A DNA stretch of 64,000 nucleotides. It comes from Dioscorea cayenensis subsp. rotundata (lineage: Eukaryota > Streptophyta > Magnoliopsida > Dioscoreales > Dioscoreaceae). A program made the position numbers and the translations under genes. This document shows positions 1-64,000 of this stretch, piece by piece. The notes beneath the pieces were generated by a model. The model did no database searches. It had not been told where the DNA came from and worked only from the letters and a program-made list of their open reading frames with translations. Position 1 is the stretch's first letter, and each line of letters starts with the position of its first letter. The DNA lies in contig NC_052479.1 in assembly GCF_009730915.1 (NCBI RefSeq), forward strand, positions 310,001 through 374,000. Reading direction: 5' to 3'.

Positions 1-720
1 CGCCTGAGGGGAAGGAGATGGTCACTGATGATGTGATGGGACGCTTTTCGTATGCATAATACAAAAGTCGCTGAGCAAAGAGCCATATCCTTACAAGAAG
101 CGCGCCTCCATCATCAGACACGCTTGCATCTGTTTATGTCAAAGCGGACGACGCACATAACACAATTATGGCTATGATCGGGGATGCTTGTCGTGACTCG
201 CATGAAGTTCAAATTGTCATCCTCCCAGATAATCATGAATGACCACTTCCATGTCGTCGTCACGGACAATGATAAACAAGAATACATGCATTATTCTTCA
301 TGTCCGGGAATACGATAAGGGACGCGTTGGACATGGTAAGTTCTTTAATTATGTCTAATTAATATCTGTTTGGTATTTAAATCGGTATTCTAATCTCGAC
401 TTGCATATCTCGACAGCGGAATCTATTCGACCTTTGTGTCGATATGGAGTTAAGCGAGTCGGCGGCAACAAAAGTACCCGCTCGTCATGCGACACGAAAC
501 CCCACGCCAAAAATAAGGAAGCGTCGATCGCGCGGCTACGTCGTGCGGTTTATCGAGCAATTATCGTAGGGGTGAGAAGTTACGGCTCACCGCAGACGAG
601 GGCGTTCCTTACCTCGGATTACGGTATGTTACCCGCATACTTAAGGAGGGAGGCGGTGGCGTCCATGACAAAGTGGGAGTCAGTCACAAGCGGGTTAAAT
701 TGCATTTTTGAATAACATGT
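1..720 (+). pseudogene. Ulp1-like cysteine protease remnant of the MULE
   Basis: Pieces of a C48 (Ulp1/SENP) protease domain are readable across shifted frames. The clearest is at about 230-302, which reads NDHFHVVVTDND then QEYMHYSSC and contains the HFH segment where the family's catalytic His lies. The reading then crosses a plausible intron (GTAAGT near 338 to CGACAG near 417) into NLFDLCVDMELSESAATK and, near 540-570, VVRFIEQL. In intact relatives that last segment follows the catalytic Cys (D-C-x-V-Y-V-M-R-F). I see no clean DC-V here. Frame shifts and in-frame stops make it non-functional as read. It lies opposite in strand to the transposase, as in Ulp1-bearing MULEs. The N-terminal part would lie to the left of the window. 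Confidence 0.7.
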
Positions 721-766
721 CTTGTATATCGACTCGTCAATTTTGTTTTCAAATGTAAATCGGACA

Positions 767-1320
767 AATTCAATTCATTGTTTTCGTGTTCGAAGAACAT
801 GACTTGTATATCTTAATGTAAATTTTTGTTTTGTTTTTGAATTGTAAAAGCGGGTTAAATTCCATTCGGTTTTATTTCATTGTTTAATTTACGTTGTAAT
901 TGTGTACATTTGACTTTCATTGTTTAAATATAGTATATATCGCTTTAAACATCGGGTTTTAAATATTTCAAATTACGGTGTACCCGTTTAAAATAACACT
1001 TTCTCTGTTTAAATAAATGCACTCATTGTTTAACTAAATATGGAAAGTTGCCCATCAATACACAATTCAATTCATTGTTTTTGTTTTCGAAGAACATGAC
1101 TTGTATATCTCAATGTAAATTTTGTTTGTTTTCAATTGTAAAGGCTGGGGTTAAATTTCATTCGATTTCATTTCATTGTTTAATTTACGTTGTAGTTGTG
1201 TACATTTCCGTTTCATTGTTTAAATATACCATATGCTCGTTTTAAACATCGAGTTGAAATATTTCAAATTACGATAGTATCCGCTTTTAAAAATAACAAT
1301 GTCTCCGTGTAAATACATTC
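767..1320. repeat. Two-copy tandem duplication, about 297 bp period, in a GTTTAAA-rich spacer
   Basis: AATTCAATTCATTG at 767 recurs at 1064, followed in both copies by the same landmarks in order: GAAGAACATGACTTGTATAT, TTAATTTACGTTGTA, TTGTTTAAATATA, AAACATCG and ATTTCAAATTACG. The copies differ by scattered substitutions. This lies between the protease and transposase remnants and appears non-coding. Confidence 0.85.
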
Positions 1321-1379
1321 AATTCGTTAGTAAATACACAATGTTTCCCCATGCATCGTCGGTTTATTAACAATGCCTA

Positions 1380-3920
1380 GTCGCGACAGCTTTATCGTAC
1401 AAGATCATCGATTGTGACCGGATCCTGGCGATGAGCTGCGATGTAACTCGCGGACATCAAACGCTGCGACTCGATCCCTCTTTCGTCTAGGCCGCCCGTG
1501 CCTTCTAGTCACATGCGGTCATGAAAGCGAAGCTCACGATTTCCGTCGAAGGCTCGTCATCGTCGGGTATGGGGAATATAGCTTCCTTGTATGCCCGGTT
1601 TGTAATTGTCGACGGTGAAGTACCCGCTAATAAATCGATGTACGTTGGTGTACATCGCATTATTAGCACGCAAGCATGTTTGCAAGGGATACCATAAACT
1701 TGCCACTTTCGACATGAACAAGTTCGATGGCGAGATCCACGGAGTTCTTTGCGATTGGTCGATCACTCGTAACGATCATCGTCACAACGACCAACACGAA
1801 GATTTCGCTGCTCTCAACAATGATCTCTAACTCGAATGTATGTCAGGGCGTAAGTAGGTCTCCCATTTGGTCGCTTGCTCACATGGGTTACATAACATGC
1901 GCATCAACTTGAACACGGCAAAATAAGGTTAAACAAAGACGGTGATGGTTAAATAATTAAGTCAACATGTTTAAACATTATTGTAATTAAATAAACGAAA
2001 TGATTAATATTTAAAAGTCGGGAAAAGTGTAATTAAACAAAGATTGAGAATGTTTAAAGGGTAATACTAAATGTTAAGTGTAAATCAACATTCGCGAGAC
2101 CTTATGGAGTCGACCAGTTTTCAGTCACCGTAAAATAACGAGCTTCCTTGATCCAAGCATTGAGCGACTCCGCGACGTTCGAATACATCTCACCCCAACG
2201 ATCACCTCCGAGCAGATAATTCGACCCGATGTGCCATATCCGATTTGATTAATCAACCCGGTGATGAGCTTCGGGTGATATGGCCTACGATTCATTCACG
2301 GTATCATCGAAATCTTTAGCAGTGGATGCCCGCGCAATGCGGAAGCATATAGACCCGAGACTCCTCCCTCAATGCCTTCCCCAAGTCCGACATTGGCTTT
2401 CGTAAAAATTGGCCTCCAAATGTCGAAGGCGATGCAGCGTGTGGCGAAGAAGGGAAGACTCTCGCAATTGCGCTCACAAGGCCCCTTGGACTCGTCTCAA
2501 GCACGAAGGTAATTATCTCATGATAATCTCCACCCCTCGTATAAGGCATCGCCCAACTTAGATATGAACCAAGTCCAATTGGCGTCGGTCTCGATTTGTC
2601 GGCTATCTACGAAAGGCGACGTGGAAAAACCATTGTTACCATCTTTCCCTGTGGCACCCGTGAGTGTACCCCGATATTTTTCCAAGGAGGTGGGTACCAT
2701 CGAGAAACAGCTGACGCCTCGCAAGCCCTCTTGAATCCCACAATACACGCTCTGAAAGAAAAGAATGCACGTTTAAAAGCGATCGCGTCTCTCTCCACGA
2801 TCGCAATGCTGCCGGGATTTGTCTCGACCCACCTTATCCACATACCAAAGCAAACGGTCATAGGTGGAGATGTCAGCTGCCAGTCGAGGGACCACTCGGG
2901 CGTGCTCTTTTCCCCAACCAAAGCTCGCTTGTATGGTATGTGGACACCATGTTCCCCTAACGTGTCCTTTCCGAATGTCGATGGCCTTATGACGAGGGGA
3001 CGGTCCTGAGCTTCCCGAATCACTACGTCGCTAACCCATTTTTGGGACGCTTTCGGATGTGCGCCGAACCTATGCCACCACCTGCAAGTGTGTGGCGGGT
3101 TGATTGTCTTGATTCGAAAAGTATTTTTTTGTTATACTCTTTTGATCGTGAAGGCGCTAGACGATAACCATCGGCAGTAGCATTCCACGATCGCTCCGAT
3201 GTTTTTCGTTCTTTATGAATTTGAAGTCAAAATTCCTTTTTGATTGCATGATTTCGAGTACATCCTGAAATGTTCGACACCAGTCAAAAGCGTTGACCAA
3301 TATCCAACGACAACACTTCGAATGATCCGACGAGGAAGGAAGACATCCCACGCGTCGAGGTCGCCATAGGGGATGAATGGGAGCACTCGCGAGAATCCCG
3401 AATTCCCGCCAACACTTGATCGAAATGAAAAGATCAATATGTTAGCGGAGAATATAATGTTTTAAGCGATAATGACAATAGTTAAAGCGTTAAATTAAAT
3501 ACTTAAACAATTAACTAATAACGTAAAGGACTAGTACGATATGTTAACCCGATGGCGGACATATTTAAACAATAATGACCCCAGCACAATCTGGAATAAT
3601 TAAAAGAAAAGGAACTTCACAACGAGTAAAACCTCGTTTTCATTAGGATTCGCGATGGCACATTTTTCGTCTCGACTGACAAGATCAACTACGAGCACAT
3701 TTGAAGATGGAGTGGGCGTGACACATCCACTGGAAGTCAACATCGTTTTCTATTGGTGCAAACGGCTTTTATATCCGTCCGGTGTGATGAACTTAACCAC
3801 GACGAGAGAAACTTGAGACCCCATCAGCTCACGTATCTCGGCTAACACCAATTCGAAGAAGTCGAGCCGTGAACATTAGCACTCTTCCTCCCCGTTGAAT
3901 CTAGCAATACCACAAAAACT
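1380..3920 (-). pseudogene. MURA-type (MuDR) transposase remnant
   Basis: Read right to left, the family landmarks occur in the expected order over several frames. The N-terminal region lies near 3650-3860. Next comes FDFKFIKNEKHRSD near 3180-3240. The DDE catalytic core starts with DGTHL near 2700, then KYRGTL, TGKDGNNG and ETDANWTWFISKLGD near 2540-2680. GLVSAIARVFPSSPHA lies near 2440-2490, and SNVAESLNAWIKEARYFTV near 2120-2190. A SWIM zinc finger, CSCRKWQVYGIPCKHAC, lies near 1660-1722. Repeated small frame shifts and stops mean no single open frame covers it, so I call it broken, possibly partly through assembly error (see findings). It would have encoded the cut-and-paste transposase of the element. 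Confidence 0.8.
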
Positions 3921-5744
3921 CTCCATAATATATCGGTCGAAAACCAAATCGTACTGAAACCAAATGAAATGAAGAACAAAAGCGAAGGCGACGAAGAAGA
4001 AGTAGAAGATGTAAAGAAACAAGCAGTCGAGAAAGGCAAACAAAAAGTGCACGAGTTGTATGCATAGAGGTTAGACTAGGCGTGATGTGATTGGGCGGTA
4101 TTTTTCCCTCCATCCCAAGGGCGAAAAGGAAATATATGTCATTGTCGCGAGGAAGACATATTATCATCGTTCGAATGAAAGTTCTCAACTCAACATGAGT
4201 CTACGTATAAGCGTCGAGCTTTTTATGTTTAAAGCGAGATACATATAGTGTTTAAAATAACGGTTAAGCTGTTTAACTAAAGTACATATCATGTAAATAA
4301 TATGTTATTGTTTAAATTGAATGCTTTTCATCTTTGACATCGCGTTGCTAGATGGGTACCTCTGGAGTCATTGTTTAAACATATTTACGTATTTTTCTTA
4401 AACACCGTTGTCGTTGTTTAAAGAGTAACTTGAGTATTGTTTAACTTTTTTTCTATTGTTTACAATGAGCGTTTTTGTTTCCACATTGTTTTTTACTAGG
4501 TCTCGTTTAAATTTCGAAGTTCACGATCAAATCTGATTGTTTCGTTTTATTTATAAAAGATTTACAACATTTACAACATTTACAAAGATTTACAACATTT
4601 ACAACATTTACAACGTCCAGCTCGGACTTTGGACACTCACGACTCGACCCTCGTATAACGAAACAAGTGTATGCATGACGTTCGAATGCTCACGACGGTT
4701 GCATAACAAGCGCATCAACTTGAACCCTGCAAAAAGCGTGCTAACATTAAAAAAGGTTAAACAACACACGTTCATGAAAAGCGACTATTAATCAATGTGT
4801 CGTGGTAGGACTTAAACGACGATCCCGATGAAGTTAAACACGAGCGTAGCTGTGTTATGCCGACGCGTCATTTTTCTTAAACGTTAACGAGAAAGTCTCG
4901 AGTGGTAAATGTCAACCCCGTCTTTAAAGGATGTTTCACGATCTCTCTCCTCTAGAGAATCCTCCGCAATCACGTGATACGTGAAAAACTTTCTTTTCTT
5001 ACCCAAGTCGAAATGCTTTCTTAATTGCTTTCCGTCATCCATCACTGGAGAATCCCTCTCGCGATTCGTGCGATTATGAGAGGATTTCGCCAGGGCTGAA
5101 AAAGATAGTTTAACTAGTTCGGTGATTCACGGCTAGTCGATTCTCAAGATAAGGAAGAAGGCTCACGAAACATCATTTTCAGATAGAGTGGTTGTCCATG
5201 GGAAGAGGAGGAAGAGGAGGAGGGAGGAGGAGGAGGATGATGAGGACGACGAGGAGTGGTTGTCCATGGGGAGGGTTCTTCCTGGTTATTTATGGTGTGA
5301 AGTCCACAGCAGGTCGACTCTTCGTGATCCGAGAAAAGTTAAAGCGACGCGATGGTCGACATCGATCGATGAGAACGAACGTGTGTTCGGAAATTTGATG
5401 TTACCGCTGCATAAGAATTAATCTGGTCATTAATTCTTACGTACGGGATACCATAACCTTGCCACCCGCCACGCTGCCACATGCCAACAATTCGGATCAA
5501 ACGAAAAAGATCACCGCTTTTACGCGAGACTTTGAGAATTTACACGCTTTATGAATAGTTATACATGTAAAAGATAATGTTAAAGCGGAGATGGGAAGTA
5601 TTAAACGGATATGACAATTATTAAACATATTAGTAAAATATTTAAACGGATAATAGCAAATAGTTAAACATTATTTAAAATATACTAAATAGATAACCAT
5701 AAAGCGAGAAGAACTTTTACTAAACGAAATGAACTCGTCAGTAA
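3921..5744. other. MULE interior: GTTTAAA-rich spacers and rearranged fragments
   Basis: No intact gene. 4200-4540 is another GTTTAAA/TTTAAAC-rich spacer. 4562-4615 is a run of ATTTACAAC units. The phrase AGCGCATCAACTTGAACCC near 4709 matches one near 1896, and GGGATACCATAACCTTGCCAC near 5447 matches the SWIM-finger region near 1685, so pieces of the transposase 3' half recur here. 5200-5270 is a GA-rich stretch bounded by two GTTGTCCATGGG repeats. Confidence 0.5.
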
Positions 5745-5990
5745 TTATCGCATTCTTCTCGTCGTAATACTAACTTTACAACCATAAGCGAGAAGACGAC
5801 AATGGCACATGCTGCGCTTCGACAATAAAAATCGACTACAGCTTTCATTCGAAGATGAAGTGCACTTGACGATCCGATGGAAATCAATTTCATTTACGTT
5901 CAGAAACCGATTTATATATTTCGGTATGATAATGAGGGAGAACAACAAGATGTAATGCAACTCCTTGGCATTGTCTATCGAAACTAAGCA
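5745..5990 (-). pseudogene. Second copy of the MURA N-terminal region
   Basis: On the minus strand this segment aligns by eye with 3650-3850. Shared landmarks in order are an ATCGACTAC/ATCAACTAC block, a TTCGAAGATG/TTTGAAGATG block, AAGTGCACTTGAC against GAGTGGGCGTGAC, and TGGAAATCAA against TGGAAGTCAA. It is closer to the right terminal repeat than the longer transposase copy and is truncated. The two copies are clearly diverged, so this is either an internal duplication or a nested older element. Confidence 0.6.
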
Positions 5991-6084
5991 GAAAGCCCTT
6001 CAAAAAGGTCGAACATGATGTGATTTGGCGCTTTCCTTTCCCACCATTTTTCGGGGCCAAAAATGGGATTTCACAACACTGGGA

Positions 6085-6217
6085 CCCGATTTAGAGTGAG
6101 CGGTGGGGGGTAAAAGGGAAGTTAAACACTAACGGAAGGGTCAGTCGTGGTGTGTAAAAGTAGGAGGGGGTTTTTGGGAAGTTTTGAAAATTACGAGGGG
6201 TGAACAGTAATTTTCCC
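6085..6217. repeat. Right terminal repeat of the MULE
   Basis: Reading outward to inward on the minus strand it starts GGGAAAATTACTGTTCACCC and runs through CCTCGTAATTTTCAAAAC and CCCCCTCCTACTTTTACAC. This form (GGGAAAATTACTGTTCA) is typical of plant MULE ends. Its partner would lie left of the window. The inner limit is approximate. Confidence 0.6.
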
Positions 6218-6267
6218 TAGTTTTTATAATTTTTTTAAATTAAAATTTTTTTCCTCACACTATCATC

Positions 6268-6510
6268 ATGAGTCGCTCGGAATCGTCCCAATCTGATCTG
6301 GTCTAAGTAGTCGTTCGTAATAGGTGATTATCGTAATCTTTTTATAATATCATAGTCATCGGAATTGTCCCAATGCACCTGGTCTAAGTAGTCGTTCATA
6401 ATATGTGATTATCGTAATCTTTTTATAATATCATAGTCGTCGGAATTGTCCCAATGCACCAGTAGTCGTTCGTAATATGTGATTATCGTAATCTTTTTAT
6501 AATATATATT
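6268..6510. repeat. Three-copy tandem repeat, about 74-81 bp units
   Basis: The landmark GTGATTATCGTAATC occurs at 6324, 6405 and 6479, each preceded by a CGGAATYGTCCCAAT...AGTAGTCGTTC block. It lies just outside the MULE end. No coding potential was seen. Confidence 0.85.
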
Positions 6511-7417
6511 ATCATTTTCATCCGTTTAGAGTATGATATCAGTTTTTTTTTTTATTACAAATGATATATATTAGAAAGAATTTAAATTAAAAAATATATA
6601 TAAGGACTTAAACATAAAAATATTATATTAAAAACCATTGTAAATTTTTAAATAGAGTCATGAGAAAAAAATTTAATTTTAAAAAAATTATAAGGACTAA
6701 AAATGTAAAATATTATATAAAAAATCCATTGTAAAATTTAAATAGAGTTGTGAAAAAAAAATTAACTTAAAAGAATTTGTAAGGTTGTAAATGTAAAAAT
6801 TTCATATAAAAAAACTATTATAAAATTAAAAAGAAAAATTTAAATATAACCCATACTGTAAAAAGTACCATGCAATGACACTCTATCAGTATTTTTTCAG
6901 CATTTTTAATAATTAATTTAAAAAATACTTATTTTGATATATAATTAAAAAAAAAAAAGCAATATTTAAAAAAAATAGCCGAAAAAAGATGGAGACGGGT
7001 GAGTGAGATTCATAAGAAGGGCCAGACTGAATTTCAATTCATTAAATCTTTTTAAAAAAATATATTTTTTTAATAAATTAAAGGGGCGAAGTGATAATGT
7101 ATGGATAGAACCTAGCTTTTAAATAATAATATTTTGAAATTTTTGTTGTTTTTGAAAAATTAAAAACATCAGAATGATGTTTATCACTTCTACTGCATAT
7201 GTGGTTTTATACTTTTTTTTTTTTTAAGAAAAAAATAAAACTACTAAAGCTGCAGTAATTTATTTTTATTTTTATTTTCAAACCGTGATTTGTTTGATTG
7301 GAAAATGATAATTGAATCTAGACTATATAAATGTGGTGGGAGATTGGAATAATTTACTCACTCATAATAAAATAAATTATTATCTGAAAAATAGTTGACT
7401 TTGGTGATTATTATTAT
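6511..7417. other. AT-rich intergenic DNA
   Basis: Poly-A/T tracts and short diverged repeats (AAATTTAAATAGAGT... near 6640, 6725 and 6740). I see no gene. It ends in ATTAT directly before the LTR retrotransposon. Confidence 0.6.
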
Positions 7418-10400
7418 TGTAATACCCTGAACCTGTGGATAACTGTTGAAAAATATATTCAGGGTATTACTACGAGTTACGTAAGAATTTTCTACGAGAA
7501 TGTCTTGTTGAAACCCACGAGTGGACTGAATAAGAGACTTAAGTGTAAAAAGTTTTTTTAAAAAGATTTTTGGGTTAAAGAGTAATAGAAAAAGGATTGA
7601 TATGAAAATGCTTGTGAAAACTAAGGACTGAAAGGTAAGTTGAAGGGATCATTTGGAAATATTGTGTTATAATCCAAGGACCATTGGATAATTTGAAAGG
7701 ACCTTTTGAGAATATTATTTTTATAATCCAGGGACCATTTGTGAGTTTTTTCAGGGACTGGTTTGTAAGAAGTTAAGTTTTGAGGGACTAAAAAGTGAAT
7801 TTCGGCTGAAGAGTTAATTGAGAGAAAAATCTAGACTTTTGATGATTGTTCATCTTCTTCTCCACCATTTTGCTACAAGAACTCCGAGAGTTAAAAGAGA
7901 AAAAGATGAGAGAGAGATTTGGAGAGAAATTGGAAGAGATAAAAAGCTTGGTATTTGGAGAGAAGAATGGATGAAGTATTATTTGGTAAAGTATTTTGAT
8001 GATTTATTTGTTGGTATACTTGAATGTATGTGTGTGTATTTTTGGATTGAGAAATGTAATTTTTTTCTTGAGAAAGAAGAAGGATTTATGATGAAAAATG
8101 ATGAGTTATTGTTAATAAGAGTTGTTGCTCAATTTTTGGTTGGAAAAACACTTGTATTTGAGTTGGAATTTGCTTGAAATGGAGGTGAGTTTGCGTGATT
8201 TCTATCGTAGTATTACTTGTAGCACCGAGATTAGGGTTTGGTTTGATTAATTAAGTTGATAATTATGATGATTAGGAGGTTAATGATAATGGTTAGATTG
8301 AAATGGGTTGAGTTAGTCCAATTGATTTGATTAGATCAAACCAAGTTGGATTGAATTGATTGAGTTGAATTGATTTGGTTGAGTTGAGTTGATTTGGTTG
8401 AGTTGGGCTTGATCAAATCAAGTTGAGATGAGTTGGGTTTGGTTCAGTTGATTTTTGGGTTAGGGTTTTGGGATCGAACCAAGTTGGTTCAATGGATTTT
8501 GAATAAGAATTGAGTTGGTTCAAGCTGGTTCAGTGAAATTAAGTTTGGTTCGAGTCTGCAATTAAGGTTGGTTCGATTGATTCAGAGTGTTTAGCTTTGA
8601 CCGAGTTTGTTTTAAATACAACCCGAAAGGCAATTGGACTATGCAAGGTCGGGTTTTTAACCGATTGGAGTGAGTGGGGCCCGATAGAGAGTCTATTATT
8701 GTTTCTTGTATTTTCTTTTTGAGTTTAAATATGTTATTTATTTTTTTATTATATTATTCCATTAGGGTGTTGTTCGGTCTTGAGAGGGAGTTCCGGATCT
8801 AGGAAGGAACCCAAGGACACTCGAGTGAGTTAGTAGTGGCTATTATTTTTTTAATATTAATTATTATTATTATTTTGAAATAATTGTTTAATAACTAGTA
8901 TTTTTGGAAATAATTATTTAAGTATTTCATTTTATCATGTTTAATTTACGTATAAGGTTAAAAATATATGTATATTTACTTTGCAGTTGATGTTCCCCGA
9001 CAATCGTATTGATACATCGGTTTCAGTATAATTATACGTGATTTGTGAATAGTGAAAATACATGTATATGTGATTTAATTATTCAATTCATGTATTTATT
9101 TTTGATGGTTATATATGCTTTTGATTTGGAATGATTTGTGAAATCATGTGAGCGCTTTTTAAAATGTTTTTACCGACAATATTTGTGGAATTGGTTTTCA
9201 TTCCCTGGAATAGGAATGGTATCATGGATCCGGATTTTACTTGGTTTTTATGCATTGTTATACTTTTGACATCGGGCTTTTGTGGAAATGATGTTTATTT
9301 TCGTGATGTGAATGCTTGTCCCGGATAAGGATCCTATGATGTGATTTATCTGCATTGTTTTATTCTTTCGTATTTACATGTTGGTTTTGGATGGTGACGG
9401 CGGCTAAGGCCCGACTCATCGCGATGAGTGGGTCCCCACGGGCCGACCCTTTAGAGGTGGCGTGGTGGACTGAGTGTTGATTTGTCCGGATCGGTGGGAG
9501 CGTAGAGCCCTGATTGGATTATACATCGGGATCCTAGAGTCACCACATGGGACCCGATGGGCCAACGCTCGAGTGCGAAGACTTGGCGGCTCCCCAAACC
9601 TAGTCGCGACGCGCTAAGTGGGGAGAGTTTTTCCAGTCGTGGAATTGAGAATGGATTTTTTTATATTACTTGTTATTTTGGGTTTGTGATGAGGGCGAGC
9701 CCATTGTACGCTCTTAGGAGGCGATCTCTCAACAATTTGGATTTTCTTAGAAAATTGATTTGATATTGATTTGTGATGAATTTATGTTTTGTGATGAGGC
9801 TAGGGCCCACTGTCGCTCTTAGGAGGCGCGCTCTCACAACAATTTGGATTTTCTTAGAAAATTGATTTGATATTGATTTGTGATGAATTTATGTTTTTGT
9901 GATGAGTGAGGCGGCTTTCACTGCCGCTTCTTAGGGAGGGCGTCTCTCACAACAATTTGGATTTTCTTAGAAAATTGATTTGATATTGATTTGTGATGAA
10001 TTTATGTTTCAAAAGTTCTTTAAAAATGTATTTTTGCTAGAATTCCGTATTTTTGGAAAAGTTGGAAAAATTATTTGAGAGGTTGGTATTTATATATTTT
10101 TATATATCATCGTATTTGAATATTTGAAATTATTAAGCCACTACCGACCAACTCGAATGTCTGTCAGAATCGCAGGGAGAGCAAGACCCTAGATCGCCTG
10201 CTCAAGTTTAGAGCTAGTCGAGGGTTAAGTCCAAGACTGCAGATGGGTCCCATACTTTTCTTTATATTTGTTGGTATCGTGATCTTAGTAGGCATTTGTA
10301 CTCCACAAATTTGAGTTATTATATTTGTTAGTATTTATGTATTTGAATCCTGCAGTTGGTGTAAAGTTATAAATCGTAATTTAGTAACTCCGATTTGGTT

Positions 10401-10488
10401 TCGAGAGGTGTCGGGGTTTCCAGCTAAAAAGGAATTTTTTTAACCGATGGGTGCCACATTTACCCTCAGTAGAAGGGTGGGTGTGACA
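7418..10488 (+). repeat. 5' LTR
   Basis: 3071 bp, TG...CA ends. Contains a stretch of TTGAGTTGATTTGG-type repeats near 8290-8560 and a three-unit tandem array at 9688-10008. An open stretch near 7818-8177 has no recognisable domain and I do not treat it as a gene. Confidence 0.85.
9688..10008 (+). repeat. Three-unit tandem array in the 5' LTR (two units in the 3' LTR)
   Basis: Units of about 107 bp start GATGAG and contain CTCTTAGGAGGCG..CTCTCA followed by ACAATTTGGATTTTC and GAAAATTGATTTGATATTG. The 5' LTR has three units. The 3' LTR has two (13259-13468), which accounts for most of the 120 bp length difference between the LTRs. Confidence 0.85.
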
Positions 10489-10990
10489 TCTTTTGGTATC
10501 GTAGTCGAGGTTGAGATATCCCCTCGGTTGGTAGAGATCACGGGTTGTGATCCGAGCCTAAGTTTAGAAGTCAGTGTCTAGACTTAGAGGGTTAGTAGTG
10601 ATTAGCATGAAAGTTAAGGGCCCAGAGAAGTATTTAGAGTCTCCAATCGGGTTAAAACCTAAGTTGCATATTGGGATTGAGGACTGGATAGTAGGTTTTT
10701 GACATTTGAGACAGAGTCGAGTAGTGTATCGCGATCGAATCATGTGTTGAGATATTTGTCGGAATTGGTTTTATTCAAAATGAGTTAACTTAAAAGATGC
10801 CAAAGAAAGGTGTTTGGCATGCTTTTTTATCGATCGATACATAGTGATTTGTAGTGTGATTATTTACTATCGAAAGCGATTTGTAGCAAGAGAAACAGTG
10901 GTCTTGGACCCGGTAAGTGAAATTCGATGATATCGATTGATGTATGCTAAGGAAATTTCGAGGACGAAATTTTTTTTAAGGAGGAAGGAT
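10489..10990 (+). other. Interior of the LTR element (PBS-like and polypurine tract, no genes)
   Basis: TGGTATCG at 10494 resembles the initiator-Met tRNA primer site of plant retroelements (TGGTATCAGAGC) with differences. The last 15-20 bp before the 3' LTR are purine-rich (AAGGAGGAAGGA). Between them there is no long open frame and no recognisable gag, protease, reverse transcriptase or integrase motif. Confidence 0.75.
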
Positions 10991-13941
10991 TGTAATACCC
11001 TGAACCTGTGGATAACTGTTGAAAAATATATTCAGGGTATTACTACGGTTCGAGAAGAATTTTTCTACGAGTAATCTTGTTGAGAAACCCCAAGTGGACG
11101 TAATAAGGACTTAAGTGTAAAAAGTTTTTAAAAAGATTTTTGGGTTAAAGAGTAATAGAAAAAGGATTGATATGAAATGCTTGTGAAAAACTAAGGACTG
11201 AAAGGTAAGTTGAAGGGATCATTTGGAAATATTGTGTTATAATCCAAGGACCATTGGATAATTTGAAAGGACCTTTTGAGAATATTATTTTTATAATCCA
11301 GGGACCATTTGTGAGTTTTTTTCAGGGACTGGTTTGTAAGAAGTTAAGTTTTGAGGGACTAAAAAGTGAATTTCGGCTGAAGAGTTAATTGAGAAAAAAA
11401 TCTAGACTTTTTGATGATTGTTCATCTTCTTCTCCACCATTTTCTACAGAGAACCCGAGAGTTAAAGAGAAAAGAGTGAGAGATTTGGAGAGAAATTGGA
11501 AGAGATAAAAGCTTTGGTGATTTGGAGAGAAAGAATGGATGAAGTATTATTTGGTAAAAGTATTTTTGATGATTTATTTGTTGGTATACTTGAATGTATG
11601 TGTGTGTATTTTGGATTGAGAAATGTAATTTTTTTCTTGAGAAAGAAGAAGGATTTATGATGAAAAAAATGATGAGTTATTGTTAATAAGAGTTGTTCTC
11701 AATTTTGGTTGGAAAAAACACTTGTATTTGAGTTGGAATTTGCTTGAAATGGAGGTGAGTTTGCGGATTTCATTGTAGTATTCATCGTAGCACCGAGATT
11801 AGGGTTTGGTTTGATTAATTAAGTTGATAATTATGATGATTAGGAGGTTAATGATAATGGTTAGATTGAAATGGGTTGAGTTAGTCCAATTGATTTGATT
11901 AGATCAAACCAAGTTGGATTGAATTGATTGAGTTGAATTGATTTGGTTGAGTTGAGTTGATTTGGTTGAGTTGGGCTTGATCAAATCAAGTTGAGATGGG
12001 TTGGGTTTGGTTCGAGTTGATTTTTGGGTTAAGGGTTTTGGACTCGAACCAAGTTGGTTCAATGGATTTTGAATAAGAATTGAGTTGGTTCAAGTCTGGT
12101 TCAGTGAAATTAAGTTTGGTTCGAGTCGATTAAGGTTGGTTCGGATTGATTCAGCAGTGTTTAGCTCTGATCGAGTTTGTTTAAATACAACCCGAAAAGG
12201 CAATTGGATCTATGCAAGGTCGGGGTTTTAACCGATTGGAGTGAAGTGGGCCCAATAGAGAGTCTATTATTGTTTCTTGTATTTTTCTTTTTGAGTTTAA
12301 ATATGTTATTTATTTTTTTATTATATTATTCATTAGGTGTTGTTCGGTCTTGAGAGGGAGTTCCGGATCTAGGAAGGAACCCAAGGACACCAGAGTGAGT
12401 TGGTAGTGGCTATTATTTTTTTAATATTAATTATTATTATTATTTTGAAATAATTGTTTAATAACTAGTATTTTTGGAAATAATTATTTAAGTATTTCAT
12501 TTTATCATGTTTAATTTTAGCGTATAAGGTTAAAAATATATGTATATTTACTTGCCGTTGATGTTCCCCGACAATCGTATTGATACATCGGGTTTCAGTA
12601 TAATTATACGTGATTTGTGAATAGTGAAAAATACATGTATATGTGATTTAATTATTCAATTCATGTATTTATTTTTTTGATGGTTATATATGCTTTTGAT
12701 TTGGAATGATTTGTGAAATCATGTGAGCGTTTTAAAATGTTTTACCGACAATATTTGTGGAATTGGTTTTCATTCCTGGAATAGGAATGGTATCATGGAT
12801 CCTGGATTTTACTCTGGTTTTATGCATTGTTATACTTTTGACATCGGGCTTTGTGGAAATGATGTTTATTTTCGTGATGTGAATGCTTGTCCCGGATAAG
12901 GATCCCATGATGTGATTTATACTGATTGTTTTATTCGTCGTATTTACATGTTGGTTTTGGATGGTGACGCGGGCTAAGGCCCCGACTCATCGCAGAGTGG
13001 GTCCCCACGGGCCGACCCTTTAGAGGTGGCGTGGTGGACTCGAGTGTTGATTTGTCCGGATCGGTGGGAGCGTAGAGCCCTGATTGGATTATACATCGGG
13101 ATCCTAGAGTCACCACATGGGACCCGACGGGCCAACGCTCGAGTGCGAAGACCTTGGCGGCTCCCAACCCTAGTCGCGACGGCGGCTAAGTGGGGAGAGT
13201 TTTTCCAGTCGTGGAATTGAGAATGGATTTTTTATATTACTTGTTATTTTTGGGTTGTGATGAGGGGCGAAGCCCATTGTCGCTCTTAGGAGGCGTCTCT
13301 CACAACAATTTGGATTTTCTTAGAAAATTGATTTGATATTGATTTGTGATGAATTTATGTTTTGTGATGAGGGCGAAGCCCATTGTCGCTCTTAGGAGGC
13401 GTCTCTCACAACAATTTGGATTTTCTTAGAAAATTGATTTGATATTGATTTGTGATGAATTTATGTTTCAAAAGTTCTTTTAAAAAATGTATTTTTGCTA
13501 GAATTCCGGTATTTTTGGAAAAGTTGGAAAAATTATTTGAGAGGTTGGTATTTATATATTTTTATATATACTCGTATTTGAATATTTGAAATTATTAAGC
13601 CACTACCGACCAACCCGAATGTGTCAGAATCGCAGGGAGCAAGACCCTAGATCGCCTGCTCAAGTTTAGAGCTAGTCGTGGGTTAAGTCCAAGACCGCAG
13701 TGGGTCCCATACTTTTTCTTTATATTTGTTGGTATCGTGATCTTAGTAGCGGTTGTACTCCACAAATTTGAGTTATTATATTTGTTGTATTTATGTATTT
13801 GAATCCTGCAGTTGGTGTAAAGTTATAAATTGTAATTTGTAACTCTGATTTGGTTTCTGAGAGGTGTCAGGTTTCCAGTTAAAAAGGAATTTTTAACTGA
13901 TGGGTGCCACATTTACCTCGGTAGAAGGGGTGGGTGTGACA
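10991..13941 (+). repeat. 3' LTR
   Basis: 2951 bp, co-linear with the 5' LTR from TGTAATACCC to GTGTGACA and near-identical over most of its length. Confidence 0.85.

Positions 13942-14000
<59 letters not shown>
13942..14000. repeat. ATT microsatellite
   Basis: About 20 uninterrupted ATT units. A shorter ATT run also precedes the retroelement at 7407-7417, so the element inserted into this microsatellite. Confidence 0.95.
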
Positions 14001-14001
<1 letters not shown>

Positions 14002-14032
14002 AACAAATAAACCATTTAAATTGAAAAAATAA

Positions 14033-14480
14033 TAGAGTAATGTTATATAAAAGGAAAAGATCACACGAAACCAGCCACACAAACGATGTGGCTGGTGACG
14101 TGTATTTTTTTTTAATTAAAAAAAATTAAAAAGAGAATAACAAACATGTGATCTCTCTTCTCTCTCGTTTGGTTCTCTCTCTCGTTTGAGTGTGTGCTCC
14201 CGGCCACCGTCGGTCACCCCCGCTCCCGTGCACCACCGGACCGGCTGCCGCTCTCTATCTCGTTTGGTTCTTCTTCTTTTTCTTCTTCTTGTCGTTGTTG
14301 ACCTCGTTCTTGTTTTTAATTTTTTGTTATTTTTCTTCTTCTCATTTTCTTTGTTCTTGTAGTTGTTACTGTCATTTTGCATGTTATTGACATTCTTTTT
14401 GCGGATGTTGATTCTTACAAGTTTTTTTTTAAGCTGATGCATGTGTCATCAATATTGGAAACTTTCTTCGCCATAGCGTG
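14033..14480. other. Non-coding stretch with a transposon-end-like start
   Basis: It opens AATAGAGTAATGTTAT and then has a short hairpin, CCAGCCACA...GTGTGGCTGG (near 14070-14096), T/A tracts and CT-rich DNA. The opening resembles the end of the Pack-type element at 18864 (AATAGAGCAATGCTAT), so this may be the terminus of a related transposon. No partner was found. Confidence 0.3.
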
Positions 14481-14830
14481 ATTCAAAGAAGAAGGACGTG
14501 TGCTTCAACTCACTGTGCTAAGTTCATGGAAGTCAGTCATGAGTGAAATATGTGTCCGTTGGGTCCTAGATGTTTCTGAAGTGAGTGAAGTTTGTAACGC
14601 CTGACTCATACCAAACGCTTTGCCCAATTGAGACTGACGCGGATTTCCAACGCATGTGTCATATATACCATAGTTTCAACAAATTTGTCATAGATATCAT
14701 CATTGATGAAGTGCGTGTGTCTACAGAGGAACTCTGTCTCCTTGATCCCATCGAAATGCTACAACGAGTGCTATTGCTTGTTACTTGTCTTATCCTAGTT
14801 CTTGTGTTTGAGATGTTTATCCTGTGAATG
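14480..14830 (+). pseudogene. MULE-type protein N-terminal (PB1-like) fragment
   Basis: Across two frames the + strand reads CVRWVLDVSEV then FVTPDSYQTLCPIETDADFQ and RMCHIYHSFNKFVIDIIIDEV. The pattern 'F..P....TL..I..D.D..RM...Y..F...ID+I' matches the region just before the zinc-binding domain in many plant MULE transposases (F-LPGN-KTLI-I-NDKDL-RM). No start codon or downstream catalytic core is visible. It appears to be a stranded fragment. Confidence 0.45.
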
Positions 14831-15294
14831 ATAATCATTTCCTGTGTAGATTTATTATGTATAATATTTATTTCCTGTGTATAATATTTTTGTTAAGAGA
14901 TATGGGCCAATAACAACCATCTTCATATCAACTAAACTTTTAGTATGAATGTTTTGAAACAAATATGGACCTAAAGAATATAGGCCCTCTAACATAGCAT
15001 TCTATATTGCTCCGATTGGCCGCTTTTGGTATAAAAATTTGGATGCTCTGATACGGAGAACACCTCTCCAGCTAGGTTTTTTGAAGTTTACTGCCGTTAA
15101 GGTAGTGTTACTAAGATTTTTTTTATTATTATTTTACTTAGTGTTTGAATTTTTCATTTAATAAAAACTGGGAATTGTAACCTTGATGGCTTGATGTTTA
15201 TTTCTTTGTTACCTTTGTTTATAGGTGGCTGTAGATTCTCTGATTGCTACGGCAATGGATGCGGCAATGGATGTCTAACTTTTATGGAATATAC

Positions 15295-16110
15295 CAATGT
15301 TTTTAAAACTGGACTGGCCGGTAGGACCGGAAAAACTAGGAGCCGGCCCATAACCCGGTCCGGTTTTAGAATTAATGTTGACCAAATTTTGAACCGGTCA
15401 AACCCGGCCAAACCCGGTGAACCGGCCGGTCGGACCACAACCGGATGGAATCCCGTTTTCAATTTTTTTTTTGTTTTGTTTCTTTTTTTGTTTTTGTTTT
15501 TGGTTTTTGTAAGAAAGGACTTAGGGGCATGAATTGGCTTTTTCTTGATTTCATGATGCTCTTTGGGTCTTGATTTGTCGAAAATATTGTTTGGATTCTT
15601 GGAACTTTAGAGTTTGGAGGTATGAGAAAATAAACAAAAAAAAACTTGTAAATTTTTTAAGAGGTATAGATTATTTAGGACTTATTTTATTTTATACTTT
15701 TATTTTACTGGTACTGAATTAAATTAACTATACTTAGTTCTAGTTTTGTTTTGAATTTTTTTTTCATCCTTGTCTCATCCTCACATAATTAATAATTTAA
15801 TTAGTGGTTTAATTTATGTAGTTATCATCATCCATTAATGGATTAAGAAATAAAAGGCTTAGGAAGTTGTATTTGTTGCTTTATCTAGATTGATATTTAA
15901 ATAAATATTTAAGATAATAATGATTAAAAATATGATAAAGTTTGTTATTATATGTATATATATAATATTATATATATATATAGTATTTAAGATAATTATT
16001 TATTTATGACGTCATCCAGTCCGACCAGAACGGGTCATCCGGTCGGACAGACTGATCCGTGACCCAAATATGAGACTAGTTCGCTATCCGGTCCAGTTTT
16101 AAAAACATTG
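15295..16110. mobile_element. Non-autonomous hAT-like element
   Basis: The termini are CAATGTTTTTAAAACTGGAC on the left and the matching inverted repeat, ending CAGTTTTAAAAACATTG, on the right. An 8 bp direct duplication, GAATATAC, occupies 15287-15294 and 16111-16118. Eight bp is the hAT hallmark. The interior near both ends is rich in ACCGG/CCGGTC motifs with an AT-rich core. No transposase. Length 816 bp. Confidence 0.85.
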
Positions 16111-16351
16111 GAATATACGAAGAACTTCAATGCTACCCAAGCCAAGGAAGTCTTGGCTAGGGATTTTGTGCGGGCCGTACTTGCTGATTCGGCAACTCGG
16201 ATCATCACTCAATCTGTCAACTACAAATACGTACCTGTCATTTATCAACTGCTCTTCTCCAATGTTCAGAATGTTCTCGAGAGTGCCGTGCTATGCTCCA
16301 TTAAAGAAGAAGACTGTCAAGGTTTCTGAGCATTATGAGCCTTCTGATTAA
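16111..16351 (+). pseudogene. Unidentified open stretch interrupted by the hAT element
   Basis: Sequence on either side of the hAT insertion is continuous once one GAATATAC is removed. To the right, one frame reads NATQAKEVLARDFVRAVLAD and continues to a stop at 16329. A neighbouring frame ends CYAPLKKKTVKV..PSD and stop at 16351. I do not recognise the family. It may be a continuation of the MULE-like protein upstream or a captured gene piece. Its last 80 bp recur at 16456-16525 (see findings). Confidence 0.3.
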
Positions 16352-16526
16352 TTGGATATACAGTCAAAACAAGATATTTTCTACAAATTGATGCACAAAC
16401 ATTTTTCAATTTGATACACTAGTATTTTTTTCAGAATGTCATGGCTGTTGGCCCTGCTATGCTCCATTAAGAAGAAGACTGTCAAGGTTTCCAAGCCTTC
16501 TGATTAATTGGATATACAGTCAAAAC

Positions 16527-17615
16527 CAATATTTTCAGACCCAGACTGGACCGGCCGATCGGACCGGGTTGACCCGGACCCGGGCTTCAAACCGGTCCGG
16601 TCCTATATATAAACCCGGATTTTATTAAAACCAGGATTGAACCGGTTACCTGGCCAGTCGGACCGGTGACCCGGCCGGGTCACCAACCTGGGTTTGCATA
16701 ATTTTTTATTTTTAATTTTTAATTTTTTTATTCTATGTTATAATATATTAATATTTTGGGGGGTTAAAATGTAAAAATGTAAACAAAGGGTATTCAATTA
16801 TGAATTATTTAATTGTTTATAATTGTGGATTATTTAGTTGTTTATTTCATGTTTATAATTTAATTTATGGAGATTTGAACAAGTTTATATTTATAGTATT
16901 TGATGTATTTGAATTTATGAAGATTAAATACTTTTATGCTTTTTTTTTATGGATTTCTTAGTTGTTTATTTCTTAGTTGAATATTTTTTATATTTTTCAA
17001 TTGATTTTGTATTAGTTTATTTTTATGTTATTTGGTGTATAAGTGTATTTCACATTTTGAATGCGGTGTACTTCAATATATTTATTTATGTAGAATACTT
17101 GCTTAAAATCTTAAAGTTTTAAAAATTATGTTTTTATTTTTTTAATTTTTTTATTCTTCAATATTTTATTTTTTTTAATCACATATAACTAAAATTTAAA
17201 TTATTTTTAATAATAATTGTTGACCCCCGTTGAACCCCTGACCCCTTTTTTTTTGTGTCGATGCCCAGTTCAGGTCTGAGAACCTACTATTTTCTAGTAA
17301 ATAATAAATATTTTTATGTTTCTCAATTAATTTTGTATTAATTTATTCTTATGTTATTTGATGTATTTCACATTTTTTAATGTGGTGTATTTCAATATTT
17401 ATTTATGTAAAATACTTACTTAAAATTTTAAAAGTCATGTTTTTATTTTTTTTATTCTTCAATATTTTATTTATTAATTATATAAGTAAAAATTATACTA
17501 TTTTTAATAAAAATTATTGACCCCGGTTCAACCTCGGTTCAACCCGGTTGAACCCCTTGACCCCTGACCCCTACCCTTCTCCGGGTCGATACCCTGTCCG
17601 AGTCTGAAAACTTTG
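16527..17615. mobile_element. Second hAT-like element, diverged, with internal duplication
   Basis: Left end CAATATTTTCAGACCCAGAC. The right end, read inward, is CAAAGTTTTCAGACTCGGAC. The flanking 8-mers GTCAAAAC (left) and GTAAAAAA (right) look like a decayed target duplication: a nearby copy of the flanking sequence at 16359-16375 reads uninterrupted GTCAAAACAAGATATTTT. The interior is AT-rich and its right half is duplicated in tandem (about 327 bp period: TTGTATTAGTTTAT near 17007, TTGTATTAATTTAT near 17334). No transposase. Confidence 0.7.
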
Positions 17616-17712
17616 GTAAAAAACAAGACATTTTCTACAACTTGATGCACAAACATTTTTCAATTTGATACACTAGTATTTTTTCAGAATGTCATGGCTG
17701 TTGGTTAGCATC
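17616..17712. repeat. Copy of the segment at 16360-16450
   Basis: Both copies contain CTTGATGCACAAACATTTTT or the near-identical ATTGATG form, then CAATTTGATACACTAGTATT and CAGAATGTCATGGCTGTTGG. The first copy lies left of the second hAT element and this one right of it, so a local duplication preceded or accompanied the insertion. Confidence 0.8.
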
Positions 17713-17831
17713 ACTAGGGGAATTCAACAGGATGGAATTTTGACCATTAAAGCATGGATTTTCCCAATCAACTGTGCAGTTCATATATGAGCTAGAAATT
17801 TTTTCACTGTCTGCTACTGTTTTTGAAGATT

Positions 17832-18432
17832 TTAAGGCAGTGAAATTTTTTCATTCAATTCTACTTCTGACATGGCACCATGACATCCTGGTGAATGCAT
17901 TTCCTTAATATTATCAAAGTCTAGTAATGCTTCTGCCCCTTGATTGTCCTCAAAGTGTCTATCAATAGCAAAAGTTGGCATCGAAATGTCATTCACTGTT
18001 CTCCACATACTAGGAACACCTGGTTTCGGAGATGAATATCCCAAGTTGATGCAAGGAATCACTACATTCTGGCATTTGCGAGATTAAGCTATCACTTCCA
18101 TCAAAACCACAACAATGATGGTCACTCAAAGTAGAATCAAACATCGGTACATTCTCTGTTTTTACACAATCATTTTCATATGTGTCGCTCATCTGCAAAG
18201 TTTCTGGCTGCCCAACTTCCTGCACATCTTGGCAGATAACAAACGAACCTAACTCCTCTTTGACAGTGTGAGGTACATCATACTCTATGAAATTATGCTG
18301 AAACGGTTGCTTTGCATTCTCAGCTTCTGGTTGATCAACTGATGGCATCATTTCTGGGAAGATGCAATCATTGGCTGCCATTTCAACAGGAAAGCCATCA
18401 CTAAGATCATTCATATGCCTTGTATGCAACAC
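17832..18432 (-). pseudogene. Unidentified acidic gene fragment
   Basis: Two overlapping minus-strand open stretches (18010-18432 and 17832-18062) read as one acidic, Ser/Asp/Glu-rich protein piece broken by a single frame shift near 18050. Phrases include FPVEMAANDCIFPEMMPSVD, HTVKEELGSFVICQDVQE and PKPGVPSMWRTVNDISMP. The stop at 17832 follows NEKISLP. No start codon context or splice pattern is convincing. I do not recognise the family. The character fits a low-complexity region of a nuclear protein, or a piece captured by a transposon. Confidence 0.35.
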
Positions 18433-18867
18433 ATCAACTTACAATGCATTAATGGATTACTATTTATTATTATTATTATTTTTTATTTTTTATCAGAGGC
18501 AAGTCAAAATCTCATCCGTGAGAATGTATGGTTGTGTATTTAGAATGTAATGAAGGAATTTATTATAAATTCCTGATATTATTTATTATTATTATTATTA
18601 TTATTATGTTTATAAAATTAACAAAGCTTCCATCAATTTATATAATTTTTATTGTATAAATAAGGGAAAATTACTTTAAAGTCCATGCACTGTTTGAAAC
18701 TTCCACTGCAGTCCCTCCGACATTTTCATTTCCTATTAGGTCCCTTCTTTTTCAAACCCAATTCAGCTTCATCCCTGCTGTTAGTTACGTCAGTTATTTA
18801 GTGGTGAAATGTCACAAATGCCTTTGTACCATGTGAGAGGTTCAAAAGTCAAAATAAATAAGTAATA
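18433..18867. other. Intergenic DNA with ATT tracts and a transposon-end-like segment
   Basis: ATT runs near 18465-18480 and 18580-18605. From about 18663, GGGAAAATTACTTTAAAGTCC followed by CACTGCAGTCCCTCC and TTAGGTCCCTT resembles the ends of plant MULE/MITE families. No inverted partner was found to the right. Confidence 0.35.
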
Positions 18868-19115
18868 GAGCAATGCTATTAGTCCCGATGGATGTTCCCG
18901 ATTCATCTCCCGAACAACGTGGCGACCCATGTGACTACATGAATTCCTTTTTTTTTTCTTTCCTCGTCAGCTTAACTCTCTCATTTTAATGTAAAAAAAA
19001 TTAAAAAATAAAAAGAAGAGAGAAACATCTGGTCAAAGTGACCGGGCCCTACCTCATCTTATTCCCCTTCTCCATCTCCCATCTCCCATCTCCCGGCCAT
19101 CTCCTGGCCATCTCC
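18868..19115 (+). repeat. Left terminal inverted repeat of the Pack-type element
   Basis: About 245 bp, matching the reverse complement of 20180-20425 through the shared landmarks GCGACCCA, GACTACATGAATTCC, GTGACCGGGCCCTAC and CATCTCCC units. The arms differ by scattered changes, so the element is not brand new. Confidence 0.85.
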
Positions 19116-19318
19116 CATCTTTCTGTGGTCTGTATTCAGTTCCAGTTCATCCACAGTGAAAAACAACCATACACATGGTAAAGAGAGGTAATTTAACACA
19201 AAAAGGAAGATATATTTCTAATAGCATTGATTTCTCAATGATACAAAACTCATCCATTGGTATTAGAGATGAAGAACAAAAGCACAATATTTTCTTCATA
19301 ATATTCATCTGACAAGGT

Positions 19319-20190
19319 TTACAGGTAACAAATTGTACAATAGGGAGAGCAAAATGACAATGTGGGATGACAGTGAGCCATCTCCTCTATTTTATCAAAA
19401 TTTGCTAAAAACCTTATCCTCAGAACCTTTAAGGACTCTTGTTGGAGAGAACATTGGGCTGATGGGAGTTGCTTCTGCAACATCATCTGATGCAGGAACA
19501 AGCATTTGTTTCAAGTTGTAGAACCTAAAGAAGGGAAGAACATGGACATTCAAACTATAACACATTGACTTATGCTCTTCATAGTTCACTAGGAGGAACA
19601 GAACATCTGGATTCAACTCTGCAAACTGGCAAATCAGCAAACAAGAAGTATATATCATTCCAAACATAATTCAGCAAACAAAAAATATATTTTTTTTTAA
19701 ATTCAAATGTAATGGAACTACCTTGGGATGGAGAGCTTTGCAACCTCCACAACCAAGGGAGTAGAAATCAACAATGACAAGCTTGTTATCAGCGTTCAAC
19801 AAAGAATCAACAAGGTCTTGTGCTGATTGGACCTCCTTCATGTTAGGTTGCAGTCCCTTTTCCCACCATTTCACAGACTTTCAAATGCGAAGGCTCATCT
19901 GCAAATCAACATTTTTTTCATCAAATCAGGTAAAACAAAAAATCCAAAATTCTTATCAATCCGATTAAAGCAACACTGATGAACTTCACAATAAAGGAAA
20001 TCCCTGAAAAAAAAAATGGGGATTTGGAAACCTCTACATACCTTCGGATGGAGACCATCGATGGCGTTCCTCTCCACAGGTCGCCTTCGACTCCAATCTC
20101 CTAAAACCAAACCACCATTACCGATGGAGGAGGAAAAAGACGAAGAAAACCTCAAAGATACAAAACTCGGAGACAAACCACAGAAAAATG
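19319..20190 (-). pseudogene. Captured ACHT-type (atypical Cys-His-rich) thioredoxin fragment
   Basis: ACHT proteins are chloroplast thioredoxins with a CGGC-type active site. Read right to left, an N-terminal exon-like piece (FSSSIGNGGLVLGDWSRRRP, ending HPK at a GTATGT donor near 20041) is followed by a piece at about 19722-19880 reading KWWEKGLQPNMKEVQSAQDL, VIVDFYSLGCGGCKALHPK with a GTAGTT donor. A third piece at about 19537-19640 reads FAELNPDVLFLLVNYEEHKS and SLNVHVLPFFRFY. The family active site GCGGC is intact. The family's continuation after FFRFY (a GA..RVCSF-type segment) is absent. Instead there is unrelated sequence ending SPTRVLKGSEDKV. The acceptor before the third piece lacks AG at the expected place, and a stop precedes KWWEK. 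I read it as captured exons plus introns, not a working gene. Confidence 0.75.
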
Positions 20191-20425
20191 GGAGATGGCC
20201 GGGAGATGGCTGGGAGATGGAGAAGGGGGATGAGATGAGGTAGGGCCCGGTCACTTTGACTAGATGTTTCTCTCTTCCTTTTATTTATTTTTTTTTTTTT
20301 ACATTAAAATGAGAGAGTTAAGCGGACGAGGAAAGAGAGGAAAAGGAATTCATGTAGTCACGTGGGTCGCCACGTCGTTCGGGAGATGAATTCAGGAACA
20401 TCCATCTGGACGAATAGCATTGCTC

Positions 20426-20858
20426 AAAAACATTTTTGAGGGATTTAAACGCAAAAATAAGGCGTGACACTCCCGCATCCCTTTCCCTCCTTTTTCTCTA
20501 ATGACAACTTGAAAAACAGAAAACAATAGAAACTGTTTTCCTTTGAGAACAAGAATCTGTTTTCCTTTCTTTCTTTCTTTCTTTCTTTCTCTGTCTTCGC
20601 TTATTCTCTCTTCGCGTTTGCGTATATGTTCTCCATTTCGCTTTTCCAGATGCTTCCTCGCTGCTCCGCCGCCGCTCATCGCTCGATTCCCCGCCCTCGT
20701 GCTCCTCCTCCTCCTTTATCCCTAGATCCCTTTTCCATCCTTCCCCTTTCGATCCTTATCCCAGCTCTTTCCCTCTCTGGCAATCAGATCAAACCTCCTT
20801 TTTCCTTCGATTCTTTGTTATTGTTGTTGTTGTTGTTGTTGCCACGATCGCCATTTCT
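20426..20858 (+). promoter_or_regulatory. Promoter and 5' UTR region of the DAR2-like gene
   Basis: Follows the Pack-type element directly. Contains a CTTT-repeat tract (20570-20590), long CT-rich sequence and a TTG/TTGTTG run (20817-20840) just before the start codon. The pyrimidine tracts are typical of plant 5' UTRs. No clear TATA box was picked out. Confidence 0.4.
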
Positions 20859-23800
20859 ATGGCTTCTTCCGATGATGGCCACCTCTCCTCTCATCCTTGC
20901 ATTTATGGTAATCTTTTCCTCTTTCTCTTTCTCTTTATCCACTCTTGATTTGCTTTTTCTATGAATTTTGGGTTGTGGAATTGTGAGGAGTCCTAGTTTG
21001 TGAGTTTTTATTTGGTTTTTTATTTATTTATTTTTTGGAATAGGATGTAGAATTGAAGTTGGTTTTGAAATTTATTGCTTGGTTTCAGTGGTTATTGTGG
21101 GTTTTGATTGGTTTACTGTGTTGCATTTATGGTGATTTTCGATATTTGTGGTTGGTGAGATTGTGTGGAGTGTTTCTTGTGAAATTATATGTGGATTTTT
21201 GGAATAGAACTTAGAATTGTAGTTAGTTTTGAAATTTATTGTGTGATTTCAGCGGTTAGTGCGAGGTTTGATTGTTTAGTTGTGTTATCGCCCTTGCATT
21301 TATGGTGATCTTCGATCTTCCTTTCTTTCTCATATCTTGGTCCAGGATTTTGGTTTTCAATTTTGTTTTGTTTTGTTTTTTTTATGAATTTTGTGTATTG
21401 GGTATTGTGATGAGTGGTTGTTTGTGAAAATATATGAGAATTTTGTAATACGATGTGGAATTAAATTTAGTTTTGAATTTTATTATTTGATTTCAGTTGT
21501 TTGAATGAGGTTTGATTGTTTTACTCTGTTATCAACTGGGGATGTGAATGAAAGTAGGCCACATGCCACCTTCACGTAATATGAGAAGATCATGGTTTAT
21601 GAAATGGATTAGCAAGTTGTTCGGAGGAGGGTCTTCTCGTGGAGCTTCGAATGGGCGGCGTCTTAGGATTAGCGGAGAAGAGAACACGTTTTGGCACGAG
21701 CCTGCTAGATCTATGGTAATAATACATTGTTTCCTTATCTAAATGAAATTATTGTGACTTTTTCATTCTATATAATCAATACTTATTCTTGATAGCATGA
21801 GATATAGACAGACAAATCCCAATACAATTGTCTGAAGCCTAGAACAGAGTTTGAAACTATCTTTACTAGCATCTAAAATGTTAAACATTTGGAATGTGTT
21901 TGTTATGGCCCATGTTTTTCCCCCACCCTAGTGTGCAAGAATGGAAGAATAATACATAGCATTATGCCAATGCGGGAGGTTGAGTGTTCGAATCCCACCT
22001 CAAGTGTGGTGAATAGTGTGGCTTGCCCACTTTTTTAAAAACATATATAGCATCATCATTTGCCTCTTTAATATATCAAATTCTGCTAGATATTAACATG
22101 ATAAATGTCATTGTTAAGATTTTCATCCAAAAAATTAGTTTTTTTTTTTAAATTTTACAACATATAAGATGTAGTAACTATAATAGAATTAGAAATTCCT
22201 CAAAAATTGCATTATCATTTTCCTCACTGTGTCACATGAGATGATTCTGTTTTAGTTACTGACAGGATGATCAATCCAAAGCTGAGAAAGAGGAGTTAGA
22301 TCGGGCTATAGCACTTTCCCTTGCAGAAAATGGCAAGAGAAGAAATGGTATGCTTGGGATATTGAATATCTTAATAAGTGAAAATAGTTGCAGTCAAAAT
22401 GCTCTCTGAAAGTGCAACACAATGCATTAGCATCATTATAGGAACTCACAACATCTTGATGGAATTAAATTTTTATTTTTTGGATTTTTTGATGTAAAGG
22501 ACAATGTGATAATGATGAAGATCTTGATAGAGCACTTCGGGAAAGCTTGAGCATGTCGGCATCCCATCCATATAATCCTGTACAGTGTGTACCAAGAGAT
22601 TCTAGGTATGAAATTTAAAACTTTTGTTAGTTGCGGGCGAGTATCTAAAATCTAGGAAGTAATCCTAAAGCTCCTATTAGCAGGGTTTGTGGAGGGTGTA
22701 ATAAAGAAATAGGCTATGGGCATTATTTGAGCTGCATGGGGGCCTTTTGGCACCCTCAATGCTTTCGTTGTCATGCCTGTGGTCTGCCAATCTGCGAGAA
22801 AGAGGTACATTTTGTGTGTTTCTCATAGAAGTTATTCTGCTTCACTTTATAAATTAAGAATTTTTTTTCATTTGAGGTTTATTGGATGGAATGCTTTTCC
22901 ATTGAAGAAATTCTAATCTCATGCCTATTTTTCCAGTTTTCTTTGTCAGGGAGTCATCCATACCACAAATCGTGTCATAAAGAGTTGCATCACCCTAAAT
23001 GTGATGTCTGCCATCAATTTGTAAGAACCTCTTTCCTGGGCGTGTGCATATATATATTTCCAAAAAACATGCCTTTACCTTCAAAGTTCCTTCTTCTAAG
23101 TATGTCTCTGTGCATTAGATGATAGCCATTATTGCTTCTGCCATATAAAAAAGGCTGCTTTTGATACTTGATCGCATCATGTAGCAACCTATGATACTAT
23201 TTTGATGAACATACAGGACATGAAAGAATTTGTGCACGCTCATGTTTTCCAGGCAAACCTTCTCAGACCATGTGTAGTTGCTTCTTGCTAAAGCGCATGA
23301 ATACTTTTTATTTTCTTTTATAGACTAGCTAGCTGTTTGTATCTTTCCCCATAAGAAAAGGTTTCTCTGGACAGACTTTAATCTTGAAATTCTTTTCGTA
23401 GATCCCAACAAATAGGTCCGGGTTGATTGAGTACAGGGCGCATCCATTCTGGAGACAAAATTATTGCCCTTCACATGAACATGATAATACTCCTCGGTGC
23501 TGTAGTTGTGAGCGGTTGGAGGTATGCACTCTGTTGTTGATTATGTATTCGTGCAGCCATTTCTGAGGCTGTCTTGTTGAGCATTCATTTTCTTATGCAC
23601 ATAGTTATGAGTTCCTTGTCACACCTTTTGGTTTTCAAATGAACGTAGACGAGGAGTGTAAAATACATCTCTTTGGGAGATGGGCGTAGTCTTTGCCTGG
23701 AATGTTTGGATTCTGCTATCATGGATACAGGAGAATGCCAACCTCTTTACCATTCTATTAGAGATTATTATGAAGGAATGTATATGAAGATAGACCAGCA

Positions 23801-24854
23801 GATTCCCATGCTGCTTGTTGAAAGGCAAGCTCTCAATGAAGCCATTGAAGGGGAGAAAGATGTAAGTCTTAGCTTTTTTTTTTTGTCTTTTTCATAATAT
23901 CCATGATTTGGATGTGGAGATGATTGATCCTATCAAATAACTTCATCGTTTTTCCTTGTGGGTCTCAGGGTCATCACCACATGCCTGAAACAAGGGGTTT
24001 ATGTTTATCTGAGGAGCAGACTGTTAGCAGTGTAAGATTTATGTTTTTGTGGTAATTCATTCACTTAATAATTAATAAACCATTTGCAGTCCCTTTAGTA
24101 CCGTGCCTTGTAATTCTTTTATAAACAGATACATAGAAAACCAAAAATTGGTGGAAATCGAGTTGTAGACATGAGAACCCATCCTCAGAAATTGACTCGA
24201 AGATGTGAAGTCACGGCTATTCTTGTACTATATGGACTTCCAAGGTTGATCTTCAATCAACTCTTCACCGTACTTCACCCTATTGTAAGCAATTTTATCT
24301 TCTTTCTGGGTTATGACAATTAAATATCCAAATGCAGGTTATTGACTGGCTCTATTCTTGCTCATGAATTGATGCATGGATGGTTACGACTCAAAGGTGT
24401 GTTGTTTGTTCTGCAATTTCTAATATTTACTACAAATAAGAGACGGCCAACTTTTTTATTGTCTCATTATCATTCTGTTATTTAATTTAAAATCTGGAAA
24501 AGTTCTTAAGAATCTACTCTCGTTTTAGGCTACCGTAATCTAAGTCCTGTGGTAGAAGAAGGCATTTGTCAGGTTCTGTCTCACATGTGGCTCGAATCGG
24601 AGGTCATGCCGGAGTCAAGAAGCATGCCGGCCACGAACATAGCTTCCTCATCCTCATCTCTGCCATCTTCTGGCAAGAAAGGAGGGAAGTCTGATATTGA
24701 GAAAAGGTTGGGTGAGTTTTTCTTGCATCAAATTGCTCATGATATCTCTCCAGCTTACGGAGAGGGTTTCAGAGCAGCCAATGCGGCTGTTCTCAAGTTT
24801 GGCCTGCGTCGCACTCTGGACCATATCCGTTTTACAGGAGGCTTCCCGGAATGA
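20859..24854 (+). CDS. DAR2: DA1-related LIM-domain ubiquitin-activated peptidase, DAR2-like
   Basis: Twelve exons: 20859-20907, 21558-21715, 22266-22347, 22500-22605, 22684-22804, 22937-23020, 23402-23521, 23649-23861, 23969-24031, 24129-24244, 24338-24396, 24529-24854. They total 498 residues in phase, with GT-AG at every junction. Two ubiquitin-interacting motifs are visible ([16 protein letters not shown] at 76-91, [15 protein letters not shown] near 102-116). A LIM domain follows, starting at VCGGC (133-137), then a second zinc-finger-like module to about 260 ([20 protein letters not shown]). The C-terminal metallopeptidase carries HELMH at 380-384. DA1 family peptidases are activated by ubiquitination and cleave growth regulators to limit cell proliferation. 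Arabidopsis DAR2 also affects root meristem size and endoreduplication. N-terminal SSHPCIYG and FMKWISKLF, and the C-terminal half, resemble remembered Arabidopsis DAR2 more than DA1 or DAR1. Subgroup placement is an inference. Confidence 0.93.
21963..22042 (+). mobile_element. Short SINE-like insertion in DAR2 intron 2
   Basis: The 80 bp holds a pol III B-box-like GTTCGAATCC (21986-21995) and ends in TTTTTTAAAAAC. It is bracketed by ATACATAGCAT (21952-21962) and ATATATAGCAT (22043-22053), an 11 bp target duplication with one difference. No good A box, so probably 5'-truncated. tRNA-derived origin is inferred from the B box. Confidence 0.5.
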
Positions 24855-25751
24855 GAAACTCTACAACTTATTATTACTACTTCTACTCTTTTCATTGTTA
24901 ACATGCATTCTTCCCTCTCCTTTGTGAAAGTGTAACTTCATTCCAACCACTCTTTTTATGGTTGCCAATACCATGCATGCTCATCGGTAAATGTATTTAT
25001 TGCTGTTTGTCACCAATGGCAGAGAAAGGATTGAGTTGACCTTATAAGCTAGACCAACCCATCTCAATAAACTGTTTTCAAAGGTGGTAATGTGTTCAAT
25101 AAAATCATTGGTAAATGTAAAGGGTTAATCAATTTACTCTCACAATGTTTTCTTTCACCAGAATGTAATCTCTCAAAAATATAAACAAGTATCAATACAT
25201 TTATACACTTGGGATTTGATATGTTGAAATATCATCACAGTACACTACCAATGAAAGAAATACATGACAATTTTGTCATGTCAGAACAACAATTGAGGCT
25301 TGAAACCAAAGGCCATCTTTCAAAATTCAATGAAGCAAGCTATTCAAAATAAACCTATAGAATTCACTATAAAATTTTAAACAAATGATTTTTTTTTTTC
25401 AGGAGTTGTTCCTTCTGTAAGATATAAAGAGGATGTTTCTTCCAGCCACTCAAAAACTGTCAGTGGCCCACAACAAGCTGAAAGATAAAACATTTAAGAA
25501 CATAACACAAAATTAGAATTGAAACTAAAATTGAAATGGAAACAACAATCAAAAGTGAAAGACTCAGATGTATTCAACTATGCACAGCGGGGTACATCTT
25601 AATAAAAGGGGCAGTAATAACAAAACTTACCGCCATGAGATTCATTGGAGTTGCAACAAAATTTTCCTACTCAGTCTATACTGAAAACCGAATTATGGAC
25701 ATTCTTTCTCAGAGATTGCCTGTTATAAAAATGATATGTATCAGAAATATC
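24855..25751. other. Convergent 3' region between DAR2-like and carrier genes
   Basis: 3' untranslated and intergenic sequence of two tail-to-tail genes. AT-rich, no gene or repeat of note seen. Confidence 0.6.
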
Positions 25752-28700
25752 TTAGCACTGGTCATTGGCGCCCGGTCCTGACAGATATGCCTTCAGTGTC
25801 TCATAAGTCATAAAAACAATGCCAACACTGGGCACAACTTTGTAGTACTCCGGCAAAATACCCCTGTATAAGCCACGGAACCCTTCAGTGCGGAATATGT
25901 GCTGAAATGTCCCAAGCAAGCCTGAATTGTAGACACAAGCTCTACCACCCGCTCCTTCTAATTGTTTCCGTCGTCTTACAAGATCTAATGGGAACGTAGC
26001 TGGGTAGGCAAAGCACAGTCAGAATTGGTTACTATGACTTGGAAACATCACATAACTCGTAAAAGAACAAACATTTCATGAAACATGTCATGTGCTAAAT
26101 TGGTTAAAGGTTGGTAGGTAGTCTAGCAATAACAAGTAGCTGAAAATGTGTCTTCAAAACATGACAAATCATAAGTATACGCACTGGTTTAAATCATTGG
26201 AACAACTACCTCCCAAATAATACGAATGATGTGATCTGACAAATAAATTAAATGAACTCCATCTACAAATACTCAAGAGTTGATCAGCATTCACCTTATT
26301 ATATGATGCTATTTTTCCAACTTCCTCAGAACTCAGAAAAAGATAGTTTTACAATACGTGCAGAATTACTGATCCAGTTATTGGGATCTCAGCCATTTAC
26401 CTGTTGATGATGCAATCCCAGAAAGACTTCCACAAGCCAAGCTAACCAGCACAGGGGAATCTTGAGGCCTGATATTTGAAGAATTATATCAAAGTTTTAG
26501 ATGTATAAATAGCAAGAATGAAGGATATCCCAAATACAGGAAAAAATTAAATGAAATAAATCATTCGCATCACCTTACTGATCTCCAATGGGACTTTAGA
26601 GTGTCATAAACAGAAAAGCTAATTGCTATGCTGGGTCCAACACCCTGTAGGTGATGAACGATTAGCGACACCTCAACAAATAGAAACCAATTATTGAACA
26701 GAAGGCACATCAACCATAGAGATTTACCAATAATGTAGCACCAAGCCCCTTATATAGTCCTCGCACACCTTCATCCCTGCATATAGCGTAAAGAGCATGC
26801 GACATGCCTCTATAATACACATGCTTTGTCTGCAAAGTCTCAGATTACTCAAGTTAAAACTATATACAACTATTTCATTGACTACAACAAGAAAGCTGAA
26901 AATCACAGCAATTCAATCCAATAGTAGAATAGAACAGTGAAACTCAAAATGTTTCAACATCATGAAGCCACGCTCAGGAATATGATGGCACTCATGGCAA
27001 ATATCCTAACAGATTAATGTTTTTCATAAATGAAGCCTGCACTGCACTAAAGGTATAAAGCAAGTTGACCAAGTGTGTCTCACTAAAGCATCTAAACAGC
27101 ATTGACATTGCATCAATTCCTCCCTTAAGCCAAAAGTATGAGAAACCTGTACTGAAATCAAAGAGGAATATAGACCAAGCACTTGTTCAATAGAATATAA
27201 TATAGAAATAAAAAATATAAATTAGATTAAATCAGATATTTGCTTTGTTAACCATGCACTCATACGCATCCATTCTGATAAAAAACATAAATTTGCTCAT
27301 ACAAGAATATGGGTAACAAGAGTGATGATTCTATTTGCCCCAAAGCAACACTCAAAAAGGGTTTACGCTTGGTCCCTTAAAACCAATTAATTGGATCACA
27401 TTAATGTCTTCAATCCATCCGTCTAAATTAATCATTATGCCAAAGGTTGTAGGACATACTTTTCGTTATTAAACTTGAAATACCTGAGCTGCAAGTCGTG
27501 TCCTCACAAGATCTAATGGGTATGTGATAGTTGCCGCTGTTATTCCTGCTAAACCACCACCCAACAAGCGCAACAGAACATCAGCACCTGCATTGTCTTG
27601 GCGCTTATCAAGACCAGGAACCATCCGCAATAGCTGCACCCAAACTTTGATGAGTCTTCTGGGTGAACAAAAATAATACCAATTTGAAGACTTTCACATA
27701 TACATTTTTGTAGTGCTCATAAGCATAAAAGCTGATTGATGAATAGGGTAAACGATGGATGATTGTGACCATGTTTCCTCTCCAGAATGCTCTAACACCT
27801 TCTTCATTGAGTATGCGGTAAACCTCACGCCAAATGCCAGTCTTGCTCAAAGTTGCAACGTCAGAGTGCATCCCTTGCACCTAATGCAAAAGCAAGGGTT
27901 TCTCAAAACTTACAGACATATGAAAATGATATTTGACTCCCGTACAAACTAATTAGATCATCAATAAATGACATTTGATTTTCACACAAACTAATTAGAT
28001 CATCAATACACAATGTTAAACCATGACTTGTATGGATGCACAAGGGAGCTTAAGAAATAAGATAAAAAATGAGAAAACAGCGGAACAGATCGGAAAGAAA
28101 ATTATTAGTCTCAGCTATAAGCAAGCCTATTGCAACTTCTGAATCTTTTTCTCAACATTAACTCACTTTAACACCAATATCACTGCTTGTATTCCTACAT
28201 TACTCTATCACATATCTAAATCAAGCACGGAGAATCAGGGGGGGAAAAAAAAGATTAAAACATAATAAAATTAGCAATTGACAAGAAAAAAAAAATATAA
28301 TTTTATACCCAAACAAACGAAGTTGAAAAGATAAGCCTACAAATAATCAAGGGAAATGCCATGAAGTAGCACCATCAAAGCAACTAATCCATAACTTTAA
28401 ATCATGATAATTCTAGCATCAAACGGGCTACAAATATGTGACTGATCTCCATAAAAAGCTCCCATGAACCCTGCCAAGCTTCGATTTCTCAATTAAAGGT
28501 CTCCAACTAGAAAAAGCTTCTCGATAAAAAAAAAAAAAATGCAAAAATAACACAGCAGTAGAAAGCATAGAAGACACTCAACCTAACCACAAAACAAAGG
28601 GAACGGAGAGGCCATACCTGGAAGAGAATAGTGAGGCGAGCAAGGGGAGCCGTGCACGTCTTGCTGACGGCTCCGGCAACCCCTCCGGCCAATAGATTAG

Positions 28701-28836
28701 GCACCGTCCCGATCTGCGGTCCTTGCTGCAGCTCCTGCTGCTCCGTGGAGTAGTTCCGGGTGCCGCCATGCACGGAACTAAGCGACCTCTGCCCTCCCCC
28801 CTCCACCACCACTCCCACCCTCGCCTCCGTCTGCAT
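25752..28836 (-). CDS. Mitochondrial carrier (SLC25/MCF family) protein
   Basis: Seven exons, right to left: 28618-28836, 27704-27880, 27484-27633, 26728-26829, 26574-26644, 26401-26468, 25752-25999, giving 344 residues in phase with GT-AG junctions. The start ATG at 28836 gives MQTEARVGVVVEGG, which resembles the start of remembered plant relatives of At3g55640/At3g53940. Three about 100-residue repeats are seen, with matrix-side signatures TAPLARL (P64), TYPLDLVRTRL (P171) and TFPLDLVRRR (P266). The first has Ala where the usual P-x-D/E-x-x-K/R signature has an acidic residue. It should be an inner-membrane six-helix metabolite transporter. The substrate is not readable from sequence. Neighbours give no clue. 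The 5' UTR is a CT microsatellite. Confidence 0.92.
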
Positions 28837-29793
28837 CTCCAATTCCTCCACACTCTCTCTCTCTCTCTCGCTCTCGCTCTCTCCGCCGCGAAGAAACCCT
28901 AGAAGCGCGTCGAGCTCAAGCGGCTCGAACAGAAACCCTAGAAAGGAACGACAACGAATTCAACCTTATTTTGATCGGCTTGTCGTTGGGGATATGATAC
29001 CTCGCGCTATCCTAACCACTCACTGTGATTTACCGATCTCGAGGAAAGATAAACTCATTATCACCGTCTGATTATTAGATCATCTTAAAGGATAAGGACA
29101 GCGGAGGAGTAGTGTAACGGGATCTGGCGCAGAATACACGCGCCACTTGGTTGGATCGAACCAGCTCGGAATGGAAACAGTATAAAAGAAGTGGATATGC
29201 TTTGGTGCTTGGTGTCCGCTTTTTGGCACCATTCCAAGAATATTCCCATTTAACCGACTTATATTTATATATGACGTGGCAAAATCTGATTCGGTTTGCA
29301 TCTGAAACGCTGTTTGGTGTCTGAGACTACGCGGCAAATTTGAACGCACTAACGCTTGGGGCACGCAGTGGACTCGGGCTTTACAGCTGGCACTAATCCA
29401 AAACCCAACGACTAGGAGTTTGAGTTGATTAATTAACAAGAAAGCCATATTAAAAAAGTACAATAAACCTTTACACCTCTGTCTCCATTACAAACATTAC
29501 AAATTGAGCTTTTCAGGACATAAGAATACAGCTGCTTCTTGTTCCAAATCATCTGTTTTAAGGACCACCTCTAAAAATTCATCTCAACTTGATGATGCTT
29601 TATGAAATTTTATCCAGACATGATGACGCAAGGGTGAACAAGTTGATGTTGGCGGTAACTTTCATACATGCAATCTAATTTGCCAAGGATTTCACTCTGA
29701 AATGGTTTCCTATGGAGGTTGTTGCATCATATGGCATGGTGACACTCCATCTGCTGCATTTCAAGAAAACAAGTATAAAAAGAATTATAAGGT
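28837..29793. other. Carrier 5' region and BEL1-like 3' region
   Basis: 28852-28880 is a CTCTCTCT tract in the probable 5' UTR of the carrier gene. 29480-29793 is the probable 3' UTR of the homeobox gene. Between them no gene was seen. CACGCGCC near 29148 and GACGTGGC near 29274 are ACGT/CGCG-type motifs but isolated. Confidence 0.5.
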
Positions 29794-32700
29794 TTAGCCT
29801 ACAAAATCATGAATACAATGTCTGCCGATACTTCGTCCGAAATGCTGATCATGTCCTCCAATTGTGTCCATAACATATGCATCGCCATAGTCAAAACCAA
29901 AACTATGAACAGTATTCAGATGGAGAGGTTCATGTATGCGAACTCCATTACTTTGGTGAAGGCCAAGAGTAAGAGTAACACCACCATTTCCCCTGCCAGC
30001 CACGCTTAATCCCGTGCCTGTGCCTATATCATGGTGACTGGAGATTTCATTGCTTGCAAAATTAAGGGGTTCTGCAATCTGGTGTGTTATCTGAGAGAGA
30101 TCACTTCGGAAAGGTTTTGGTGTAGGATATTGATTCTTCCAGTGGCAGGTATTTACACTGGTTTGATTGTCAGACTGAGTTGCGATAAAGCTTGGTGGTG
30201 GTGCATGAGGTTGTCCGTTGGCGTTTTTATTCTTGTCTCCTGCCGGAAATTGATGAGATTGGCTGAGCTCGAGGGAATGTACCTCCTCCACCATTGGCTT
30301 CCAGAGCCTGACTCTTGCATTGATAAACCAGTTTGACACCTGCCAATTACCACAAAGTATGAGATACTTTAATGAATGTCATAATAATCACAAATCTTGG
30401 CTAACAAGGATCATATCCTAGAGGAAGTTATAAATTCAAAAGAAAAAACTGAGGGCTGAGTACATAATTCATTGTCCATTAGCATAGCATGGTTGAATAA
30501 CTACAATAAAATTAGTGATTAAAGATTGGTTCATTCTACGGGAGGCTAGGTGTAAATCTCCAATTCATTAAATAGAAAGCATGAAACATTTTCATCTACC
30601 TGGTTTCTCGAGAGACCTGTTTGTTTCGCCAACATCTGCTTGTCAGTGTCTGTAGGGTACCTGGAAAAAAAATTAATTGTGAGATAGATGGAGTCATGCA
30701 TGCATCAACCCAGCAAAGGCCCCAATTGGTATTCAATTGGGGTTGCCTCCATTCTGTCAGCAATACTGAGGCAATGAAGCATGGGACGTTAGAAAAGATG
30801 ATCAGCAAGACAACAGCTTAGACATAATATAAAGACATGTTCATCCAGCATCTGAGAATTGGATCGTTTGTGAGAAAGAACAAAATAATATTCAGGTTTT
30901 ATTCTAATAGGCAATAATAACAACTATAGCATATCAAAAATATTCTAGGCATATGCTTCATCAAGAGGCTAGTGTTTGTCAAACAGAATATTAGGAAACT
31001 TGGTTGGCTACTCAGCTTTAAAGAGAAAGACATGGGCCTACTCAGAAATATTACCAATCAATCTATACAATATGCGAGAAAGTTGCTGTTTGTTGTATTA
31101 TCAGCTCAACAGCTGACTTGTTTGCTTTGAAATCAATTAGCTAAGTTGATTCAGAATATATCAAAACGTTAACATTTTGGCAACTCCCATATGTCAAACC
31201 ACTTACGGATGTAAGAAATGCTCGAACAGCCATTTCCGAAGCACAGCTACTGCTCTTTCAGGCAGTCCTCTCTGAGGTCTCCAGATTGGTGGCTGCCTGT
31301 ATGTTTCTGAGTTGCTTGCAGTTCTCAGTCCACCTACACCAGTATTTATCACCCCAAAGGTTGGAACATCTTTTCTTTTTATCCCTTCATTTCCAGGTGT
31401 CTTGTCAGTTAGGTGTAATTTGTGTAATTGATCCGATATCAAATTTGTCAGACACCTAAATTGCTTTGACATAGTCTGGAGAGCCATCAAGGCATATGGT
31501 GCAGCAGTACTAAGGCCAGCAACAGATTCAAAAGCTTGGATAACTGCTTGCAATTGCTGATAATAATGTGTGTACCTGCTGCAGACCTACAAGGTGGTCA
31601 AATGTAATCAAGATAAAGAGACTCAGTGAAAACGATAAGGCCATTTGGAAACTTATATTCAACTTTTTGTTCTTATGTTTATATGTTTGAATAATACTCT
31701 TCACATTTTTAGCACCAAATTCAGCAGTGCAAAGTATAATACCCAAACAGATGAAACAGAAAACTAATTCTCAACTCACAGACCTTGGATAGGATCAGTA
31801 GCATAAAAAAAAGTAAAGGCAAACACCACAAGAGAGAAGTTTCAATGAAGAAAAGGTTGCCATAAATAAAATCAAGGTCAGGGAACCAGACTACTAAATA
31901 AATTATATACACAAAACAAAAATACATCTGGAAAATATAAATGCATGCACATAAATGGCCTCACTCGTTTCCAATGCTGAACAGCTCCGCACCATAAAAT
32001 GGTGGATTACTCTACTTGCTTTGACAACATTGTTGTTCTTTAAATCTAAATTAAAGACCAGTTTCAAGGACACTATTACAGTCAACAAGCAAATGATGAT
32101 CCTCTATCATATTGCTTTTTCTCAATCTAAATATAATTCACAGCCAATAAGTTACAAAAGACATGCAGAGCACTAAGAGAGCCCAAGAAAATAAAGACAT
32201 TGTTATAGTATTTATACTTCATCTGCCTGAACTCGCACAGAAATCTAGACATTAAAAAATATATATATATGAAAAGAACAAAAAAGAGTGCTGCATCTAA
32301 CATCCCAATATAGCAAAATCAAATTAAATTTAATCTATAGTAGTACATAAACTCAAGTACTGATAAAATTCCAATTAATCTACGAACATGATCCTACGAT
32401 TGGTACAACATTAATAACTCTTCAGCCTGAATTCAATCCAACACCATTGCCATGAAAAACAACATAAGAAATTTCATACTGTATATACTAAAACTTCACA
32501 GAATTTAATGAAAAAATTAATCCGGAAAAATAAAACAAGAAATTTCAGTTCATAGCATACCTCATCAAGCATAGAAACTAGTCTCGCCTTCTTCCACTGT
32601 TGCTCCTTGCCCAACACCAATCCATTCACAACCCTCTCAGCGCGACAAGCATCCTCCATCCCAAACCGATCACCATCAAAAAAAGCTCCATCACGACCAA

Positions 32701-33031
32701 CCCCACAAGCCGCTTCAAGCACCTGCAACGCCGGCTCCAAAAACCTAGATCCACTCAAAACCGCTGCATACCCAGTAAACGGCCTAGACGGCGCATGCTC
32801 AAGCAACGCCGCCGAGGAGAGCGACAAGGAGAAAGCCCTAGAAGCAAAACCACCAAGACAGCTAGAGTTCAGGTTAGGGTTAGGGTTTGGTGATGAGGAA
32901 GAAGAAGAAGAAGGGATGGGGAGAACAAGAGGGTTGGAATCGGAGAATCGGAGCTTCTCTCTGCGACTGTGCTGTGGGACGTGATACATGGCATGAGCTT
33001 GGTCATCGTACTCGTCAACAGTGGACGCCAT
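29794..33031 (-). CDS. BEL1-like homeodomain (TALE) transcription factor
   Basis: Four exons, right to left: 32561-33031, 31207-31586, 30600-30660, 29794-30339. They encode 485 residues, all in phase, with the 61 bp exon inside the homeobox that is typical of BELL genes. Domain order: [14 protein letters not shown] near the N-terminus (16-29), a SKY-type motif as SRFLEPA (95-101), and a BELL domain across the exon 1/2 junction ([20 protein letters not shown] ... [18 protein letters not shown]). The TALE homeodomain runs from about 258 to 319 with the three-residue PYP loop and recognition helix [15 protein letters not shown]-terminal ZIBEL-like VTLTLGLH lies at 425-432. BELL proteins act in the nucleus as heterodimers with KNOX proteins in meristem and organ patterning. 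SKY here has Arg-Phe in place of Lys-Tyr. An in-frame upstream ATG (33196) exists but the shorter start fits relatives. The exact paralogue is undecided. Confidence 0.93.
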
Positions 33032-34989
33032 GACTGAATAGTTGATCTGTAAGCTTGTTCTTGAGATTCGTCTATGAATGGAGGATGAGGAGGAGAAGCA
33101 TGGACGCCATGAAAGAGCTCCTTTTGGTGCTTCTTTTGGAGAAAGCGAAGAGAAAAAGGAAGCACAGTGAAAGGGAAGAGAGAACAGTGGTCGCAATAAT
33201 GGGACCTGGAGTTAGAGGTTGCAGGCTCCGGGAAGGTAAACCAACAGATATAGGATTGCGGATGAATATCAGCCGTTGGATTTTGGTGCTTTGGGATTCG
33301 GACTTGTACTGAGATGAGGATGAATGAGTGGCTCTTGCTAGTGCACGTGCTATTACGCCATGGTGTAATAGTTTTCCGTTTATTGGTCCCTGTTTTATTT
33401 TATTCTGATTAAATAGTCCATATCTTTTTTTTTACTTGTTTTTTGCTTTTTTTTAATAAAAAGATTATATTCTATTTTTTATTAAAATATTACGAGTGAA
33501 ATTTTTAATAAAATATTCGTTTGTCCTTGCTTGTGTATGGTATAGATATATATATATATAATCTGAAAAAGAGAATCTTGGAGATATTAAAATCTAGTAG
33601 TAATGTAGCTAGTTTATAAAATAGGATGAAATTAGTTTTTTTTTATTTTTTTTTGAGATTTGTAAAAAAAAAAGAATGAAAGGATTTTTTTTTTTTACAA
33701 AATTCAGTGTTAAATTGGTTGATTATTTACTGTGGGACACGTGTCGGTTCCGGGTGGAGATCTTTTGCTTGAGAGGGCGCCCGGATTTCACGTCGGTTGG
33801 GAAAAACGAGGCTCGAGTCCACCTGGATTTGACTGTACGGTAACTGTGGGAAGACGTGGGAGGAGAGAGAATGAGAACAGGGACTTTTTGTAAAAAAATA
33901 TTCCATATCATGGGGACTAGCATTAAATAAACTTAGTTAAATAAATAAAAATTAATTGGATCAGGGCGGTTCTCGATCCCGATGTCATGTTGTTGGAAAT
34001 CAAGAAGCCTTAATTTTTTTCTTTTTTCTTTTTTTTATAATATAAAATACTACATGTTTGTTGGAAAGCATTATCTTGATAATTTTTTGAAAAAATTTGA
34101 TTACTCAAATGATAAATTTAACAAGTTAAATATTAGATTTAACATGTAATTTAAAATATAATTTTCCTTTGCTCGTGATTAATTGTAGTATGTGACTTAT
34201 GTAAGTGCCTTTGGTATTATTTATAGTTTAAATTAATTATAGGGAACTTAATAATTTTTTATTTATTTAATACTAGTGATTTATTTTTGTAATTAATAGT
34301 TGAAAATTAAAATTTATTATTTAAGTAAATTTTGTTAAAAAAAAAATCATGATTTGGACATTTACCTAAAAAATATAAAAATAATAAAATAAAAATAAGG
34401 AAAAAAAGGGAGGTCGACACTGTAGTTGTGTCTCCTTTTGATACTTCTTACTTTTATTTTTATTAAGTGGAAAGAACTTTTGTTTTATTGCTTGTTTGAA
34501 TGACTACCTATTTGACATAAATGCCTAAGTTACATTGGTTCCTGCAATAAAGTAGGTTCAGCAAAAATGCTTTACCAAATATACATATATTCGATTAAAA
34601 AATTTATCCCAAAATAGTCCAACAAAAATCTTCAAAAATAAAACAACAGTTCACATACACTACAGATAAGATCATGTGTAAGCAACTGAGAACCTGGAGA
34701 GTTTCCAGAAGACAAGAATAAGCAATTGTTGCTTAATACAAAGTCAGGACTAGTTACTAGTTACATCAACACCATGACCAACAACAAAGAAGAGAAAATG
34801 AGAACAATTTAAAGCACACATTTCATCTTGAGTTCAGTGAAAATTCTCTTCAGGCTCTGAGAAACCTAACTATCTCCTTCAATAATCATCAAAATCACAC
34901 AACTAATAGTCCACACATAAGGAACTCACATTAATGTTAAATTCATCTTCATGCAAAACAAACACAGTCACTGAATGCAGGCTCAAGCA
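33032..34989. other. BEL1-like promoter and AT-rich DNA before the RABA 3' UTR
   Basis: Upstream region of the homeobox gene. GTGCACGTGC near 33340 and GACACGTGTC near 33736 contain G-box cores (CACGTG). 33400-34450 is AT-rich with homopolymer runs and no gene. 34500-34989 is likely RABA 3' UTR. Confidence 0.45.
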
Positions 34990-35765
34990 CTAAGTGGAAC
35001 AGCAAGTTCTCCTTGAAAAGGTTCCAGATGAATCAGTTACATTGATAGTTGTCCCCTGAACAGGTGGTGCTGTGGCTGTGGCTGTGGCCTCCTGAGCAGC
35101 AAGCGCCTTCTTGCTTACAATGTGATAGATCTCTGTAAGAATAGTCTGGAATGCCTTCTCAATGTTGAGTGATTCTAGTGCTGAGGTTTCAAGGAAGAAA
35201 AGTCCTTCCTTCTCAGCGAATTCCTGCGCATCATCTTCCTGAACAGATCTTAAGTGTTTCAGATCAGACTTATTACCAGCCATCATAATGACAATGTTGG
35301 AGTCAGCATGGTCCCGGAGTTCACGTAGCCATCGCTGAACATTGTCAAATGTTTGCCTCTTTGTTATGTCATACACAAGGAGAGCACCTACTGCACCCCT
35401 GTAGTATGCACTTGTGATGGCACGGTACCTTTCTTGACCAGCAGTATCCCATATCTGTGCTTTGACAGTCTTCCCTTCTATCTGCTCAGAAACTACGGTT
35501 GTTATTGCTCATATCTGCTATGCTAAAGGATAAATGCAAGCGAGATTAAAGTTTGATACTTTGCAAATAAACTAAAAAAATTTAGAAAGATGGCAGTGCT
35601 GTTTTGTTTGGGTTGCAAATTTAATTTCAGACAATCTTGCAAGAAGTTACAAATTTCAGTTAACAGTAAGTACCTTGATTGTTTATACGGGCATAAAAAT
35701 ACCTCCGTAAATGAATTTGAAATGAAGATATCAAGCATCTTATTGAACTTAAAGGCCTATAGTGC

Positions 35766-35802
<37 letters not shown>

Positions 35803-37046
35803 GTATATTTATAGGTTCAAACAACTTATTGGACGTAAGTCACGGGAAGAAATCAGCAGAGTAATTGCAGATACTAAAGTGGCCGTATTCTGTATGTTTG
35901 ACCAATACCGTAATGGCATTATTCTTGTGTCAGAGACTCAGAATACAAAAGTTTTAGGTACTTTTTTAGTCAATCTCCCTAATAAATTATCTTGAGCAAG
36001 ACACTTGTCTTTCTGATGACAAATCAGCCTAGAGTTTGGTGCCCTTCAGTAATGTCCAACAAGGAATTTGATTTCTAGGTTGAGATTGAATAAAAAAAAA
36101 AACCTATGAACACAAAGAAAAAGAAAAAAACAGATTTCCAACTATAATTTTCGATTACTTATCCTTCCCTCCATTTCCCTTTTCAATCGAAACATATGCT
36201 AGACCTAACCTAATAATCAGCGATTAACGTTTGCATTGAGGAAAAATGGTTAAATCACAAGGAACATGTTAGAATCACCACCAAGCATGTTTCTATAGCT
36301 TTCTGCCTCTGAATGGCAAAAAGCCAGAACTATTTCAAGAAATATCAAAAGAACTGAAGAAACAAAGAAACCACCCCTGCAATCAAACAGTATGTATTTT
36401 ATTCTGTTTCCAAATCAAAAATCCAATACCTGATTTGTCCACATTTTCTTCTTCTTCTTCTTCTTCAAAAATAAAAAATAAAAAATAAAAAAACTTAATA
36501 AAGACCCCATCCTTTCAACACATGTGATTTCCATGACCATTGTCACTGAAATGTAAAATTCAATACTGTTCCATGGAGTACCAAAAGGTTTAATGAACTA
36601 AAAAAGCTGATAAAGTTCTCTGCTTTTTACAAGTACAGTAGTACTACATCTCACACGTGATGCATTCCACCACTGTTTCATGGAATATCGAAAGATCTAA
36701 AGATCAAAACAAACTAATAAAGATCTAATTTTTTTTTTTACAATAAGGACTACATCAACGAAAACTCATAGTTAGTTAAAAATTACAAGAAGAACAGAGA
36801 AATTATTCAAATAAAAAGTAGTATTTTGATGAACAGGATAACGGGAGATCATCAATAGTGAAAGTCGGAGAACAAGATCACCTGAAGAGTCCTGGTGGCG
36901 AACTCCACACCGATGGTGGATTTGGATTCCAAGCAGAACTCATTGCGAGTGAACCTCGATAGTATGTTGGATTTCCCAACTCCAGAATCGCCGATCAGCA
37001 CGATCTTAAAGAGATAATCATACTCATGGTCCACCCTGTGACCCAT
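34990..37046 (-). CDS. RABA2: RAB11/RABA2-type small GTPase
   Basis: Two exons, right to left: 36882-37046 and 34990-35481, giving 218 residues. The single intron falls after TRTLQ, a position I recall as usual in plant RABA genes. G1 is GDSGVGKS (19-26), followed by the effector loop [10 protein letters not shown]3 WDTAGQE (66-72), G4 NKSD (125-128) and G5 ETSAL. The C-terminus is TCCST with the double Cys for geranylgeranylation. The N-terminus [28 protein letters not shown], and [18 protein letters not shown] with KKALAAQEA match the RABA2 clade rather than RABA1 as I remember them. These GTPases act at the trans-Golgi/early endosome and the forming cell plate. The second exon begins at ATAGAAGG after AGCAG, giving Ile where relatives usually have Val. 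Confidence 0.93.
35768..35800. repeat. TA microsatellite in the RABA intron
   Basis: Run of about 15 TA units, in a 1.4 kb intron otherwise free of recognisable features. Confidence 0.9.
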
Positions 37047-38682
37047 TTTTCCGATCTCTATCACTGCTCTACCATCTGATTCAAGATGCAATTACAATCA
37101 ACAAAAATCAAGCAAATTCAAAGCGAAAGTCATTGAATTCCGATCAAAATACCAAAAATTCAATTCAATACGATCAAAATTATTGTGGAAAATCGGATTT
37201 CTTATCACCTAATGTCAGATCCTAGGGTTTCCGATTACCTGATTTCAGATCCAATCGAGGTATCGCCCAAAAGGTTGGTGATTGGAGAGAGAGAGAGAGA
37301 GAGAGCACGACAATGGAGACGAAACGAAGAAGCTGTCCATAAATTATTTTGAAACGGTTTTATACTATTTTTCTTTTTATTTAGGTTTACGAATAAAACC
37401 CTGCAAAATTTTATAATTACACATTTAAAAACTTGCTGATTTTCATATATACCCTAGAAAAATTATATCATGATTAACCATGGTTCCATCCTGTGACTTG
37501 TCCATAATTATAAAAAAATTAATTAATTAATTTGTGAAAAATATATTCTTTGCCTTCTGAAATATGTTACAATTTTTTATTCTTGAAAAGATCTTTATTA
37601 GTTGTATCATTATGTAAATGCATATATATATTTCAAGTATAAATCCATTTTTTATGAATTATTATATATAGGAATATAAACAATTATATAAAAATAATAT
37701 ATTTTATATAATTATATGAAACAATTTTACGATTAAAAATAAGCATGTGAAAGTTTTAAAAAAAATTCACATGTTTTATATAACGATAAATAAATCCATT
37801 AATTCAAACTACTCGAGTTTCGGTTTTTTTTTTTTATCAAAAAAAGACTTGAGTTTTGATTTTAGTCTTTTGATTTTACTAAGTAAAAATAAAATTTTGT
37901 TACCGTTTTTTTTTTTTATGGATATTGACAAGTCACTAATCCCCAACCATTGAGTTGTAAGAACTTGACAGTTTAGTGAGGATTTATTTTTATTTTTTTA
38001 ATAATTTTTAGTTTGTTAGTTTTAAAGATTGATGAAAATTAATTTAAAAAATAATCGGAAAACATGATAGAGCTGTTTTACATGCCATTTACCATGTCTT
38101 AAATGTCAATAAAGTCAATCGAAACAATAATTAAATTAACTAACTTAAAACAATTATAAACTTTCCATTTCTTTGTTTTCTTTTAATTTCAATACAAGTA
38201 TCATGTGCTTGTTGAACCGGGTGAAACCCAAGTTATCATAGAACCGTTGATTTACAAATGCTATTCTTTATTATTTAAAAGTAGTTAGTTGAAATAAATG
38301 TTGTTTAGACGTGTGAATATAAAATGTTTACATCTATCAAGTGTAATGTATCAAACTGTTAGATATATACATTATTTTATTTTTATTCACATGCACCCCT
38401 ACTTTTGCGGAGTACCATTTAGGACGGAATTTTATGCATAGACTGACAGAATAAATTTTAATAAATTTGAACACTTTTTTATGTGTTTTTATTTTTCAAA
38501 TGAATGGATGAGCTATTGACGGATTGACCTTAAGCAACTATTGCGAAAAAAAATTGATCATTTAACCTTTTTATATAGTAAGGGAAAAATTATTATTTTT
38601 TAATTTAAATGTGGTGAGTTGTTGGCTGAATATTAAAATGCACAGATAATTTTAATTTATAAATAATTTTCACTTTGGTTTT
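37047..38682. other. RABA2 promoter and AT-rich intergenic DNA
   Basis: The 5' UTR side has a GAGAGAGA tract at 37287-37307. Beyond about 37400 the DNA is AT-rich without genes. Confidence 0.5.
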
Positions 38683-39460
38683 TATATTTTAAATTGTTCA
38701 ATACAATGTGGTGTGTTTTTATGTTTTTTTTATTTATATTAGTTAATAAAGGCAGCATAAAATTTGTAAGTAATTACCAACACATATTTTTAAAATTTTT
38801 CCTTCAAACACTCTCAGAGTAGATTATACATTTACTTTAATAGTATGTCTAGATGTATAGATTATTTGATTAGCAATAATGATTACCCATTAAAAAATCT
38901 ATGTTTTTACTTATAATAAAAACCCATTATTTATTAATAAAAATTAATTACATATGAAATGTCTGATAACAAATATTTATAAAAAAATTACATGTAACAG
39001 ACAAAATTTATTTGCATAATAATGAAGTTAAAACATAATAACAAGTAAAAAATTACAAAACAAAGCAAAACAAGATCCATGACACATTTGGTATTTATTT
39101 ATATTAATCCATTTTGTTTTCTATATTTTAAATTCTTCATTTTTTATTTATATTAATGCATGAAGCTAGCACAAAATCCGCATGTAATTATGAATATATA
39201 CTCTCTAGTCTAAATTATTCAACAAAAACAATGATCACACATTTTAAAAATTAATTTGTTTACTTGTAATAAAAAACTCACTATTTTTTATAAAATTAAT
39301 TATGTATGAAATATCCAATAAAAACAATACTTGTATAAAAATATTTTACATGTACCATATAAAATTTATTTTCATGTCAATGAAGTTAAAACAAAACATA
39401 AGCAAAACGATAACAAAATAAAATAAAACACGATGCATGAATTAAAACATGAGCAAGAAG
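38683..39460. repeat. Diverged tandem duplication, about 440 bp offset
   Basis: TATATTTTAAATTGTTCA at 38683 and TATATTTTAAATTCTTCA at 39122 open two co-linear copies. Shared landmarks in order: TTTATATTA.T, AGC/AGCTAGCACAAAATC-type, AATTACxTATGAAAT, ATAATGAAGTTAAAACA and AAACAAxATxCATGA. Non-coding, old by divergence. Confidence 0.75.
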
Positions 39461-39721
39461 AATGGCATCTAATTTGACCACTTCCACAATTATAAGAATA
39501 GTGATTCGTTTTTCTCTCAAAATGGATCCATTTTTGTTATTTAACTAAGTTAAATTTATTTAATAAAATAGGTAAATTATGTGCAAAGCATATGCATCAC
39601 ACGCACTCAATCAAGCAATGTCGGGATTGAAATTTATCATCAGACGTACACACACTCACTCAAGCAATGCCAGGTTTGGATCACATGTTCGTGGTCACAA
39701 ACGATCCACTGGTATTACATT

Positions 39722-40680
39722 AAAGGTTTTTAGTAAGAGTAATGTTAATGTCCCGAATGCAAGTCCGGAGGTGGGGTATAATTTATCCATATTTATAAAA
39801 AAAAAATATAAAAAAATATAAATAAATAAAAAATATATATACACGTTTTCTCTTATTTTTCACAGGATTGGATTACGAGCTAGCTATCACAGACGGGCCA
39901 CTAGCATTACATCAAGGGGTTGTTTGGTTCATGATAATGACATATTACCACGTAATGAGATTACCATGGTAATATGAGTGGGAATGTTATATGGTTGGGA
40001 ATATTACGGTAATTTAATATAACCATGTTTGGTTGGGAACTCTTATTACCGGGAATAGTTCATTACCGTGTTTGGTTGTCATGGTAATCAATTTGTTAAA
40101 ATATAAAAAATTATAAGATTACCATGGTAATCCAAGATAGACACCAAATTTGGTGGTAATAGGATTACCACTTTCTTGATAATATTTATAAGTTGATAAT
40201 GTAATATTACCATCCACATTACCACTGGTGTAATATCAAACGTGGTAATATTTTCAGATTACCACGTAACACGTGGTAATCTTTCTACATTACCGTGAAC
40301 CAAACGGCCCCCAAAGATTTTTAGTAAGAGTAATGTTAATGTCCCGAATGCAAGTCCGGAGGTGGGGTATAATTTATCGATATTTATAAATAAATATAAA
40401 TAAATAAATAATATATATATACACGTTTTCTCTTATTTTTTATAGGATTGGATTACAAACTTGTTGTCTCGAACGGGTCACTAGCATTACATCAAAAGTT
40501 TTTGAAAAGAGTAATGTTGATGTCCTGAACACAAGTCCAGAGGTGAGGTATAATTTTTATTTTTTATTTTTAAAAGGTGAATAAACCCACTTGTTCATAT
40601 TTATGAAAAAAATATAAATAAATATAAATAAATAAATTATATATATATACGTTTTCTCTTATTTTTTTCACGGGTGTATG
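39722..40680 (+). repeat. Three-unit direct repeat (about 190 bp) interrupted by a MITE, ending at the Elongin C promoter
   Basis: Units start at 39722, 40312 and 40494. Each reads AGAGTAATGTTRATGTCC, GAAYRCAAGTCC, GAGGTGRGGTATAATTT, an AT tract, ACGTTTTCTCTTATTTTT, and the first two continue AGGATTGGATTAC. The third stops about 70 bp before the Elongin C start codon, so the last unit makes up much of that promoter. Confidence 0.85.
39916..40311. mobile_element. PIF/Harbinger-like (Tourist-type) MITE
   Basis: Ends GGGGTTGTTTGGTTCA and TGAACCAAACGGCCCC are inverted repeats of the GGG..GTTTGGTT class. A 3 bp direct repeat, CAA, lies at 39913-39915 and 40312-40314. Removing the 396 bp restores the repeat unit it interrupts. 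The interior is full of TTACCACG/ATTACCATGG short palindromes and has no gene. Confidence 0.8.
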
Positions 40681-40744
40681 AAGGAGTGAAAATGACCATG
40701 TTTTAGGTCAGCGCACTGGAGCAAGCTCATCGGGAGGAATAGCA

Positions 40745-41111
40745 ATGGAGGAGGAGACCACGAAGAAGGCGGAGATGGTGAAGCTCATAAGCGCCGAGGG
40801 CTTCGAGTTCGTCATCGATAAGCAGGCTGCCATGGTTTCTCAGACCATTCGCAACATGCTCACATCCCCAGGTTTGTGCCCTTCTTCTCCGTTTCTAGGG
40901 TTTTCGAACGCTATAGAAGCTCTCATCTCTCGATCTCGATTATCTCAGGTGGTTTCTCGGAGACGCAGCAGGGACAGGTGACTTTCCCGGAGATCAGCAC
41001 CCACATCCTTGAGAAGATCTGCCAGTACTTCTATTGGTCTCTGCAATTCGCTAGGTTCCATTCTCTGATCCCATTTCCCCTTTTGTTTGGATTAGTAGCG
41101 ATATATGTATA

Positions 41112-41148
<37 letters not shown>

Positions 41149-43229
41149 CCCTAGGAGCAGGATATGAATGGTTGATTTGCTATATGGTTTGAAGTAATGA
41201 ATTTGATTCTCTTTAGCTGATCCTTTACTAACAGTATCGTGTTTCATTCTCATTGGATAAATTCTGGTAATATGAAATTGTGCTGCTTTTATTTAATTGC
41301 GCATCATTCATTCAATTGTCTTGAAATTTCTAGTATTTGTATCTATTCTGTTTTATTTGTCATTTGCCTGATAATTTCTAATCTGAAATTGTGCTGGTTT
41401 TTATTCAATTAAGTATCATGTGCTGTGGTTGTTGGTTGTCTGATTTCATTTATTCTGCTGTATGGTTTATAAAGGTGGATTATTGTCTTCAGGGAATTTG
41501 TTTTTCGTAATTCATAATCAAAAGGATAGGTGATGTTGTTTTTCAAAGTTAATTATGGCCCTGATTGCTATTGAAAACCAAGATAATCAATACAGTATAC
41601 ATTATTCTGATCATGAAATCTATAACTGAATTATGTCAATGTGTATAGCAATGAAAAGATTTATATAAGTGAATGATTTTGTGTGGTCTTAATGGTTGCA
41701 AGGAACAAATTGGGACCATTATATGGTCTCATATTACCTAATCAGATTTGGTTTATAATTTGTATGGAAATCAATTTTGGCATTTGGTTTGTACTGGAAA
41801 TTATGAGTTTGTGATTATGGTTTTTGAGTTAAATCTATGTGTTCTTTGTGTCTTTTGTTCTTCGGTTTCTCTTGCTTGATTATCTATGGTGATTGGCATG
41901 ATAACAGTTAACATGATGAAAATGTTTAGCTAGACATATACATAGAGTGAGACTAGCTTAAGATTATGGCACGTAATAGTACATTGCAAGCCTCATCACA
42001 GTCTTAAAGAAAAAGGGATCCTGGTGAAAACAAAAACCATTGATTTTCTTCTTGTCAATGAGCCCAGGATATATGCCAAGATAAGGACATTCACAAAGCA
42101 CTGCTCTTCAGGGTTTGCTTAAGTTTACTACATAAGTTATATTTAAATATGTGTGTTAAATATGGTCACTCGTCGAGTTAATTTTATATTTGCTTCCATT
42201 CATAGAGTCAAAAAGTTAGTTTGGACCTCATGATTGGGTTATTATTTTCACTTATCTTCCCTACTGAATAATTTCCTTATAGCAGATTAGCTTGAGACAA
42301 GATACTCACTTTCATTATTTGTTGGTCATGCATGAGTTTGACAATGGTTAACTAGTCTTGTGGCGTAGTTTTTTTTATTCTTGCACAATTATTTTTATGA
42401 TTATTGATTGGGAGACAGGGCACTCACTTTTGTTAGTTGTTGATCATGCATGAGCTGAACAATGGTAACTAATTTTGTGGGGTGGTTTTCTTTATACTTG
42501 CTTAATTATTTTCGGATTAATTGCTTGGAGCAATGATTACTTCTTAAGTGGTTTTGGTTAATGCACCTGTCATTTGTATTAGTATTTAATTTTTTTGTCA
42601 TTTTCCATAAATTTCCTGTGAATGCAAATTTTATTTGCCCTATCCTTTCCTTTTTCTTCTCTCACTCTTTTTTTTTTTTTTTTTTTTTTTGGACACCTTT
42701 TAAATGTAAGTTTCTCTTGGCACTGATTTTCCTCTTGTTACTTGGTGATTACAATGCTTTAAAGCATCCAACAACCAGGTTGTGAATTTGAGGTATTTCT
42801 CTAGTTTATATTGTTAAAGCAGTCACCCAAACGAATCTTAATTGCTTCACAAACACACAATATCAGATAGGTATTGGCTATTGATTTGAATGTATTGTTC
42901 GTTTTTGTGGATTAGAATAAGTACTCATTTCTGTTTTAGTTTACTTCTTTGGTACTGCTCTACTTGATTCTTCATTAATTGGTACATTTTTTTACCATGA
43001 GCGAAATTGTTGCAGTTTGACATGAGATTCTAGTTTCCTAGTCTTACCTCAGGAAAGATGTAACAATGCAATTGTTTTCCTTGATAGTCCAAAACTATTA
43101 TAGAATTTATTTAAGATATTATCTCATCGTTCTCTTTTTTGTTCATGCAGTGGAAAGGAGACAGAGTTCCATATAGAGCCTGAAATTACACTGGATTTGA
43201 TGATGGCAGCTAACTACCTCCATTGTTAG
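40745..43229 (+). CDS. ELOC: Elongin C
   Basis: Three exons: 40745-40871, 40949-41054, 43151-43229, 103 residues in phase. The protein reads MVKLISAEGFEFVIDKQAAM, SQTIRNMLTSPGGF, QVTFPEISTHILEKICQYFY and GKETEFHIEPEITLDLMMAA ending NYLHC, nearly identical to the plant and animal family over its whole length. Elongin C has the SKP1/BTB-POZ fold and bridges BC-box proteins to cullin ubiquitin ligases, and also belongs to the Elongin transcription complex. Intron 2 is about 2.1 kb with a TA microsatellite (41113-41146) and a poly-T run (42669-42690). RPN11 begins 684 bp downstream on the same strand. Confidence 0.96.
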
Positions 43230-43805
43230 TTACTATGAAACTCAATTATCTCCATTATTAATTACTATGTAAGTTGAAAAGATTGGTGATCAATGTTGTT
43301 AAAGAGTTGCCAGTCCAGAATCTCAATAATTCTATACCTTTTCCTGATTTGCTGTTCAATGTATTGTATATACCAACACCTCAGGATTTGTGGATTTGAT
43401 GCTTTGCAGCAAAACTCAAATGGTTTTTTTTGGGTTAACATATATATACTTCAGGAAAAAATTTCAATGTCGATACATACTTTTTAAAAATGCAAATTTA
43501 TTTTATGAATAATCATCATTTAAATTGCCCAAATAAAAACATATTAAATGTCAAGCAGAATGCCTTTGCAGGTATTTATGAATGTCACATGATATTAGAT
43601 ATAATTGCAGGGGCGCATTGTAAATTTGTAATGTAAAATTTAGTAATGCTATTTATTTTAAAATTCATCAAAACTTTGAATTCGAGCATAAATTTTGGCT
43701 GTCTGGATAATTATAACTATAATTTTTAAATAAGTAAATTATACATAAATAAAGCATGTTATTTGGGCTCAAGTGGGCATTTTTTGACTTGATGGACCTT
43801 GTTAG
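43230..43805. other. Spacer between Elongin C and RPN11
   Basis: Elongin C 3' UTR followed by RPN11 upstream DNA. AT-rich, with no gene or repeat seen apart from the promoter motifs listed next. Confidence 0.5.
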
Positions 43806-43844
43806 TGGGCCGGGCCCAAAACATTGCGCAAGACTATAAATAAA
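43806..43844 (+). promoter_or_regulatory. RPN11 core promoter: site II palindrome and TATA box
   Basis: TGGGCCGGGCCCA at 43806-43818 is a perfect palindrome built of two TGGGCC (site II) motifs, an element common in promoters of housekeeping and cell-cycle genes. TATAAATAAA at 43835-43844 is well placed for a start about 30 bp on, leaving a leader of about 40-50 nt before the ATG at 43914. Function is inferred from motif type and spacing. Confidence 0.6.
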
Positions 43845-43913
43845 GGGCAAAGGAGCAGTGTGCCTTCTTTCGCAAGGCTTCGAAGTGAGAAAGGAGAACA
43901 AGATTGACGAGAA

Positions 43914-46844
<2,931 letters not shown>

Positions 46845-47734
46845 TTGAATCTTGCTCCTTTTATGGTTTTTTTGTCAAACTTTATATCATTATCTGTTTA
46901 CTTAGTTTGTTGTGTTATTAAACATTTCGTCCCCAAGAGATCAACAATCAGTGTGATTCATTTGTGATGATGTTTTCAATTACTGAATACATTACCCTTT
47001 ATGGCTAAACAGGAAATATTTCATTGCCTATATATGCTATCATGTATTCCTTTAAGTTTTTGTGTCTGTGTGTGTGTGTGAGCGATGCCGAGGCAGGTAA
47101 TTGGTGTTATTTGGGCGATGAGTTTATCCCAAATCAGGGGTAACCTATTTATACAAATTGAATTTATTAAATAAAAAATTAAATTTATTGAAAGACCATT
47201 GAAGTTTCCTTGAGAGCAGGGTTGATAATATTTTATATATATAAAGAAGACTGACCCTGTAGCTGAGTCAAGATGCTAAACCTAAAATTATTCTCATTAT
47301 GACAGACAGTTTGGTTACCAGTTGATTCCTAACATATGTATTGATAATAGTTTTTGATATGATGATGAATGGAACTAAGTGGCCAAGTGCCCTAAAAAGC
47401 ACTGGTTTACAACATAAAGACAGTGGGATCAGTGCCCTCATTATTCTTTGCTTGTTGACCTTAGTCTTCCACTATCATTTAATCTGTGTCCTTTCCTCCC
47501 TCTTTGCTTTTTGATTAAAGTTCACAGTTCACACTATGTTCCTCTGTTTCTCCTCATATTCATAATCATTTCAATGATAATGTTCAGCAATCCATACCCA
47601 TGAAATCATCATAATCATCATCATCTGTTTCTTATAATATCAAATAATATTCATTATTTATAATACTCCTATATATATATATATACACACATACATAAAC
47701 TGATAAACCTCCAACACAAAATTTTTATAAAAAT
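46845..47734. other. Tail-to-tail region between RPN11 and the cysteine-rich peptide gene
   Basis: 3' untranslated sequence on both sides. Short TG (47061-47080) and TA (47672-47684) runs. No gene seen. Confidence 0.5.
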
Positions 47735-48075
47735 TTACAAGAATTTCCAATTATGACAATTTAATTTAGCACAAGTAGAATCCCAAGTACTCCTACATGC
47801 TCCTCCATCTCCATCACAACACTCACACATAATCCCCAGACTTGCCAAAACCTTCACATACCCTACAAAAACAATCAAAATTAAACCCTAATTTATCAAA
47901 CCAACAACAACCTCAATAATATCATTTAAAAATACAACAACTTATTGATCAAATAAAACTTACTTTCTTGGTTGATCAGTGGAAGAGCCCTTGCTTCTGC
48001 AACTCCAAATAACCCTGAATTCAAACAAATCAATAACATAACAGAAAAGACCAACATACTTCTCTGCAAACCCAT
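47735..48075 (-). CDS. Small secreted six-cysteine protein
   Basis: Two exons, right to left: 47964-48075 and 47735-47862, joined GT-AG, give 79 residues. The N-terminus is a signal peptide: a hydrophobic core VFSVMLLICLNSGLFGV ends AEARA, a likely cleavage point near residue 29. The mature part ends in a compact Cys-rich block, MCECCDGDGGACRSTWDS then TCAKLNCHNWKFL, with six Cys. Small plant proteins ending in a CxCCDG..G.C.STW...C.KL.C..WK pattern exist in other species as far as I recall, but I know of no assigned function. The even Cys count suggests three disulfides in a secreted peptide. I chose the start at 48075 because it directly precedes the signal peptide. Other upstream in-frame codons only add AT-repeat residues. 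Confidence 0.75.
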
Positions 48076-49036
48076 GGCCTCAAAAAAAGAAACAAAAAAA
48101 ACTATTCTGCTTTGCTTGAGGGCATGTGAAGACACATAGTCCATATATATATATATATATATTATTAAATACATATTAATTATTAATAATAGTTTACTTT
48201 TTTTTTAAGGGTTTTTGTGGCTTGTAAATGGCGGCCTTCTAGATTAATATTAAGATTTATTAAACACGCGTTTTACTAAAAGTTCACGTCTCTATGTGAC
48301 AGAAACTTCTATTTGTCTTTTCATGGGGTTTATTTAATGATGTAAACCCCCCCTGCTTTTTTTCTTTTTAATTATTATTTTACTTTTTCTTTTGTTTTTT
48401 TCCTCTTGTTCACATTTATGTAACTCCTCCACATTTTCTTGTTATGCTTTTTCAATTGTCCTTTCTTTAAATATATATATATATATATTATTTATATAAT
48501 CTCATAATACCAGAAGGAGAAAAAAGTGCTTATATACCCATGAAAAAAATCAAATCGTATTTGATTTTTAATTTAACAAAAAATTATTTAATGCTCATCC
48601 CTGCCTTGAAAAAAAGAATGTGAAGGATTTTTTTTTAAAAAAAAATCACTTTATTTTTTTATAAAAATGAAAATTTACAGAGGCATTATAGTAAATAAGT
48701 AAGTACTCTTTTCTATTGTCATTGATTTCTTTTGACTCTAATAAAACTTTGTAACTGTTACATCACATGCGTATATTAACATGCGTATGTTTTTTTACTA
48801 GTACTTTATTAGTTAATGCCTTGCTAGAACAAGTCTTGATCTTGGCATTAAAGTTTAATTTACAATCAAATTACTGTGTAATTATATATGTAACTAAAAG
48901 GCATTAAACCAAAAGACATGGACAATTAATATAATAACAAGAGAGAGTCCAGATAACTTGAACTAGCCGACACTTTGCATTAATTAAATTAAAAGCTTAA
49001 CACTTGTCTTTTAAGCTATCTTGGTTCATTATTAAA

Positions 49037-49081
<45 letters not shown>

Positions 49082-49522
49082 TATCTTTTTTCGTTTTTTT
49101 TTGGACTAAATCTTTTTTCATTTCATTTAAGTTTCTATATTGTATTTTTTTTTACATGATCTCATATTGAATACAAGAGAAAATATCATAGGTCAAATAT
49201 TTTTAATAAAATTTTTAAAATATAAAAAATGAGATTTCGATAATGTTTATGACTTGGATTTAAATACGTCAAAATAAGACTTTTTTCTCTCTCCATGGAT
49301 GACAGATTAAATGAGATACAATTATTTCATTTTATTTCATTTTTTATGACTAGTTATGAAAGCACAATTATTAATTTCAAAGAAATTTACAATTAGAATT
49401 ACAAAGAGTTCTAGAAAACAAAAAAATTGACAATTTTAGTCCATCTTGATGCATTGAAGACTACCCTCTTGATCAAATATAATTCAAACTTCAAGAGACC
49501 TTAAATGAAGTACATTTTATTA

Positions 49523-49562
<40 letters not shown>

Positions 49563-50453
49563 GGGATAATAAGGTTGAGTTGGTCATTAACTCCAAACAT
49601 TATTGAATTAGAATGAGTTCATATATAGTTCCAACCAAGCGTGCTCTTTAGTCTCAAGTCTTGAAGATTTAATAAGAGTCTAAATTGATTCCCTTAGTGA
49701 GCTCGTATGAATAGTAATGGCCTTGGTCCAATAAACATGAGACCAATTCCTATAGACTTGAAAATAGTTCAAACATGTCTTAGTTTACTATGTGAGTTTA
49801 TAATTTTGTAAATAGAGTTTTTTAAATAAGTTTTGAATATGATTATTTTCAAAGGAGAACATTATCAAGTCTTCATTCTTTAGTTTAAGCGCGTAAATAA
49901 TCAACTAGTGGTCTCAATAGTTGGTCATTTTTTCGTATTTTTTGTAATGACATTTGTGACAATTGTTAATACAAAATAAACGGTAGATATTCTTTTAAAA
50001 GAATAGAATAAGAATAAGTCTAATTTCATATTTGAAGTGATTGATTTTTGCTTTATTTTATGTTATTTTATCAAATGTCTCATTAGACTTAATTTATATA
50101 TTTAAAAATATAATATGTGTTGCGACATTAATTATGTATTAAATAAAGAGAATAATATTCTTCATGCTAGTACGTTATTTTAAAATTGAAATTCAACAGC
50201 ACCTTTCTATATATATATATATATATATATAATAATGCATCTTTTAAACACAAAATAATAGATACAAATAGTAAAGTAAACAAAAACGAGAAAAAAAATT
50301 ATTGCTTTCTATTAACAAATATATGCCAATTTAACTCATTTTTTACAATGCAATAATCACACAGAAAAAAAAAAATCTTAGCACACGTCCAAAGGCATTA
50401 CTAATTATAGCCATTGAGAATTTTAAAAAAGATGACAACGAATAACTCGGAAG

Positions 50454-50485
<32 letters not shown>

Positions 50486-51308
50486 GTATGGATAGTGACC
50501 AAAGATTTCAATGAGTTGATCATAATACATCAAGCTAGACCGGCCCAGTTACTAATTAAACCTACTAGCGGAAAACACCTCAAGATGGTCCATGGGCCAG
50601 CCCAATCACCAATTAGAGCCCACTGGTAGCGGTGTAAATGAGCCGAGCTGAGGTTGGCCATGTTCAAGCTTGGCTTGTCATTATTTTAACTGAGCTTTCT
50701 TTATTCGAGCCCGAGCCAATTGCTTAAGCCTACATTGAACTTCATAAATAGTAAAGCCTTCAGTTTCAACTTGTTTGGTTGATAAATATCGGTCATTTTT
50801 TCATAAGTAATACATCATCATAATTATTATTATTAAAAAAAATATTGTTTTAAAATAAATATTGAATCTTTTTATAATAGAAATTATAAATTAATATGTT
50901 TTTTCTTAAATTTATACTTAAAAATTAGTGTAATATTTTTGCAATATATTATTATTATTAATCCCATTGATGACGATGTTAATGTTGTTATAAAAGTTTC
51001 TATATATACTTTTAAACACTCGTTAAAAAAACACTTCAAACTAGACTAGTCTGGTCACCAATCCAACCTAGCATTCAATCACAACCATCCTCGCAAAAAA
51101 TATATAATAACTTGTGTTTTTTTTTTTATATTTTGTCATCGTGTACAAGATACAATGGGAAAGATTTGATAGCTTTTATATGTGGATAACTATTTCATTT
51201 TTTTTTATTTGAATTAAAGTGAATAAATCATTTTCATTAATGAAAAAACTCAAGCTGATTGATAATGGGGAGAAATAATACTGTAATTGTTAGAGTGGTT
51301 TTTTTTTT

Positions 51309-51349
<41 letters not shown>

Positions 51350-51455
51350 ATATGTTTGATACTTCTTTGAAAGTTTTTCCCATGATTATTCCTTATTTTT
51401 TTTAATAGTATAATTTTTAATTAGTTATATAGACTATTCTAATTTGTCTAGATAT
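48076..51455. other. Gene-poor AT-rich DNA with microsatellites
   Basis: AT runs at 48145-48165, 49040-49078, 50206-50231 and 51315-51343, an ATT run at 49515-49561, and a GAA run at 50450-50482. 50560-50700 contains CAGCCCAATCACCAATTAG and GAGCCGAGCTGAG-like sequence reminiscent of decayed repeats, but no element ends were found. No coding region is supported. Confidence 0.5.
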
Positions 51456-51643
51456 TTTTTTTTTTGAATAATAGATGATAAGCGTTTTTTTATATGAATA
51501 TAAATGAAACCCGGATGGACAGTGTATGTATCATATAAAAATAATATAAAAATCCTGTATGAACAGTACTGTCGGGGGAGGGATTTGAACCCATGACTTC
51601 TCTCTTATATTTTGATGTTATACCATTGGATTATCCAATGGTT
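51456..51643 (-). mobile_element. tRNA-derived SINE with 16 bp target duplication
   Basis: Flanked by TAATTTGTCTAGATAT at 51440-51455 and 51644-51659. On the minus strand the element starts near AACCATTGGATAATCCAATGG, has an A-box-like TAATCCAATGG (complement of 51623-51633) and a B box GGTTCAAATCC (complement of 51581-51591) about 32 bp apart, and ends in an A-rich tail (the T run at 51455-51465). Length about 188 bp. The perfect duplication shows a recent LINE-assisted insertion. Confidence 0.85.
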
Positions 51644-51659
51644 TAATTTGTCTAGATAT

Positions 51660-52503
51660 GATATGATAGTTATTATTTTTATCTCTATTTATTCTTATAT
51701 ATATATTTAAAATAAATTTAAATTTATTATAAATTTAAATTAGAAATAAGTTCTCATGTGGTTGAGTTGGGAGAGTGGAATTAGATTCACACCATTATCA
51801 ATCATACATGATGAGGAACAACATCTGATGATGATGATGGGATGTGCTGTTGCAGTTTTTCATTTTGATTCAAGGTACCATGAATCTGCATCCCAAGACA
51901 AATAAATAAATAAAATTAAAATAAATACATAAATAATAATAGTTAATAAATAAATAAATAAATGGAATAGTTTATTTCCTTTTCATGATTTGGTGCCATG
52001 TGTCCAATCTTTAAACCGCTGCTGCTTTATCACTTTGCATGAATCACCAGCACGCGGCGACCAACACTGTCTCTAGATCTTTTATTCTTTCTCTTTTTAT
52101 TTATTTATTTAAATCATTGTCCTTCTCACTCTTTTTTTTAAATAATAATAATAATAATCATAATATGTTAAAAGAAAATAAATTTGAAGTTATAAGGAAA
52201 TAAATTAAGAACAGATATTGTTAGTGTATGTTAGGATATAAGTAAATTAATAACAATGTTATAGAATTAATCACATAAAGTATTATTCTAAAATTGCCAA
52301 ATATCACTAAATATTGTCTTGACAAAGGATTATGTGCCTTAAGAGGAAGGGTTTTATCATATTATTAAATATGATTTTATGATTTATTATTTGTTACAAT
52401 GGAGGGGTGCATGTAGGTTGTGTACTCATAATATATAGGTAACAACCGTGAAAAAAAAAAATAGTTTCATATACTCATCTAATTTTAATTCTAATTTATG
52501 TAG

Positions 52504-52534
<31 letters not shown>

Positions 52535-52560
52535 TTCCATATTTTTTTAGACAATTACTT
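51660..52560. other. AT-rich intergenic DNA
   Basis: Several AAAT/ATTT runs (51900-51962, 52500-52535). No gene seen. Confidence 0.5.
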
Positions 52561-52589
52561 TTTCTCTAACCTTAAATATTACTTCATGC

Positions 52590-54230
52590 TTTGCTTGCAG
52601 CGTTGAAGGAGTGTATGAAACTTGGATGCTTATGTTAAATATGTGCCGTGAGAAGAACGGTTCTATGAAATTTATCTAATTTTGATTTGTTTTTATTTAT
52701 GGCATGTGTTTATCCATTAGTTTTTTTCTTTTATTTTTCATTAAATATTATTATTTAATGATGATGTATTTGGCGGTTTGCACAAGTGCATGACAGTTGC
52801 AAGCTCTTATCAAGCAAGTACCGTGACAAGACAAGAAGAGTTATAATGTGATATTTATTTGATACTAATTTATATTTTTATGTTTGTTTTAATTATGACA
52901 CATTCATACGGTCATACCAACCAACTTTACATTCTAATTAAATATAATTTTGTAGTTAATTAGGGTAAGGCATGTGTGCCCGTTAAGAGAACAGTTCTAT
53001 GGTATTTTTCTAGTTCTAATTATTTATATCATTATTTACGTTTTCATTAGGACACTTTTATGTATATATATATATATATATATATATTATTATTATTATT
53101 ATTATGTAATGCATGTGTTTGTCTTGTTGGATGACTACGTGAGAGTTGCATGCTCATATAATCATATTAGGTATGTACCATGAAAGGAATTAAAGGTTAT
53201 ATGATATTTATCTCATTCTAATTATATGTATTGTTATTCATGTTTTAATAATTATGACTCGCTCATTTGCACCAACTTCACTCCCTTATTAAATATTACT
53301 TAAAGATTTGTTTGAGTAGTGCATGAGAGTTATTTAATTTATTTATATCATGTATGAACCTTGGAGCGAATAGTTCCGTGATATTTGTATAGTTATAATT
53401 TATGACTGTTATTTATATTTTCTAAATTTAATGACATATTTTTTATCCATCAATTTTTTTATAAAATATTTGTTTATTAATGTATATTGTAGGAGTGTGA
53501 GACAGTTGCGTGCTCATCTTATATATTTTATGAAACATTATTTAGTATTATGCATTGTAAGAGAAACTAGTACACGAGAGTTGTGTATTCATATAATTAT
53601 ATACACGTACCAAGAGAAAAAAAAAGGATTACATGAATTTTGTTTTATTTTATAATTTTTGTAATGATTTATATTTTAATTATAATTCAACCGTACTCAC
53701 CCATTTCTTTCTCTTAATAAATATTATTTACCAATTTATTGATCTTAATGGGGGTTGCATTCTTATATTAGTAAATACAGTGAGTCAAATTGCTCTATAT
53801 CATGTATGTTTCAATTGTAGCACACTTTTATCTATCTAACTTTTAATTTTTCCCTTAGATATATTTTTGTAATAAGTTTGTCACATTTTAGCTATGTGTC
53901 ATAGGGAGGAAAATTACATGATACAATCTTATCAAAATTTATGTTGTTAATTATGACATGCTTATACACACCTTCTTCTCGTTCTCATAAAATATTATAT
54001 TATAATTTATTTATTTTAATAAAAAGTTCACAAAAACAATATGTTTATGTTAGGTATGTGCCGTAAAAGAACAGCTTATATCATTTATTTTTTTTTTATT
54101 TTATATCATTAAAATTCTTTATTATTTTTATAAAAAATTTATAATTAAAATAAATATTGCATATAAAAGTTACATATACTTATATTAGATATGTGCCGTG
54201 AAAAACACGGAAGTGGACCGTGTGTAGAAA
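52590..54230 (+). repeat. Decayed tandem array, about 10 units of roughly 120-250 bp
   Basis: A landmark of the form TATGTGCCGTGARRAGAACRG recurs at about 52639, 52818, 52971, 53167, 53349, 53603, 53890, 54050 and 54186, weaker at 53771. It is usually followed by TATxATATTTATCTAxTTCTAATT, later TTAATTATGACAC.xTCATA, CCAACTTCACT, TTAAATATTA, then GCATGAGAGTTGCATGCTCATAT. Units are strongly diverged. No open frame persists across them. Confidence 0.7.
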
Positions 54231-55416
54231 ATGACTATTCTAGTTATTTAATACTCACGAGTATCATTTATTTGTGCACATGTTATATTATCATCCTTTA
54301 AATATTTTTTATATATGCATATTTTTGTATAGTAGATAATGCATAAAAACTAATGTAAAAATAAAAATAATTGTATTTATAAAATAGTATTATTATTATG
54401 ATAAAATTGAAAGGTGAGAAGGAGAAGTATAGATATGGCTAAGCATTGCACCACCACCACTGACACATAATGACACATAAGAAGAAGAATGAAGCTTATT
54501 TGGATAGGGCCCACCTAATCTCCTCACCATTTTGACTATACTTTCCCTTCTTTTACTTAACATTATCCTTCTCTACTTCAATCAACTCTTTGTTTTCTTT
54601 GCTTTCCATGTCATCACATCATATTTTCAATCAAATCTATTCTTGCATTTGTTTTTTTTAATTAATTTTTTAATATTTTTTTAATATATTATTATTATTA
54701 TTATTATTATAAATGAATGAATGAATAACATAATATAATTATTAAGTGATGTGGCGGTGCGGCAGGACACCGCAGGTAAAAGCCCAGTTTTATCTGGTTC
54801 TTGATACACGTGTCAACAAAATGGGCCTGGGCCTACGACAGTCATCCTTTTTCATAAGACTGAAATGACCAAAATCACCCTTCCAATTCATTGACTTCAT
54901 TTTCTCTCCTAAATTTTTTTTTAAAAAAAATCCTTTATTTCTCATGATAATTACAATTTTATTATTTTTCAAAAAAAAAAAGTTCGGACTTTGGAGGATG
55001 AAAACTTAAAAAAAAAAAAATAATTTTTTTTATTTTCAGACACATAATATTAAGGGGTATTTCAGACTTTTCATCAAACAACAAAGGTAGAAGAGAGCGA
55101 GAGAGAGAGAGAGAGAGAGAGAGAAATAGAAAATAAGAAAATATGCTAAAAAAGGAAAGATAGGATAATCCGGAGATTGTGATCAGATATTGTTCTAGAG
55201 AGAGAAAATTTTCTGAAGGTTTAGAGAGAGAAAAACTTAGAGAGAGAAAGTTTTAGAGAGAGAAAGAGAGAAGCCATGGCCTTTAAATGGAAGCACATGG
55301 TCACCGAGATAGAGTCCCCCTCTCCTTCTTCTCTACTTCTTCACGTGTGATCCTCTTCTCCGCCTCCTTTTCCTCTCTCTTTGAGGTTTTGATCTTTGGT
55401 TTTTTGGGTGTTGGTG
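54231..55416 (+). promoter_or_regulatory. Upstream region and 5' UTR of the SIS-like gene
   Basis: ATT run at 54687-54708. ACACGTGTC near 54806 is a G-box/ABRE-type motif, fitting a gene family reported as salt-induced. 55097-55124 is a GAGA tract and 55190-55270 repeats AGAGAGAAA units, typical of a purine-rich leader. No other gene seen. Confidence 0.45.
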
Positions 55417-56895
55417 ATGGAGGAGAAGAAGGGAACAGTTGGTTCACCGAAAGCTTCGATCACGGATGAGCTTTTTGGGAAGAAGGATGCGGCGGAGATC
55501 CTTGGGGCTGTTTTGTCACCACCGGTTCCTGCTCCGGTTGCTTCGGTATGTTTACGATTGTTTTTTTTAGGTTTTGTTTTGTTTTTGGGGTGATGGGTTT
55601 GAGATTTAGATCGTATCTTAATCTTGTGATGTGTTCTGATTTTGTTTTTGGGGTTTGGAGATTGGAGATTTTGATTTGTTGGTGTTTTCTTTGTTTTTGG
55701 GGTTTTGAATTGGGTTTTGTGGGATGAGTGGTGATTGAAAGCTATGTTCTTGTGATGTTTGATTGTGGGGTTTGGGAATTGGTGTTGTTTGTTCATTGTT
55801 TTGATGTTTTTGATTGTAGGATGGGGGAAAAGTTGGAAAGGATTCACTGGGTTTTGAGATTGCATCATCAAAGAAGCAAGCAACTGAGGACCAGGCTTGG
55901 AAGGCACAGAGCTTGACTGCTGGTTTCTTTCTCTTCTTTTTCTTTGAATCTTTGAATATGTTTGTTTGCATATGGGTGTTGGTTGGTAAAGTTCACTACT
56001 TTTGTTGAAAGTTAGTTGCCTTTTTGCTTATATATCTTTTTTGCTGATCATCTTTTGATTGTGCCTTTTTTTACAATGATGTTACATGCTTGTTGCAAAT
56101 AATCTGTAGAGAAAATTTGGGTCTTTAGTATCATGTTTTCTGTGCATTTTTCTCAAGAGATTGAATTTCTAGCTGGATTAAATTATGCCATAACTCTGTG
56201 TTTTACCATCTTGTAGAAATTAAAATTTTTAGGGGTTTTAAATTTTCAGTTACTGTTTTCTTGGAATAGTCAGCCACCAAAATCTGAAGGAGGTTCAATT
56301 CTCTTTTTAAAATTGTCATTCTGCAAAACTTGTTAAACTTTTTTATGTGTACGCACTACCTAATCTCTGAAACATCAGAGTCTTTTATATATATATATAT
56401 ATATATGAACAAAATTTTGGACCTTAATCATATGAATTCTTTCTTTCAGAGGCCAAACCCCAAGGAGGGAGCTCAAGCAAAAGCCAGAATGTTCCTTACC
56501 AAGATAAGTACTGCATTGAGGCAACAATGGACACTTCTAGCCTGGGTTCGTCTCTGTATTATGGTGGCCCTGATGTCTGTGCTGGCTTTTCATCTCAATA
56601 CCCTGTAAGTTGTATATTATTTTCACATATTATGAGATTTGAGTAGAAGTTGGGAATTTAATTTTGTTAAAATTTGAACTGTTTTTACATGTTTTGTTCT
56701 ATTTTTGACATAATCAGCCCAAAAAGGAGGATGATGATGACCAGGAAAATGCGAACATGGCTTCGAGGGGCAATTGGTGGCAAGGTATTATAAGCACATA
56801 TGGGAAGAAAGCTTTATTAGAGTATTGTATAAATAAATGAAAAAACTCGATTAAGATTGATGTTGTTTTCTTTTTCAGGATCACTTTACTATTGA
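55417..56895 (+). CDS. SIS: SIS-like (salt-induced serine-rich) protein
   Basis: Five exons: 55417-55545, 55820-55922, 56450-56604, 56718-56784, 56879-56895, 156 residues in phase. The conserved family blocks are all present: the N-terminal ITDELFGKKDA..ILGAVLSPP, the central SSLYYGGPDVC, and the C-terminal ASRGNWWQGSLYY, whose last GSLYY comes from a 17 bp final exon. The Arabidopsis relative At5g02020 was named SIS for salt induction. The biochemical role is unknown and no enzymatic domain is visible. Relatives mostly have Tyr after GGPDV where this one has Cys. I started at 55417 because MEEKKGTV resembles the family start. An in-frame ATG at 55396 would add seven residues. Confidence 0.88.
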
Positions 56896-57987
56896 TGGTT
56901 CTCGGGGAGTTAGCTCTCTGCTTATATGGCAAGGTGATATTAGATTCACTGTCTGAGATTTTTTACAATTATTTGATAGTCCATTGGCCATTCATTTCCT
57001 GTTCTAGTTATACATGTTATTTAAATTATCAATGAGATTAGTTCTTATAGTGAAAATTTATTGCTCTCTGGATTCAGGAAATGTGTTTTTGAACTAGTTT
57101 AAGTTTTAATTTTGAAATGGCGACCTTAGTGTGAATTAGTTAATTCGAGATCTTCAAAATTTTCGCTACTTATAAGTATTGCACTTACAACTTCTTACAA
57201 GCTTATGGATTAGCATTCATCGAATTCCATGTGATATAATTACTTGAAGTATTCATTATGATGAAAATCATTTCCTGGTTCAATGGTTTTAATGTCTTTC
57301 TGACCAAGCACTATGCCTGACTAAAGTAACTTTTCCAACTCAGATTTTACCAGGGCACATCAGAATTCCTCTCTCTGTTATGCTTTGCCATTTATTCATA
57401 TTTCCGCTCGCTCCATCTAATTAGCATGATTTTATTTGCTTTGCAGATACTTTTGGAGAGCAGTAGAAATAGATGGCTGCCGTAAAATAAATAATTGGAC
57501 AATTAGCAAGGTCCTATCTCAACAAAAACAAAGGTTCTTGTTTTTCTTCCCCCTTTTTGAGGAAGTCATCACAAGAGCTCTGTAGTTCCTACCGTATACT
57601 ATATATGAACCGTATATATATATATATATATATAGATAGAGAGAGAGAGAGAAACAGCGCATGTTGTGCAACAGTGTGAATTTAAAGCAGCAGTTTTCTT
57701 TGTTTTTAGGCAGTCATATATATTGATGTTAGTCTATAGACCATCTGTGTTACCCGGACTTTTGACAATGTCATGATCATCAAGCAAACATATATACATA
57801 TATGCATATGTATAAACTTCAACCTTACTCTTGTTTATGTTCTGAGATGTGTTATGTTTTTGAACAAGCATCATGACCAAACAGGCATATCATGCTTTAT
57901 TTATAGCCTTAATACAACATACAACCACTTTGGCATATCAGAGCCAATTTTCTAGTCTTCAGTTACTTGCATCTTCTTGCCTTCTTC
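56896..57987. other. Tail-to-tail region between SIS-like and LTP-like genes
   Basis: 3' UTRs and intergenic DNA. TA run at 57613-57634 followed by GAGAGA. No gene seen. Confidence 0.5.
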
Positions 57988-58419
57988 TCAAGGCAATGTA
58001 TAACCTGCAATTACATCAAAAGTCAGGACTCGATCGGCTATCGAAAATCTTGAAGATAGCTTGGTAGAGTACTCACCACCACACTTGTAACCCACAGGGC
58101 GTTTGGCAAGGTTGCAACGTTTAGGAATGGTCATGGCTATGGCCGGCTTAACTCCGGCACTCTTTGCAGTGTTCGAGAGCATAACAGCGCAGAGGCAACG
58201 CGGATTCTTGCCGAGTTTCTGGACTTCTGCGCAGCAACTGGCCGACACTTTGGCTCTAGTATTTTGCGATGCCGATGCGCACGGAGCCAGCTTTATTGCC
58301 ATCCTCTCAACTGGGATGCTTCCACATTCTCCAGCCCCTTCAGCACCTTCAAATCCTGCTGCAATTACTCCAATCATAATAAGCAAACAGACTAACCAAA
58401 CATACTTTACTGAAACCAT
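57988..58419 (-). CDS. Eight-cysteine lipid-transfer-like protein
   Basis: Two exons, right to left: 58077-58419 and 57988-58004, 119 residues. A signal peptide (YVWLVCLLIMIGVIAAGF) precedes an eight-Cys motif with the nsLTP spacing: ECG, LAPC, SCC, RCLC, KRC, YKC. The final exon is only 17 bp and adds YTLP and stop. The ending GYKCG-YTLP matches a DIR1-related plant group as I remember it. I chose the GTGAGT donor at 58076 over the overlapping GTGGTG four bases upstream because it gives the family's spacing KCGGYTLP. These secreted proteins bind lipids in a helical bundle held by four disulfides. DIR1 itself takes part in systemic resistance signalling, but a similar role here is only a possibility. 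Confidence 0.88.
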   Translation of the reverse strand: MVSVKYVWLVCLLIMIGVIAAGFEGAEGAGECGSIPVERMAIKLAPCASASQNTRAKVSASCCAEVQKLGKNPRCLCAVMLSNTAKSAGVKPAIAMTIPKRCNLAKRPVGYKCGGEYSTKLSSRFSIADRVLTFDVIAGYTLP

Positions 58420-59641
58420 CTCCAATTCCTTCTTCTATTCCTACTCCCTATCCTTCATGTTTCTCTCTTCATGCATATATTTATATATATATAGATAGCT
58501 TTTAATTAATGCGCATAGCATTATATCAACCTCATCATCATTGTTGCTGTTGTTGTTGTGTGTGAAATCAAGAAATTACTTGGAAGAGAAATGATTTCTA
58601 CTTTAATAGTTCAATCTAGTGCCTACTTCCACGCCTGGTTCACATTGACTTAAAAAACATTCATTTCAAGATAGCACTTGCCACTTTAGGTTCACACTGG
58701 AGGGAAGGATAATTGAAAACCCACGGCGTAGTTAAAAGTAAAACCAAAATTTGGTTGAAGCCAATGGTGCAGTCCAGGGGTCATAGTAAAATCCATTCTA
58801 GTTCTGGATTAATCCAATTACGTTACATGCAAAGTGGGATTTAAATACCAACCTCAGACTCCTGTACTCTACTGTTGGTGTAAGTATATAAATAGAACTG
58901 TTGATATAATCCGGTGATTTACCATACTTCACTATTGTTGCTGTAATCCGGTAATTTACAGTGCTTTACTATTGGTGCAATCCGGTGATTTACTGTTGGA
59001 TTATATCTAAGTTGGCTACATTAAGGTTTTCCTCTCCCACAAAATAAGAAAATATATCTTTTTCTGACTCTTGTGATATTGCTATTGCTATTGCTATTGG
59101 TAAAGAATCAAGACATAGCCTGGTAATTTTTTATCTTACTTGTGTTGAGAGGTCCAAAGCTCAAAATCTCTCAAACATAATATAAAAAAAAAATAAAAAA
59201 ATAATTATTACCAGTTTGTAAAAAATAAAAATATTGCTGCTGATAGATTTTTATTTTTCTCTGTAAATTTTTTTAATGTTCACCTCAAAAAATTTTTTTT
59301 TTTGGTTGTTGAATGTGATCAACTGGTTATTTCTCACCAAATTTCATTAAATCAACATTTTAAAAATAAAGGCTAACAAAAGATAAATTTTTTTAAAAAA
59401 ATAACAATAACAAATAAACACAAAAAACACACACAATAACTCAAAATTAAAATAGATACAGTGAACTGAATACTGTTCAGCAAGTGGAATATAACATAAC
59501 ATCAATAATTAATATCTTATTAAAAATAAAGCTCACCAAAATACAATAACAAAACATAGAGATACAACATAACATAACAAAAACACACACACGTATGTGA
59601 AAAATACAAAATTAAAGAAGATAGTAAAAACTAATAAGTGT
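58420..59641. other. Intergenic DNA with a short tandem repeat
   Basis: 58895-59005 holds three copies of a 35-45 bp unit containing TAATCCGGTGATTTAC/CAATCCGGTGATTTAC and CACTATTGTTGC/TACTATTGGTGC. The rest is AT-rich, and 59520-59641 is probably the 3' UTR of the next gene. No gene seen. Confidence 0.6.
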
Positions 59642-60205
59642 TCAGCGAGTAAAAGCATAGAAGACGATGAACGTGTATATAAACATTGACGCCGGCACCA
59701 GAGTCACTAACGGCACAATCGCGCCGACGGCTACTGATGAGCCGCAGCCAAGCCGACCAAGCTTGACTTGAACCACGTTCACCAGCGCCAGCGTCAAGAA
59801 CCCACAGCCGAACACCGAGCCGACGGCGCAAGCCATGATCCCGGCTCGCAGCACAGTTCGATTCACGCGCACAGCTAGTGGGCTCAGATCGCTCCGGCGA
59901 GACCGCGTCAGCCGAACGGCTTGCTTCAAGCACTGCGCCACCAGGCTGGAGAAGAGGAAGGAGGAGAAGGCGTACACGTGGAATGAGACCAGAGCCTCTG
60001 CCACGTGGCTTCCGGCGACGCACTCCGGCGTGGCGAGGGTGGCGCTGGCGTCGGTCGGGTTCCACGCTAACCCTAAGAAAACGGCGAAGGTGAACAGTGA
60101 ATTAACGTTGACGATGCCGTCTAACGCCGTGATGTGAATGCTTGTCCCTCCTCCGCCGTCGGATCTGGTCGACATCTCGCTTGGTCGACGATCTGAGCCG
60201 TCCAT
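59642..60205 (-). CDS. MEE60-like four-helix membrane protein
   Basis: A single exon of 187 residues starting at MDGSDRRPSEMSTRSDG. The open frame extends 37 codons upstream, but that part looks like leader. Four hydrophobic segments are visible: NSLFTFAVFLGLAW, VSFHVYAFSSFLFSSLVA, GIMACAVGSVFGCGFLTLAL and VAVGAIVPLVTLVPASMFIY. Diagnostic phrases are TSIHITALDGIVNVNSLFT and KLGRLGCGSS. It resembles a plant-only family that includes the Arabidopsis protein annotated MEE60 (maternal effect embryo arrest 60, At5g05950). Its molecular role is not known to me. The coding sequence is markedly more GC-rich than its neighbours, as expected for an intronless plant gene. Confidence 0.82.
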   Translation of the reverse strand: MDGSDRRPSEMSTRSDGGGGTSIHITALDGIVNVNSLFTFAVFLGLAWNPTDASATLATPECVAGSHVAEALVSFHVYAFSSFLFSSLVAQCLKQAVRLTRSRRSDLSPLAVRVNRTVLRAGIMACAVGSVFGCGFLTLALVNVVQVKLGRLGCGSSVAVGAIVPLVTLVPASMFIYTFIVFYAFTR

Positions 60206-60577
60206 TTCACCGTCGATCGTGTCGGTGATTCGAAGAGAAGAACAGAAGGGAAAGTGAATACGAGATTTTGAGATTAAGGTTTGCTTAGATTGGAAGAGAA
60301 TGTGGTTTATTTGCAAATAACCCCCTTGACTTTATTAAAAGCAGATCTGGACTAAAAAGTAATTGAAGATATACAATAAAATCTGTTTTTCAAATTATGT
60401 GTTCAATAAATAAATAACAGTTGAATTTTATAATATTACATAATACAATAACTTTATACATCATCTAAAGATTAATAAGAAGTAACATAAGATAATTCAT
60501 AATATTACAGGATAACTTAATTCACTGGCAGAACATGAAAGAATTAATACAAAAGAGAAACATTGAACTTCAATGTA

Positions 60578-62912
60578 TTAGTACTGTGTTTTTGCACTCA
60601 TGTCAAGCTTTTTATTGATGAATGTGGCTGCAAATGGAGTAGTTTGCATATGAAGTGCTTGAGAAACAATTAGAGCAGTTGGATGAACTGGAGATAATTT
60701 ATCTGAATGTTTAGCAAAATCATCGGCCGAGAGCAGATCATCGATGCGCGAAAGAATGTTGAATGCCAAGCTCTCCAGAACTCTCGAGTAACTTTCAAGT
60801 ATCGACTTTCCCACATCCTGCATAAGTTCACAAAGATTCATGAGATTACAGATTGAGTCAAGTGTTTGCATTCTTAGTATGATATCGAAGCTATTGTATT
60901 GTAATGCCGGCATTGATGATATCGAATTCTAACCTTGTTGAATTGAATTTTGCTCACATCCAGTGTGGTTTGAGTGAGGCCGGGGAATCTTTGTTTCAAG
61001 CAAAGCAAGAGAGTCTCAGCTCTTCCAGCAAGCAACTCTCTCTTATCCGCATCTATGATCATCTCCTTGACGATACCCCAAGATGGTCTTGTGTTGTTTG
61101 TAGGCTTAGAAACGGTTGTACGTCGTCGCCAAATGTGGATTGATGCCTCGACACGATTGGCAATATCTAGTGCTTGGTGTTCAGAGGCGAAATCTAGGCA
61201 ATCGAGGAGGCATTCAGGCGAAAATTTATCTGAAGTTATGTATCTGTATATTACATCACCTAAGCTTGCTCTTCCATTCTGTAAAAAGAGCCAAATTAAT
61301 GAAACTCACAATCAGATTGAGCATTTTTTGAACAAATTTGCAGGATGATGGCATTGCAATCCAGTAACAAAATAGTGACTCAAGTTACAAAAATTAAAGA
61401 TGCAATAAGTGAAGAGTAAGTCATTTTTTATCCTAAGCTCAAGCAGTTTTTCTAGCAAATTAACAGGATGAGAGCACAGTGAATCCAAGAACAAAGTAGC
61501 AACTCAACAAATTAGCATGAAGATGGATGAAGAACAACAAACCTTAGGAAGTGAATCAAGGTAAGATTGTGGAATTTCCATCTCAGATAAAGCATTACTG
61601 TTAATGGCCATTGCAGCCTTGAGGATTTGGTTTGTTGAATCACGTTTGAGCTCCAATTGCTTTCTTGTGTTCTCATTAAGACCTCCAGGAGGAACCCGGG
61701 GCACCGGTAACCACCATTTCTCCTCTCGGAGGTGAATCGGTCTTCGAGGAGAGAGTGAAGCATCATGGTTTGCAGACAATACTCCTCGATCAACATACGA
61801 AAATTCCACTCCACAGAAACTATCTAATGTTTCCTGTGAAAATTATGTGTCTTGTTCATATGAATTCATTTCCTCGAAGAAGATAGTAACTATCAAAACA
61901 AAAAAAAAACACCATGAAATAGAGAGAATATCTCACTAGAAGCATCTTGTCAAGTTTTCTCAGAGCTGGAAGATCAACATGTAGATCAGACCTTTGTCTT
62001 GAAGTCATAACCTGAAAATAAAGAGAAATTAAAGAAAAAATAATACAACCAAGTTGTAATTCTTCTTATGTAACATAAATCCATCAAGTAATAAAATTCT
62101 CAATTGACAACAGCCAGATCAAACTCTAAAGACATTGATAAAATTACAGTAGTAGAAACATTCATGCAAACTTGTTCCTTTCCCTAATTACATCAGAGAA
62201 AAAATAAAGTGAAAATTAGAACCACATTAATTCAAATTTGTTCATCATCTTACCTCAACTTTTTTCCCATCAGGAAATGTTTGCCAAGATGGCACTAGTT
62301 CAACAATATGATCAGTAACACATAGAAGTAATTCAATCTCTCTTCTCCACATTGATTTCTTTTCAGAAGATAAAGGCTCTAACCTCCATATCTGCCCAAA
62401 TACTGTAGCTAAAGAAACAAAAAAGAAGATGAACATTCAATAATCCTAGAAAGACAGACCAACCAACCAAACAAACAAAACACACACACACACACTCATA
62501 TATTTTCACCACAAAGATTAGTAATAGCATTGGAAATGGCCAGTGCAGGGCAAACTCCTTTCCCACAGCCTGACATGTCTTCTCCAAGCAACAACTTTGA
62601 AAACCTCTCCTTCATCATCATCTCCAGCTCTGCAAAACAAAATATTCAACAACAACAAAGAAGAAGAAATTGAAAAGAGATAGATTGAAAGTTCATAGTA
62701 CCTGAAACATTGAGCTTGAGTTTATCATCCTTGGTTTTCTTCTCCACAGAAGAAAGAAGCTTCCTCATTGGCCAACCCATTGGCTTCAGCTGCACCAGAG
62801 ATTCCAGGGAGCCATGGCTGCAGCTCAGTGGCTGATCATCTTCCACTGAATCACTATAGTACTCAGCTTCAGAAACAACATTATCATCAACAGACAACTC
62901 ATCATCTCCCAT
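60578..62912 (-). CDS. RopGEF with PRONE domain
   Basis: Seven exons, right to left: 62702-62912, 62510-62629, 62254-62408, 61937-62011, 61543-61833, 60934-61278, 60578-60817, 478 residues in phase. After an acidic N-terminus of about 70 residues, the plant-specific PRONE domain runs nearly to the end. It includes [55 protein letters not shown], the conserved WW motif in [15 protein letters not shown], and the late helices [15 protein letters not shown] and [13 protein letters not shown] proteins exchange GDP for GTP on ROP/RAC GTPases at the plasma membrane, driving tip growth and polarity, usually under receptor-like kinases. The short tail after PRONE (ending [10 protein letters not shown]) means a minimal C-terminal regulatory region. 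The paralogue number is not assigned. Confidence 0.94.
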
Positions 62913-63679
62913 CCTGGCCTACAAAAAAAGCCACCTTTTTTCCTCAAGATAGTTCTAGCAACCAAGAAGCACAAAGCAGTGGGTAAATGGAGGACAAAGA
63001 GGAGACACTATCCAAACACAAAAAGGGAAGCACATGAGCTCTTTGAAGCTGGAGTGAGTTCTAAATGTACATTGCTGTATTATTGGCTTAGTTTTGTAAC
63101 TCAAGTCACCATCAAATTTTGCTGGCAGTTTGTTAATCTTTCACAAATCATTCTCAATAAAACATGCTTCAGTTTGAAGTAATTTGAAGAATTAAACTAG
63201 TCTTCAATTTCAAAAGGAAGCATAATGAGAGGAAGCCAATCAAATACTTCAAAGTTTGTGTGTTTTTGAGTGAGCTCTTTATGCTTTTAGGTTCAACATT
63301 TTTTAACTTTTCTTTTTGGGCAAAGTCATATGTGAACGTTGGAAGCCTGTAAATTTGAAATGCTTGGTTGACATTCCTACCTTCAAGCATAAAGACATGT
63401 GAAAGTCTCAAGTCTCAACACAAATAAACATAACAAAGAATGAATGACAATAAAAAAAAGAGGTACTTAGTAAGATGATTTTATAGTGGAAAACATATAC
63501 TTCGGTGTTCAGCAAGAACAACATCGGCTACTTTTATCCTTTATTAGGTAACATTATTTGAGATTCTAGCCACAAATTACAAAAGATATACATGGCCGAT
63601 GAATTTTTACGGAGTTTTACATAGTCGAGCAAAACAGAAAATATTATTATTCGTGAGATAAACAACAAGCAAAGTTTCC
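62913..63679. other. RopGEF upstream region and 3' flank of the USP gene
   Basis: RopGEF promoter and 5' UTR, then the 3' UTR of the next gene on the same strand. No further gene seen. Confidence 0.5.
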
Positions 63680-63767
63680 TTAGGGTTTGATGTTCTGTTC
63701 CTTGATGATCGTCACCGGACATGAAGCATTTGACAGTACATAATTTGTGACGCTGCCCAACAAAATC
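63680..63767 (-). CDS. Universal stress protein (UspA-like), last exon only
   Basis: On the minus strand, after CACAG, 88 bp encode (R)ILLGSVTNYVLSNASCPV then TIIKEQNIKP and stop. This is the C-terminal strand-helix-strand of UspA-fold proteins (usual form LLGSVS-YV-HHA-CPV-VVK). The G-S-[VT] and CPVTI ends belong to the ATP-binding fold. The remaining exons lie further right, beyond the window or beyond a long intron. A second related-looking stretch at about 63888-63945 is noted under findings. Confidence 0.75.
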
Positions 63768-64000
63768 CTGTGCATAGGCAAAGACACCAAAGATCATATT
63801 AAGTTATATATCCAGCCGAAAAACTTGACAGAGCAATTTTAACTTAAATAAGCATGTGGATCAATTAATAGAGTAAATAGTACCATCAACCAAAGAAATT
63901 TTGTCCAAAAAAGCAATTGATGGAAGCACTACCAAGGAAAATGGTCTGAAACAAGTAGTTATTGATGCTAAGTAGACTGATCAGCAATTGTAAATGTCTT
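63768..64000. other. Intron of the USP gene, or gene continuing out of the window
   Basis: AT-rich minus-strand intron sequence running to the window edge. One exon-like stretch near 63888-63945 is uncertain. Confidence 0.4.

Follow-up and report, generated by a model that had tools for sequence, protein, structure and literature searches.

The window (the whole 64-kb stretch of DNA analysed here, C9:310001-374000) contains a compact element in which two long inverted arms enclose, on the minus strand, exons and introns of an ACHT-type chloroplast thioredoxin gene (Table 1). The next gene to the right, of the DA1 type of growth genes, has a DA1-like domain (PF12315, E 3.7e-37 in a downstream frame), and its presumed ATG, which is a reading of the sequence, stands at 20859, 434 bp from the right end of the element. 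The original prediction had placed the element about 430 bp upstream of DAR2; the distance holds, and the domain search places the gene in the DA1 family, whereas no search gave the name DAR2. The element could, as had been proposed, affect the promoter of this gene. For a paralogue of the gene on C15, the alignment starts only at window position 20715, downstream of the element, and the promoter does not align, so that the paralogue gave no readable empty site. Elsewhere in the window, a 3-kb direct repeat (7416-10488 and 10989-13941, 92-95% identical, about 3.5 kb apart and differing by many small indels) perhaps represents long LTRs or a tandem duplication, and there are local direct duplications of approximately 190-260 bp (16980-17236/17307-17533, 767-1021/1064-1321, and 39722-39915/40313-40495).

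Table 1. Features of the element (positions are those of the window).
Feature	Position	Strand	Basis or detail
Whole element, very probably a Pack-MULE, 1558 bp	18868-20425	cargo on -	full-length copies with the same ends
Left terminal inverted repeat, 266 bp	18868-19133	+	terminus GAGCAATGCTATT
Sequence beyond the ACHT stop, presumed 3'UTR, to the left-arm junction	19120-19394	-	92% to parent C7, q253-653
ACHT exon 4, last part, tail NLKQMLVPASDDVAEATP...SEDKVFSKF and stop	19395-19516	-	parent tail NKKQMLVPAPDDVAEATPICPMFSPTRVLKGSEDKVLSKL
Deletion junction, 4-bp overlap of parental blocks	19517-19520	-	blocks q253-653 and q650-1306
ACHT exon 3, 5' part, ends at FFRFY	19517-19634	-	alignment to parent C7
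ACHT intron 2	19626-19721	-	parental acceptor CAG reads CTG; ancestral intron end 19635
ACHT exon 2, 177 bp, GCGGC active site, TGA at codon 6	19722-19898	-	alignment and parent model
ACHT intron 1, 143 bp, GT..AG	19899-20041	-	alignment to parent C7
ACHT exon 1, 3' part without ATG, ends at donor GTATGT	20042-20172	-	alignment to parent C7 and parent model
Right terminal inverted repeat, 253 bp	20173-20425	-	terminus GAGCAATGCTATT, as on left

Judging from its sequence, the element is, with a probability of roughly 97%, a Pack-MULE carrying a truncated ACHT-type chloroplast thioredoxin gene; Pack-MULEs are a well-documented and ordinary kind of element. Inverted repeats of about 245 bp had been predicted at 18868..20425, and this is confirmed: the two arms, 266 and 253 bp long, match each other in inverted orientation at 87% over 268 alignment columns (E 4.5e-91). 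Both have an 11-bp tandem repeat close to the inner end (CCATCTCCCGG, at 19086-19116 in the left arm), the final 14 bp of the left arm (19120-19133) also match the parent gene, and the right arm contains a AATAAATAAA motif as well as a CACGTG (at 20359; the 64-kb window has 10 such sites). The ends at 18868 and 20425 are exact, in that two other copies end identically and are bordered there by perfect 9-bp duplications. At the window copy itself, no target-site duplication was found for lengths of 3-12 bp and border shifts of up to 3 bp (best, 3 of 4 bases). The left flank (18665-18867) resembles what we take to be the style of another transposon's end, which may bear on the missing duplication. 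The absence of a duplication is not unusual: in tomato, 10604 of 28041 MULEs (38%) had one (PMC3310237, in excerpt). When the arms were compared with the rest of the 64-kb window (E <= 0.01), matches were confined to their A/T-rich tract, and a looser terminus search of the window, with 7 matches against 5.5 expected, gave no further arms. No Rfam match in the 64-kb window reached gathering scores, no relatives of the element were found among plasmids, viral contigs, or a genome contig collection, and a literature search with the terminus sequence returned no title pointing to a plant transposon.

A pair of facing arms could also act as a hairpin source, with read-through RNA giving rise to small RNAs that would silence the element and might also act on the neighbouring promoter or on the parental ACHT gene. 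Such small RNAs are possible: the complete minus strand is predicted to fold at -683.8 kcal/mol, against -295 to -450 kcal/mol for eight random window stretches that were not composition-matched, and 24-nt RNAs have been linked to the arms and interiors of rice genic MULEs (PMC4858842, in excerpt). The arms are, however, only 87% alike, and we regard this role as rather unlikely.

A Pfam scan of six translated frames inside the element, the longer ones, found no transposase; thioredoxin-type families appeared in two frames and nothing in the other four. The exon 2 frame matches PF00085 at E 3.8e-7, above the curated cut-off, and the exon 3 frame only at E 0.065, below it, while PDB 6lyw (TrxL2.1) matches the two frames at E 1.5e-13 and 2.6e-10. 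Exon 2 contains GCGGC, a motif given for an ACHT4 as its active site (PMC12561512, in excerpt). The exon-like pieces with splice donors and a GCGGC site that had been described from the sequence, read leftward, are borne out, on the minus strand and with GT..AG introns. The TGA in exon 2 is in frame and corresponds to GGG in the parent; beyond the lost intron 2 acceptor, the next AG lies 9 bp downstream, and exon 3 starts at 19634 (parental) or 19625.

The cargo is not a complete thioredoxin gene: the start is lost, exon 2 has its TGA, approximately 270 bp are missing, and no open frame holds a complete transit peptide and Trx fold. We take the cargo to be a pseudogene fragment, because its copies have the deletion, the TGA change, and a missing splice acceptor, and from its sequence it would be very unlikely to encode a working thioredoxin. 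It is likewise decidedly improbable that the copy has become a functional gene whose transcript, started in the right arm, either encodes a truncated ACHT protein of 116 aa or serves as a regulatory RNA. A 116-aa frame with an internal ATG is kept in the window copy and in the copy on C26 by way of the downstream alternative acceptor, which appears usable; the AATAAATAAA motif stands in the right arm; and promoters in the arms drive Pack-MULE interiors (PMC3310237, in excerpt). Against this, a transcript starting at the element edge would meet nine ATGs before that of the frame (four if it began at the inner border of the arm), and further upstream the natural frame is interrupted by the TGA. 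The cargo also lacks the beginning of the transit peptide and the portion of the Trx domain that would follow FFRFY, and the copy on C18 is frameshifted.

The parent of the cargo is an intact ACHT-type thioredoxin gene on C7, which reads on the minus strand as four exons and 277 aa in a splice model whose sites were set by visual inspection of the alignment; in the same model, the paralogue at C18:5.13 Mb gives 280 aa. All of the cargo is accounted for at the C7 locus by two collinear blocks (q253-653 at 92% and q650-1306 at 91%) that lie 269 bp apart in the parent and overlap by 4 bp in the element. In parental terms, as read from a five-sequence alignment, the cargo runs from the last part of exon 1 through intron 1, exon 2, and intron 2 into the first part of exon 3, then resumes with the last part of exon 4 and continues into downstream sequence. 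Absent from the element are approximately 270 bp of the parent (the rest of exon 3, intron 3, and most of exon 4), and the junction of this internal deletion sits at a shared TACA, a 4-bp microhomology. The 9 kb examined around the C7 parent showed no arms. The proposal of gene capture by a transposon is therefore supported, both by a parent with the same introns and by elements with related arms and different cargo.

The sequence after FFRFY had been read as leaving the thioredoxin family for unrelated sequence, with two sources possibly fused. The first part stands, in that the reading does leave the thioredoxin domain at this point; the second does not, as the parent continues there with NKKQMLVPAPDDVAEATP... 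and the element with NLKQMLVPASDDVAEATP..., which is the C7 parent's own C-terminus. A fusion of two genes, with ACHT up to FFRFY and an unrelated gene thereafter, has next to nothing left to recommend it: the Trx profile does end near FFRFY, and another element with related arms does carry pieces of two genes (PLD-alpha and cyclophilin), but the tail corresponds to the C-terminal end of the C7 gene itself and to what lies downstream of it, the two blocks are collinear at that one locus, and the alignment to C7, which spans the entire cargo, refutes the fusion and replaces it with an internal deletion. The identity of the tail is settled by the genome search. Compared with a sequence taken as the C-terminus of Arabidopsis ACHT4, its score was not significant (reached by 692 and 597 of 2000 shuffles at two gap costs); the tail alone matched nothing in the PDB, and within the exon 3 frame it had no Pfam or NCBIfam match. 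ACHT peptide words searched in the literature gave no match. Weaker matches to the ACHT gene (67-74%) at C12:18.151 Mb (L016) and C18:20.258 Mb are perhaps more distant ACHT genes.

The genome search covered a 584-Mb assembly, and the copy counts obtained from it are lower bounds. At least two further full-length copies of the element exist, at C26:1291776-1293321 (95%) and C18:23355705-23357241 (90%), with perfect 9-bp target-site duplications (TTATATATG and TTTCTTATA, respectively) exactly at the predicted ends. The arms are not unique to the window, a matter that the original prediction had referred to a search of this kind, which returned these full-length copies together with further arms. 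Past transposition is indicated by the finding of three copies, each in unrelated flanks: over 2 kb, the flanks differ in all three pairwise comparisons, which rules out over that distance that the sibling copies lie inside one segmental duplication. Apart from the missing target-site duplication at the window copy, nothing favours an origin of the arms by chance or by local inverted duplication with no transposon involved, and we dismiss this reading, which is refuted by the dispersed full-length copies with their perfect 9-bp duplications and unrelated flanks and by the many further arms elsewhere in the genome.

Assignment of the element to the Mutator-like superfamily draws on both its arms and its duplications. 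MULEs have long arms (100-500 bp) and duplications of 9-11 bp (PMC3310237, in excerpt). The arms of the element (266 and 253 bp) fall within this range, and a duplication of the expected length is present at the C26 and C18 copies (9 of 9 bases) and absent at the window copy. CACTA, hAT, PIF-Harbinger, and Tc1-mariner elements have their own termini and duplications of 2, 3, or 8 bp; none of the four fits the terminus GAGCAATG and the 9-bp duplications of the siblings.

Twenty further arm-bearing loci (L018-L037) were examined, nine of which have two facing arms. Eight of the nine could be scored for duplications, which were perfect over 9 bp in two, matched at 8 of 9 bases in three, and were not found in three; the ninth, L024, has an unplaced left end and stands outside this count. 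Three of the eight, on C4, C18, and C1188, have termini and arms similar to those of the window element but, unlike it, are 6.0-6.2 kb long and contain transposase coding sequence, with FAR1 and MULE (PF10551) domains in all three and a SWIM domain in those on C4 and C1188 (for the C18 element, the scan covered the first frame only). The 6053-bp C4 element, which has a perfect 9-bp duplication (8 of 9 bases at C18, none seen at C1188), contains a 748-aa frame with matches to MULE (E 1.1e-36), FAR1 (E 1.8e-16), and SWIM (E 2.9e-7). Compared with the window element, the arms of these transposase-bearing elements are mostly 67-76% alike, with short stretches of up to 88%, and for this reason we consider the ~6-kb elements plausible candidate helpers, whose mobilisation of the window element is not certain. 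Two side observations concern the wider family. L027 (C18:4.70 Mb, 996 bp) matches interior parts of the 6.2-kb L023 (the C1188 element), at 88% and 98%, a pattern that fits its derivation by internal deletion. L018, L019, and L020 (C1673, C1:23.11 Mb, and C1:9.589 Mb) are single arms with a common outside flank (GTAACAATGTTCATATTTTTATAAG), and the arm has therefore multiplied there as part of something larger.

The order of events can be approached from the sequences of the three copies. A tree built from five rows (the three element copies, the C7 gene, and the C18 paralogue; midpoint root, with the other inner branch open) separates the copies from both genes with a support of 100/100 and gives them the shorter path to C7. 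K2P distances of the copies are 0.064, 0.057, and 0.100 to C7 and 0.116, 0.107, and 0.144 to the C18 paralogue, and the distance between C7 and that paralogue is 0.099. Because the path in the tree is shorter and each copy is closer to C7, we infer that the capture postdates the C7/C18 duplication and that its source lay on the C7 side. The internal deletion and the base change giving TGA are common to all three copies and are therefore older than their spread; in the C18 copy, a one-base insertion moves the TGA out of frame. The AG of the intron 2 acceptor is likewise gone in all three, but it reads CTG, CGG, and TGG, a different sequence in each, and so may have been lost more than once.

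At the breakpoints, the likeness of L018-L020 to the element ends just after CATCTT, beyond which the left arm continues with CTGTGGTCTGT, which is parental. The right arm has a nearly identical 11 bp (CTGTGGTTTGT) that is absent from the parent on that side and that would have been transferred, once capture had taken place, by short-range copying between the two arm junctions; microhomology arising by chance could also account for it. The core contains two pairs of 16-bp direct repeats (19719/20039 and 19234/20151) against a shuffle mean of 0.05 (one pair in 5 of 100 shuffles, two in none). We dropped a reading of these pairs as template-switch scars because the parent already has looser versions of both.

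The family has carried other cargo. An element on C5 (L025:1092-2748, C5:13.8746 Mb; 1657 bp) has arms of the related type, is flanked by a perfect 9-bp duplication (TAGCATTAC), and holds a piece of a phospholipase D alpha gene (PDB 6kz8, E 2.2e-94; no Pfam match of this frame at 0.001) and, on the opposite strand, a cyclophilin piece (PF00160, E 3.2e-18). The cargo of the window element was absent from all seven of the two-armed relatives compared (of nine). Given the different cargo in L025, the family therefore took up genes more than once.

A different ACHT piece recurs at four other loci, L013, L014, L015, and L017 (C3:14.721, C21:1.290, C1:22.475, and C3:13.605 Mb), where it has nearly equal ends and corresponds to 4929-5285 of the parent locus L009 (exon 3, intron 3, and the start of exon 4). 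No inverted repeats were found around this piece in the 8 kb examined, and L013 and L017 are alike across nearly all of the 8 kb. At three of the four loci, the repeat held in common with L014 starts CACT[A/G]CTACATAACT, with no matching far end; its sequence suggests a CACTA-like element with a separate ACHT capture. That the C7 ACHT gene is a repeated target of capture, by the Pack-MULE and by a CACTA-like family, with RNA from the copies, including the window hairpin, acting back on parental ACHT or on the adjoining DA1-family promoter, is a speculative scheme to which we give little credence.

Returning to the Pack-MULE, the events that best explain the locus begin with a non-autonomous Mutator-like element that took up, as DNA, a single stretch of the C7 ACHT gene, which starts within exon 1, includes the introns, and runs past the stop codon; the capture step may have been template switching at microhomology. 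About 270 bp of the middle of the cargo would then have been lost, in what is the probable order of capture and deletion, and the element subsequently transposed, leaving three copies with the deletion and the TGA change in common. The transposase probably came in trans from the ~6-kb FAR1-MULE-SWIM elements, whose arms are related, and transcription would run leftward from the right arm.

The closest counterparts among known systems are the tomato PM-ZIBP Pack-MULEs, which, as excerpted, have long arms 87-95% alike, a length of 0.9-1.4 kb, a gene fragment, several copies, and 9-10 bp duplications (PMC3310237). The window element also has long arms, a gene fragment, and several copies; it differs in its cargo, which is an internally deleted ACHT thioredoxin gene, in the missing duplication of the window copy, and in its arms, which are single, while those of 13 of the 14 PM-ZIBP copies are tandem (PMC3310237, in excerpt). 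Animal Pack-TIRs with a gap-filling origin have microhomology at their breakpoints, as does the window element, which in contrast to them is multicopy, has transposed, and has its parent on another contig (PMC8277862, in excerpt). Pack-CACTA and other Pack-TYPE elements are likewise non-autonomous DNA transposons that capture coding DNA, but the window element has long arms and 9-bp duplications and no CACTA ends (PMC8903248, in excerpt).

The locus offers a gene capture that is cleanly resolved in one genome, with a parent, three copies, two intact duplications, and transposase-bearing relatives, and the same genome also gives another element with related arms that holds pieces of two other genes. 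The element would gain in importance if its presence changed how the adjacent DA1-family gene is expressed. More generally, an apparent two-gene chimera may be an internal deletion within one parent, which is a caution for readings of Pack-MULEs from a single copy.
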